This document shows, piece after piece, positions 1 through 49,914 of a DNA stretch of 49,914 nt. The notes under the pieces were generated by a model that saw only the letters and a list, made by a program, of their open reading frames with translations, was not told the DNA's origin and did no database searches. This stretch comes from Olsenella phocaeensis (GTDB taxonomy: Bacteria; Actinomycetota; Coriobacteriia; Coriobacteriales; Atopobiaceae). The position numbers and the translations under genes were made by a program. Position 1 is the stretch's first letter, and the number at the start of each line of letters is the position of its first letter. Location of the stretch: contig NZ_LT635494.1 in NCBI RefSeq assembly GCF_900120385.1, forward strand, positions 1,774,598 through 1,824,511, given 5' to 3'.

Positions 1-453
1 CGTCGCCACGACGCGCGTCCCCTCGCGCTCGGAGGCGATGGAACAGGCGATGCAGCCCGTCCCGCAGCCAAGCTCGAGCACCTGTGCGGAGTGGCCCGCC
101 GCGACCGCGCGGTCGACGCCCTCGAGGGCCACGTCCACGAGGACCTCGGTCTCGGGCCGCGGTATGAGGACGCCGCGCTCGCAGCGCAGGACTATGTGGC
201 GGAAGGGCATCTCGCCCGTGACGTACTGGAGGGGCTCTCCGGAGCCGCGCCTCACGACCGCATCGTGCATCCCGTCGAGCTCCTCCTGGGTGAGGGGCCG
301 GTCGAAGTTGGTATAGACCTCGACGCGCGAGAGTCCCGTCACGTTGTTGAGCAGCCACTCGGCCGAGAGGCGAGGGTGCTCGTCCCCCTTGCGCTCGAGG
401 TAGCCCGTGGTCCAAGACAGGATCTTGCCCACCGTCCAGGCTTCTTCCGCCAT
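1..453 (-). CDS. prmC: Release factor glutamine methyltransferase PrmC (N-terminal part, cut by window edge)
   Basis: This is the first 151 codons of a minus-strand gene that continues past base 1. PrmC uses S-adenosylmethionine to methylate the Gln of the GGQ motif in peptide chain release factors. The visible part holds the helical N-terminal substrate-binding domain (about residues 1-90), an IPRPETE segment, and the start of the methyltransferase fold with the SAM-binding motif LELGCGTGC near residue 135. The catalytic NPPY motif would lie beyond the edge. The start is an ATG at 453, following the AAGGAC-like sequence CTTGAGAGGAAGGACG. It lies 75 bp downstream of prfA on the same strand, the usual prfA-prmC pairing of enzyme and substrate. 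Confidence 0.93.
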   Translation of the reverse strand, partial: MAEEAWTVGKILSWTTGYLERKGDEHPRLSAEWLLNNVTGLSRVEVYTNFDRPLTQEELDGMHDAVVRRGSGEPLQYVTGEMPFRHIVLRCERGVLIPRPETEVLVDVALEGVDRAVAAGHSAQVLELGCGTGCIACSIASEREGTRVVAT

Positions 454-528
454 CGTCCTTCCTCTCAAGACGGGCGTGGCGCCGACCCTGCCGACGCCAC
501 GCGAACCCAATTCCTGTTCCTTGCCCCG

Positions 529-1596
529 TCACACCGCCTGGGCGAGCTTCTCCGCACGCTCCGCCGCCGCGAGGGCGTCGATCACGCTGGGCAGGGTGTC
601 GCCCAGGAGCACGCCGTTGTAGGTCCCGTTGAAGCCGATGCGGTGGTCGGTCACGCGGTCCTGCGGCTGGTTGTAGGTGCGAATCTTCTCGGAGCGGTTG
701 CCATGGCCGATCTGAGCGAGACGCGAGGCACCCTGCTCCGCCTGCTGCTTCTCGAGCTCCATCTCGTAGAGGCGAGCGCGCAGCATCTGCATGCAGACCT
801 CACGGTTCTGGATCTGGGAGCGCTGGTCCTGGGACTGCACCACGGTGTTGGTGGGCAGGTGCGTGATGCGCACGGCGGAGTAGGTCGTGTTGACGCCCTG
901 GCCACCGGGACCCGACGCGCAATAGGTGTCGATCCTCAGGTCCTCCTGGGAGATCTGGATGTCGATCTCGTCTGCCTCGGGAAGGACGGCGACGGTCGCC
1001 GTGGAGGTCTGGATGCGCCCCTGGCTCTCGGTCTTGGGGATGCGCTGCACGCGGTGGACTCCGCTCTCGTACTTCATGACGGAGTAGACCTTGTCGCCCG
1101 TGACCTTGAACTCGATGGTCTTGAAGCCACCTGCCTCGGAGGGGCTGGACGAGAGGACCTCGACCTTCCACTTGCGGGCGGAGGCGAAGCGCTCGTACAT
1201 GTTGAAGAGGTCGCCCGCGAAGATGCCGGCCTCGTCGCCACCCACGCCCGCACGAATCTCGACGATGGTGTCCTTCTCGTCGTTGGGGTCGCCGGGAATC
1301 AGCATGACCTTGATCTGGTCCTCGAGCCTGGGCAGCTTTGCCTCGTTGGACGAGATGTCGTCCTGGAGCATCTCCTTCTCGTCAGTGTCCGCGGCGTCGT
1401 GCAGCATCTCCTTGGCGACCTCGATGTCGTCGAGCGCCTGCACGTACTCGCGGGCCTTCGCCACGAGCTCGGCCTGGTTGGCATGCTCCTTGGCGATGCG
1501 CGCGTACTCCTTGGGGTTCGAGACGACGTCGGGATCGACCATCCTCTTCTCGAGCTCCTCGTACGCGGCGATGAGCTTCTCTAGCTTGTCTCGCAT
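529..1596 (-). CDS. prfA: Peptide chain release factor 1
   Basis: RF1 recognises UAA and UAG stop codons in the ribosomal A site and triggers hydrolysis of peptidyl-tRNA. The 355-residue length is normal for RF1. The N-terminal half is the helical domain, followed by the class I release factor signature with GPGGQGVN near residues 229-236, whose GGQ loop reaches the peptidyl transferase centre. Assignment to RF1 rather than RF2 rests on overall sequence and on the absence of a programmed frameshift. The start is an ATG at 1596 preceded by an AAGGAG-like sequence (GTGCAAGGAGTGACACC). The modifying enzyme gene prmC lies directly downstream. Confidence 0.96.
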   Translation of the reverse strand: MRDKLEKLIAAYEELEKRMVDPDVVSNPKEYARIAKEHANQAELVAKAREYVQALDDIEVAKEMLHDAADTDEKEMLQDDISSNEAKLPRLEDQIKVMLIPGDPNDEKDTIVEIRAGVGGDEAGIFAGDLFNMYERFASARKWKVEVLSSSPSEAGGFKTIEFKVTGDKVYSVMKYESGVHRVQRIPKTESQGRIQTSTATVAVLPEADEIDIQISQEDLRIDTYCASGPGGQGVNTTYSAVRITHLPTNTVVQSQDQRSQIQNREVCMQMLRARLYEMELEKQQAEQGASRLAQIGHGNRSEKIRTYNQPQDRVTDHRIGFNGTYNGVLLGDTLPSVIDALAAAERAEKLAQAV

Positions 1597-1787
1597 GGTG
1601 TCACTCCTTGCACGCGCCGCGGCGCAGCCCGCCAGGGCGAATCGTTCGTGTTCAGCGATACGAAGTCTACCACCGCAAACCCGCGGCTATTCCGCCGGGC
1701 GTCCCGTCCCACGCTGCGCACACGATGCCATCGCTGGCAGCCCTGTGGCAGACTGGGGAGGAAGCGGGCTCGAGGGCGGGAGGCGCG

Positions 1788-3155
1788 ATGGACGAGGACG
1801 GCCGCGGGAGGCTCCGCCCCGAAGGCGGGGAGGCAGATGGGAGGGACGCGGATGCTGAGGCCCAGAAGACCGCACTCCAGCCCACCGTCGCCAACGCGCG
1901 GGCGAGGGCCGGCGGACGCGATGGGGCGGGCGAGGGGTCTCTCCCCCGCCCCGAGGACGGCCTAGTCGCCCGGGCCGGGGCAGGCGCCGCCCGAGCGGGC
2001 GCCCTTCTTGCCGCACATCGCCTGGCCACTCTCCTGACCGGCGCCGCCATCGCGCTCCTCGTGGTGGTGGGGACGCTGCTGAGTCCTGTCATGGCAGGCA
2101 CTCCCGACGCCACGCGCGTGAGGGCCGACGCGCTCGCGCACACGCCCGTCCCCACGCACGACGGGGGACCCTGGAACCATGACGGCGTTCTCATTGCCAC
2201 GGACGCGCAGCTCAGGGAGAAGTCGACCGAAGCGTCTGGGGGCATCTCCGCCCGCACCACCGTGACCTACTCGGACGGGAGTGTCGAGGCGAGCTGGGAT
2301 GCCATCCTGCTCTACCAGAGGTCCGACGGGTCATGGGAGCTGGAGTCCATCGACGTCCCCCAAGCCGCGAGCTGGAGGCCGACCTCCGGCCCCGACCATC
2401 AGAAGCTGCTCGCGTCCCTGGAAGCGCTCCTCACCCGCGCCGAGGCGAGGCTCGACTCGCAGGGCGACGACGGGGAAGAGAGCCTCGCCAACCTGTACCG
2501 GGACTGCGAGGCCAGCGTCACCAACGACGAGCTCGACGTCGCGGCACGCCTCGACAAGATGACCGTCCGCTGCAGCAAGCAGGAGGGCTTCGCCTCGCGA
2601 AACTGCGACCTGAGCCTGACCCTGCGCTTCGTCACGGCAAGCGGCGTCTGGGAGCTCACCGACGTCAGCGTGAGCGACGGGGCGAAGGAGCTGGGATACG
2701 AGCCGCTCAAGGGCAGCTGGTCCGGCAGCTTCCGAACCCAGTCGTCGAGCGGACACAAGTGCCTGTCCGGACGGGACGCCGGGCTTCGGCTAAGCATCGA
2801 CGAGGTCGCGACGAGCGGCGACACCACCATGATCGCAGGCACGTTGGACGGCGTCGCGCACTTCCATCCCGAGCCCGAGCGGGACAGCACGGGCTGCGAC
2901 GGGGACTCCGCGCTCGAGTCCCTGGCCTTCACGGGCACGCTCCAGGACGGCTCCGACGGCCTCGTCTTCGACTGCGAGACCGCGGACGACGTGCGAGGGA
3001 GCGTGAGCTTGAGGCTCGAGTTCGGGAATGCGCAGAACCCCTCCGCCGCGACGGCGACGCTCGTCTCCACCCACGACTACCAAGACAGCTTCCTGCTCGT
3101 CCCCTACCAGAGGACGGCGCGCTACGAGGACGAGTTCGTGCTGAGAAAGGTGTGA
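1788..3155 (+). CDS. Membrane-anchored extracytoplasmic protein of unknown function
   Basis: I do not recognise the family. The 455-residue product has a low-complexity, charged N-terminal segment of about 75 residues, one hydrophobic segment at about 80-103, and then about 350 residues that are probably outside the cell. The extracellular part is Ser/Thr/Asp-rich, repeats YxDGSxEASW-like and GTLxD-like beta-strand motifs, and contains Cys residues that could pair. Two consecutive similar modules are possible. The open frame extends upstream to 1608, but the ATG at 1788 is preceded by GGCGGGAGGCGCG and is the likely start. The gene is transcribed divergently from prfA and converges on the flavoprotein gene at 3204. 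Confidence 0.72.
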   Translation: MDEDGRGRLRPEGGEADGRDADAEAQKTALQPTVANARARAGGRDGAGEGSLPRPEDGLVARAGAGAARAGALLAAHRLATLLTGAAIALLVVVGTLLSPVMAGTPDATRVRADALAHTPVPTHDGGPWNHDGVLIATDAQLREKSTEASGGISARTTVTYSDGSVEASWDAILLYQRSDGSWELESIDVPQAASWRPTSGPDHQKLLASLEALLTRAEARLDSQGDDGEESLANLYRDCEASVTNDELDVAARLDKMTVRCSKQEGFASRNCDLSLTLRFVTASGVWELTDVSVSDGAKELGYEPLKGSWSGSFRTQSSSGHKCLSGRDAGLRLSIDEVATSGDTTMIAGTLDGVAHFHPEPERDSTGCDGDSALESLAFTGTLQDGSDGLVFDCETADDVRGSVSLRLEFGNAQNPSAATATLVSTHDYQDSFLLVPYQRTARYEDEFVLRKV

Positions 3156-3203
3156 CGCCGGGACCCCGACGCCACACCCTCCCACGCCGTCCCTTGGTCC
3201 GTG

Positions 3204-4634
3204 CTACTCGGACGCGAGCCTCTCTCCCATGAGCAGGCCCATCACGCTGGCCATCATGAGGCCGCGGGTCCAGCCACTGGAGTCGCCCAAGCAGTGCAGG
3301 TGGGCGACGTTGGTGTCGAAGTTCTCGTCCATGCCCACGCGGTTGCTGTAGAACTTGAGCTCGGGCGCATAGAGCAGGGTCTCGTCGGCGGCGAAGCCCG
3401 GGACCACCTTGTCCACGGCCTTGATGAACTCGACGATCTCTATCATCGCGCGGTAGGGCATGGCGGCGCTGATGTCTCCCGCCTCGGCGTCGGGCAGGGT
3501 GGGCACCACGTTGGAGCGAGTGAGCTCCTTGGGCCAGGTGCGCTTGCCGTCGAGCAGGTCACCGAAGCGCTGCACCAAGATGTGCCCGGCTCCGAGCATG
3601 TTGCAGAGCTTCCCCACGTTGCGCGCGTACACGATTGGCTGGTCGAAAGGCTTGCGGAAGTTGAACGAGACGAGCACGGCCAGGTTGGTGTTGGGGCTCT
3701 TGCGCTCCTTGTAGCTGTGGCCGTTGACCACTGCGAGGTCGCCGTCGTAGTTCTCCTGGCTCACGAAGCCGCCCGGGTTCTGGCAGAAGGTGCGCACCTT
3801 GTTCCGGAAGGGGTCTGGATAGCCCACGAGCTTGCTCTCGTAGAGCACGCGGTTGACGTCGTCCATGACCTCGTTGCGAACCTCGACGCGCACGCCGAGG
3901 TCGACGGGGCCGGCGGAGTGTGCGATGCCATGGGCCTCGCACATGTCGTCGAACCAGGCGGCGCCACGGCGCCCGGTGGCAACGATCGTCTCGCCCGCCT
4001 CGATGCGGGTCCTGACGCCATGGACGTCGCTCACCACGGCACCCTGGCAGCCACCCCCTTCCACGACGACCTCGTCGCACTCGTGCTGGAAGAGGATATG
4101 CACGCCCCCCTCGACGAGGGTCCGCTCTATGCGGCCATAGATCTCTTGCGCCTTCTCGGTCCCCAGGTGGCGGATGGGGCAGTCGACCAGCTTGAGGCCC
4201 GCCTTGATGGCGCGACGCCGGATGTTGGCGACCTCCTCCGGGTGCTCGAGCCCCTCGATGTGGGGGTCGGCCCCGAAGTCGAGGTAAATCTGGTCGACGC
4301 GTCCGATGGTCTCTTGCGCGAGGCGCTCGCCGATGAGCGTGGGCAGGTCCCCGCCAACCTCGTGGCTCAGCGAGAGCTTGCCGTCAGAGAAGGCGCCGGC
4401 GCCCGAGAAGCCCGTGGTGATGCGGCAGGGCTTGCAGCCCACGCAGTGGCCCGTCTTCTCCTTGGGGCAGGAGCGGCGCTCGACGGGGAGCCCCTTCTCC
4501 ACCATGGTGATGGAACGCGAGTCTCCCTTGCGCAGGAGCCCCAGCGCGGTGAAGATGCCCGCCGGGCCCGCCCCGATGATGAGCACGTCGGTCTTGATGG
4601 TGGCGAGGCCATGCTCGCCGGAAGCTTCGCTCAT
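3204..4634 (-). CDS. FAD-dependent dehydrogenase, COG2509 type
   Basis: This 476-residue flavoprotein starts with a dinucleotide-binding motif, VLIIGAGPAGIF, at about residues 16-27. It then has a Cys-containing segment (CPKEKTGHCVGCKPC at about 60-75) followed by a GFSGAGAFSDGKL stretch typical of the COG2509 family of uncharacterised FAD-dependent dehydrogenases. A second conserved region near the C-terminus (CLGDSSGWTRGLMMA) closes the FAD site. The substrate is not known. The start is the ATG at 4634, which follows GAGAGGAGACGCGC; the open frame upstream of it overlaps rpmE out of frame and is not coding. The gene is separated from rpmE by a strong hairpin terminator, so it is probably its own transcription unit. 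Confidence 0.85.
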   Translation of the reverse strand: MSEASGEHGLATIKTDVLIIGAGPAGIFTALGLLRKGDSRSITMVEKGLPVERRSCPKEKTGHCVGCKPCRITTGFSGAGAFSDGKLSLSHEVGGDLPTLIGERLAQETIGRVDQIYLDFGADPHIEGLEHPEEVANIRRRAIKAGLKLVDCPIRHLGTEKAQEIYGRIERTLVEGGVHILFQHECDEVVVEGGGCQGAVVSDVHGVRTRIEAGETIVATGRRGAAWFDDMCEAHGIAHSAGPVDLGVRVEVRNEVMDDVNRVLYESKLVGYPDPFRNKVRTFCQNPGGFVSQENYDGDLAVVNGHSYKERKSPNTNLAVLVSFNFRKPFDQPIVYARNVGKLCNMLGAGHILVQRFGDLLDGKRTWPKELTRSNVVPTLPDAEAGDISAAMPYRAMIEIVEFIKAVDKVVPGFAADETLLYAPELKFYSNRVGMDENFDTNVAHLHCLGDSSGWTRGLMMASVMGLLMGERLASE

Positions 4635-4676
4635 GCGCGTCTCCTCTCGGGTCTTGTGGCGCCGTCCCCCAACGGC

Positions 4677-4714
4677 ACACAAAAGGAGAGGGACGACCTG
4701 TGCCGTCCCTCTCC
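4677..4714 (-). terminator. Rho-independent terminator after rpmE
   Basis: An 11-bp perfect stem (GGAGAGGGACG at 4685-4695, its complement at 4704-4714) with an 8-base loop is followed on the minus strand by TTTT. It lies 25 bp past the rpmE stop codon and upstream of the flavoprotein gene. Confidence 0.85.
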
Positions 4715-4738
4715 TCCTTTGCTCTGGTCTAGCTGGGG

Positions 4739-5152
4739 TTACTCCGCGGCGGGGGTCTCCTCGGTGGCCTCGACAGGGGCCTCCTCGACGACCTTGGCGG
4801 CGTCGGCGGCAGCCTTCTTCTCGTACTCGGCAGCACGCTTGGCCTTCTCGGCAGCCTTCGCCTCGGCAGCGGCCTTGCGAGCGGCAGCCTGCTCGGCGGC
4901 CTTCTTTGCCTTGGCCTCCTTGGCGGCCTGGGCCTTGGCAAGCTGGGCCGCGGCGGCTCCACCGAACTTGTCGGAGAAGCGCTGGACGCGCCCTCCGGTG
5001 TCGACGAGCTTCTGCTGGCCGGTGTAGAACGGGTGGCACTTGTCACAGAGGTCAAGCGTCATCTCGCTCACCGTGGCGCGGGTCTTCCAGGTGTTGCCGC
5101 AGGTGCAGCGAACGGTGCACTCGACGTACTCGGGATGTATTCCTTGCTTCAT
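4739..5152 (-). CDS. rpmE: Ribosomal protein bL31 with long Ala/Lys-rich C-terminal tail
   Basis: bL31 is a large-subunit protein that bridges the two ribosomal subunits. The first 70 residues are a standard zinc-binding bL31: Cys16, Cys18, Cys36 and Cys39 form the CxC...CxxC site, and the conserved HPFYTG segment follows. Residues ~70-137 are an Ala/Lys/Glu-rich extension predicted to form a long charged helix, ending in an acidic tail. Typical bL31 proteins have 66-90 residues, so the tail nearly doubles the length. The start ATG at 5152 follows AGAAGGAGTCCTG. The gene is monocistronic, is closed by the terminator at 4677-4714 and is divergent from coaX. The zinc-binding form is often replaced by a Cys-less paralogue under zinc limitation, but none is seen here. 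Confidence 0.95.
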
Positions 5153-5236
5153 TTCAGGACTCCTTCTTTCGGCCTGGTTTCCGACCAGACAAGGGGTGTC
5201 GAGGCAAACGCCAGGACAATTGAGCCTTGCTAGGTT

Positions 5237-5247
5237 ACCACAGTGGT
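5237..5247. promoter_or_regulatory. Short palindrome between rpmE and coaX
   Basis: ACCAC-A-GTGGT is a perfect 5-1-5 inverted repeat midway in the ~200-bp region separating the divergent rpmE and coaX genes. It could be an operator or a chance event. No cognate regulator is indicated. Confidence 0.25.
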
Positions 5248-5353
5248 CGCATTCTCATACCAAGACTGTGGAAAAGTGGTGCAAGCCCACGCGCGGGGCG
5301 CCCGGTCCCGCCACGCTACACTGGTTGGGCGCAGGCGGATCCGAGGAGGAGAG

Positions 5354-6145
5354 ATGCTGCTCGTCGTTGACGTAGGTAACACCCAGACCACGTTGGGGCT
5401 CTTTGGTCCGGACGACCAGCTCGCCCGCCAATGGCGCATGGCCTCCGACAAGACCGACACCGCCGACGAGCTCCACGAGCGACTCTACGGCTACTTCATG
5501 ATGCTGGGCCGCAGCCTCTCCGAGGTGAACGACGTGGCCATTGCCAGCGTGGTTCCCATCCTCACCCAGGAATGGCTCTACATGATGGGACACGTCCTGG
5601 ATGCCAGGGACGTGCTGCTGGTTGATCCCCGCCGCGACTGCGGCATCGAGGTGGACATGCCCGACCCCACCCAGGTGGGGGCGGACCGCATCGCCAACGC
5701 CGTCGCCGCCCGCGAGGCCTACGGCGATTCGGTCATAGTGGTGGACTTCGGGACCGCGACCAACATCGACGTGGTCGACGCGCGCGGACGCTTCAGGGGC
5801 GGGGCCATCATGCCCGGCCTGCTGCTGAGCGCCGGGGCACTCTTCTCGCACGCGGCGCGCCTCTCGAGCGTCCCCTTGGTGGTGCCCGAACGCGCCCTTG
5901 GCAACAGCACCGAGGCCGCCGTGCAGTCGGGCATCGTGATCGGCGCGGCCGCACAGGCCGAGGGCCTGGTGAGGCGCATCAAGGACGAGCTCGGCGAGCC
6001 CGATGCGACGGTGGTTGGCACGGGAGGGCTCTCGCGCGAGATCGCGAAGGCGACCGACCTCTTCGACGCCCTCGACCCCGACCTCACCATCCGCGGCATC
6101 AAACTCATCTGGGAGCATCGCGCCCGCAAGCGTGCCGTGCGCTAG
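5354..6145 (+). CDS. coaX: Type III pantothenate kinase
   Basis: CoaX phosphorylates pantothenate, the first step of coenzyme A synthesis. Type III enzymes are not feedback inhibited by CoA and need a monovalent cation. The 263-residue protein shows the ASKHA-fold motifs: DVGNTQT at residues 6-12 for the phosphate loop, GADRIANAVAA around residues 104-114, and VVDFGTATNID at about 130-140. Downstream GGAIMPG and GTGGLS segments complete the fold. The start is ATG 5354, preceded by GAGGAGGAGAG. The open frame upstream of it lacks homology. It is followed by a convergent BirA-like gene; coaX and birA are neighbours in many bacteria. Confidence 0.95.
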   Translation: MLLVVDVGNTQTTLGLFGPDDQLARQWRMASDKTDTADELHERLYGYFMMLGRSLSEVNDVAIASVVPILTQEWLYMMGHVLDARDVLLVDPRRDCGIEVDMPDPTQVGADRIANAVAAREAYGDSVIVVDFGTATNIDVVDARGRFRGGAIMPGLLLSAGALFSHAARLSSVPLVVPERALGNSTEAAVQSGIVIGAAAQAEGLVRRIKDELGEPDATVVGTGGLSREIAKATDLFDALDPDLTIRGIKLIWEHRARKRAVR

Positions 6146-6208
6146 GAAGGGCCGTTTGCCCGCAGAGGGCCTGGGGCCCACGCGGGCAGGCCCCCGCCCG
6201 ACAACTGC

Positions 6209-6808
6209 CTACTCGCGGTCGGGCGACCTCAGGAGCGCCTGTTCGGCAGAGAACTCGAGCTCGTGTCCAGACTCGTCCACGACGGTGGCCCGGCCCCAGA
6301 TGTCGAAGCCCGCAAGGCGCCCTCGCGCCATCACGCGCCCGTTGGGATACGTCACCTCGACCTCCCGGCCCATCCTGAGCTCATGGTCGAAGTAGTCGGG
6401 GAGAAACGCCGCCCACGGTCCCCCCGCAGACCTCCCAGCCGCGACATCCCCCTCCCAGGTGGACACGCGCTCGCGCACCGCCCGCTCAATCGCGGCGTCG
6501 TCAGGCATCGCGGCGTCGTCAGGCATCGCGGCGTCGTCAGGCATCGCGGCGTCGTCCCCATCGCCCAAGGTACGCCTTATGGCGAGACGGACGAAGACGC
6601 CCCCGTCGTCGTAGCCGCCGCGACCGTCCAGCTCGAAGGCAGGCCTTCCCGCGGGGACGAGGGCGACGTCCCGCGGCCAGAGCAGACCCGCCTCGGAGTT
6701 CCCCGCATCGACGAGCGCGTCCATCACGCCCAGGCTCGCAACGGCGGGAAGGGCCACCAGGTAGCCCATGGGCACCCTTGGCCTCAGCGTGAGCTCGAGC
6801 TCCCCCAC
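6209..6808 (-). CDS. Degenerate biotin-protein-ligase (BirA)-like protein
   Basis: The 199-residue product resembles the catalytic and C-terminal parts of BirA but is reduced. A segment with GLLWPRDVALVPAGRP (about residues 42-57) matches the WPND region of biotin ligases, and the last 60 residues (GREVEVTYPNGRVMARG...) match the SH3-like C-terminal domain. The N-terminal GRGRxGR biotin-AMP loop and the usual catalytic Lys region are not evident, so ligase activity is doubtful. The centre contains an 18-bp tandem repeat encoding DDAAMP three times. A GTG start at 6808, 10 bp after the folPK stop and behind GGGGGG, is favoured over in-frame starts inside folPK. Location next to coaX fits a birA-derived gene. 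Confidence 0.6.
   Translation of the reverse strand: MGELELTLRPRVPMGYLVALPAVASLGVMDALVDAGNSEAGLLWPRDVALVPAGRPAFELDGRGGYDDGGVFVRLAIRRTLGDGDDAAMPDDAAMPDDAAMPDDAAIERAVRERVSTWEGDVAAGRSAGGPWAAFLPDYFDHELRMGREVEVTYPNGRVMARGRLAGFDIWGRATVVDESGHELEFSAEQALLRSPDRE
6492..6557 (-). repeat. 18-bp tandem repeat inside the BirA-like gene
   Basis: The unit atcgcggcgtcgtcaggc occurs in about 3.5 consecutive, essentially identical copies. It stays in frame and encodes DDAAMP repeats on the minus strand. Such perfect repeats are prone to copy-number change. Confidence 0.85.
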
Positions 6809-6818
6809 GCCAGCCCCC

Positions 6819-8255
6819 CTACTGCCAGTCAAGCTCGCCCAGCTCGCCCACCACATGCCCCACGCGGTCCTCGGGGGCATAGACGGGCACGCCGGCATGC
6901 ATCAGGAAGCGGACGGGGTCGTGCATGAGGTCCTCCATAGGCACCAGGACGTAGTCCCTCTCGCCCAGGTGCGCGTGGGGAAGCGTGAGCTTGCGCCCTG
7001 CGTGCTCCTCGTCCTCGACGAAGACGAGGTCGCAGTCGATGGTCCTGGGGCCGTGACCCGCCTGCTCGGGGTCGCGCACGCGGCCGAGCCTCTCCTCGAC
7101 GCCGAGGAGGGCGTCCATGAGGACGCTGGGGTGCAGCTCGCTGCGAAGCTCGGCCACGGCGTTGGCGACCGGGACCTTGATGCCGTAGGCGGGTTCGGTC
7201 TCGTACACGCGGCTCACCTGCACCACGCAGGTGAGCGGTATCTCGTTGATGAGCGCCACGGCACGGCTCAGGTAGTCCATGCGGTCGCCCACGCTCGAGC
7301 CCAGCGAGACGAAGGCCTGCCGCGCGTCGGCGCGGCTGACCGCCCAGTAGGAGTTGAGCGCCTCGGCCGTGAGGGCCACGTTGTGGACGCGCAGGATGCG
7401 CGCGCCAGACTCGATGGCGCTCAGGCAGATGCCCAGCGTGGCGGCATCGCGGGCTGGGGCGTCCGTCACGCCCGAGACGGCCCCGACCATGCGCTTGCGC
7501 GAGACGGCCGTGAGCACGGGGTATCCCATGGAGACGAGCTTGCGGGTGGCGCGCTGGATCACGACGTCCTGGTCCGCCGCCTTGTCGAAGCCCGGACCGG
7601 GATCGATGCAGATGCGGTCGTGGGCAACGCCCGCACGCATGAGGGAGCGCGCCTGATCGCCCAGGAAGCCCATGATCTCGCGCATGAGGGGGGCCTCCTC
7701 GGGCAGGGTGAAGCGTCGCGCGCTCGCCTGGACGCTGCGGGCCGCCACCGCACGCGCGGGAGTGCTGTCCAGGCGCACGGACTTGCGGCTGGACTGCCCG
7801 TTGCCGCGATTCCAATGCATGACCACGCAGCCGCAGTCGGACTCGGCGGCGACGCGCACCATCTCGGGGTCGATGAAGCCCGTGACGTCGTTGACGATGG
7901 AGGCGCCCAGGCGAACGCAGACCTTGGCCACGGAGGCATGGCGCGTGTCGACCGAGACTATGGCGCTGGGCGCGGCGGCGAGGATGCCCCTGACCACGGG
8001 AACGACGCGCTCGGCCTCCTCGTCGGCAGCCACGGGCTCGTGGCCGGGCCGCGTGGACTCGCCCCCCACGTCGATGATGTCGGCGCCCTCGTCCAGCATG
8101 CGGAGGGCGTGCTCGACCGCGAGCTTGGGGTCGAGGTTCTCTCCCCCGTCCGAGAAGGAGTCGGGGGTGACGTTGAGGATGCCCATGATGCGGGGACGCG
8201 AGAGCGAGATCTCGTGACGGCCGCAACGCCAAAGCGAGTAGTCCTGTCGAAGCAT
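6819..8255 (-). CDS. folP-folK: Dihydropteroate synthase / HPPK fusion
   Basis: This 478-residue protein fuses two consecutive folate-pathway enzymes. Residues ~20-300 are dihydropteroate synthase (the sulfonamide target), with MGILNVTPDSFSDGGE near residues 24-39, DVGGESTRPG, SVDTRHASVA, the late IDPGPGFDK, and RVHNV near the end. Residues ~312-478 are 6-hydroxymethyl-7,8-dihydropterin pyrophosphokinase (VSLGSSVGDR, RVYETEPAYG, GPRTIDCDLVF, LPHAHLGERDYVLVPM). The order DHPS then HPPK is opposite to the common HPPK-DHPS fusion. DHPS contains an extra Arg/Ser-rich stretch after VVMHWNR. The ATG at 8255 follows GGGGAGGACCCGACC. The BirA-like gene starts 10 bp downstream, probably in the same transcript. 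Confidence 0.93.
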   Translation of the reverse strand: MLRQDYSLWRCGRHEISLSRPRIMGILNVTPDSFSDGGENLDPKLAVEHALRMLDEGADIIDVGGESTRPGHEPVAADEEAERVVPVVRGILAAAPSAIVSVDTRHASVAKVCVRLGASIVNDVTGFIDPEMVRVAAESDCGCVVMHWNRGNGQSSRKSVRLDSTPARAVAARSVQASARRFTLPEEAPLMREIMGFLGDQARSLMRAGVAHDRICIDPGPGFDKAADQDVVIQRATRKLVSMGYPVLTAVSRKRMVGAVSGVTDAPARDAATLGICLSAIESGARILRVHNVALTAEALNSYWAVSRADARQAFVSLGSSVGDRMDYLSRAVALINEIPLTCVVQVSRVYETEPAYGIKVPVANAVAELRSELHPSVLMDALLGVEERLGRVRDPEQAGHGPRTIDCDLVFVEDEEHAGRKLTLPHAHLGERDYVLVPMEDLMHDPVRFLMHAGVPVYAPEDRVGHVVGELGELDWQ

Positions 8256-8404
8256 GGGTCGGGTCCTCCCCTAAGGCTGAGGGGGACGCGCCCGCGCCCC
8301 CAGGGTGTTCCTTTGTGATTGTAGCGACTCCCGGCGGCCGGCCTTCCGCTCGGCCTGGCCCGGCGAGTCCCGGAACGGGAATTCCGAGCGAGAGGGGCCA
8401 CGGC

Positions 8405-9142
8405 CTACCAGTCGAAGGCCCGGGCGATGTCACAGGCGCAGACCAGGTCCGCGCTCGCGTCCTGGGGCGTGGGCTGGAGGTTGCAGATGGCCAGCTTGTC
8501 TCCCCCGAAATAGCGCAGGAGCCCCGCGGCCGGGTAGACCACCAGGGAGGTGCCGCCCACGATAAGGAGGTCGCAGCTGGCAATCGCCCGGATGGCGGCG
8601 GTGATGACGGCCTCGTCCAACGCCTCCTCGTAGAGGACGACGTCAGGCTTCACGGGCCCGCCGCAGGCCTCGCAGCGGGGGACGCCCTCGGTCTTGAGGA
8701 CCCACTCCTGCGAGTGGACGTGCCCGCAGCGCTGGCAGACGTTGCGATGGGTCGAGCCGTGGAGCTCGACCACGTTGCGCGAGCCTGCCGCCTGGTGGAG
8801 GCCGTCTATGTTCTGGGTCACGACGGCGCTGACGAGCCCCTCGCACTCCAGCTCGGCGAGCTTGAGGTGCGCCTGGTTTGGCTTGGCGTCGGGGGCGCAC
8901 ATACGGCTGCGGTAGAAGTCGAAGAACTCCCGTGTGTGCTCCACGTAAAAACCGTGGCTAAGCATGACCTCGGGCGGGTAGTCAAAGTGTTGGTTGTACA
9001 GGCCGTCGGCGCTTCGGAAGTCGGGGATCCCGCTTGCCGTCGAGACGCCCGCGCCGCCGAAGAAGACCGTGTTCCCCGCGCCCTTCACGAGCGCCCCGAG
9101 CGCCGCTGCCGCCTCCCGTGGGTCAGTGATGGTCCTTGCCAT
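8405..9142 (-). CDS. Sir2-family NAD-dependent protein deacylase
   Basis: Sirtuins remove acyl groups from lysine using NAD. The 245-residue protein has every core motif: GAGVSTASGIPDFRS for NAD binding near residues 31-45, TQNIDGLHQ, the catalytic His in ELHGS, a CxxC...CxxC zinc ribbon (CQRC and CEAC), and the GTSL and CNLQPTP nicotinamide/ribose elements. The zinc ribbon and PDFRSADGLY make it a bacterial-type deacetylase. The start ATG 9142 is preceded by GGGAGGCCGCC; the open frame extends to 9223 but that part lacks homology. It is divergent from the patatin gene with 61 bp between the starts. Confidence 0.93.
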   Translation of the reverse strand: MARTITDPREAAAALGALVKGAGNTVFFGGAGVSTASGIPDFRSADGLYNQHFDYPPEVMLSHGFYVEHTREFFDFYRSRMCAPDAKPNQAHLKLAELECEGLVSAVVTQNIDGLHQAAGSRNVVELHGSTHRNVCQRCGHVHSQEWVLKTEGVPRCEACGGPVKPDVVLYEEALDEAVITAAIRAIASCDLLIVGGTSLVVYPAAGLLRYFGGDKLAICNLQPTPQDASADLVCACDIARAFDW

Positions 9143-9203
9143 GGCGGCCTCCCGTCGTTTGCCAGCGGCTCTGACTCTAGCACCAGGAAGGCGAGGTACC
9201 GGC

Positions 9204-10184
9204 ATGAAGAAGCTCAGCTGCAACGTGGAGGGCTGCGCCCTCGTGTTCGAGGGCGGCGGCTATCGCGCCGCATACACCGCGGGAATCGCCCGCGTCCTTC
9301 TGGAGCAGGGAATCCACTTCCCCTTCGTCTGCGGCATCTCCGCGGGCTCCAGCCACACGGTCGACTACTGCTCGCGTGACCTCGCACGCACGCGCAACGC
9401 CTTCCTGGGCATGAGGCCCGAGGGCATACCCATCGCGGGCTTTGGCTCGGTGGTGCGCGGCAAGGGCTACTTCAACGCCGACTACCTCTACGAGGGATGC
9501 ATCGCCGACGGCTTCATGCCCTTCGACTGGGACACCTTCCAGGCAAACCCCGCCCAGGTAGCCATCCAGGCCTTCGAGGTGCGGACGGGCCGCAGCGTGA
9601 CCTTCACAAAGGACGACATGCGCGACAAGTACGACATGGTGGACAAGGTGCGCGCCAGCTCGACCCTGCCGGGGGTCATGCACCCCAAGGCGGTGGACGG
9701 CCGGCTCTTCATGGACGGCGGGCTGGGAGAGGGAGCAGGCCTTCCCCTGCACCTGGCCGAGCGCGGCGGCTACGACCGCTTCTTCTTCGTGGCGACCCGC
9801 CCGCACGGCTACCGCAAGGAGCCTCCCACCGAGCAGGAGCGCCGCGTCTACCGCGCCATCGCACACGGCCGACCCTACCTCCTGGACGCCCTCCTCACAC
9901 GCTGGGAGAGGTACAACCGCGAGCTCACGCGCATCGAGCGCCTCGCGGACGAGGGTCGCTGCCTCATCGTGTACCCGGACGACATGCCCATAAGCTCGGG
10001 CACCACCGACAAGGCGAGGCTCCTGGCCGCCTATAACGAGGGGCATGCCCAGGCCATGCGTGACCTGCCCCGCTACCGCGAGTTCCTCTTTGGGGCGCCC
10101 GACGCGGGACCTCACCCAGACGAGGCGGCCCTCGCGCGCACCCTCGCGGCCATCGACGACGGATACGTGATCATCGAGGGCTGA
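9204..10184 (+). CDS. Patatin-like phospholipase
   Basis: A 326-residue cytoplasmic-looking serine hydrolase of the patatin family (YjjU/RssA-like). It has the oxyanion-hole motif EGGGYRAAYTAG at about 16-27, the nucleophile elbow GISAGS with Ser46, and the catalytic Asp in MDGGLGEG near residue 171, giving the patatin Ser-Asp dyad. No signal peptide is seen. The physiological lipid substrate is unknown. The ATG at 9204 follows GAAGGCGAGGTACCGGC. A divergent sirtuin gene lies upstream and a 327-bp spacer with repeats lies downstream. Confidence 0.9.
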   Translation: MKKLSCNVEGCALVFEGGGYRAAYTAGIARVLLEQGIHFPFVCGISAGSSHTVDYCSRDLARTRNAFLGMRPEGIPIAGFGSVVRGKGYFNADYLYEGCIADGFMPFDWDTFQANPAQVAIQAFEVRTGRSVTFTKDDMRDKYDMVDKVRASSTLPGVMHPKAVDGRLFMDGGLGEGAGLPLHLAERGGYDRFFFVATRPHGYRKEPPTEQERRVYRAIAHGRPYLLDALLTRWERYNRELTRIERLADEGRCLIVYPDDMPISSGTTDKARLLAAYNEGHAQAMRDLPRYREFLFGAPDAGPHPDEAALARTLAAIDDGYVIIEG

Positions 10185-10257
10185 GACGGCGAGGGGGCGG
10201 TGCTCGGGAGGTCGCGCAGACCCGTCGCGCCATGCGGGGACGGGCCCAAAGACGGCA

Positions 10258-10342
10258 AATCTCGTGAAATGCTGTCGTTTTTCGCATAAGGCCAGGTAAG
10301 CGAGAAAAGAGACAGCATTCTGCGAGAAATGCTGTCTTCTCT
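10258..10342. repeat. Intergenic palindromic element with three AATGCTGTC units
   Basis: Within the 327-bp gap between the patatin gene and xth, the 9-mer AATGCTGTC occurs at 10268-10276 and 10328-10336, and its complement at 10311-10319. The last two form a perfect 9-bp hairpin with an 8-base loop. Flanks are also alike (GTGAAATGC, GCGAGAAATGC, GCGAGAAAAGAG). The element is AT-richer than its surroundings. A related sequence lies at 30703-30718. No coding potential is evident. Confidence 0.6.
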
Positions 10343-10511
10343 CCCTTGGCCCGTCCTCGTCGCGCACCCTGGCCGCAGCCCCGTCCCGCAAACGGATGCC
10401 AAGGTGGTGCCATATCCTGGACCAGCACGTATACTGGCCTGAGCGGGCACGGACACCCGCCCAAACGGACACGACGCCGGCGGGGCGACGCCCCCGCCAA
10501 GGAGGAGCGGC

Positions 10512-11297
10512 ATGGCACAGAGCGAGGAGCGCGAGCTGAGGCTCGTCTCGTGGAACGTCAACGGCCTCAGGGCCGTCATGAAGAAGGACCCCAGCTTTCC
10601 CCAGATCTTCGAGGCGGCGGACGCCGACGTCTTTGCCATCCAGGAGACGAAGCTGCAGGAGGGCCAGCTCGACTTGGACCTCCCCGGCTACCATCAGACA
10701 TGGAACTATGCCGAGCGCAAGGGCTACTCGGGCACCGCGGTCTTCAGCCGCGAGGAGCCGCTGCGGGTCATCAGGCAGATCGGCTGCGAGTTCGCAGACG
10801 ACGAGGGCCGCGTGTGCGCCCTCGAGTTCGAGCGCTACTGGTTCGTGGACGTGTACACGCCCAACTCGAAGAACGGGCTCCTGCGCCTGGACGAGCGTAT
10901 GGTCTGGGACAGGAGCTACCGCGAGTTCCTGTCAGGCCTCGCCAAGGAGAAGCCCGTGGTCACCTGTGGCGACTTCAACGTCGCGCACGAGGAGATAGAC
11001 CTCAAGAACCCCGACACCAACCACATGAACGCAGGCTTCTCGGACGAGGAGCGCGAGGGCTTCGGCAAGCTCCTCGAGGCGGGCTTCGTGGACAGCTTCC
11101 GCCGTCTCTACCCCGACCGAGAGGACGCCTACAGCTGGTGGAGCTACCGCATGCGCGCCCGCGAGCGCAACGTGGGCTGGCGCATCGACTACTTCCTGGT
11201 GAGCGAGGACGCCGCGGACGGCATCGTCGAGGCCTCGATCCTGGACGACGTCTACGGCAGCGACCACTGCCCCGTGCAGCTGACGCTCAGGGTATAG
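10512..11297 (+). CDS. xth: Exodeoxyribonuclease III (AP endonuclease)
   Basis: ExoIII-family enzymes cut DNA at abasic sites and trim 3' ends in base-excision repair. The 261-residue protein shows LVSWNVNGLRA near residue 12, the metal ligand Glu in FAIQETKLQ, VDVYTPNS, GDFNVAHEEIDL, RIDYFL and the final SDHCPV with the catalytic His. Length matches the family (250-270). The ATG at 10512 follows AAGGAGGAGCGGC, an excellent ribosome-binding site. It is the only gene on its transcript, closed by the hairpin at 11330-11366. Confidence 0.96.
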   Translation: MAQSEERELRLVSWNVNGLRAVMKKDPSFPQIFEAADADVFAIQETKLQEGQLDLDLPGYHQTWNYAERKGYSGTAVFSREEPLRVIRQIGCEFADDEGRVCALEFERYWFVDVYTPNSKNGLLRLDERMVWDRSYREFLSGLAKEKPVVTCGDFNVAHEEIDLKNPDTNHMNAGFSDEEREGFGKLLEAGFVDSFRRLYPDREDAYSWWSYRMRARERNVGWRIDYFLVSEDAADGIVEASILDDVYGSDHCPVQLTLRV

Positions 11298-11329
11298 GCG
11301 AGAAGAGCCCCTCGCGTCGCAGTGCCAAA

Positions 11330-11366
11330 TCGGGCCCCACACGCCTTTGCCGCGTGCGGGGCCCGA
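11330..11366 (+). terminator. Hairpin terminator after xth
   Basis: TCGGGCCCC pairs with GGGGCCCGA, with a further ACG/CGT pairing around a short loop, 33 bp past the xth stop. It is followed by CACTTGTCTG, only weakly T-rich. Confidence 0.6.
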
Positions 11367-11511
11367 CACTTGTCTGCAGGCCGCATGCGCCCGGGAAATC
11401 TGTCACAGGACTGTGGACCCTTTTCTTACGCTTTGGCGCAGGATTTGGGCCGTTGGCTGCCCATACACTCTTCTCGTCGATCGGAGGCGACCAAGAAAAG
11501 GAGTGATCAAC

Positions 11512-12123
11512 ATGACCAAGGGAAGCAAGGGCAAGCGTCAGCTGGCAACGGCAATCTGCACCGCGGGGCTTCTGGGATCGCTCGCCCTCCCCACCCTGGC
11601 GATGGCCCGCGCCCAGAGCGCCCAGGGAGCGCAGGGCTGCCAGGCCTGCGGGGACTGCCAGACCAAGTCCATCAGCGAGGACGACGTCAGCACCGACGCC
11701 CGCGCCTTCACGGAGGAGGAGGCGCGGGCTATGTCCCAGGGCATGACCGAGAAGGACGCCCAGGAGGCGGTGGGGCGCCTGAAGGGCCTGAGCGACGCCG
11801 AGCGCTCCGAGCTCAAGGGCCTTTGGATGGGGATGACGGGCGAGAGGGGGCTCGGCGACGAGCAGTACGAGCGCATGGACGAGCTCGAGGGCAAGGCCTG
11901 GAGGGCAGCGCTCGACGAGGCGATCGACGCTGACGGCTCGCTCGACGACGCGGCCAAGTCCGCGCTCAAGGAGAACGCCTCCCGCATAGACCAGCTGGAG
12001 GAGAGGCTGCTCGAGGACGAGGCCGTCCTGAACGACAACGAGGAGGAGGATGTCTACAAGGAGCTCGACGAGCTCTACCAGCGTCTCGATGGCTACATGG
12101 AGAAGGCCGGCAACGTCTTCTAG
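11512..12123 (+). CDS. Secreted acidic coiled-coil protein of unknown function
   Basis: The 203-residue product has a Sec signal peptide (basic KGSKGKR, hydrophobic core, likely cleavage around AMA-RAQ at 31-35). The mature part opens with a CxxCxxC motif (Cys43, Cys46, Cys49), then is highly charged, mostly Glu/Asp/Leu/Ala, and predicted to be all helical with heptad-like spacing. No family was recognised. The three clustered Cys could bind metal or form disulfides. The ATG at 11512 follows AAAAGGAGTGATCAAC. A terminator separates it from the two-component system downstream, so their pairing is by position only. The protein could be a periplasmic-type sensor or chaperone-like factor for that system, but this is conjecture. 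Confidence 0.75.
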   Translation: MTKGSKGKRQLATAICTAGLLGSLALPTLAMARAQSAQGAQGCQACGDCQTKSISEDDVSTDARAFTEEEARAMSQGMTEKDAQEAVGRLKGLSDAERSELKGLWMGMTGERGLGDEQYERMDELEGKAWRAALDEAIDADGSLDDAAKSALKENASRIDQLEERLLEDEAVLNDNEEEDVYKELDELYQRLDGYMEKAGNVF

Positions 12124-12156
12124 GACCTCGCGACTGGTGGTGCGTAACGTACAATC

Positions 12157-12186
12157 GGGGCTGGCCCTGCGGGGACAGCCCCTTTT
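12157..12186 (+). terminator. Rho-independent terminator after the secreted protein gene
   Basis: GGGGCTG (12157-12163) pairs with CAGCCCC (12176-12182) and is followed directly by TTTT. It sits 33 bp past the stop and 20 bp before the response regulator start. Confidence 0.85.
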
Positions 12187-12206
12187 CGTCCCAAGAGAGG
12201 TGGCTG

Positions 12207-12914
12207 ATGGCGGAGCTCATCTACGTGGCGGACGACGACCTCAACCTGCTCGAGGTCCAACGCGCCTTCCTCGAGGGCGCGGGCTATCAGGTGAGCTGCT
12301 TTGCCATCGGAGACGCCCTTCGCGAGCGCTTCCTCGAGCGTCCCGCCGACCTTGTCATCCTCGACGTCATGATGCCGGGGACGGACGGCCTCGAGGTCTG
12401 CCGCCAGCTCCGGGAGGTCTCTGACGTGCCCATCGTCATCCTCACCGCCCGAGAGTCAGAGATGGACTACATCACCGGGCTCGCCTTGGGCGACGACTAC
12501 CTCTTCAAGCCCTTCTCGCCCTCCATGCTGGTCATGCGCGTGAGGGCCCTGCTCAGGAGGGCGAACATGTCACGCGGACAGGAAGGCGGCACCCTGCGCT
12601 TCGCCGACCTCGTGCTGCACGACGCCACGCACGTGGTGGAGGTGGGCGACAGGGAGCTGCGCCTCACGATGATGGAGTTCTCGCTCCTGAGGGTGCTCGT
12701 GAAGGCGGCGGGGGAGCCCGTCTCTCGCGCGGAGCTCCTCCGGAGGGTCTGGGGGATGGACGCGGAGGTGGAGACCCGCGTCACCGACGAGTGCGCACGC
12801 CGCGTACGCCAGAAGCTGCGAGGTGCCGGCAGCCGCGTGGGCGTGAAGGCGGTCTGGGGCTTTGGCTACCACCTCGTGGATGCGGGCGAGGGGGATGCTC
12901 ATGCGCCGCGCTAG
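12207..12914 (+). CDS. OmpR/PhoB-type response regulator
   Basis: The 235-residue protein has a receiver domain (1-115) with acidic residues Asp9-Asp11, phospho-acceptor Asp53 in VILDVMMPGTDG, Thr80 and Lys101 in YLFKPF. A winged-helix DNA-binding domain follows (about 130-228). The usual GADDY before the conserved Lys is here LGDDY. The start ATG 12207 follows AGAGAGGTGGCTG. The gene overlaps the histidine kinase downstream by 14 bp, so the two are co-translated and form a two-component pair. The signal and the regulon are unknown; the neighbouring secreted Cys/coiled-coil protein is a possible target or cofactor. Confidence 0.93.
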   Translation: MAELIYVADDDLNLLEVQRAFLEGAGYQVSCFAIGDALRERFLERPADLVILDVMMPGTDGLEVCRQLREVSDVPIVILTARESEMDYITGLALGDDYLFKPFSPSMLVMRVRALLRRANMSRGQEGGTLRFADLVLHDATHVVEVGDRELRLTMMEFSLLRVLVKAAGEPVSRAELLRRVWGMDAEVETRVTDECARRVRQKLRGAGSRVGVKAVWGFGYHLVDAGEGDAHAPR

Positions 12915-14097
12915 GTGGCCGAGGGCCGGCAACATGCGTCCTGCCCTCCGGCTTGCCCTGCTCTTCGCGGGCTGCGTCGCCGCCGCGCTGCTGGTGGTGG
13001 TTCTCGCCTATGGCCAGCTCGTGCAGGCGCAGATGCGCGACGGCTCCGAGCAGGCGATTGACGCCCTCCTGGGCGATGGCAACGAGGAGGGGGAGCCCTC
13101 ACGCGTTGCAATCCCCCTCGCGCTGACGGCCGAGTGGGAGCTCGACGAATCGGACGGCAACCCTTACACGCCGCTTGACAGGCTCGCCGCCAGCTGGGCA
13201 TCGGAGCATCGCGACCAGACCGGTCGACTCGTGCGCGTGGAACGGGATGGGCTCGAGTGCTACCTCAAGGTCCAGGGAACGATTCCCGCGCCACAGACCG
13301 AGGCCGGCCTTGTGTCGGATGAGGGCGCGGAGGTGCTTCTCGCCTACGTGGACGTGTCCGGCGAGGAGGCGCTGGCAGGTCAGGTGCGACTGCTCCTTCT
13401 GGGCATCATGCTCCTCTCGACCATAGGCGCCGCAGCCGCCGGCTGGGCGCAGGGGAGGCAGGTCGAGGCCCGCGAGCGAGCGGTGAGGACCTTCTACGAG
13501 AACGTCTCGCACGAGCTCAAGACCCCCCTTGCCGCAATCGGCGGCTATGCCGAGGGACTCCGGGAGGGAGTCATCGCGGATGACAGGCAGGCGGGAGCGG
13601 TGATCTTGGGCGAGGTGCGCAAGATGTCGGAGGGCGTCGGCCAGCTGCTTGACATCAGCAGGCTCGAGGGTGGAGCGGTCATGCTAGAGTGCGAGAGGCT
13701 CGACCTCGCCGAACTCGTGGAGGACTGCCTCGTGCCCTTCGAGGGGGCGGTCGCCTCTCGCCAGTTGGACGTGTCGCTCGACCTTCACACCATCCGGACG
13801 GAGGTCGACGCGAGGCAGTTCGAGCGCGCCTTCGACAACCTCGTGACCAACGCGATCAGGCATGCGAGGTCACGACTGCGCGTCTTCCTTGGAAACGGGG
13901 AGCTCGTCGTGTGGAACGACTGCGCGCGACCCGCCGCACGGGACCTCGACGCCCTCTTCGACCGCTTCAGGACCGACGCCGCGGGGGGCAGCGGCATAGG
14001 GCTCGCACTCGCGCGCGAGGTCTTCGAACTGCACGGATGGCGGGTCGAGGCGCGCTACGAGGACGGCGGGCTGGTGATACGCGTACGCCTGGGCTAG
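12901..14097 (+). CDS. Sensor histidine kinase
   Basis: The 398-residue kinase has two membrane segments (about 15-38 and 163-182) enclosing a ~125-residue extracytoplasmic sensor domain of no recognised fold. The H-box NVSHELKTPLAAI (His204) follows the second membrane segment by only ~20 residues, so there is no HAMP linker. The ATPase domain has the N-box FDNLVTNAIRHA and a GGSGIGLALA G-box. The F-box region is short. An ATG at 12901 is preferred over 12895 because the GAGGGGG at 12888-12894 is then 6 bases away. It overlaps the response regulator gene, which is its likely partner, and converges on the PHP gene. Confidence 0.92.
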   Translation: MRRARWPRAGNMRPALRLALLFAGCVAAALLVVVLAYGQLVQAQMRDGSEQAIDALLGDGNEEGEPSRVAIPLALTAEWELDESDGNPYTPLDRLAASWASEHRDQTGRLVRVERDGLECYLKVQGTIPAPQTEAGLVSDEGAEVLLAYVDVSGEEALAGQVRLLLLGIMLLSTIGAAAAGWAQGRQVEARERAVRTFYENVSHELKTPLAAIGGYAEGLREGVIADDRQAGAVILGEVRKMSEGVGQLLDISRLEGGAVMLECERLDLAELVEDCLVPFEGAVASRQLDVSLDLHTIRTEVDARQFERAFDNLVTNAIRHARSRLRVFLGNGELVVWNDCARPAARDLDALFDRFRTDAAGGSGIGLALAREVFELHGWRVEARYEDGGLVIRVRLG

Positions 14098-14139
14098 GCA
14101 CGAGGTGGGACACAGCGCCCCCCAGCACGAGGTGCTCAG

Positions 14140-14970
14140 CTACACCTCGACGCTCGTGCCCACGGCCCGTTCCAGTACGCCCAGGAAGGTCTCGGCGTCG
14201 CGCGTGGCGACGAGCTTGCGCGGGAAGCCGATCTCTTCCAGCATCGAGCGGACGTGGTCGAAGTGGCCTATCCCGCACGAGATGTGGGAGTCGGTGCCCG
14301 TCGAGATCATGACCCCCTCCTCCGCGCAGCGCTCGGCTAGCCTGCGGCAGGTGCTCGTCGCGGATGGGTGGCTGGCAAGGGTCGCCTCGTTTATCTCGAC
14401 GAGCTTGCCCTTCTCGCGCGCCACGGCGAGCACCTCGCCCACGTCGAAGGGCACGCCGGCACGTCCCGCGTGTCCCAGGATCAACACCTTGGGGTCCTCG
14501 AGGGCCCGCACGTACATCCGGGTCGTCTGCGCCAGGCTTGCGCCACGTGCAAATTCGTCGCAGTGCACCGAGGCGATAACGTAGTCGCAGCCTTGGAAGA
14601 CGCGCTCCTTGAGGGTGAGCTGTCGGTGCAGGGGGTTGCCGTTTATCTCGTGCGTGAGGGGCACGTCATGGCCGAAGAGGTGGCCGTCGAGGTCCACGAC
14701 GTCCGCCTCGCAGCCGTGCAGCAGGCGCACGCCTCGCCACACGCGCGGCCAGGCGCCGTAGTTCATGAAGTACTGGAAGTCCCGCAGGTCGTAGCCCTGC
14801 GCACGCTCCATGCTGCCAACCTCGGAGAAGAGCATCGAGGAGTAGTGGTCGGTCGACCCCAGCAGCTCGAGGCGCAGCTCCGCCGCCGCCCGCACGTTCT
14901 CCTCTATGGTGGAGTAGGCGTGGCGCGAATAGAGGGTGTGGGTGTGGACGTCACAGGCCAGCTGAAGCAT
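14140..14970 (-). CDS. PHP-domain metal-dependent phosphoesterase (histidinol-phosphatase/YcdX type)
   Basis: The 276-residue protein carries the four PHP motifs: DVHTHTLYSRHAY near the start, GSTDHYS, the Glu in HGCEADVVD, ASVHCDEF, LGHAGRAG, and the final GTDSHISCGIGHF. These His/Asp/Glu residues normally bind a trinuclear metal centre. Family members hydrolyse phosphoesters; the YcdX/PolX-like subgroup and HisK histidinol-phosphatases share this layout, so the exact substrate is uncertain. The ATG at 14970 follows AAGAGAGGAGCCCCC and is the conventional start. The same frame stays open upstream through a Cys-rich segment (see 14971-15276), so a longer product is possible. Confidence 0.85.
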   Translation of the reverse strand: MLQLACDVHTHTLYSRHAYSTIEENVRAAAELRLELLGSTDHYSSMLFSEVGSMERAQGYDLRDFQYFMNYGAWPRVWRGVRLLHGCEADVVDLDGHLFGHDVPLTHEINGNPLHRQLTLKERVFQGCDYVIASVHCDEFARGASLAQTTRMYVRALEDPKVLILGHAGRAGVPFDVGEVLAVAREKGKLVEINEATLASHPSATSTCRRLAERCAEEGVMISTGTDSHISCGIGHFDHVRSMLEEIGFPRKLVATRDAETFLGVLERAVGTSVEV

Positions 14971-15276
14971 GGGGGCTCCTCTCTTGGAAGACCCTCCCAG
15001 CTTAGCAGCGCCCCCGGCAAGCGAGAGGCGCGTTGCCGCCCGCGCCGCGGGCTCGTCCGCACGGGATGCCTCCCTCGACCGCGAGACGCCCTCGCCCCAG
15101 CGTCCCCTGAGGCCGAAGCCCGCCTTGGGCGTCATCCTGAAGGCGGGACAGGCGGCGTCGGACGCATGCACCTCTCCCCTTCTGCCGTCTGGGGCGACGC
15201 AGACGCCGCGCGTGCGCAGGAGCCCCGTCTTTGCCTGGCAGAAGCTGCAGTTCTGGCAGATGCGCTCCCAGCTCAC
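14971..15276 (-). CDS. Cys-rich segment in frame upstream of the PHP domain; extension or separate small protein
   Basis: A GTG at 15276 overlaps the aminotransferase stop codon as GTGA behind GGGGGGAC. From it the frame runs 102 codons without a stop into the PHP ORF. The first ~55 residues look coding: CxxCxxC (CQNCSFC), then KTGLLRTRGVCVAP and DAACPAFRM, with strong GC3 bias. The remainder is low-complexity Ala/Gly/Arg. Either the protein is a 378-residue Cys-rich/PHP fusion, or a small Cys-rich protein whose stop has been lost to mutation or sequencing error. I do not recognise the Cys motif; it could hold zinc or an iron-sulfur cluster. Confidence 0.45.
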
Positions 15277-16466
15277 GCGTCCCCCCGGGCATACTGCTCG
15301 GCGAGGCGCCTCCATGCCGGCATCGAGTCGACGATGGTCTGGTGGCTCACGCAGTAGCCCACGCGCACCCAGCCCTCGCAGCCAAAGCTGTTTGACGGGA
15401 CGGGCAGGAGCTCCAGGGCCTTCGCCTTCTGGAAGAAGGCCTCGGCGTCGGGCTCCAGGGACTTCACCCAGAGGTAGAAGGCGCCTTGCGGCTCGATGTA
15501 CTCGTAGCCAAGCGCCGAGAGCCCCTCCGTGAGCGCCTTGCGGTTGCGCTCGTAGGCGGCGACGTCGCTCGGGACGTCCACGCAGTCCATGACCACGCGC
15601 TGGAAGAGCGCCGGCGCGCAGACGAAGCCCAGCTTGCGGCCGGCACCGGCGATGGCGGGGACAAGCTCGTCGTGGTCGGGGTTGGTGTTGGGGACCAGCA
15701 CCCAGCCCACGCGCTCGCCGGGCAGGCTCAGGCTCTTGGAGTAGGAGTAGCAGACGACGCTGCGGTCGTACAAGGAGGGGATCCAAGGCACCTCGCAGCC
15801 GTAGCTGATCTCGCGATACGGCTCGTCGGACACCAGGTAGATGGCGGTCCCCAGGGCGCTCTCGCGCTCGCGAAGCACGTCCGCCAGCTCCTCGAGGTTC
15901 TGGCGGGAGTAGACCGACCCGACGGGGTTGTTGGGCGAGTTGACCACCACGGCCTTGGTGCGGCTCGTGATGGCGGCGCACACGGCCTCCGTGTCCACCT
16001 GGAAGGTCTGGGGGTCCGCCATGACCTCGACGCAGGACGCCCCGGCGGTCTGGATCCAGACGCGGTACTCCGGGAAGTAGGGGGCGATGACGATGACCTC
16101 GTCGCCGGGATCGACCAGCGCGTTGAAGCTGATGCTGAGCGAGGCGGCGGCACCGCAGGTCATGTAGAGGTCGCCCGCCCCGTAGTCGCAGCCGAAGCGT
16201 CGGTTGAGCGACTCCGCGACGCGCTGCCTGACCTCGACGAGGCCTGCGGCGGGGGTGTAGCCGTGCAGCTGCACGGGAGGGAGCTCCAGGGAGCGCTCGA
16301 TGGAGCGGCGGACCTCCTCGGGCGCGGGCACGGAGGGGTTGCCCAGCGAGAAGTCGAAGACCTTCTCGGCCCCTATCTGCGCCTTGCGCTGGGCGCCGTA
16401 GGCGGCGATCTCCCTGATGCTGGACTTGGAGGTCCCGTACTCGTAGCTCTTCTGGTTGATGGACAC
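15273..16466 (-). CDS. Class I/II pyridoxal-phosphate aminotransferase (aspartate-type)
   Basis: The 397-residue protein is a fold-type I aminotransferase. It has FSLGNPSVPAP, GYTPAAGLVEVRQ, the NSPNNPVGSVY substrate/PLP segment, VSDEPYREI with the PLP-binding Asp and Tyr, the Schiff-base Lys in CYSYSKSLSLPGERVGW, and the C-terminal VRVGYC with the carboxylate-binding Arg. It probably moves amino groups between aspartate or another amino acid and 2-oxoglutarate; specificity cannot be read. A GTG at 16466 with GGAGGGG seven bases upstream is favoured over the GTG at 16487. The stop overlaps the start of the Cys-rich frame, suggesting translational coupling. Confidence 0.9.
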   Translation of the reverse strand: MSINQKSYEYGTSKSSIREIAAYGAQRKAQIGAEKVFDFSLGNPSVPAPEEVRRSIERSLELPPVQLHGYTPAAGLVEVRQRVAESLNRRFGCDYGAGDLYMTCGAAASLSISFNALVDPGDEVIVIAPYFPEYRVWIQTAGASCVEVMADPQTFQVDTEAVCAAITSRTKAVVVNSPNNPVGSVYSRQNLEELADVLRERESALGTAIYLVSDEPYREISYGCEVPWIPSLYDRSVVCYSYSKSLSLPGERVGWVLVPNTNPDHDELVPAIAGAGRKLGFVCAPALFQRVVMDCVDVPSDVAAYERNRKALTEGLSALGYEYIEPQGAFYLWVKSLEPDAEAFFQKAKALELLPVPSNSFGCEGWVRVGYCVSHQTIVDSMPAWRRLAEQYARGDA

Positions 16467-16520
16467 GACCGCTCCCCTCCACGGCACCGGTCGACCGGCG
16501 CGGCCTCGCGATATGGGAAC

Positions 16521-16540
16521 GGCGCGGCATGAGCCGCGCC
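16521..16540 (-). terminator. Hairpin after ftsH
   Basis: GGCGCGGC-ATGA-GCCGCGCC is a perfect 8-bp stem 14 bp beyond the ftsH stop on the minus strand. No T-run follows, so termination would be weak or the hairpin could protect the 3' end. Confidence 0.45.
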
Positions 16541-16553
16541 GCCAGCTTGCAGA

Positions 16554-18530
16554 CTACTCGCCGCCGAGGACGGGCGACGATTCCGTCACAGACTCGTCAC
16601 CGCCGAGCGGCGAGTCCACCGCGACCTCCGGGTGCTCGAGGACGTACTGCGCCCAGCGGTCGTCCAGAAGGGCGTTGACCACGTCGCCCTCCACCGTCTC
16701 GCGCGCAAGGAGCACCTTGGCCATGGTCTCCATCTGGCTGCGCCTCGCCTCGAGCACCGCGCGCGAGCGACCATGGGCCTCGCGCATGATGCGCTCGACC
16801 TCGTCGTCGATGCGTTTGGCCGTCTCGGCGGCGTAGTCGTTGTGGTTCGCGTAGTCGCGCCCCAGGAAGACCTCGTGCTGGGCCTCGCCGAAGACCTGCG
16901 TGCCCAGCTCCTCGCTCATGCCGTAGCGAGTGACCATCTCGCGCGCCATCTTGGTGGCCCGCTCGAGGTCGTTGCTGGCGCCGGTGGTGATGTCCTCGCA
17001 GAAGAGCTCCTCGGCCGTACGTCCCCCCAGGAAGACGGCGATCTGGTCCAGCATGCCGTCGCGCGTCTCGAGGAAGTGGTCCTCCTCGGGGAGCTGCAGG
17101 GTGTATCCCAGGGCACGACCACGGCTGATGATGCTGATCTTGTGCACCGGGTCGGAGTTCTCGAGTATGTGCCCCACCAGGGCATGCCCGCACTCGTGGT
17201 AGGCGATGGTAACGCGCTCCTTCTGGGTCATCACGCGGCCCCTCTTCTCGGGACCGGCGACGACGCGTTCCATGGACTCCTCCACCTCCTCCATCGAGAT
17301 GCGGTCCTTGTGCCGGCGGGCGGCGAGGAGCGCGGACTCGTTCATGAGGTTGGCGAGGTCGGCACCCGTGAAGCCTGGCGTCAGCTTGGCGATCCGCTTG
17401 AGGTCGACGTCCTTTTTGAGGGGCTTGTTCTGGGAGTGGACCGAGAGGATCCTCTCCCTCCCCTTGACGTCGGGGCGGTCGACGGTGACCTGCCGGTCGA
17501 AGCGTCCGGGGCGCAGCAGCGCCGGGTCCAGGATGTCGGGACGGTTCGTCGCGGCGACCAGGATGACGGCCTGGTTCTCCTCGAAGCCGTCCATCTCGAC
17601 CAGCAGCTGGTTGAGGGTCTGTTCGCGCTCGTCGTGGCCACCACCCAAGCCAGCGCCTCGCTGGCGTCCCACAGCGTCGATCTCGTCGATGAAGATGATG
17701 GAGGGGGCGGACTCCTTCGCCTGCTTGAAGAGGTCGCGCACGCGACTCGCGCCAACGCCCACGAACATCTCGACGAAGTCTGAGCCAGATATGGAGAAGA
17801 ACGGCACCCCCGCCTCGCCGGCCACGGCCTTGGCGAGCAAGGTCTTGCCGGTGCCCGGGGGACCCACCAGGAGCACGCCACGCGGAATCTTGGCACCCAT
17901 CTTCTGGTAGCGCTCGGGCTCGCGCAGGAAGTCGCGGACCTCCTTGAGCTCCTCTACCGCCTCGTCTATGCCCGCCACGTCAGAGAACTTCACCTTGGGC
18001 CGGGTCTCCTCCGTCGTGCGCGCCCTGTTGGCGCGACCGAAGTTCATGGAGCGTCCGTTCTGGCCCTGCATCTGCCTGGTGAAGTAGATCATGAAGGCGA
18101 GTATGACCGCCGTGGGGACGATCGACACCAGGATGGTCTGGAGCAGGTCGGAGCTCGACGTGTCGATGGTGAAGCTCACGTCGGGATGCTGCGCCATGAG
18201 CTCCTGCAGGCTGTCGGCACCCACGTAGTAGCTCACGAAGCGGCTCTGCTCGTTGCCGTCATGGCGGTAGTTGCCCCTCAGGCTGCCGTCGGAGGTCTTG
18301 TAGGTGACGTCGCTCACCCGCTCGTCCTTGACCGCGGTGACGAAGGCGTTGGTGGTGAGGGTGTCCGCTTGGCTCGCCCCCAGCATCGACTGACCGGCGG
18401 TGTAAGCGACGTAGGCGACCAACGCGATCATGAGGGCGGCGATGATGGCTGGCTGACGGCGTCCCCCCGGGCCCTCCTGCCCGGGAATGGGCGGGCGCGA
18501 GGGATCGAGGCCGTTGTTGTTGTCTGACAC
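16554..18530 (-). CDS. ftsH: ATP-dependent zinc metalloprotease FtsH
   Basis: FtsH is a membrane-bound AAA+ protease that degrades unfolded membrane proteins and short-lived regulators. The 658-residue protein has membrane segments at about 28-50 and 138-158 around an extracytoplasmic domain, the Walker A GPPGTGKT near 221-228, Walker [12 protein letters not shown], the SRH segment, and the zinc site HECGH near 445-449 with a downstream Asp ligand. The start ATG 18530 is preceded by CCAAGGAGCCCAGCCAAGTG. It follows hpt by 30 bp, and tilS lies further upstream, the tilS-hpt-ftsH order found in many Gram-positive bacteria. Confidence 0.97.
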
Positions 18531-18560
18531 TTGGCTGGGCTCCTTGGAAGGGTCTGGAGG

Positions 18561-19115
18561 CTACCCCTGGTAGACCTCGGGCTTGAGCACCCCCACGTAG
18601 GGAAGGTTGCGATACTTCTCCGCATAGTCCAGACCATAGCCCACGATGAACTCGTTGGGGACGTGCGCCCCCACGTACTCGGGGTTGATGGCGGGGGTGT
18701 GGTTGGGGATGTCCTTGATGGAGAAGGCAGCCACGCTGACGGACTTGGGACCCCTGCCCTTGAGCAGCTCGACGAGGTAGCTCAGGGTGAGGCCGGAGTC
18801 GAGGATGTCCTCCGCGATGATGAGGTCGCGACCCTCGACCTTGGTGCTGAGGTCCTTGATGATGCGCACGACGCCGGAGCTCTTCACGCCATCCCCGTAG
18901 CTCGAGACCGCCATGAAGTCGACCTCACAGGGGATGGTGATGGAGCGCAGGAGGTCCGCGGTGAACACGAAGGCGCCGCGCAGCACGGCGACGATGAGGG
19001 GGTTGCGTCCCTCGTAGTCGCGGCTGATCTCTGCGCCCATGCGCTGGACGATCCCCCTGATCTGGTCCTCGGTGAGGATGACGCTCTTGATGTCGGCGGT
19101 GAGCTCGTCTGCCAT
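18561..19115 (-). CDS. hpt: Hypoxanthine phosphoribosyltransferase
   Basis: Hpt salvages hypoxanthine and guanine by joining them to PRPP, giving IMP and GMP. The 184-residue length and motifs match: VAVLRGAFVFTADLLR for the pyrophosphate loop, SSYGDGVKSSG for the flexible loop, and IIAEDILDSGLTLSYL for the PRPP site. The more usual EDIIDTG reads EDILDSG here. A late FIVGYGLDYAEKYRNLPYVGVL segment completes the base pocket. The start ATG at 19115 follows AGGAAGGGCAAGGTCC. The gene is just upstream of ftsH; a 359-bp gap with palindromes separates it from tilS. Confidence 0.96.
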   Translation of the reverse strand: MADELTADIKSVILTEDQIRGIVQRMGAEISRDYEGRNPLIVAVLRGAFVFTADLLRSITIPCEVDFMAVSSYGDGVKSSGVVRIIKDLSTKVEGRDLIIAEDILDSGLTLSYLVELLKGRGPKSVSVAAFSIKDIPNHTPAINPEYVGAHVPNEFIVGYGLDYAEKYRNLPYVGVLKPEVYQG

Positions 19116-19474
19116 GGACCTTGCCCTTCCTGTGCGTCAGTCGGTCTTGCCGGCTGGCTGGACGTATGCGCCTATGGTACTACGCCCTCGGGGCGCGACC
19201 GCCCCCGTTGGGTGCGACGTAACGCAGGCGCAGCTTAGCCGGCATGCTCAAACGCTCGCCCCTCTCGTCCGCCACGCTCGAACGCACGCAACTTTCGCTC
19301 ACTACGCTCGAACGCACGGATGTCCCGACTGACAACTGGGCAAACGCGAAGGCGTCCGTGCTCTTCCGCGTGCGCGTCGCATGAGGCGTGCGTTGGAGCG
19401 TGGGCGCTTCGCGCGTGACGGGCGCGCCACACGAAGCGTGCGTTCGCGCGTGACGGGCCGCGCGCTCTTACGTG
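19116..19474. repeat. Gap between tilS and hpt with four copies of a 16-bp motif in two orientations
   Basis: The 16-mer CACGCTCGAACGCACG occurs at 19273-19288 and (one mismatch) 19303-19318. Its complement-like form CGTGCGTT-N2-GCGTG occurs at 19387-19402 and 19437-19452. The last two are followed by TGACGGGC-like sequence, and CGCGCGTGACGGG is repeated at 19410-19422 and 19446-19457. The pairs can fold into long-range stems. No gene fits the gap. It may hold the 3' end of the tilS transcript and the hpt promoter, a structured RNA, or a repeat family member. Confidence 0.6.
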
Positions 19475-20980
19475 CTAGCTCAGGGCGAGCTCGAGGACGA
19501 GGCGGGTGGTGGGCACGCAGCGCACGCGCTCGTCGCAGCGAAGGGGAGAGACCCAGAGCACCTGGCCCGTGGGGCCGCTCCTCACCACGGGCACTCCCGG
19601 TCGGTCGGCCGCGGGTACGTGCACCTCGTTGAGGAGGTCGGAGAGCTTCTTCGACTGGCCGTGCATGCCCAGGGGGCACATGACGTCTCCCGCCGCGGGG
19701 GCGTCCACCCACAGCCTCCCCTGCCCCGAGGGAGAGACGCCGCAGGCCACGGCGTCGAGATAGACCGAGCGGCCACCCCATTCCAGGGCATGGGCGCGGG
19801 CCACCTCTTCAGGGGAGGAGCCCGCCGGAACCGACGCCAGGCGCGCGGAGATGGTGCGACCGTCGGGGAGGCGCACGCTTCCCGGGACGTCGAGCCATGC
19901 CGGGCCCACCGAGGCCGTGCGCCGGGGGACGCGCAGGAAGAGCAGGCCGTACTCGACGCGCGCGTCGATTCCCAAGCTCACGTTGCAGGACCCGCATCCC
20001 TGGGCCACGATGCGCAAGACCCTTGCCACCTGCGCGGACTCGATGCGTGCCGCGGGGCTCAGGCCAAGGATGGCGAGCCTCACCACGCGCCGGGCTATGG
20101 ACACGTCGGCCGCGCCGAGGCGGCGGGCGTCCAAGGCGACCACCCCCTCGCCCGAGCGTCTCACGAGCTCGCGATAGCTGCGGGCGGCCACCTGTCCCAG
20201 GTAGGCGTCCTCGTCCGAGAGAATCTCGCAGGTGTTTGAGAGGGCGCTGACCAGCTGGGGGTTGCGACCCAGCGCAACGGGCATGATCTCGTGGCGCACG
20301 AAGGAGCGAAGGTAGCGCGTGTCCGCGTTGGTCGCATCCTCCCTCCAGGCGATCCCCTTGAGCGAGAGGAGCTCGCAGAGCTCCTCGTGGGTGCGTTCCA
20401 GGAGTGGGCGCACGATGCGGTTGCGGCGGCGGGGTATGGAGGAGAGGCCGGAGGTGCCCGTGCCCCTGATGGCGTTCATGAAGAAGGTCTCCGCCCGGTC
20501 GCTCGCGGTATGCGCCGTGAGTATGCGCGCGGCGGAGCGCGGCGTGCCCAAGCTTGCCGAGAGCCTGTTGGCAAGCTCCCCGGCGAGGCGGTAGCGCTCC
20601 TCTCGCCCCACGTTCTCTATGTTGCCGCCGGCGGAACCGGCCTGCGCGGCAAGGCCGGCCACGTCCACCCTACGCACCGTGCAGGGGACGCCAAGCTCCG
20701 CGCAGAGCCCGCGCACGAAGGCCTCGTCACCCAGGGCGTCGTCGCCACGGAGCTGGTGGTTGACGTGCAGGACGTGGAGGCGCTCCCGGGCGATGCGCGC
20801 GCGGCCGTGGCCGTCGTCGATGTCGAGCTCGGAGCCCACGGCCAGGAGCAGGAGGGCCGTCGAGTCCGCACCGCCCGAGACCATGAGCACGACGGGCGCG
20901 CGTGCCTCGTCGTCGGCCGCGGGGCCAGGGCGGCCGCCCCTTCCCCGAACGCTTGCATATCTGCGCATGACGCTGGTCAC
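19475..20980 (-). CDS. tilS: tRNA(Ile)-lysidine synthetase
   Basis: TilS modifies C34 of the CAU-anticodon isoleucine tRNA to lysidine so that it reads AUA codons. The ~501-residue protein has the N-type ATP-pyrophosphatase P-loop VSGGADSTALL near the N-terminus, VLHVNHQLRGDDA, TAHTASDRAETFFMNAIRGTG, a LRPL-like RPLLERT segment and the C-terminal TilS domain with DVMCPLGMHGQSKKLSDLL. The reading frame is open to 21031. A GTG at 20980 directly behind GGAGGG is taken as the start; the ATG at 20968 is an alternative. It lies upstream of hpt and ftsH on the same strand. Confidence 0.93.
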   Translation of the reverse strand: MTSVMRRYASVRGRGGRPGPAADDEARAPVVLMVSGGADSTALLLLAVGSELDIDDGHGRARIARERLHVLHVNHQLRGDDALGDEAFVRGLCAELGVPCTVRRVDVAGLAAQAGSAGGNIENVGREERYRLAGELANRLSASLGTPRSAARILTAHTASDRAETFFMNAIRGTGTSGLSSIPRRRNRIVRPLLERTHEELCELLSLKGIAWREDATNADTRYLRSFVRHEIMPVALGRNPQLVSALSNTCEILSDEDAYLGQVAARSYRELVRRSGEGVVALDARRLGAADVSIARRVVRLAILGLSPAARIESAQVARVLRIVAQGCGSCNVSLGIDARVEYGLLFLRVPRRTASVGPAWLDVPGSVRLPDGRTISARLASVPAGSSPEEVARAHALEWGGRSVYLDAVACGVSPSGQGRLWVDAPAAGDVMCPLGMHGQSKKLSDLLNEVHVPAADRPGVPVVRSGPTGQVLWVSPLRCDERVRCVPTTRLVLELALS

Positions 20981-21121
20981 GGGCCCTCCAAGCCTCGTCT
21001 TGGCCCAGCTCGGGCACGCCGGGCCATGCATGGGGCCCGGACGCCCCAGTGTCGCCCGGGCCCCTTGGGAACCCTATGATACCCGCGTCGCACAAAGCCC
21101 CGACGCGAGGCCCCGCCTCCG

Positions 21122-22669
21122 CTAGACCAGGACCTGAGCCACGAGCAGCAGCGCGTTGAGCAGGACCGTGATGACCAAGAGCGGCGTCACGAACTTGAAC
21201 CAGCGGCTGAAGGGCACGTCCACCATGGCAAGGGACGCGAGGATGAGGCCCGTGGGCGTGACGTACGAGATGAGGCCCTGGCCGTAGTTGTAGGCCGAGA
21301 TGATGGCCGTCTTCGAGACGCCCACCGCGCCGCCGAGGGGCGCCATGATGGGCACCGAGAGCACGGCGAGGCCGGAGGACGAGTTGATGAAGAAGCCCAG
21401 GATGATGTAGACGACCAGCATCATGATGATGAACAGCACGGGGCTCATCCCCGCGATGGCACCCGAGAAGAAGTACAGGATGGTGTCAGAGATGAGACCG
21501 TTCTCGAGCAGGATGTTGACCGCACGGGCGACGCCGACGACCAGCGCGACGCTCATGAGGTCGCCGCAGCCGCCGATGTACTCGTCCATGAAGACCTCCT
21601 CGTCGAGGCCGCAGGTGAAGGCGAGGATCATGGAGCAGGCTAGGAAGACGGCGGTCATGTAGTCGAACCACCACTGGTGGGCGACGATGCCGTAGACCAG
21701 AACGACGAACGAGACGCCAAAGACGGCGAGCGAGACCTTCATGGGCGTGGTAAACTCGGGAGCCTCACCCCTCTGGCCCCAGCGCTCCTCGATCCTCTCC
21801 TTGAAGTCGTAGACGACGGACTTGGAGGGGTCGAGGCGAACCTTGTGCCCGTAGCGCATGACGTAGGCGAGCGAGATGACGGTGCCTATGGCGAGCGCCA
21901 CGAACCTCCAGGACATGCCCTCGGCCATGGAGATGCCGGCCGCCTTAGTGGCGACGCCGATGGCGAAAGGGTTGACCGTCGAATACATGGTGCCCACGCA
22001 GGAGCCCATGAAGATGACGGCGATGCAGGTCATCGCGTCATAGCCCGCTGCGATGAATACGGGCATGAGGATCGGGTAGAGGGCGATCGTCTCCTCCGCG
22101 AGGCCAAAGGTGGTCCCGCCCGCAACGATGATGAGCGTCAGCACGATGATGAGCAGCCACTCACGCCCCCTCGTCACGCGCGAGAGCGCGGCGACCGCGG
22201 CGGTGAGGGCGCCCATGTGGTTGAGGACGCCGATGCAACCGCCCAGCAAGAACACGAACAGGATGATGTCGATCGACTCGTAGACACCGTTGATCGGGGC
22301 GAGAAGGAACTCCACGACGCCCTGCGGGTTCTGGTCGACTCGCTGGTAGGTGCCGGGGATCGCCGTCGGCTTCGAGATGGACCCGTCGAGGTAGCTCTCG
22401 ACGTTCGCCGAGATGCCCAGCTTAGTGAGGGTCTCCTGCGTGGCGGGCTGCTCCTCCGTCGTGCCGTCCGCGTTGGTGATCGAGAACACGTCGTCGTCCG
22501 CGACGTACTTGAGCTTCGAGTACTCACCCGCCGGCACGACCCAGGTGAGCACCGCAGCGAAGAGCATCACGATGAAGAGCACCGTGATCGCGGTCGGGAA
22601 GTGGAGCTTGTCCCTCTTCTTGGGCGCGCCCCCCTCTGTAGCCGCTTCGACCATCGCCTCTTCTGCCAT
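21122..22669 (-). CDS. YfcC-family membrane transporter
   Basis: This 515-residue, roughly 12-13-segment membrane protein matches the YfcC/DcuC-like family (C4-dicarboxylate anaerobic carrier superfamily), whose members are thought to carry arginine/ornithine, basic peptides or carboxylates. Characteristic segments are the start AITVLFIVMLFAAVLTWVVPAGEY, GLAEETIALYPILMPVF, STVNPFAIGVA, and NSSSGLAVLSVPIMAPL. A ~80-residue hydrophilic loop follows the first membrane helix. The ATG 22669 follows AAAGGGGTCTTGCT. It lies 70 bp downstream of peptidase T on the same strand, which suggests import of peptides or amino acids for breakdown, but substrate is not shown by sequence. Confidence 0.88.
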   Translation of the reverse strand: MAEEAMVEAATEGGAPKKRDKLHFPTAITVLFIVMLFAAVLTWVVPAGEYSKLKYVADDDVFSITNADGTTEEQPATQETLTKLGISANVESYLDGSISKPTAIPGTYQRVDQNPQGVVEFLLAPINGVYESIDIILFVFLLGGCIGVLNHMGALTAAVAALSRVTRGREWLLIIVLTLIIVAGGTTFGLAEETIALYPILMPVFIAAGYDAMTCIAVIFMGSCVGTMYSTVNPFAIGVATKAAGISMAEGMSWRFVALAIGTVISLAYVMRYGHKVRLDPSKSVVYDFKERIEERWGQRGEAPEFTTPMKVSLAVFGVSFVVLVYGIVAHQWWFDYMTAVFLACSMILAFTCGLDEEVFMDEYIGGCGDLMSVALVVGVARAVNILLENGLISDTILYFFSGAIAGMSPVLFIIMMLVVYIILGFFINSSSGLAVLSVPIMAPLGGAVGVSKTAIISAYNYGQGLISYVTPTGLILASLAMVDVPFSRWFKFVTPLLVITVLLNALLLVAQVLV

Positions 22670-22690
22670 AGCAAGACCCCTTTCGTCCAA

Positions 22691-22715
22691 AGGGGCCGCC
22701 CTCATGGCGGCCCCT
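22691..22715 (-). terminator. Hairpin between pepT and the YfcC gene
   Basis: AGGGGCCGCC pairs perfectly with GGCGGCCCCT around a 5-base loop, 25 bp after the pepT stop. On the minus strand it is followed by TTGG, the same context as the hairpin between dnaK and grpE. It may end part of the pepT transcript or uncouple the two genes. Confidence 0.6.
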
Positions 22716-22739
22716 GATGCAACCCCCGCGCTCGGACCG

Positions 22740-23963
22740 CTATTCCCCGGCAAAGACCCTCACGAGCTCGACCGCCATCCTCGTGGCGGCATCCATGCCC
22801 TCGACCGTGATGTGCTCGTAGGGACCGTGATATCCGTGGCCGCCGGTTCCCAGGTTGGGACAGGGCAGCCCGCGGTACGAGAGCTGGCAGCCGTCCGTGC
22901 CCCCGCGTATGGGCGACACGTCGGGCTTGACGCCGGCGCGCTCCGCGGCCAGCTTCGCGTTGTCGATCATGTACATGCAGCCGTCGATGACCGAGGCCAT
23001 GTTCTTGTACTCGTCCTTGATGGTCAGGGTGACCGTTCCCTCGCCCCACTCCTCGTTCATGAGCTTCTCGATGTGGCGCAGCGTCTGCTTTCGCGCCTCG
23101 AAGGAGCCCGCGTCGTGGTCGCGCACGATGTACGAGAGGCTCGCGTGGGCCTCGTCGCCGTTTATCTGGAGCAGGTGGTAGAAGCCCTCGTAGCCCTCGG
23201 TGTGGCGCGGGGTCTCGAAGGCGGGGAGCATACCGTTGATCTGGCAGGCGAGGAGGACGGCGTTCACCATGACGTCCTTGGCGGAGCCCGGGTGCACGCT
23301 CACGCCCGTGACCTCGAAGCTGGCCTCGCAGGCGTTGAAGTTCTGGTACTGGATCTCGCCCTCGGTGTCGCCATCCAAGGTATAGGCGACGTCGGCGTCG
23401 AATCCCTCGACGTCGAAGCTGTGCACGCCGCAGCCTATCTCCTCGTCAGGGGTGAAGGCGATGCGCAGCGGGCCATGGGCGATGCCCTCGGCGAGCAGGG
23501 TCTCGAGGGCGGTCATAATCTCGGCGATGCCCGCCTTGTCGTCCGCGCCAAGGATCGTCGTCCCGTCGCTGGTGATGAGCGTGCGGCCCTTGAGGGTGGG
23601 CAGGTGGGGGAAGTCCCTCACCGCGAGCGTGCGCCCACTCTGGAAGAGCGGAAGGTCCCCACCGTCGTAGTCGGGCGTAAGCTGGGGACGGATCTCGTGG
23701 TCGCAGAACTGCGAGACCGTGTCCATGTGGGCGATGAGCCCCAGCTTGGGCCTGTCCTCGAGGCCTGGCGTCGCCGGTACCTTCGCATAGACGAAGCAGT
23801 CGTCGCTCAGGCGGACGTCGGTGACGCCCAACCCCCTGAGCTCCTCCACCAGCATGCGCGCGAGCTCGAACTGCTCGGGGCTGCTGGGGGTGTGCGCCTC
23901 GTTCCCCTCGTCGCTGGGCGTGCGCACGACGACGTAGTCAAGGAGTCTCTCGTATGCCCTCAC
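22740..23963 (-). CDS. pepT: Peptidase T (tripeptide aminopeptidase)
   Basis: PepT is a zinc-dependent M20 aminopeptidase that releases the N-terminal residue from tripeptides. The 407-residue protein matches the family length (about 408). It has GLIAHMDTVSQ with the first zinc ligand, TILGADDKAGIAEIM with the bridging Asp and the general-base Glu region, FTPDEEIGCGVHSFDVEGFDADVAYTLDG, and the late RGGTDGCQLSYRGLPCPNLGTGGHGYHG with the last zinc His. A GTG at 23963 is used because GGAGAGGAGA lies just upstream; the ATG at 23987 lacks a good site. It shares a direction with the YfcC-type transporter downstream. Confidence 0.94.
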   Translation of the reverse strand: MRAYERLLDYVVVRTPSDEGNEAHTPSSPEQFELARMLVEELRGLGVTDVRLSDDCFVYAKVPATPGLEDRPKLGLIAHMDTVSQFCDHEIRPQLTPDYDGGDLPLFQSGRTLAVRDFPHLPTLKGRTLITSDGTTILGADDKAGIAEIMTALETLLAEGIAHGPLRIAFTPDEEIGCGVHSFDVEGFDADVAYTLDGDTEGEIQYQNFNACEASFEVTGVSVHPGSAKDVMVNAVLLACQINGMLPAFETPRHTEGYEGFYHLLQINGDEAHASLSYIVRDHDAGSFEARKQTLRHIEKLMNEEWGEGTVTLTIKDEYKNMASVIDGCMYMIDNAKLAAERAGVKPDVSPIRGGTDGCQLSYRGLPCPNLGTGGHGYHGPYEHITVEGMDAATRMAVELVRVFAGE

Positions 23964-24175
23964 GTCGCGCTCTCCTCTCCATGGCATGTCACGGGCGGCC
24001 GCATGCGAACTGGAGGTGCCAGTCGATGCAACGGCCTTTTGATTGGCTGGCCCATGACAATTTGAATGACGTTTAACAGTCTAGAAATACTAGGGAGTGA
24101 GCGCCAGGATGGCTTCCGCCAGGGGTCAAAACTGGGCGAGCCGCCCCAAATTCCAGGCGAGAGGTTCCTGGACAC

Positions 24176-24211
24176 AAAAAAGGGGAGGCGACGCCGTGGC
24201 ATCGCCTCCCC
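24176..24211 (-). terminator. Rho-independent terminator after hsp20
   Basis: A perfect 10-bp stem, GGGGAGGCGA (24182-24191) and TCGCCTCCCC (24202-24211), followed on the minus strand by six T. It is 47 bp beyond the hsp20 stop. Confidence 0.92.
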
Positions 24212-24258
24212 CACCTCGCTATGTCAGCAGATCAAACCTGGCCAAACCCCGATTCGAG

Positions 24259-24690
24259 CTAGTCGATCGAAATCTTGGTGACGTTGGCCTTCTCCTCCTG
24301 CTTGGGGACGTTGACGGTGAGCACGCCGCCGTCGAGCTTTGCGGAGAGACCGGAGATCGCGGCGTCCTTGAGGTACACGCCACGGGTGGCCTGCCACTCG
24401 TTCGTCTCCTTGTGGAGGTAGTTCTTGCCCTTCTCCTCCTCGGTCTCCTTCTTCTCGACCGAGACCGAGAGGCGACCCTCGTTGAGCTCTACGTCGATGT
24501 CCTCGCGCTTCACGCCGGGGAGCTCGGCCGAGACGACGTACTTGTCGCCGGCGTCCTCGACGTTCATCTTGAATGCGGCATCGCTCGAGAGGCTGGCCAG
24601 CGGCGCGTTGAAGAAGTCGTCGAACGCGTTGAAGGGGAACGCCCTGCGAAGGGCCCTGTCATAGCTGGTGTAAGGGATGAGGTTCGTCAT
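24259..24690 (-). CDS. hsp20: Hsp20/alpha-crystallin small heat-shock protein
   Basis: The 143-residue chaperone holds aggregation-prone proteins for refolding by DnaK and ClpB. It has a short N-terminal arm with FNAFDDFFNAP, an alpha-crystallin domain from about residue 38 to 130 (YVVSAELPGVKREDIDVELN, RLSVSVEKK, GVYLKDAAISG..AKLDGGVLTVNVPK) and an IXI-like tail (TKISID). The ATG 24690 follows AAGGAGTGGTAAAG. The same inverted repeat that precedes dnaK and clpB lies 125 bp upstream, so HspR control is likely. It is transcribed alone and closed by a strong terminator. Confidence 0.95.
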   Translation of the reverse strand: MTNLIPYTSYDRALRRAFPFNAFDDFFNAPLASLSSDAAFKMNVEDAGDKYVVSAELPGVKREDIDVELNEGRLSVSVEKKETEEEKGKNYLHKETNEWQATRGVYLKDAAISGLSAKLDGGVLTVNVPKQEEKANVTKISID

Positions 24691-24814
24691 CTTTACCACT
24701 CCTTCTGCTTGCGGATGCCCTGGTAGACACCCTTTGTTCTCGTTGGTATATATGCCCCTCATGGCGTGACCTTATACCTCGAGTCAATATTTTCTTAGTT
24801 GAGTTTGCTTAGCA

Positions 24815-24839
24815 AATCTAAGTCAGAATAAATTAGGTA
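24815..24839. promoter_or_regulatory. HspR-type operator upstream of hsp20
   Basis: AATCTAA-N11-TTAGGTA, 125 bp upstream of the hsp20 start. It matches the left half-site and the 11-base spacing of the copies at dnaK and clpB; the right half differs at two of seven bases. It also overlaps a local palindrome CTTAG-N5-CTAAG at 24808-24822. Confidence 0.6.
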
Positions 24840-24969
24840 TTACGAAGGAAGATGGCGTTAGACGTTAGATGTAGCTATCGCGCATGACACTTTGGCAGGC
24901 CTCACCTGCTCTATCATGACTGCCATTGATGTGTACGGGCTTTGCGTGCCACGGCGGCGGAGGTGCTCC

Positions 24970-25506
24970 ATGGACAAGGGCTTTGACGAGGGTCTTCGGG
25001 AGCCCCTTCCCAACAACGCAACGAATGAGGAGGGCACGCCCAAGACGGCGGCGACCGAGGCCCGGCCGTCGGTCGTTTCGGCAACCCAAGGTGGGACCGA
25101 GGCCACGGGCGAGACGGGCGAGGGCGACTTCGCGGCCACCACCTTCCAGCCCGTGGCCGCCCGCGTGCCCTACGTGAGGCAGCGCGCCCCGCACCGCTCC
25201 CAGGCCGCCATCGACGACCTCGGACAGGACGGCGCCTCCGCCAGCGGCTACGCCCACGACTCAAACGTCGCCGTGAGCGGCAAAGTCTTCTCCGGCGCGT
25301 CCAAGTACCGCCGCTCGCGCGGCGGCATGGGCAGGATCAAGAACAGCCGCTACGGCCAGTACCTCGAGATTCCCAAGGGTCGGCGCTCCATCTTCTCGTC
25401 GCGCGAGAGGAGCCGCCGCAGGCGCTCGGTGCTCTCGCTCATCGTCGTGGTGGCCCTGCTCGTGGTGGTCGCCCTCATCATCCTGAGGCTGCTCTCCACC
25501 AGGTAG
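24970..25506 (+). CDS. Tail-anchored protein of unknown function
   Basis: The 178-residue product is hydrophilic and low in complexity for 150 residues, rich in Thr, Ala, Gly and Arg, with a basic stretch (SRERSRRRR) just before a single C-terminal hydrophobic segment at about 153-174 and a four-residue tail. This layout suggests a C-terminally anchored membrane protein with its bulk in the cytoplasm. No domain was recognised. The ATG at 24970 follows GGCGGAGGTGCTCC; starts further upstream add a segment without a ribosome-binding site. It is divergent from hsp20 and converges on the small acidic gene at 25585. Confidence 0.68.
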   Translation: MDKGFDEGLREPLPNNATNEEGTPKTAATEARPSVVSATQGGTEATGETGEGDFAATTFQPVAARVPYVRQRAPHRSQAAIDDLGQDGASASGYAHDSNVAVSGKVFSGASKYRRSRGGMGRIKNSRYGQYLEIPKGRRSIFSSRERSRRRRSVLSLIVVVALLVVVALIILRLLSTR

Positions 25507-25584
25507 GCCGGACGGGATGCCCCCGACGATCTGACGCGCGCTTCACGGGCGACGGCGGCACCCTCCTGCCGGCCGGAGACCCTC

Positions 25585-25785
25585 CTAGCCCCAGGGGTCG
25601 GCGTCGAAGAGGGGCTCGCGCGGGGCGGGACGGTCCGAGTAGGGGTCGTAGCCGTCGTCGTCCTCGTTCTCCGCCCGAAGGAAGCTGGCGTCAGATGACG
25701 AGACGGGCCTCTCGCCTGGCACCGTCCCGTCTGGCCGGTCAGCCTCTCGCACGGGGCCGACACCCTCTGCCTTGCTCGCTGGCAT
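25585..25785 (-). CDS. Small acidic protein of unknown function
   Basis: This 66-residue product is Asp/Glu/Pro-rich (FLRAENEDDDGYDPYSDRP) and probably unstructured. ATG 25785 follows GAGAGGGGACGTC, a good ribosome-binding site, 40 bp beyond the stop of the PASTA-protein gene on the same strand. No homologue was recognised; it could be a product of the same transcript as the PASTA protein. Confidence 0.5.
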   Translation of the reverse strand: MPASKAEGVGPVREADRPDGTVPGERPVSSSDASFLRAENEDDDGYDPYSDRPAPREPLFDADPWG

Positions 25786-25825
25786 GACGTCCCCTCTCCC
25801 AACGGCGTCCTTGTGAATCCGCTCT

Positions 25826-27307
25826 CTATCCAACCTCTGCCCCTCGCTTGCCGTAGACGTCACCATAGGCGACGAAGTCGCAGACGCTCCCCCCAAAGGG
25901 AGCCAGGTCATAGCTCTTGTACAGGGACTTGGGAGCAGACGTCACGACCACGCGCGCGTCCTTCCCGCCCTGGGCTATGAGCACCGTCCAGCAGGCGTCG
26001 CCCATCTCTCCGTAACCGCAGACGAAGGGCGTGCCCTTGCGTTCCCGTCCCTGCGGGAGGACGACCGTCTGCATGTTGCAGCTTCTGCTCAGCCCGCTGA
26101 GACCGCAGAGCTCCATGACCTCCTCCAGGGCATCGCGGTTGAGCTTGCCCGCCTCTGCGGGCCACTCTGACTTGGGCAGCTCCAGGCGCACGCCCTCGAA
26201 GCCGGCGTCGGCCTCTGGGGTCGCCCCCTCCTTTGCTGCCTCGAGGTCGAACTTCGCCGAGAAGGGATACGAGCCCAAGGTGACCCTGCCCCCCTCGCCC
26301 TCATAGAGCGCCTGCGCCTTGCCGTGCGCGTTTGCATAGCTTGCCTGGAGGGAGAATCCCTGCTTCTGGAGGTAGTCCCCAATCTGGCTGGCGGTGAACT
26401 CGAAGTACTCGGCCAGGTGGTGATAGTCGGACGGATAGGGCTCTGAGACCCTGAGGGTCACGACGTCGTCCCCACCGACGCGCATGCCCTGGTCAGGGCT
26501 CACCCCGACGACGCTCCCGCCCGGCTCGTCGGAGCTCACGTACTCGATCCTGGCCTCGAGGCCCGCCGCCTCGACGAGCGACCTTGCCTCGGACTCACCC
26601 TTCCCCATGACATAGGGGACCGTATAGGGCTGCGCCACGGTGAGGGCAATCGCGTCGCGTGCCACGAAGGCGCTCCCCGCCTCGGGGGTCGACCTGGTGA
26701 CCGTTCCCTCCTCGGCGGACGAGGCCTCGTACTGGATCGACACGTCTTGCGCCCCCGCATCAGCCAGGACGGCACGAGCCTCGTCGAGTCGCATGCCCAC
26801 GACGTCGGGAAGCACGCGCTTCGTGCCGACGACCAGCGTGACCTCGCTGCCACGCTCGAGCCTGGTTCCGCTTGCAGGGTCGCAGCGGACCGCCTTGCCC
26901 ACCCCGTCGTCGACGGGCTCCTCCGCCAGCACGACCTCGAAGCCGCGCTGCTCCAGGTCGCGCTGGGCCACCACCTGGGACTTGCCCGTGACAGAAGGGA
27001 CGCGGCGGCCGCCCCAGAGCTCCGCCTCATAGGTGACGAAGAGCGCGGTGACCGTGACGGCAGCGAGCAGGAGCACGGCAGCCACGACGGGACGAGAAAC
27101 GCTGCGGCTCTTGCCCTCGCCGGGAACGCTCTTTGGGGGCTCCAGCGATTCGGGCTCCCACACGGGAGCCGCGACGGCCTGTGGGAGGACGGCCGTGACG
27201 GGAGGATCGGACGGCGATTCCAGGTCGCCTGCCGGCTCGGACCTTCCCACGGAGGGGCCCAGCCCGTCCGACGGGACCTCGGAGAGCCTGCTCTTGGGGT
27301 CTTCCAT
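25826..27307 (-). CDS. Single-pass membrane protein with three PASTA domains
   Basis: The 493-residue protein has a Pro/Ser/Glu-rich cytoplasmic part (1-70), one membrane segment (about 73-93), and three extracellular PASTA repeats: ~102-162 (VPSVTGKSQVVAQRDLEQRG), ~164-225 (LPDVVGMRLDEARAVLADAG) and ~229-288 (VPYVMGKGESEARSLVEAAG). PASTA domains bind peptidoglycan fragments. The last 200 residues form a Cys-containing domain (Cys401, 410, 430, 439, 476) that I do not recognise. There is no kinase domain, unlike PknB/PrkC. ATG 27307 follows GGGAGGGCAG. It lies upstream of clpB's 3' end and is probably followed by the small acidic gene. Confidence 0.82.
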   Translation of the reverse strand: MEDPKSRLSEVPSDGLGPSVGRSEPAGDLESPSDPPVTAVLPQAVAAPVWEPESLEPPKSVPGEGKSRSVSRPVVAAVLLLAAVTVTALFVTYEAELWGGRRVPSVTGKSQVVAQRDLEQRGFEVVLAEEPVDDGVGKAVRCDPASGTRLERGSEVTLVVGTKRVLPDVVGMRLDEARAVLADAGAQDVSIQYEASSAEEGTVTRSTPEAGSAFVARDAIALTVAQPYTVPYVMGKGESEARSLVEAAGLEARIEYVSSDEPGGSVVGVSPDQGMRVGGDDVVTLRVSEPYPSDYHHLAEYFEFTASQIGDYLQKQGFSLQASYANAHGKAQALYEGEGGRVTLGSYPFSAKFDLEAAKEGATPEADAGFEGVRLELPKSEWPAEAGKLNRDALEEVMELCGLSGLSRSCNMQTVVLPQGRERKGTPFVCGYGEMGDACWTVLIAQGGKDARVVVTSAPKSLYKSYDLAPFGGSVCDFVAYGDVYGKRGAEVG

Positions 27308-27388
27308 CTGCCCTCCCGGTGGGTTGTGCGCGCGATTCTTCCCTATGGTCGCGCAAAGGGCCGGCTCGCGCCAGGCCGGCCCAGCAAG

Positions 27389-27424
27389 CGCGAGGGGACG
27401 GGCCTTCGGGTCCGTCCCCTCGCG
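27389..27424 (-). terminator. Long hairpin after clpB
   Basis: CGCGAGGGGACGG pairs with CCGTCCCCTCGCG around a 10-base loop, 44 bp past the clpB stop. No T-run follows, so its strength as a terminator is uncertain, but the 13-bp stem is very stable. Confidence 0.65.
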
Positions 27425-27467
27425 AAATGGCGGGTACCGTGCGGTACGAAGGTCGATGCGATAGCAG

Positions 27468-30086
<2,619 letters not shown>

Positions 30087-30169
30087 CTGCCTCACCCCTT
30101 CTGGCTCCCTCGGGGAGCACCGCTGTCTGTTGAGTTGATTGTTCCCTGGAGTGGTGGTCGCTATGCGCA

Positions 30170-30194
30170 AATCTAAGTGTCTGCACAATAGATT
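30170..30194. promoter_or_regulatory. HspR-type operator upstream of clpB
   Basis: AATCTAA-GTGTCTGCACA-ATAGATT; 6 of 7 symmetrical positions match, and the 11-base spacer equals that of dnaK (GTCTCTACACA). It ends 84 bp before the clpB start. Confidence 0.8.
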
Positions 30195-30253
30195 ATCTGA
30201 GTTGTCTTGTACGTTTGCGAAAGGTCCGTCACGCCGGCGCCGAGGCGGCGACG

Positions 30254-30619
30254 ATGGGGCCCAACGAGGTGGACGAGGCGCTTGCCGCCGTCAGACGCGC
30301 GATCGTCGACGACAAGCGCCGCGACCGCGACCTCTGGCTACGCGGCCTCACGGTGCTACCCGCCACGAGCGAGGACCTGTACCAACCCCGAAGCCTGGAC
30401 CGTCTCATGGGGCAGGTCATGGAGGCGATCGAGCGAACGGCCGGCAGGGACCTCTCGCTGCAGAGGAGCGTCCTGACCAGACGGCCCTTCGTGCGGGAGC
30501 GGCAGCGGCTGGTCTGGTCGCTTCTTCCAGGCGAGAGGGGGCGGCGCATCTCACAACAGCTCGTCCGGGAGCTCCAACGCCCTCAGGGGCACGTCGAGAG
30601 CTGCATCATCGCGCTGTGA
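30254..30619 (+). CDS. Hypothetical protein, basic and helical
   Basis: A 121-residue open frame with strong GC3 bias and coding-like composition. It is rich in Arg, Leu and Glu and reads as mostly helical (EVDEALAAVRRAIVDDKRR..., RLMGQVMEAIERTAG...). No motif or family was recognised. The ATG at 30254 has GAGGCGGCGACG upstream, a modest ribosome-binding site. It is divergent from clpB and its 5' side abuts the HspR-type operator, so it might share heat-shock control. It converges on hspR across 273 bp of palindrome-containing spacer. Confidence 0.5.
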   Translation: MGPNEVDEALAAVRRAIVDDKRRDRDLWLRGLTVLPATSEDLYQPRSLDRLMGQVMEAIERTAGRDLSLQRSVLTRRPFVRERQRLVWSLLPGERGRRISQQLVRELQRPQGHVESCIIAL

Positions 30620-30892
30620 CAAGGAGTGGGAGCTTGGATGAGATGGCACGATGGCACCCCCGTCCAAAATCGGACATGTTGGTGTGCACAATGCTCGAAT
30701 CTGAAAGCATTTCTCGCCAAAAAAGCCCTTTTATCAGTGATTTCGCTCGTTTGTGTACACTAATCGCGTAAAAGGGACGACGACCGGAGTCGCGTGCGCC
30801 CAGCGCGACACAAAGGGCAGACCCAGGCCAGACGAGAGGGGCATCACGGACAGAGTCGCGATGCCCCTTACCTGGTGCGAACGTCGCCGCCG
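30620..30892. repeat. AT-richer gap between convergent genes with several palindromes
   Basis: The gap has lower GC than the flanking genes. It contains GTGTGCAC (30682-30689), the perfect palindrome GTGTACAC (30753-30760), the inverted pair CCCTTTTA/TAAAAGGG (30726-30733, 30769-30776), and GAAAGCATTTCTCGCC (30703-30718), whose complement resembles the repeat unit at 10321-10336. A 9-bp stem at 30837-30868 (AGGGGCATC/GATGCCCCT) is the likely hspR terminator. No gene start lies nearby, so the palindromes are unexplained. Confidence 0.5.
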
Positions 30893-31324
30893 CTACTCGT
30901 CATCGTCCTCGAGGTGGGTCTCCAGGAGTCCGCGCATGACCTGTTCGGGACCCGTGCCGTCGTAGCGGGCAAGCGCCGTGATGCGCTCGCGCATGCGCAG
31001 CTCGTGGATGTCGTCCTCGAGCGAGCGGACCCGCGCGCGCAGCTCGTCGATCTCCTTGTCGCGCTTGAGGGCGCGCTCGCGCATGTCCAGGATGCGCACG
31101 ACGCCCGCGAGGTTGATGCCCTCGTCGGTGAGCTTGCTGATCAGGTTGAGGCGTTCGATGTCGCCTTGGGAGTACAGCCGCGTGTTGCCACGCGAGCGGC
31201 CGGGGTTGACCAGGCCCTTCTGCTCGTAGACGCGCAGGGTCTGCGGATGCATGCCGGTCAGCTCGGCCGCAACGCTGATCATGTAAAGCGGCTTGTCCTT
31301 GCCGCTCGCGTCACTACGCGCCAT
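30893..31324 (-). CDS. hspR: MerR-family heat-shock repressor HspR
   Basis: HspR represses heat-shock genes by binding inverted repeats (HAIR) with DnaK as co-repressor. The 143-residue protein has a MerR winged-helix domain at about 12-80 ([47 protein letters not shown]) and a C-terminal coiled coil ([27 protein letters not shown]), as in HspR. It lacks the Cys residues of metal-sensing MerR proteins. The ATG at 31324 overlaps the end of dnaJ by 11 bp. Last gene of the dnaK-grpE-dnaJ-hspR operon. Its likely targets are the three AATCTAA-N11-TTAGATT sites in this window. Confidence 0.93.
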
Positions 31325-32270
31325 ATGCCTCGACGTCCTTTCTGTAGTCGCGGCCGTCGGCATCACGTAGGGCCTCCAGCGCGTCACGCTCCTTTTGCGA
31401 GAGTCGCGTGGGCACCTTGACCCTCACGGTCACGTACAGGGCGCCACGGGATCCCTTGCGACGCACGTCGGGGGCGCCCAGCTCCTTGAAGCGGAAGGTC
31501 TTGCCGTCCTGCGTGCCTGCGGGAACCTTGAGGCGGACTTCCGCCCCCTCGGGCGTCGGCACGTCGATGGTGGCCCCCAGGGCAGCCTCGAAGGCGCTCA
31601 CCGGAAGCTCCATGCGCACGTCGGCCCCATCGCGCTTGAAGAGCGGGTGCTCGGCCACGCGGGTCGTCACCACGAGGTCGCCGCGGGCACCGCCGTTGGT
31701 CCCGTACTCGCCACGTCCGCGATAGCGCAGCTTGCCACCATCGATTGCCCCGGCGGGGACCTTGACGTTGAGGGTCTGGCGCTCGCCCGTCGAGGGAATC
31801 GAGTAGCTGATTTTGCGCTGCTCGCCCGCAAAGGCGGCCTCCGCGCTCACGTCTATGGTGGCGGTTATGTCCCGGCCCTTGGAAGGACGGTTGGCGGCGG
31901 CCTGCCCACCGAAGATCGACGAGAAGTCGAAGCCAGGGAAGGCGCCGTCACCGTTGCGGATATTGTCGAAGATGTCGCCCCAGTCGGCCCCGCCCACGTT
32001 GGTGGTGTAGCTGTAGCCGCCGCTCCTGCCGCCCGCACCACCAAATCCCGAGCCGGGCATGCCACCAAACATCAGCATCTGGTCATACTCGCGACGCTTC
32101 TGGGTGTCAGAGAGCGTCGTGTACGCCTCGCTGACCTCCTTGAACTTTGCCTCGTCACCACCCGCGTCGGGGTGATACTTGGCAGCGAGCTTGCGAAAGG
32201 CCTTCTTGATGTCGTCCTGGCTGGCGTCGCGCTTCACGCCCAAGACGTCGTAGTAGTTCTTGTCTGCCAT
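31314..32270 (-). CDS. dnaJ: DnaJ-type co-chaperone lacking the zinc-finger domain
   Basis: J-proteins stimulate DnaK ATP hydrolysis. The 318-residue protein has the J-domain (1-68, HPD at 33-35), a Gly/Phe-rich linker with [18 protein letters not shown], and two C-terminal beta-sandwich substrate domains (about 130-300). The four CxxCxGxG zinc repeats of canonical DnaJ are absent, so it is built like CbpA/DnaJ class B, although it occupies the dnaJ place in the operon. The ATG 32270 sits behind GGAAGGAGGCGTTGGCTTCT. It follows grpE by 63 bp, with a hairpin between, and overlaps hspR. Confidence 0.93.
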
Positions 32271-32297
32271 AGAAGCCAACGCCTCCTTCCTGGTGGC

Positions 32298-32321
32298 AGC
32301 GCCCGGGCTTGTGCCCGGGCG
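32298..32321 (-). promoter_or_regulatory. Intercistronic hairpin between grpE and dnaJ
   Basis: GCGCCCGGGC-TTGT-GCCCGGGCGC is a perfect 10-bp stem with a 4-base loop, between the grpE stop (32334) and the dnaJ start (32270). It lacks a T-run, so it may set relative mRNA stability rather than end transcription. Confidence 0.55.
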
Positions 32322-32333
32322 CGCCAAGTGCGA

Positions 32334-33104
32334 CTACTCCTTGACCTCGTCGTCGCCCATGGGCTCGCCCTCCGGCTCGGGACGCTTGGGCCCGCCATAG
32401 GTCACCGTGACCATGGCCGTACGAATCACCTTGCCGCCCATGCGATAGCCCCTCTGGTACACCTGGGCCACCGTCTCGTCATAGGCCTCGGCGTTCTCCT
32501 CGCGACCCACGGCCTGGTGGACCAGGGGGTCAAAGGGCTCGCCGGCTGGGTCGATGACCTCGACGCCCTCCTTCCCTAGGACGGAAACCATCTTGTCGTG
32601 CACCGCGTCGACGCCGGCGACGAACTGCAGCAGGGCCTCGTCGCCATCGGCGGTCTGTGCCGCGTGGGCAGAGGCGCGCTCCATGTCGTCGAGGACCGGA
32701 AGCAGGTTGAGCACGAGCTTCTCGGCCGCGCGCTCCCTCTCGGCCAGGCGCTCCTGCGCGGTGCGGCGACGGTAGTTGTCCCAGTCGGCCTGCAGGCGCG
32801 TCAGGCGGTCAGTCGAGTCCGCGGCCTCCTTCTGCGCCGCAGCGACCTTGTCCGCAACCTCGTCGAGCTGTCGCTGGAGGTCGTCGCGCTCCTGACGGAT
32901 CTTGTCGGCGTCGGCCTTGAAGTCGGTCTCAGCTGCCTGCTCGCCGGCGCGCTTCGCCGCCTCCACCAGGTCCTCCTCGCTGGGCTCTGCCTCGGGCGCG
33001 GCGTCGGCGACCACCTCCTGCCCAACCGCCGGCTCGCCCTCGGCCGCCGTGGCCTCGACGACGTCCTCGTCCCTCATGTCATCACCCTCGATAGGCACCT
33101 TCAC
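32334..33104 (-). CDS. grpE: Nucleotide exchange factor GrpE
   Basis: GrpE releases ADP from DnaK. The 256-residue protein has an acidic, probably disordered N-terminal part (1-65), a long coiled coil (about 75-135), and the GrpE core with AEKLVLNLLPVLDDMERAS, GVEVIDPAGEPFDPLVHQAV and the signature VAQVYQRGYRMGGKVIRTAMVTV. A GTG at 33104 with GAGGAGG five bases upstream is the chosen start; the ATG at 33077, also with a GAGGG, is an alternative. It follows dnaK after a hairpin at 33128-33150 and precedes dnaJ. Confidence 0.94.
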   Translation of the reverse strand: MKVPIEGDDMRDEDVVEATAAEGEPAVGQEVVADAAPEAEPSEEDLVEAAKRAGEQAAETDFKADADKIRQERDDLQRQLDEVADKVAAAQKEAADSTDRLTRLQADWDNYRRRTAQERLAERERAAEKLVLNLLPVLDDMERASAHAAQTADGDEALLQFVAGVDAVHDKMVSVLGKEGVEVIDPAGEPFDPLVHQAVGREENAEAYDETVAQVYQRGYRMGGKVIRTAMVTVTYGGPKRPEPEGEPMGDDEVKE

Positions 33105-33127
33105 GTCACCCTCCTCGGGCTGCCAAA

Positions 33128-33150
33128 GGGGCGGCCGCAAGGGCCGCCCC
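33128..33150 (-). promoter_or_regulatory. Hairpin between dnaK and grpE
   Basis: GGGGCGGCC-N5-GGCCGCCCC is a perfect 9-bp stem 38 bp after the dnaK stop, followed on the minus strand by TTTGG. It would cut transcription part-way or block decay, giving more DnaK than GrpE/DnaJ. Confidence 0.6.
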
Positions 33151-33187
33151 AGCCAACATCTTGTCCTAGGGCCTAGGCGGCCTTGGC

Positions 33188-35080
<1,893 letters not shown>

Positions 35081-35207
35081 TGCGATTCCCTTCTGTCTCT
35101 CCCTTGGCCCCTGGGGCGGGGAGCTTGTCTGCCCTTGTGCTGCCGCCGAGTCGCCGACGGAGCCTTCGTACATTGCGATTGTTCCCGCGGTATCTGATTC
35201 TATACGC

Positions 35208-35232
35208 AATCTAAGTCTCTACACATTAGATT
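35208..35232. promoter_or_regulatory. HspR-type operator upstream of dnaK
   Basis: AATCTAA-GTCTCTACACA-TTAGATT is a perfect 7-11-7 inverted repeat, 128 bp upstream of dnaK. Read as 7-7-7 it corresponds in layout to the HAIR element (TCTAAGT-N7-CATTAGA here, CTTGAGT-N7-ACTCAAG in Streptomyces). A possible -10 sequence TATAGAAT lies just downstream, at 35196-35203 on the minus strand. Confidence 0.85.
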
Positions 35233-35378
35233 TTTTGTTCTCTCATGAGTGAGGAATCTTGAGCCACCCAGAGGGGGTGGTCACTCGCCGACAATCGAGC
35301 TTGTGGCGACGCATCGCCTGCGGGGAACGACGCCCATGGGTGGGTGGGGCGGCACGGAACAGGGTCGTGCCACAAGAA

Positions 35379-35407
35379 GGGGTCCGCGGCAGCTCGCCTC
35401 GGACCCC
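35379..35407 (-). terminator. Terminator after the small membrane protein gene
   Basis: GGGGTCCG pairs with CGGACCCC around a 13-base loop, 34 bp past the stop at 35441, followed on the minus strand by TTCTTGT. The rest of the 360-bp gap between dnaK and this gene holds the dnaK operator and leader. Confidence 0.65.
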
Positions 35408-35440
35408 GATACACGTGCACCGTCTGGCAGCACGAGTTCG

Positions 35441-35803
35441 CTACTCTTCCCCCTCTTCCTTCCCCGCCTTCCTGAGCTGGGAGAAGCCAACGAACGAGAG
35501 TACGGTCTGGGCGACCACGAAGAAGAAGTACATGGGGAAGAGAACCATCGCCACGGCGTAGAGGATGGCTCCCACCAAGGCGAAAGAGGGCTTGTGCATG
35601 AAGAGCCCGAGCCCGTTGAAGATGACCGCCACGGCAGTGGATGCCAGGTGGGGCATGACGAGGTAGGTCGCAATCGCGGCGCCGGCTCGATAGGCGGTCA
35701 TCCCCGAGGAGCCCGCACCACCCCAGTAGTAGACGCTGTACAGGAGGTACAGCGCCCCCAACACGAACGAGATGAGCAGCAGTACGTTGAGCTTCTTCTT
35801 CAT
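35441..35803 (-). CDS. Small multi-pass membrane protein
   Basis: A 120-residue, strongly hydrophobic protein with about four membrane segments (roughly 7-27, 40-65, 68-85 and 87-107), a short loop WGGAGSSGM, and a charged C-terminal tail RKAGKEEGEE. No family was recognised. ATG 35803 follows GGAAGCGAAGTC with an AAGGAAG site. It is 67 bp downstream of the DUF5067 lipoprotein on the same strand and so probably belongs to its operon, which would place it in the kinase/HTH cassette. Confidence 0.7.
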   Translation of the reverse strand: MKKKLNVLLLISFVLGALYLLYSVYYWGGAGSSGMTAYRAGAAIATYLVMPHLASTAVAVIFNGLGLFMHKPSFALVGAILYAVAMVLFPMYFFFVVAQTVLSFVGFSQLRKAGKEEGEE

Positions 35804-35870
35804 GACTTCGCTTCCTTCGATTGCGTGGTCTTGCGCCTTGACATGCTCCGCCGATGAGCCGTCGTAGCCC

Positions 35871-36347
35871 CTACGAGAGACTGAAGGTCTGGGTGGCCAG
35901 GGGCTCGTCGCTCGCAGAGACGTACTCCTTCACCTCGACCTCGATGTCCGAGGTGTCCTGTAACGCATACGGGATGCGCACCTTTATTGTCCCGCCAGGC
36001 TTGACCTTGTTTGACCAGTCGGCAGTATCGACCCCGTCGACGATGCCCGGCTCGCACTGTATGCCGTTCTGGTACACCTCCATTGACGCCACCGCCATCA
36101 GCGACTGCGCTTCGTCGGAGTTATTCGTGAAGCTGTAGTCGATGACCGCGGCAGGGTTGCCCTGGTAGTCGACGGCGGAGGTGCAGCCGTCGATTGTCAC
36201 TTCGTAGTCGGACTTCGCCTTCTGAGCCTGGACGGGATCCGAGCCCGCGCCGTCGCCGCTCGACGACGGGGTGCCGGAGCAAGCCGCCAGCGGCAGGGCG
36301 ACAAGCGTGGCAACGACAACTGCACAAACGGTCTTCTTGACGCTCAT
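35871..36347 (-). CDS. Lipoprotein with a DUF5067-like domain
   Basis: This 158-residue lipoprotein has a signal peptide ending in the lipobox LAAC (Cys23), a Ser/Gly-rich linker, then a beta-sandwich domain (about 50-155) with YEVTIDGCTSAVDYQGNPAAVIDYSFTNNSDEAQSLM. This pattern matches my recollection of the DUF5067 family of surface lipoproteins of Coriobacteriia and Firmicutes; the function is unknown. ATG 36347 follows AAAGGTGAGAGAACAC. A 15-bp palindrome lies 76 bp upstream, inside a repeat that also precedes the HTH-like gene at 36874. It is followed by the small membrane protein gene. Confidence 0.78.
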   Translation of the reverse strand: MSVKKTVCAVVVATLVALPLAACSGTPSSSGDGAGSDPVQAQKAKSDYEVTIDGCTSAVDYQGNPAAVIDYSFTNNSDEAQSLMAVASMEVYQNGIQCEPGIVDGVDTADWSNKVKPGGTIKVRIPYALQDTSDIEVEVKEYVSASDEPLATQTFSLS

Positions 36348-36422
36348 GTGTTCTCTCACCTTTCTCTTTGCTGGCTTCTGCCAGGACAAAGGAGATGGTA
36401 GGGGCGAGAGAACCCCCGTTCA

Positions 36423-36437
36423 TTAGCTGTCAGCTAA
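36423..36437. promoter_or_regulatory. Palindromic operator candidate, copy 1
   Basis: TTAGCTG-T-CAGCTAA is a perfect 7-1-7 palindrome that includes the TAG stop of the HTH-like gene and lies 76 bp upstream of the lipoprotein gene. It is part of a ~38-bp sequence (36419-36456) repeated at 36921-36958. Confidence 0.6.
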
Positions 36438-36874
36438 CTGTTCGCGAGCGGGCCACCCAGAGCCGCGCCGCCCGTGAGGGGCCGCTCCCCCTGCTCCCAG
36501 AGGAGATGGTCGCAGCAGGTCACGCCCATCCCGCGCTCGAGGCAGAAGGCAATGACCACATCCCGGCGGCGGTCGGGCCTGAGGGCGCTCAGGCCGCCGC
36601 GTTCCAGGGCGTCGCTCGCGTCCTCCACGCCCAGCCCCATCCCGAAGCAGACCTGGAGGAGCTTGTCACGCGTGGGGCTTCGCGACCCAGAGAGGATCTG
36701 ATACGCGTAGGTGTGATTGAGGCCCGAGCGCCCCACGACCGCGCCACGCGAGAGCGAGCGCTCGCGCAGGGCGTCATCCGCCCAGCCGGCAAAGTTTCGG
36801 TCGTCAAGCGGCGCGCTTTCCAACGCGCGCCTGACGTCCGAACCGCAGTCCCTCAAGAAGCCCCACTCATCCAT
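36434..36874 (-). CDS. HTH-like regulatory protein linked to the kinase (paralogue 2)
   Basis: The 146-residue protein is a paralogue of the product at 38298-38768. Shared parts are the helix-turn-helix-like segment (GLNHTYAYQILSGSRSPTRDKLLQVCFGMGL against GLNATFGYQVFQGTRHIGRDRALMLAFGMGC), then RRRDVVIAFCLERGMG and a final ELGEE-like WEQGE. The region resembles an XRE/lambda-repressor-type domain with the HTH at about 43-80. It could bind DNA or serve as kinase substrate; the many Ser/Thr in its N-terminal half are compatible with either. ATG 36874 follows AAAGGGGTTGTGCA. The palindrome at 36925-36939 is just upstream. Confidence 0.75.
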   Translation of the reverse strand: MDEWGFLRDCGSDVRRALESAPLDDRNFAGWADDALRERSLSRGAVVGRSGLNHTYAYQILSGSRSPTRDKLLQVCFGMGLGVEDASDALERGGLSALRPDRRRDVVIAFCLERGMGVTCCDHLLWEQGERPLTGGAALGGPLANS

Positions 36875-36924
36875 TGCACAACCCCTTTCGCGTGAAAGGG
36901 TAGGTGGCGCGACGCGGCGATTCA

Positions 36925-36939
36925 TTAGCTGGCAGCTCA
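36925..36939. promoter_or_regulatory. Palindromic operator candidate, copy 2
   Basis: TTAGCTG-G-CAGCTCA, a near-perfect 7-1-7 palindrome, 50 bp upstream of the HTH-like gene. The surrounding ~38 bp match copy 1 at more than 80% of positions. Confidence 0.6.
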
Positions 36940-37046
36940 TTGTTTCGCGGAAGGGCCACGTGGCGCGGGGGTGGGGAGCGGCCGCGCGGCCAGGCGCACC
37001 CAAGGCAGAGCAGCCTCCGCGCCACGCGCGACATTGCGCAAAGGGC

Positions 37047-38294
37047 CTAGACGAGACCGGCCGCCTGGGCAAGGATCTGTAGCGCGAGCATAATCGCAAA
37101 GCCTGCGAAAAGCTCCTCCGCCACACGAAGCAGCAGACGCCTCGGGAGCGCGCCCCGATCCAGACCCGCGTACTCCCCCACCCCTGCCACGGCGCAAGCG
37201 AGCTCGTAGGAGGGGAGGAGTATCCACCAGGCCATGAGCACGAGGTACGAGATGGCGGCAAGCGACTCCTGGGCAATCCCCACCTGCCGTCCCACCTGCT
37301 CTGGCATGCCAAGGAGACCCGCGGCGAACACCACGAGGAGGACCACCGCGAACACGAGCGCGACGGTCTTGCGCACGGAGCGAGGCGCACGAAGCAGCGC
37401 CAGAACGGTCGGGGCGAGCTCCATCCAGACGTGGAGCGAGTGGGGGGCGAGGCTCCGGTCGCCCTTGGGGCGCAGCTCGACGGCCGGCACGGCAGCGGGT
37501 CCCTCCCGATCATCCTGTCCCGCCGTGCCCGAACCTTCGACGCAGGAGCGCAACTCAGCCATGAGCTCTGCCGCAGACTGAGGGCGCGCGCTGGGCTCAA
37601 GCGACCGGGCACGGCCTATCAGCCCGACCACCTCCCCTGGCACGGCGGCGAGTCCCAACGCAGGATCGAAGCCCCTCTCGCCTGGCCAGGTAGCTGTGAG
37701 CATGTAGGCGAGCACGCTCGCCAGGGAGTACACGTCGGACCTAGCATCGGTCTGGGCGAAGCCGAACTGCTCTGGTGCGGCAAAGCCCCAGGTGCCCAGG
37801 AGCGTCGTGTCTCGCCCCGCCTCGTCCGAGCGCAGGCGCGCGATGCCCAGGTCTATGAGGTGGGCGCATCCCCCGCCATCCACGATGACGTTCTTTGGCG
37901 TGATGTCGCGGTGTATGATGCCATGCTCGTGGAGCGCCTGTGCGGCGGAGCAGATTCCGTCCATGAGCCGCACCGCCCGCGGCAGGGAGAGCGGTCCCTC
38001 CCGCGTCACGAGGCCCTCGAGAGACTCCCCGTCCACGTACTCGAGCACCACGGCCAGGCGGTCAGGAAGGCGGTAGACGGTCTCCACTCGGGGAAGCCCC
38101 GGCTCGTCAACGCCCAGCAACGTGCCCCAGAGCCCAGGTGCGGCGAGTCCGCCAGCGAAGTACTTGCGCACGAAGAGGCCAGCCCCACCAAGGGTCACGA
38201 GCTCGGTCCTGAGCCCCTCTCGCTCGGAAAGCACCCGCTCGACCTTGTAGGCGTCGTCCAGCACAAGGGCGTGCAACACCTCTCCCTCGTCCAC
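37047..38294 (-). CDS. Membrane-anchored Ser/Thr protein kinase-like protein
   Basis: The 415-residue protein has an N-terminal eukaryotic-type kinase domain (1-~255): an active-site Lys44 (FVRKYF), the catalytic loop IIHRDITPKN (Asp130, Asn135), DLG at 148-150 in place of DFG, AAPEQFG (APE 173-175) and SDVYSLASVLAYMLT. The glycine-rich loop is degenerate. After a linker rich in Ser/Pro/Glu come three hydrophobic segments (about 311-330, 346-365, 394-412), so the kinase is held at the membrane from its C-terminal end. The start GTG/ATG region at 38294 lies 3 bp after the HTH-like gene. Substrates are unknown; the neighbouring HTH-like proteins are the obvious candidates. Confidence 0.85.
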   Translation of the reverse strand: MDEGEVLHALVLDDAYKVERVLSEREGLRTELVTLGGAGLFVRKYFAGGLAAPGLWGTLLGVDEPGLPRVETVYRLPDRLAVVLEYVDGESLEGLVTREGPLSLPRAVRLMDGICSAAQALHEHGIIHRDITPKNVIVDGGGCAHLIDLGIARLRSDEAGRDTTLLGTWGFAAPEQFGFAQTDARSDVYSLASVLAYMLTATWPGERGFDPALGLAAVPGEVVGLIGRARSLEPSARPQSAAELMAELRSCVEGSGTAGQDDREGPAAVPAVELRPKGDRSLAPHSLHVWMELAPTVLALLRAPRSVRKTVALVFAVVLLVVFAAGLLGMPEQVGRQVGIAQESLAAISYLVLMAWWILLPSYELACAVAGVGEYAGLDRGALPRRLLLRVAEELFAGFAIMLALQILAQAAGLV

Positions 38295-38297
38295 GCG

Positions 38298-38768
38298 TCA
38301 GCCCTCCGCAGGCAGGAGGGTCTCTTCCCCCATGCGGTAGAGCTCGTCGTCGCAGTCCTCGCGGCTGAGCCCGCGCTCGAGGCAGAAGATGACGATCGCG
38401 TCGCGCCGCCGGCGACTCCACAGCTCCGCATGCCCCGCCAGACGCAGTAGCCTCTGGGCCTCGTGCAGGGTGCAGCCCATGCCGAAGGCGAGCATCAGGG
38501 CCCTGTCGCGCCCGATGTGCCGCGTGCCTTGGAAGACCTGGTAGCCAAAGGTGGCGTTGAGTCCGGCGGCGGCAATGGCCTGCGCGCGCCCGAGGCCCTT
38601 CCGCTCCAGGAGGTCGCGCAGGTACTCGGCGAGGTCGCGCCCCTCGAGGTCGGGCTCGACGGCGCTGAGATAGCCCTCTATCGAGGTGGACGCGAGCAGG
38701 CGCTCGAGGAGCTCCTCGGTCACGTGCTCGTGGCCGCAAGAATCGACCTCCGACCGCTCTTTGGCCAT
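38298..38768 (-). CDS. HTH-like regulatory protein linked to the kinase (paralogue 1)
   Basis: A 156-residue protein whose central part (about 60-110) is an XRE-like helix-turn-helix region (GLGRAQAIAAAGLNATFGYQVFQGTRHIGRDRALMLAFGMG), followed by LHEAQRLLRLAGHAELW, RRRRDAIVIFCLERGLS and DDELYRMGEETL. It has a paralogue at 36434-36874. Proteins like this occur beside Ser/Thr kinases in other Gram-positive anaerobes, as far as I recall. ATG 38768 follows GGGAAGGGAAGCGC. The stop is 3 bp before the kinase start, so the two are co-translated. Confidence 0.8.
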   Translation of the reverse strand: MAKERSEVDSCGHEHVTEELLERLLASTSIEGYLSAVEPDLEGRDLAEYLRDLLERKGLGRAQAIAAAGLNATFGYQVFQGTRHIGRDRALMLAFGMGCTLHEAQRLLRLAGHAELWSRRRRDAIVIFCLERGLSREDCDDELYRMGEETLLPAEG

Positions 38769-38948
38769 GCGCTTCCCTTCCCCGTTTCCCAGGAGAGACC
38801 ATCATAGCCCCCACCTGGGACGCGAGCAGACTCCACCCGGGACGCGCGCGGCCCCGGGGATGCGGGCGCTTGCGCTAAGCTCGACTGCATGCCAGAAAAC
38901 ATCGTCGGACGAGAGAAGACCTCGTCCTCGGCCCTTGGGAGGCACCAC

Positions 38949-39515
38949 ATGAAGCTGCTCCTCGCCTCTGACATCCACGGTGCGGCAGACCGCTGCGCCC
39001 GCCTCATGGACGCCATCGATGCGGAGCGGCCCGACCGCGTGGTGCTCCTGGGAGACCTCCTCTACCACGGGCCCCGCAACGACCTGCCCGCCGACTACGC
39101 CCCCAAACGCGTCATCCAGATGCTCAACTCCATCGCGGACCAGGTCATAGCCGTGCGCGGCAACTGCGACGCCGAGGTGGACCAGATGGTCCTGGACTTC
39201 CCCTGCATGACCGACCACAACCTGCTCTGGGACCCTGCCGCCCCCAACCCCGTGACCGGCGGCATGGGTCGCACGCTCTTCCTCACGCACGGGCACGTCT
39301 GGGGCGCAGGCTTCCACAACTCCGTCGACCACCTGCCCCTGCTGCCCGATGGCGCGGCGCTCGTGTACGGGCACACGCACCGGAAGGTCAACGAGCCCGC
39401 GCCGGGCAACCCCGACATCTGGTGCTTCAACCCTGGCAGCGTGGGCATTCCCAAGGACGGCAGCAGCAGCTACGGCCTCTGGCTGGACGGGCGCCTCGAG
39501 CACCGCGAGCTCTAG
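38949..39515 (+). CDS. yfcE: YfcE-type metallophosphoesterase
   Basis: YfcE is a manganese-dependent phosphodiesterase of unclear physiological substrate. The 188-residue protein shows the MPE motifs SDIHG, GDLLYHGPRNDLP, RGNCDAEVDQM, LTHGH and YGHTHRKV, followed by FNPGSVGIPKDG, all family hallmarks. ATG 38949 follows GGGAGGCACCAC, and a short upstream open frame lacks motifs. The gene is divergent from the HTH-like gene at 38298-38768 and stands alone. Confidence 0.93.
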   Translation: MKLLLASDIHGAADRCARLMDAIDAERPDRVVLLGDLLYHGPRNDLPADYAPKRVIQMLNSIADQVIAVRGNCDAEVDQMVLDFPCMTDHNLLWDPAAPNPVTGGMGRTLFLTHGHVWGAGFHNSVDHLPLLPDGAALVYGHTHRKVNEPAPGNPDIWCFNPGSVGIPKDGSSSYGLWLDGRLEHREL

Positions 39516-39599
39516 GACGATGGAGCGGGTCCCTCCGCCATGCTGCCCCCGGCGCAGGGACCCCACCTCAGCTTGCCCCGACGCGATCCCATGTCCGAG

Positions 39600-40601
39600 C
39601 TAGTGCCTTGACCTCAGGTCGCGCTCCCACACGGCGACGCCCGCACAGGCAATGCCTCCGATTGGCCAGGGGAGCCAGAAGAATTCATTCGGCGACCCGT
39701 TGGCGCCGTTGAGGTCGATGGACGTGAACAACAGGACCAGCGCCAGCGCGGTCGCGGCGAGCATGATGATGGCGCAGATCGCCCCAACCCTGCGATTCCC
39801 GCGCCTTACCGCCAGCGCACGCTCGAGCCCCTCTCCCTCGAGCGCCTCCGCAATCTCGTCCTCGCTGAGCTCGTCCAAGGCGTCCTCGTTGTAGCTGGCA
39901 AGGTTCACGCGCTCGCCCATCACGAGGGAGTAGACCAGAGTCCCGACACCCGCCGCGACGCAGAGCAGCATGGAAGCCGCCCAGACGTTTGCGTCCCCCA
40001 GAAGCACCGGAAACAAGATCCCGAGGAGTATCGCCCCGACGCCTAGGGCGATGCCCCGCCCCATGAGGCCCCGCGCGTCGGCACGCTGCTCTGGGGTATA
40101 GAAGTCCTCCACGAAGGGATGCTCCTTCTGGAAGGCCGTGTGGGCCATCACGGTTGGCACGATAAGCGCCACGCCAAGGGCCACGAAGGCAAAGAGGGCC
40201 AGCGTCGAGAGCGCGCTTGGGTCTGCCAGGGCCCCTGCGGGGTTGACCCCGTCAAGGAGCGCACCCAGCGCCACGCCCACGATGATGGCCGAGACGCCCA
40301 GGGCCATGCGCCGGGCAAAGGAGCGCACGTGCTCGTCGTAGCCACATACGTCCGTGGCGGGTCCAGGCGAGACGAGCTCGGACCTCGGTGGTTCGACGTC
40401 CGTAAGGTCACCCTTCACGAGCTCGTCCAGGGTGCAGCCGAAGATGTCGCAGAGCTTGAGGAGCTTGTCCATCTCGGGGTAGGCCTTCTCGGCCTCCCAC
40501 TTGGTCACCGACTGGCGGCTCACGCCCACCAGCATGGCAAGCTGCTCCTGGGTCATGTTGCGCGTGGCGCGCAGGTGCTGAAGGTTGTCTCGGAAGCTCA
40601 T
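39600..40601 (-). CDS. XRE-family regulator with C-terminal membrane domain
   Basis: The 333-residue protein has an XRE helix-turn-helix domain at about 5-60 (LQHLRATRNMTQEQLAMLVGVSRQSVTKWEAEKAYP) and a linker, then six or so membrane segments in two groups (about 100-150 and 180-215) and a final pair near 275-325. This is a known layout of membrane-bound HTH proteins that sense envelope state. The middle loop (~220-265) is acidic. ATG 40601 is used; preceding sequence AGGGAAACACC is a plausible ribosome-binding site. It is probably autoregulated. It is convergent with the YfcE gene and divergent from metA over a 605-bp gap. Confidence 0.88.
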   Translation of the reverse strand: MSFRDNLQHLRATRNMTQEQLAMLVGVSRQSVTKWEAEKAYPEMDKLLKLCDIFGCTLDELVKGDLTDVEPPRSELVSPGPATDVCGYDEHVRSFARRMALGVSAIIVGVALGALLDGVNPAGALADPSALSTLALFAFVALGVALIVPTVMAHTAFQKEHPFVEDFYTPEQRADARGLMGRGIALGVGAILLGILFPVLLGDANVWAASMLLCVAAGVGTLVYSLVMGERVNLASYNEDALDELSEDEIAEALEGEGLERALAVRRGNRRVGAICAIIMLAATALALVLLFTSIDLNGANGSPNEFFWLPWPIGGIACAGVAVWERDLRSRH

Positions 40602-41206
40602 GGTGTTTCCCTCTGCCTTGCCGCCCGCGGCGGCCCCAACGTCTTCTGTGCCGGCACCTTCGAATCTATGGTAGCCGGGCGTCCCCGGCCACCAACCCGA
40701 GGCTGCATTTTAATTTTATGGAATGTCAGGGCACCGGACGGTTGCGGGCCGCAGCTCAGAGGTTGCAAAGACCCACCGGGAGGGTTGCCAGAGGGTCCAT
40801 CTTGCCTCTCGCCACATGCAGGTGCAGAACGGCCCCGGTGGAGGTCTGGTTGTCGGATGGTCCATCTTGTCTTTCGCCACACAAAGAGGTCGAAATCCGC
40901 CAAAAAGTGTGGCAGAAGACAAGATGGATGCCTCCGCACGAAGAGGCGCGCGTCGAACTCGAAAATCACCATGGCCCCGCGCGGACGTCCTCGCGCCAAA
41001 GGGGCACGATGACGAGGGGCGGTTCCCGGGCGAGAGGGGCCGCGGCGCCACTCGCGACGACCACGCCAGGACTGCGCCATGGAGTGCCGACCACTGGCCC
41101 GCAAATGCCGGCTCGCGCGGCCAAGTCGCGAGCAAGACACGCCGCGCCCCTCTCGCCCGCCTGGTCTATCCTGATAGCGAAAAAATCGCGCCGGAACGGA
41201 GCCAGC
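40602..41206. repeat. 605-bp gap upstream of metA with a duplicated 34-bp element and an inverted copy
   Basis: GGTTGYCRGAKGGTCCATC plus TTGYCTYTCGCCACA occurs at 40783-40816 and 40848-40881. The 3' part also occurs inverted at 40908-40928 (19 of 21 bases), facing copy 2 over 26 bases, which allows a stem. A region around 41000-41160 shows no repeat, gene or riboswitch that I can recognise. metA is expected to have its promoter at the end, near CTGATAGCGAAAAAATCGCG. Confidence 0.55.
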
Positions 41207-42178
41207 ATGCCCATCAACATCCCCGACGGCCTGCCTGCCAAGAAGGTCCTCCGCCAGGAGCGGATCTTTGCCCTAGAGGAGGAGGTCGCCGGGCAGCAGC
41301 AGATCCGCCCGCTCAACGTGGTGATCCTGAACCTCATGCCCACCAAGGTAGAGACCGAGACCCAGATCCTGCGCCTCATCAGCAAGTCGCCCCTGCAGGT
41401 AAGCTGCGACTTCATGCGCGTGAGCACGCACGAGTCCACCCATGTCTCGCAGGACCACCTGGTGAAGTTCTATGACTGCTTCGAGGCCTACGAGGACAAG
41501 AACTACGACGGCATGATCATCACCGGCGCACCGGTGGAGCAGCTTCCCTACGAGGCCGTCGACTACTGGGACGAGCTCTGCCGGATCATAGACTGGTCGC
41601 AGGGGCACGTGCTCAGCACCATGTACCTCTGCTGGGGCGCACTTGCCGGCCTCTGGCACCTCTACCGGATTCCCAAGAGGCAGCTTCCCGCCAAGCTCTT
41701 CGGCGTCTTTCCCCAGCGGCTCTGCGACGAGTACAGCTTCCTCACCAACGGCTTCGACGAGATGCACAACATGCCCCACTCGCGCCATGCCGCCATCGAC
41801 GCAGGCGAGCTGGCCAACCACCCCGAGTTGCACGTGCTCAGCGAGGGTTTCTCCAGCGGACCCTCGCTCATCGCGACCCGCGACTTCCACGAGGTGTACG
41901 TAACCGGCCACTACGAGTACGGGCGCGACACCCTGAGCGACGAGTACTGGCGCGACTTCAAGCGCGGGCTTCCCATCCGCGTGCCCCAGAACTACTTCCC
42001 CGACGACGACCCCGAGCGGCAGCCCATCTTTACCTGGCGAGCCCATGCAAACCTGCTGTACCGCAACTGGCTCAACTGGGTGTACCAGATGACGCCCTAC
42101 GACCGGGCGGACATTCCGGCACAAATCCGCACGCTCAAGGCGGACTCCGATGGCATGGTGGACAAGTTCGAGGCATAG
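41207..42178 (+). CDS. metA: Homoserine O-acetyltransferase, MetA type
   Basis: MetA acylates homoserine in the first committed step of methionine synthesis. The 323-residue protein has the nucleophile Cys142 (MYLCWGALAGL) and the catalytic His235 and Glu237 (VTGHYEYGRDTL), plus LNLMPTKVETETQ and NNxxPQNYFP-like VPQNYFPDDDP. Residue 111 is Glu (GAPVEQLPYE). In this family Glu111 selects acetyl-CoA and Gly111 succinyl-CoA, so the call is acetyltransferase. ATG 41207 follows GGAACGGAGCCAGC; upstream frame lacks homology. No SAM riboswitch was seen. Confidence 0.92.
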   Translation: MPINIPDGLPAKKVLRQERIFALEEEVAGQQQIRPLNVVILNLMPTKVETETQILRLISKSPLQVSCDFMRVSTHESTHVSQDHLVKFYDCFEAYEDKNYDGMIITGAPVEQLPYEAVDYWDELCRIIDWSQGHVLSTMYLCWGALAGLWHLYRIPKRQLPAKLFGVFPQRLCDEYSFLTNGFDEMHNMPHSRHAAIDAGELANHPELHVLSEGFSSGPSLIATRDFHEVYVTGHYEYGRDTLSDEYWRDFKRGLPIRVPQNYFPDDDPERQPIFTWRAHANLLYRNWLNWVYQMTPYDRADIPAQIRTLKADSDGMVDKFEA

Positions 42179-42206
42179 GGCACGACAAGAGGTCCACCCA
42201 GAGCAG

Positions 42207-42235
42207 GACACGGCGGGCGAGAGGGCCGTGTGTCC
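42207..42235. terminator. Bidirectional hairpin between metA and the HPS-like gene
   Basis: GGACACGGC (42207-42215) pairs with GCCGTGTGTCC (42225-42235) with one bulge, between convergent genes. No T-run on either strand. Confidence 0.5.
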
Positions 42236-42267
42236 GAGAACGCGGCCGCCCCGCGCGCCTACACCGC

Positions 42268-42930
42268 CTACACCATCTGGGCCTTGAGCCGCGCGGCCGC
42301 GGCGCGTGGGTCGTCAGCCTGCGCAATGGCCCTGCCCACGAGGACGCAGGAGGGGTCAGCAGCCACCACCTGGACTATGTTGTCGAGCCCGATGTGGCCG
42401 ACCACTGCGCTCTGGGCGCTCGTCAGGCACTCGTTGAGGCCACGCAGCAGCTCCAGCGGGGCGAAGGTGCCCGCTTCCCCGACGTCCGAGACGGCACTGA
42501 GCTCGTGACCATCGGCCCCCAGCCCCGAGGGAACGACGAGCTCCCCCACGCCCAGCGCCTCGAGCTCCACGGCACGGCTGAGCGGACCCGCCATGCCAGC
42601 CAGGTCGCCCACCACGCACCGTCCCATCACCTCGGCCACCCGCAGCACCGCGTCGAAGGTCTGGTCGGAGGCAAGTCCCAGGACGCTCACCGCGTCCGCC
42701 CCGTAGTCAAAGCACTTCCGCGCGACGTAGCCACCGCTGTGGAAGACCTTCGCGTCGGCGAGCACAACCTTGTCCGGGAAGGCATGCTTCACGTGCCTCA
42801 CCATCGAAAGCCCCTCCTCCACCAGGAGCGGATAGCCCACCTCGACCACGTCGACGTAGTCACGGGTGTCCAGGATGAGGTCGAGGCAGTCCTCCAACCT
42901 CAGCGCGTCCAACGTGAGCTGCAGCCTCAT
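42268..42930 (-). CDS. OMP-decarboxylase-superfamily protein, 3-hexulose-6-phosphate-synthase-like
   Basis: The 220-residue TIM barrel resembles HPS/KGPDC enzymes, which act on sugar phosphates (ribulose-5-phosphate plus formaldehyde, or 3-keto-gulonate-6-phosphate). It has LTLDALRLED, EVGYPLLVEEGLSMV, the DxKxxD region as ADAKVFHSGGY (Asp59, Lys61, and His64 where the family has Asp), GADAVSVLG and a phosphate-binding GHIGLDNIVQVV/VLVGRAIAQADDP. The His64 change suggests an altered or lost reaction. ATG 42930 follows GGGAGGTTGCC. It converges on metA. It stands alone; no pentulose-phosphate isomerase partner is adjacent. Confidence 0.8.
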   Translation of the reverse strand: MRLQLTLDALRLEDCLDLILDTRDYVDVVEVGYPLLVEEGLSMVRHVKHAFPDKVVLADAKVFHSGGYVARKCFDYGADAVSVLGLASDQTFDAVLRVAEVMGRCVVGDLAGMAGPLSRAVELEALGVGELVVPSGLGADGHELSAVSDVGEAGTFAPLELLRGLNECLTSAQSAVVGHIGLDNIVQVVAADPSCVLVGRAIAQADDPRAAAARLKAQMV

Positions 42931-43121
42931 GGCAACCTCCCAGGCGATTCGTCGCAACAGGCCCAGCGTAGTCGAGGGTCACGGGGCAATCGTGAGCCTT
43001 TGGTGTGCTCGGGCCCTCTGGCGCCATTCGCGCCGCAGACGGCTGCCCCACATAGCCGTCAGGACGCATGGCTCCGATGTCTGCCCTGCAGCACGAGGCA
43101 ACTTGGGCGATACTTAGGCAC

Positions 43122-44828
43122 ATGACTAAGACATTTGCCGAGCTCGGGCTAAACGAGCACATCCTCGCCGGCGTGGAGGAGCTGGGCTTCTCAACGCCGA
43201 CTCCCGTGCAGGAGCAGGCCATCCCCGCCGTCCTCGCCGGGCGCGACGTGATCGCCTCCGCACAGACAGGCACGGGCAAGACCGCCGCCTTCGCATTGCC
43301 GGTCCTGCAGGTCATCGAGCCCCTCTCTCGCGCGGCACGGCAGAGCCGGGCAGCATCCGCCGCCCCCGGCGCAAAGCCGGCTGATGCGGGCGAGAGTGAC
43401 GACGGCCCTTCGCAGGACGGGGCCACCAGGGCCACACAGGACGACGGACCCGAAGTCCTCGCGGACCGCGTGGAGGACGACTCCGTGCTCTCGGCACCCG
43501 TCAACAACGAGAGCGTAATCCAGGACGCCGACGCATCGGGCAAGCCCCGGCGCCGGCGTCGCAGGCATCACAAGAAGGCGGAAGGCGGCGACGCACCCGC
43601 AGACGATACGAAGGCGAACGCGGATGCCGCGCCCCAGACCAAGCCCGCTCCCGAGACGCAGGGCGACTCCCCCACAAAACCCAAGCGCAAGCGTCGTCGC
43701 AGGAAGAAGCCTGCCTCGAAGCGCACGGACGCCCCCATGGACGACCCGCGCGAGAGGGACCCTGACGCCAGGCCCTTCGGACCCTTCGCCCTGGTGGTGA
43801 CTCCCACCCGCGAGCTCGCGGCACAGATCGAGGACGTGGTGAGCGTCGTCTGCCGCAAGACCGGACAGAAGACCGTCGTTGTCATGGGTGGTGCCAAGTT
43901 CGAGCGCCAGATCCGTGAGCTCGAGCGCGGCTGCGACCTGCTCGTGGCGACCCCCGGCCGTCTCATCGACCTCATGGAGCACGAGCACGTGAGCCTGGCA
44001 GACGTCAAGGTCCTGGTGCTGGACGAGGCCGACCGCATGCTGGACATGGGTTTCTGGCCCAGCGTGCGCCGCATCGTCAAGGCCTGCCCCGCAGACCGGC
44101 AGACACTGCTCTTCTCTGCAACCATCCCACCCAGCATCAAGGGCACCGTCGACGCCATGCTGCACGACCCCGCGAGCATCGAGATCGCCCGCGTGGGAGA
44201 GACTGCCGACACCGTGGAGGAACACCTCTGCCCCGTCTCGCAGGGGCAGAAGACCCTGCTTCTGGAAGCGTTGCTCAAGACTGGCGGGGCCGCAGACGAG
44301 GTCCCCGAGCGCGTATTGGTCTTCTGTCGCACCAAGCACCGCAGCGACGACCTCGAGAAGTACCTCAAGCGCGCGAGCTTCAGCGTGGACGTCATGCACG
44401 CTGACCGCCCCCAGAAGGCCCGCGAGCGAGCACTCGAGCGATTCCGCGAAGGTGCCTGCCAGGTGCTCGTGGCCACCGACGTCATGAGTCGCGGCATCGA
44501 CGTGAGCGGGATCGACGCCGTGGTCAACTTCGACGTGCCCATGGACCCCGAGGACTATGTGCACCGCATCGGCCGCACGGGACGCGCCGGCGCCACGGGA
44601 CACGCCTACACCTTCGTTGCGCCCGACGAGATCAGTCCCCTGCGCGAGATCGAGTACTTCACGCACGCGCTCGTCCCGGTGTGGGACCTCGAGGGCTTCG
44701 ACTACGACGAGACGCGCATCGTGCCCAATCCCGGCCGCTCCACCACCAAGGCGACGCGCACCATGTTCAGCGGCTCACGCAGCCGGGGGCGTGGCATCAG
44801 CTCCGGCCGCTACGGCAGGCACTTCTAG
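43122..44828 (+). CDS. DEAD-box RNA helicase with a large internal insert
   Basis: The helicase unwinds RNA duplexes using ATP. Motifs are Q (FAELGLNEHILAGVEELGFSTPTPVQEQAIP), I (AQTGTGKT at 48-55), Ia (PTRELA from 228), Ib (TPGR), II (DEAD near 301), III (SAT), then IV-VI (VFCRTKH, DVMSRGIDVSG, HRIGRTGRAG). Motif I to Ia is normally ~45 residues; here ~150 extra residues (about 70-220) carry two Lys/Arg clusters (RRRRRRHHKK and KRKRRRRKK) between acidic linkers. The C-terminal tail is short and Arg/Gly-rich. The ATG 43122 has a weak ribosome-binding site; an in-frame start at 43068 would add 18 residues. A hairpin at 44871-44900 ends the transcript. Confidence 0.92.
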   Translation: MTKTFAELGLNEHILAGVEELGFSTPTPVQEQAIPAVLAGRDVIASAQTGTGKTAAFALPVLQVIEPLSRAARQSRAASAAPGAKPADAGESDDGPSQDGATRATQDDGPEVLADRVEDDSVLSAPVNNESVIQDADASGKPRRRRRRHHKKAEGGDAPADDTKANADAAPQTKPAPETQGDSPTKPKRKRRRRKKPASKRTDAPMDDPRERDPDARPFGPFALVVTPTRELAAQIEDVVSVVCRKTGQKTVVVMGGAKFERQIRELERGCDLLVATPGRLIDLMEHEHVSLADVKVLVLDEADRMLDMGFWPSVRRIVKACPADRQTLLFSATIPPSIKGTVDAMLHDPASIEIARVGETADTVEEHLCPVSQGQKTLLLEALLKTGGAADEVPERVLVFCRTKHRSDDLEKYLKRASFSVDVMHADRPQKARERALERFREGACQVLVATDVMSRGIDVSGIDAVVNFDVPMDPEDYVHRIGRTGRAGATGHAYTFVAPDEISPLREIEYFTHALVPVWDLEGFDYDETRIVPNPGRSTTKATRTMFSGSRSRGRGISSGRYGRHF

Positions 44829-44870
44829 ACTTTGCGATAAGACGTACGAACATATCAATGACCTGCTTCC

Positions 44871-44900
44871 GAGGCGCGTTCGCAGTCGTGGACGCGCCTC
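44871..44900 (+). terminator. Rho-independent-like terminator after the helicase gene
   Basis: GAGGCGCGT pairs with ACGCGCCTC around a 12-base loop, 42 bp past the stop, followed by TTCTCT. Confidence 0.65.
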
Positions 44901-45081
44901 TTCTCTCCCCTGGCGCCATGGTCACGCACCACGCCCGCACGCCCCATGCCGTCCGCGCCGCAATGCGGGCTTCTCCCCTAATCGCCGCACGTCCCGTCGC
45001 CCGTGGTAGCAAGCTAGATGTCACGAGGGGTTGCCTGGGACGCCAGCACTCGACGCCGCAGGCGCGAGGAAGGGAGATCCC

Positions 45082-47901
45082 ATGTACGAGAAGCTCTTCG
45101 AGGCGGGGCAGATAGGTGGCCTGAAGCTCAAGAACCGACTGGTCATGACACCCGTGGGCGTGGGCCTGGCCAACCTCGACGGCACGCCGAGCGACGAGAT
45201 GATCGCCTACTACGAGGCGCGCGCCGCGGGCGGGGCAGGGCTCATCCTGCCCGAGATCTGTCGCGTCGACGACGTGACCGGCCCCGGCCTCCTGCGCCAG
45301 ATATCCGCCACGCGCGACCGCAACATACCCGCGCTGGCGCGCCTCGCGGCGGCAATCCACAGCCATGGCGCGAAGACCATGATCCAGCTCCACCACCCCG
45401 GCCGCGAGACCTATAGCTCACTACTGGGCGGTGCCCCCGTGGTCAGCGCCTCGGCCATCCCCTGCAAGCGCTGCAAGCAGGAGACGCGCGCCCTCACCAC
45501 CGACGAGGTCAGGCACATCATCCGGGAGTTCGTGGACGCCGCCGCGCGTGTCCAGCAGGCGGGCTTCGATGGCGTCGAGCTGCACTGCGCCCACGGCTAC
45601 CTGCTCGAGCAGTTCCTCTCGCCCTACACCAACAAGCGCGAGGACGAGTACGGCGGGTCCTTCGAGAACCGCCTGCGCATGGTGCTCGAGATCATCTCGG
45701 GCATCCGCGAGCGCTGCGGGGAGGACTTCCCCCTGGGCTGCCGCCTCTCGGTCGAGGAGTTCCTCTCTGCCACGGGCGTCACCGAGGACTACATTCATAT
45801 CCAGGACGGCGTAAGGATCGCCCAGGAGCTCCAGAAGGCCGGCATCGACTTCATCGACGTCTCCTGCGGCATCTACGAGACCGGCATAACCTCCGTCGAG
45901 CCCGTCTCGTACGCCGAGGGCTGGAGGCACGACCTCATCGCCGCCGTGCGCAAGAACGTCTCGATCCCCGTCATAGCGGTGTCGAACTTCCGTGGCCCTG
46001 ACGTCCCCGAGAGCTTCCTCGAGGAGGGGCTCATCGACTTCGCGGGCATGGGGCGCGCCTGGCTGGCGGACCCCGAATGGGGCCGCAAGGTCCAGGAGGG
46101 TCGCGTGGACGAGCTCCGCAAGTGCATCTCGTGCCTGCGCTGCTTCGAGAGCCTCGAGCAGAACGCCGAGGCGGCCATGCCGCTCGAGTGCGCCGTCAAC
46201 CCGACCTGCGCGGCGGAGCTCCGTTGCGGCAGCCTCGAACCCGACGTCGAGCACCACCACCTCGTTGTGGTGGGGGCAGGTCCCGCCGGTATGTGCGCGG
46301 CAGAGACGGCTGCCACGCGAGGCTGCAGGGTCACGCTCCTGGAGGCAGCGCGCGAGCTGGGCGGCGACGTCGTCCTCGCGGCGGCGCCTCCCCTCAAGGA
46401 GAAGATGTCCTTCGTGCCCGAGTACTACGCCAAGGTCCTTCCCGACCTGGGCGTGGACATCCACCTGGGAGAGCGCGCGACCGTGGAATCCGTGCTCGCG
46501 CTCGAGCCCGACGCGGTGATACTCGCCACCGGCGGGAGCCCCATCGTGCCGCGCTCCATTCCCGGCCTCGACGGCCCCAACGTCGCCTGCGTGCCCGAGG
46601 TCCTCACCGGCAGGCGCGAGCTTGCCGGCAAGAGCGTCGTGGTCGTCGGCGCGGGCATGACCGGCATCGAGACCGCCGAATACGCAGCCGAGAAGGGCGC
46701 GGCCCACGTCGTCGTGGTGGACATGCTCGACTCCGTCGCGCCTGGCGTCAACCCCGTCAACGTGCTTGACGTCATGGGACGCCTGCGCAAGTACGGCGTG
46801 GAGTTCAGGCTGGGACAGAAGCTCGTCAGCGCGGACGCGCAGGGCCTGGCGCTCGAGTCGACGGCGGACGGAAGCGCCTCTCGCCTTGACTGCGACCTCG
46901 TCGTGCTCTCGCTGGGCAACCGCCCCAACACCGAACTGCGCGAGGGGCTCGAGGCAGCAGACGTCGAGGTGCGCGTCGTGGGGTCCGCCGTCAAGGACGG
47001 GAACATCTCACCCGCCACACACGGTGGCTATGCGGCGGCACGCGAGCTCTTCCTCCCACACCGGCCGCAAACCAGCTTCCATGCCCTGGACGAGGACGTG
47101 GCGAAGTTCGGCCAGCCCTCCATCATGGGTGACCAGCGCGGCATCTACATCGCCTTCACCACGACGCCCGAGGCCATCCGCCGCGTCCTGCCACCGGAGC
47201 TCACGCCCTTCAAGATGCCCGTCGTGGTCCTCTCGATCAACCACATCAATCGTCCCTCGTTCACGGACGACTACTACGAGGCGATCCTGGGCGTCTACTG
47301 CTACGCCGGCGAGCAGCTGGGCCAGTACACGCTCTCGCTGCTCCTGGGCGGCAACGGCCAGGAGATGGCCACGCAGCTCGGGCGCGACAACGGCTCCATG
47401 CCCAAGAAGATGGGGGCCGAGTTCGTGCTGCGCCGTGACGGCGACGTGGTGACGGCCGAGGTCAGCCGCAGGGGCTGTCAGGTCGCCAGCGTGCGCATGG
47501 AGCTCGGCGAGTACAACACGCCCCTCACGCACATGATCTTCCAGGGGCCCGGGGCGGGCGTCACCACCAAGGGATGCGGCTTCTACTACCACTTCGACCG
47601 CATGGTGAGACCCGAAGGCGGCGCCGAGCTGACCTCCGGGGCGCTCCTCGGGGCGCTCGTGCAGTACGACTACAAGGAGTGGACGCCGGGCTACGTCACC
47701 AAGCTCGAGCTTCGCTCGACTCCGGACGACCCCTGGGGCGAGCTGCCCGTCATCAGCGTCATAGGCGGTGGCCTCTCCACCCTGGACCTCACGGTCTGCG
47801 GCATGAGGCGCCTGGCCGACGTGGACGCCAAAGCGATCCTGCCCTACCTGCTCTCCGCCTGGTACGACCGCTCCGCGCTGGGCGAGTGCGGGCACATCTA
47901 G
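45082..47901 (+). CDS. Old-Yellow-Enzyme-type reductase fused to an acetoacetate-decarboxylase-like domain
   Basis: The 939-residue protein has four parts. Residues 1-~340 are an FMN TIM barrel of the OYE/2-enoate reductase type (KLKNRLVMTPVGVGLAN, HHPGRET, HCAHGYLLEQFLSPYTNKREDEYGGSFENR). Residues ~346-372 hold the [4Fe-4S] Cys cluster motif (CISCLRC and Cys downstream). Next come the FAD domain (VVVGAGPAGMC near 395) and the NAD(P) domain (VVVGAGMTGIE near 521), as in 2,4-dienoyl-CoA reductase and BaiCD/BaiH. Residues ~675-939 match acetoacetate decarboxylase, with the Schiff-base Lys region SMPKKMGAE near 773-781. The ATG 45082 follows GAAGGGAGATCCC; it stands alone in its transcript. Confidence 0.9.
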   Translation: MYEKLFEAGQIGGLKLKNRLVMTPVGVGLANLDGTPSDEMIAYYEARAAGGAGLILPEICRVDDVTGPGLLRQISATRDRNIPALARLAAAIHSHGAKTMIQLHHPGRETYSSLLGGAPVVSASAIPCKRCKQETRALTTDEVRHIIREFVDAAARVQQAGFDGVELHCAHGYLLEQFLSPYTNKREDEYGGSFENRLRMVLEIISGIRERCGEDFPLGCRLSVEEFLSATGVTEDYIHIQDGVRIAQELQKAGIDFIDVSCGIYETGITSVEPVSYAEGWRHDLIAAVRKNVSIPVIAVSNFRGPDVPESFLEEGLIDFAGMGRAWLADPEWGRKVQEGRVDELRKCISCLRCFESLEQNAEAAMPLECAVNPTCAAELRCGSLEPDVEHHHLVVVGAGPAGMCAAETAATRGCRVTLLEAARELGGDVVLAAAPPLKEKMSFVPEYYAKVLPDLGVDIHLGERATVESVLALEPDAVILATGGSPIVPRSIPGLDGPNVACVPEVLTGRRELAGKSVVVVGAGMTGIETAEYAAEKGAAHVVVVDMLDSVAPGVNPVNVLDVMGRLRKYGVEFRLGQKLVSADAQGLALESTADGSASRLDCDLVVLSLGNRPNTELREGLEAADVEVRVVGSAVKDGNISPATHGGYAAARELFLPHRPQTSFHALDEDVAKFGQPSIMGDQRGIYIAFTTTPEAIRRVLPPELTPFKMPVVVLSINHINRPSFTDDYYEAILGVYCYAGEQLGQYTLSLLLGGNGQEMATQLGRDNGSMPKKMGAEFVLRRDGDVVTAEVSRRGCQVASVRMELGEYNTPLTHMIFQGPGAGVTTKGCGFYYHFDRMVRPEGGAELTSGALLGALVQYDYKEWTPGYVTKLELRSTPDDPWGELPVISVIGGGLSTLDLTVCGMRRLADVDAKAILPYLLSAWYDRSALGECGHI

Positions 47902-47962
47902 CGAGCGTGTCGGCCCCGTCACAGGTGATCGTCCTGCGACGGGGGTCATGGACGACGAAAAG

Positions 47963-47999
47963 GGAGTCCCCGCAGCCCAATCAGAGCTGCGGGGACTCC
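47963..47999. terminator. Bidirectional terminator between the reductase and cstA genes
   Basis: GGAGTCCCCGCAGC and GCTGCGGGGACTCC form a perfect 14-bp stem with a 9-base loop. CTTTTCG follows on the minus strand and ACCTTTGAC on the plus strand; the convergent genes end on either side. Confidence 0.88.
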
Positions 48000-48059
48000 A
48001 CCTTTGACACAGTGAGAGGGGCGCTCCTGCCGCGCCGGCAGCCCCGGGGAGGGGCGCGC

Positions 48060-49914
48060 CTACGCGCGGGCCGCCGCAGACGCGGCGCCTGAGGAAGCGT
48101 CCTCCGCGGCGCGGGCAGCGACGTGCTTGCAGCCGAGCTCGGACCACTCGGGCTCCTCGTCGGGCATGGAGCCGGCCTCGGTGGTGAAGAGCTCCTTCAG
48201 GCAGTTGTAGGCGACGATCAGGCCCAGGGCCATGAGCAGGACGGCAAAGACCAGCTGCAGGCCCTTGGTGGCCAGCACGTCCACCGTCATCCCCGCGGCA
48301 AGCGCTGTGACGCAGCCGTAGGCGCTCATAGCAAGTGAGGTGAAGGTGCTGCAGAGCAGGAAGGTAACGGGCAGGTAGAGCATCCAGCCCTTGCGGCCCG
48401 TGGCCTTGCAGAAGACGGCCAGGGTGATCATGGTCATGCCGCCCAGGAGCTGGTTGGAGGCGCCGAAGAGCGGCCAGATGTTGAGGTAGCCGCCAAAGGT
48501 GAGCGACAGGCCGATCGCCAGGGTCACGAAGGTGGCAAACCACACGTTGGTCACGACACGATATGCGAGGGATCCCTCCCCAGCCTCCTCGCCGGCGTCG
48601 TTGGTCTTGAGGAAGAACTCCTGGAACGAGGTACGGGCGATGCGGGCGACGGCGTCGAGCGAGGTCAGCGCCAATGCCGAGACGTTCATCGTCATGAAGA
48701 CGGTGGCAAAGCTCGAGTTGATGCCAATCGCGGTCATGCCTCGCGCGACGCCGGCGGCAAAGATCTGGAAGGGCGTGCTCGCGGCGCCGGAGTTGAGGGC
48801 GCCGGTTCCTGCTGTGTTCATGTCGCTGAACATAATGGCGGCGACGACCACCGCCAGGACGCCCACGAAGGATTCGAGGACCATGGCGCCGAAGCCCACG
48901 GGCAGGGCGTCAGCCTCGTTAGAGACCTGCTTCGAGGAGGTTCCGGAGGACACCAGGCTGTGGAAGCCCGAGAGGGCGCCACAGGCGACCGAGACAAAGA
49001 GCACCGGGAAGAGGTAGTTGCCCTTGGCGGACAGGGCGTCCAGAGTCTGGGACGAGACGACCATGGGTGCCGTCATCGTGGCCTTGCCGCTCACGCCCAG
49101 GACCACGATGCCCACGACGGCACAGGCGATCATGGCCACCATCATGATGGTGGTGAGGTAGTCCCGGGGCTGCTTGAGGGTCTGGATGGGCATGGCGGAG
49201 GCGAACACCAAGTAGACCATGACCACGGCGATCCAGGCGTTGAGGCTCAGGTAGATCGGGAAGAGCATGCCGAGGAAGAACATCGCGGCGATGAGCAGGA
49301 CGGCGAAGGCGAACTGCTTCCAGCCGGAAAGCTCGTACCTGCGGCACATCCAGCCGAAGAGGATGGCGACGAAGGTGAAGAGGATCGAGATGGTGCCGGC
49401 GGCGCCAGCGGGATAGGACCTCGCGACGTCCAGGACGCCGGCCTCGCCCACGCTCATCTTGAAGGTGCCGGCGACCATGGAGGTGAAGGCGGCGGCGACG
49501 ATGCAGCAGAAGAGGAAGCTGAAGAGCAGGAAGAGCCTGCGGCCGGTGCGGCCGATGTACTTCTCGATCAGCTGCCCCAGCGACTTCCCGTTGTTCTTGA
49601 CGGAGGCGTAGAGGGCGCCGAAGTCATGGACGGCGCCAAAGAAGATGCCGCCGACCAGGACCCAGAGCAGCACCGGCAGCCAGCCGAACATCATGGCGAC
49701 GATGGTGCCCGTGACGGGACCCGCGCCGCAGATGGACGAGAACTGGTGCGCGAAGACGGTGAAGCGCGAGGCGGGGGCGAAGTCGTGGCCGTCCTCCATG
49801 CGCACCGCGGGCGTCAGCGCGTCCTCGTCGACCCCCCAGGACTTCGCTAGCCAGCGGCCATACCCGATATAGCCAATGACCAGGACCACCGCAGCAACAA
49901 CGATCACAAACAGT
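48060..49914 (-). CDS. cstA: Carbon starvation protein CstA, peptide/pyruvate transporter (5' end cut by window edge)
   Basis: CstA proteins import peptides or pyruvate in nutrient-poor cells. At least 615 residues are visible with ~16 membrane segments and the CstA signatures FGRWLAKSWG-like YGRWLAKSWGVDEDALTPAVRMEDGHDFAPA, HQFSSICGAGPVTGTIVAMMFGWLPVLLW, FGAVHDFGALYASVKNNGKSLGQL and SGFHSLVSSGTSSKQVSNEADALPVGFGAM. A GTG at 49907 is in frame, but the frame stays open to the window end, so the true start may lie just beyond it. The C-terminal tail (DEEPEWSELGCKHVAARAAED) is hydrophilic. The gene is closed by the 14-bp terminator at 47963-47999. Confidence 0.95.
   Translation of the reverse strand, partial: LFVIVVAAVVLVIGYIGYGRWLAKSWGVDEDALTPAVRMEDGHDFAPASRFTVFAHQFSSICGAGPVTGTIVAMMFGWLPVLLWVLVGGIFFGAVHDFGALYASVKNNGKSLGQLIEKYIGRTGRRLFLLFSFLFCCIVAAAFTSMVAGTFKMSVGEAGVLDVARSYPAGAAGTISILFTFVAILFGWMCRRYELSGWKQFAFAVLLIAAMFFLGMLFPIYLSLNAWIAVVMVYLVFASAMPIQTLKQPRDYLTTIMMVAMIACAVVGIVVLGVSGKATMTAPMVVSSQTLDALSAKGNYLFPVLFVSVACGALSGFHSLVSSGTSSKQVSNEADALPVGFGAMVLESFVGVLAVVVAAIMFSDMNTAGTGALNSGAASTPFQIFAAGVARGMTAIGINSSFATVFMTMNVSALALTSLDAVARIARTSFQEFFLKTNDAGEEAGEGSLAYRVVTNVWFATFVTLAIGLSLTFGGYLNIWPLFGASNQLLGGMTMITLAVFCKATGRKGWMLYLPVTFLLCSTFTSLAMSAYGCVTALAAGMTVDVLATKGLQLVFAVLLMALGLIVAYNCLKELFTTEAGSMPDEEPEWSELGCKHVAARAAEDASSGAASAAARA

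Follow-up and report, generated by a model that had tools for sequence, protein, structure and literature searches.

The gene pair at the head of this cassette, a Cro/cI-type HTH gene and the membrane kinase gene that follows it, probably constitutes a dedicated kinase-activator pair that drives the expression of exported proteins and, in a subset of genomes, of type I restriction operons. This reading is built on features that the sequence itself provides, namely the pairing, a fold model for the HTH partner, an operator, a fixed promoter geometry and covariation between operator and protein. The cassette lies on the minus strand of a stretch of 49,914 nucleotides from Olsenella phocaeensis, which we refer to as the window.

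The cassette and its proteins

The HTH1 gene (38298-38768, minus strand; ATG start, 156 aa) is separated by 3 bp from the downstream kinase gene (37047-38294, minus strand; GTG start, 415 aa), which encodes a Hanks-type Ser/Thr kinase with C-terminal transmembrane helices. These are followed, still on the minus strand, by HTH2 (36434-36874; ATG start, 146 aa), a DUF5067 lipoprotein gene (35871-36347, for which the best start is the ATG at 36347) and a small membrane protein gene (35441-35803). The positions of the first three genes and the 3 bp gap, as given in the first-pass annotation, are borne out by the ORF coordinates; the lipoprotein and small membrane protein that it placed nearby are present, and the former can now be specified as a DUF5067 protein (Pfam 94.5 bits, cut-off 27).

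The kinase matches Pkinase (PF00069) at 86.4 bits (cut-off 31.7), and the catalytic loop IIHRDITPKN, the APE motif (as AAPEQ) and the C-terminal membrane region described earlier, a hydrophobic C-terminus, were all found. The nearest structure to its model (pLDDT 86) is PknB of Mycobacterium tuberculosis, and the modelled chain closes with three long hydrophobic helices (307-328, 340-370 and 383-411). When 27 homologues were aligned, K44, HRD 128-130, N135, D148 and the activation-loop residues T163 and T168 were invariant; neither a conserved GxGxxG glycine loop, which is degenerate, nor a conserved alphaC Glu was found in the homologue alignment. The glycine-rich loop and the alphaC Glu are accessory kinase features, missing in several active kinases, but as they are unconserved here, kinase activity is not certain. 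There are three Hanks kinases in the window genome; the other two, about 110 kb off and 7 kb apart, have higher Pkinase scores and adjoin no HTH gene of the family.

HTH1 and HTH2 are paralogues, as had been proposed: they share 38% identity over 111 aa (E=1e-25), fall in a single family of XRE-type fold, and are its only strong members in the 2.28 Mb window genome. The sequence motifs said to unite them are indeed common to both, although they are better written as GLNxT[FY]xYQ and RRRDx[IV][VI]xFCLERG. HTH1, the predicted DNA-binding activator, consists of a conserved N-terminal arm ('LTEELL..SPEAYL'), a Cro/cI-type HTH at residues ~46-110, and a conserved helical C-terminal extension; HTH2 is without the arm but keeps the A-type recognition residues (Q, R). 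No Pfam or NCBIfam HTH model finds HTH1 above its cut-off, and the Cro/cI HTH profile gives 15.1 bits for HTH1 and 21.2 for HTH2 against a cut-off of 27, which a relative (L082) exceeds at 35.6. A profile of the HTH family retrieves Cro/cI-type proteins in the PDB, and the AF2 model of HTH1 (pLDDT 86) is a five-helix HTH fold, for which Foldseek gives C.AhdI, DdrO and 434 Cro as the nearest PDB chains (rmsd 1.7-2.1 A over ~60 residues). Nothing in Pfam, NCBIfam or the PDB matches the helices past residue 110, and HTH1 contains no sigma2 or sigma4 domain (Pfam, NCBIfam) and no SARP or FHA domain (Pfam). HTH1 is modelled as a Cro/cI-type HTH with a conserved C-terminal helical extension. Three threonines are conserved in the HTH proteins (T17, T73 and T150), and these are candidates only for a phosphosite; at a further conserved position, T135, HTH1 has a Ser.

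A distant version of the module of HTH and extension, scoring ~40-50 bits, recurs throughout the Coriobacteriia as the C-terminal part of proteins with an ADP-ribose-binding macrodomain; such fusions occur in loci L097, L100, L103 and L104, and as ~400-aa ORFs in genomes G028, G029, G055, G111 and G164. Diverged HTH proteins (family f6; L092 and L093) are also encoded close to a kinase gene in genomes that lack the operator described below, and may represent a third specificity.

Pairing of kinase and HTH genes across the Coriobacteriia

Among 115 distinct HTH homologues with enough flanking sequence, 110 have a kinase gene within 1.5 kb, which lies downstream on the HTH strand in 98 of those 110. 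The reverse count, starting from the kinase and so free of query bias, gives a cleaner result: all 27 kinases of the cassette type (>=288 bits) in 23 genomes adjoin an HTH gene, while the other intact kinases in the same 23 genomes score at most 154 bits and none is beside an HTH gene. One kinase fragment in genome G056 is also found behind an HTH gene. The HTH genes are plainly not placed at random with respect to kinases, and the recurrence of the pair, which the first-pass annotation had proposed as a check, extends across the Coriobacteriia and also to Listeria; chance is ruled out because conservation of the pair is reciprocal across the whole class. The HTH and kinase trees are correlated (r=0.65, against <=0.13 in 500 permutations, with the species tree uncontrolled), and the B-type paralogous pair, distinguished below by its operator, forms one clade in the HTH tree and one in the kinase tree.

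The HTH family occurs in 112/140 genomes of the window's own family, and the pair in 77/101 of its good genomes; class-wide, the HTH family is present in 264/398 Coriobacteriia genomes, with a strong match in 236. There is essentially no member in Actinomycetota outside the Coriobacteriia. In Listeria, a kinase gene (31% identical) and the gene of an HTH homologue (37-39% identical) are arranged divergently, and a DUF5067 lipoprotein comes after the kinase. By its gene order, we take this to be the lmo0618 locus. An in-frame deletion of lmo0618 was among mutants with lowered replication in Caco-2 cells (PMC3091722), and the literature searched for the kinase-HTH pair gave only passing mentions of lmo0618, and none of lmo0619. 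The HTH and kinase genes are divergent on a gut contig and adjacent on a contig from a viral collection. Public 'plasmid' and 'phage' records among the hits (H1-H9, up to 2.9 Mb) are evidently misfiled Listeria chromosome or gut bacterial contigs, and were rejected as phage or plasmid hits.

The operator, its promoter geometry and its covariation with the HTH protein

A 15-bp palindrome, TTAGCT-N3-AGCTAA, is found twice in the window cassette, where 0.05 such palindromes are expected from shuffles of the window. The copy before the DUF5067 gene is exact, TTAGCTGTCAGCTAA at 36423-36437 (operator 1, TTAGCTGACAGCTAA, minus strand), and that 5' of HTH2 (operator 2, TGAGCTGCCAGCTAA, 36925-36939, minus strand) has a single mismatch. 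Allowing up to one mismatch, the palindrome is present in 64/99 pair loci, compared with 0/99 for its reversal and 0.45/99 for permuted palindromes. Class-wide, exact operators occur in 174/236 genomes with a strong HTH match and in 7/162 without, a contrast that is not itself inflated by genome relatedness, although the Fisher p-value (7e-49) is overstated by it; the reversed control gives 38/236 and 11/162 respectively. The exact operator is missing in about a quarter of strong-HTH genomes, and none is found among the palindromes inspected at Listeria loci. Both halves are similarly conserved, while the downstream half runs on asymmetrically into TGAA. A known RNA element at the palindromes was rejected for want of an Rfam match, and a terminator because no T-run lies behind the palindrome.

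Some minor occurrences fall outside this pattern. One mobile element with an excisionase-like ORF, present in three genomes (L218, L223, L228), carries repeats of an exact operator-like palindrome that has no -10 box at 22 bp and is likely unrelated. Beside a third, weak operator-like site in the assembly from which the window comes, a segment of ~0.9 kb is doubled around an N (L168 1-990 and ~2131-3015; G000:C1 near 1392569), probably through an assembly join.

What follows the operator is as regular as the operator itself. In ~60 aligned sites, a TA...T box lies 22 bp past the operator in 38/60, and in none at 21 or 23 bp; the looser pattern xA...T is present at offset 22 in 57/60 sites, compared with a mean of 2.5 and a maximum of 8 in shuffles. 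The consensus of this -10 like box is TAnnAT, and in the window it reads TACCAT behind operator 1 (36395-36400, minus strand) and TACCCT behind operator 2 (36897-36902, minus strand), each 22 bp past its operator. The combination of operator and -10 pattern, with one mismatch allowed, is found in 37/38 genomes, with three control hits, and the window genome contains exactly two instances, both in the cassette. No TTGACA-like -35 was seen at the ~60 aligned operator sites, where ATGAA or ATGTT stands instead. Given the fixed 22-bp spacing, the palindrome would occupy about -49 to -35, with its centre near -42. This is the position taken by class II activators, lambda cI at PRM among them. The architecture thus corresponds to that of a class II activator (operator near -41.5 and fixed -10 spacing), with the transcription start site being predicted; cI activates PRM from OR1/OR2 (PMC3708714). 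It had been suggested that the HTH proteins regulate the cassette from DNA in response to the kinase: the operators inside the cassette favour the first part of this, and we infer the second.

The connection between operator and HTH protein is drawn most closely by loci that have changed both. A different palindrome, TCAGTT-N3-AACTGA, is common to pair loci without the TTAGCT operator; it usually lies between the HTH and kinase genes and mostly keeps the 22-bp spacing to the -10 box. At all 9/9 readable loci of this B type, the TCAGTT operator is accompanied by D77 and S/T83 in the recognition helix; at A and mixed A loci, residue 77 is Gln (one Glu) and residue 83 nearly always Arg. The B type arose once, and so this covariation represents a single evolutionary event, the outcome of which is spread over three families. 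It gives the strongest evidence that the HTH protein reads the operator, and operator recognition by HTH1 is well supported by these comparisons.

The C-termini of B-type kinases include a long extracytoplasmic region with repeated 'LEIVESGW...' segments that appear Ig-like by eye (L106, L108, L110, L113, L122, L125, L140, L145 and L035). A DUF5067 domain fused to these kinases is not claimed, as the extra extracytoplasmic domains match no Pfam family.

Proposed mechanism, its alternatives and the predicted targets

We propose a model in which the membrane-anchored Hanks-type kinase senses an envelope cue and controls HTH1, presumably by Ser/Thr phosphorylation. An HTH1 dimer would bind TTAGCT-N3-AGCTAA centred near -42, at promoters that lack a recognisable -35, and once bound would activate transcription in class II fashion, in the manner of lambda cI at PRM. 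Its targets in the window would be the DUF5067 lipoprotein gene, as the predicted main target (probably together with the small membrane protein gene behind it), and HTH2. The latter is a predicted target and a possible modulator of the cassette operators: because it shares the recognition residues of HTH1 but is without the N-terminal arm, HTH2 may compete at these operators and so act as a feedback element. Elsewhere, the regulon would add genes for exported LRR, S-layer, DUF4352 and lipoproteins, and some type I restriction operons. Phosphorylation, the direction of its effect, the signal, feedback through HTH2 and activation as opposed to repression are the parts of this model that go beyond what is read from the sequence.

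The position of the operator could also suit a repressor. Cro/cI-type proteins often repress, a site at -42 overlaps the -35 position and could serve this purpose, and HTH1 might then cover the -35 region of its targets until phosphorylation by the kinase relieved the repression. We consider this unlikely, since a repressor has no need of a rigid 22-bp spacing, yet the TA...T box never shifts by 1 bp at cassette sites, and since ATGAA or ATGTT in place of a TTGACA-like -35 is typical of activator-dependent promoters. It is less likely still that the palindrome is the site of some other regulator, or a promoter element for an alternative sigma factor, leaving the HTH protein as only a substrate or adaptor of the kinase. 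The asymmetric TGAA extension of the downstream half is something that a promoter element could have, but the two halves are similarly conserved, the presence of the operator tracks the HTH protein across genomes, and the changes at residues 77 and 83 match the change of operator between paralogous pairs.

Kinase-HTH operons such as HipBA exist, and the cassette might by analogy be a toxin-antitoxin or anti-phage module, with the kinase as toxin or abortive-infection effector and the HTH protein as antitoxin or autorepressor. PADLOC matches the kinase to its PD-T4-6 and mad6 models, and the operator occurs on some restriction operons. These matches come through the generic kinase domain, however, with none for the partner proteins; Pfam gives Pkinase, no HipA family domain was found in the kinase by Pfam or NCBIfam, and most of the target genes encode exported proteins. 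Presence in the majority of the family's genomes (the 77/101 above) and co-evolution of the pair resemble core signalling and are unlike a mobile defence gene. The defence system entertained in the first-pass annotation is for these reasons very improbable, and the sole link of the pair to defence appears to be an indirect one, the operator on type I restriction operons in eight genomes.

The dedicated kinase-activator pair that we favour has partial analogues. In the pairs of ECF43 sigma factors with cognate Hanks-type kinases, PknS-EcfK of Xanthomonas citri and PknT-EcfP of Vibrio parahaemolyticus (PMC13147305), a kinase gene likewise co-occurs with one dedicated regulator, phosphorylation of which turns on a regulon; that regulator is an ECF sigma factor, whereas HTH1 is an HTH protein of Cro/cI type that lacks any sigma domain and has its operator near -42. 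In M. tuberculosis, PknH-EmbR combines a kinase with a substrate that is a DNA-binding activator of envelope genes, and EmbR2, a paralogue of EmbR, is a competing decoy (PMC4601284) comparable to HTH2. However, EmbR is a SARP that carries an FHA domain and is phosphorylated by several kinases, while HTH1 is without both domains and seems to belong to one kinase only. The lambda cI and C-protein family shares the HTH fold, and cI at PRM the operator position, but HTH1 has in addition its unmatched C-terminal extension and a kinase partner. The Listeria Lmo0618 locus places the same kinase, HTH and DUF5067 lipoprotein families side by side, but with HTH and kinase genes divergent and the Coriobacteriia operator absent. 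Two-component systems offer a membrane kinase, one cognate DNA-binding regulator and duplicated pairs with new operators, though the histidine kinase and receiver domain are absent here and the chemistry is that of Ser/Thr. We are evenly divided over a wider reading along these lines: that the pair is a Ser/Thr counterpart of two-component signalling, a dedicated Hanks kinase and cI-like class II activator that is core to Coriobacteriia, duplicated with co-evolved operators, in control of envelope DUF5067/DUF4352 proteins and some restriction operons, and anciently shared in another version with Listeria and other Bacillota.

The literature searched yielded no Hanks kinase partnered by a Cro/cI-type protein that has an operator code of its own. 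Bacterial Hanks kinases have been characterised as pleiotropic, without a tie to any one regulator (PMC4601284); in the present case, a single kinase type goes with a single DNA-binding protein throughout a class of gut bacteria, and operator, promoter geometry and specificity residues are all legible in the sequence. The pair therefore offers a clean case of operator-regulator co-evolution, makes a testable pathway out of a little-studied kinase and a DUF5067 family that had lacked an explanation, and provides Coriobacteriia with a predicted regulon.

The genes behind operator-promoters were chosen by a simple ORF rule, with unlinked sites taken from genomes that were listed first or rich in sites, so that proportions among them are no estimates. 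Their exported products are DUF5067/DUF4352 lipoproteins, DUF4190-DUF5067 tetraspan proteins, an Ltp lipoprotein, and LRR, S-layer and sortase proteins, several of which are encoded within pair cassettes. A DUF5067/DUF4352-like ORF lies within 2.5 kb in 24/48 pair loci with long flanks, B-type loci being without one, and in locus L034 an operator whose -10 box is likewise 22 bp away immediately precedes the gene for a homologue (65% identical) of the small membrane protein. Type I restriction operons with a CopG/RHH-like lead ORF carry the operator and a -10 box at 22 bp in eight genomes from three families, and restriction may in these cases be placed under the host's kinase-HTH pair. In type I restriction or helicase operons of this kind (L202, L204, L205, L208, L213, L224, L226, L327, L331 and L343), the lead ORF is 67-71 aa long and the -10 box mostly TAGAAT or TAAAAT.
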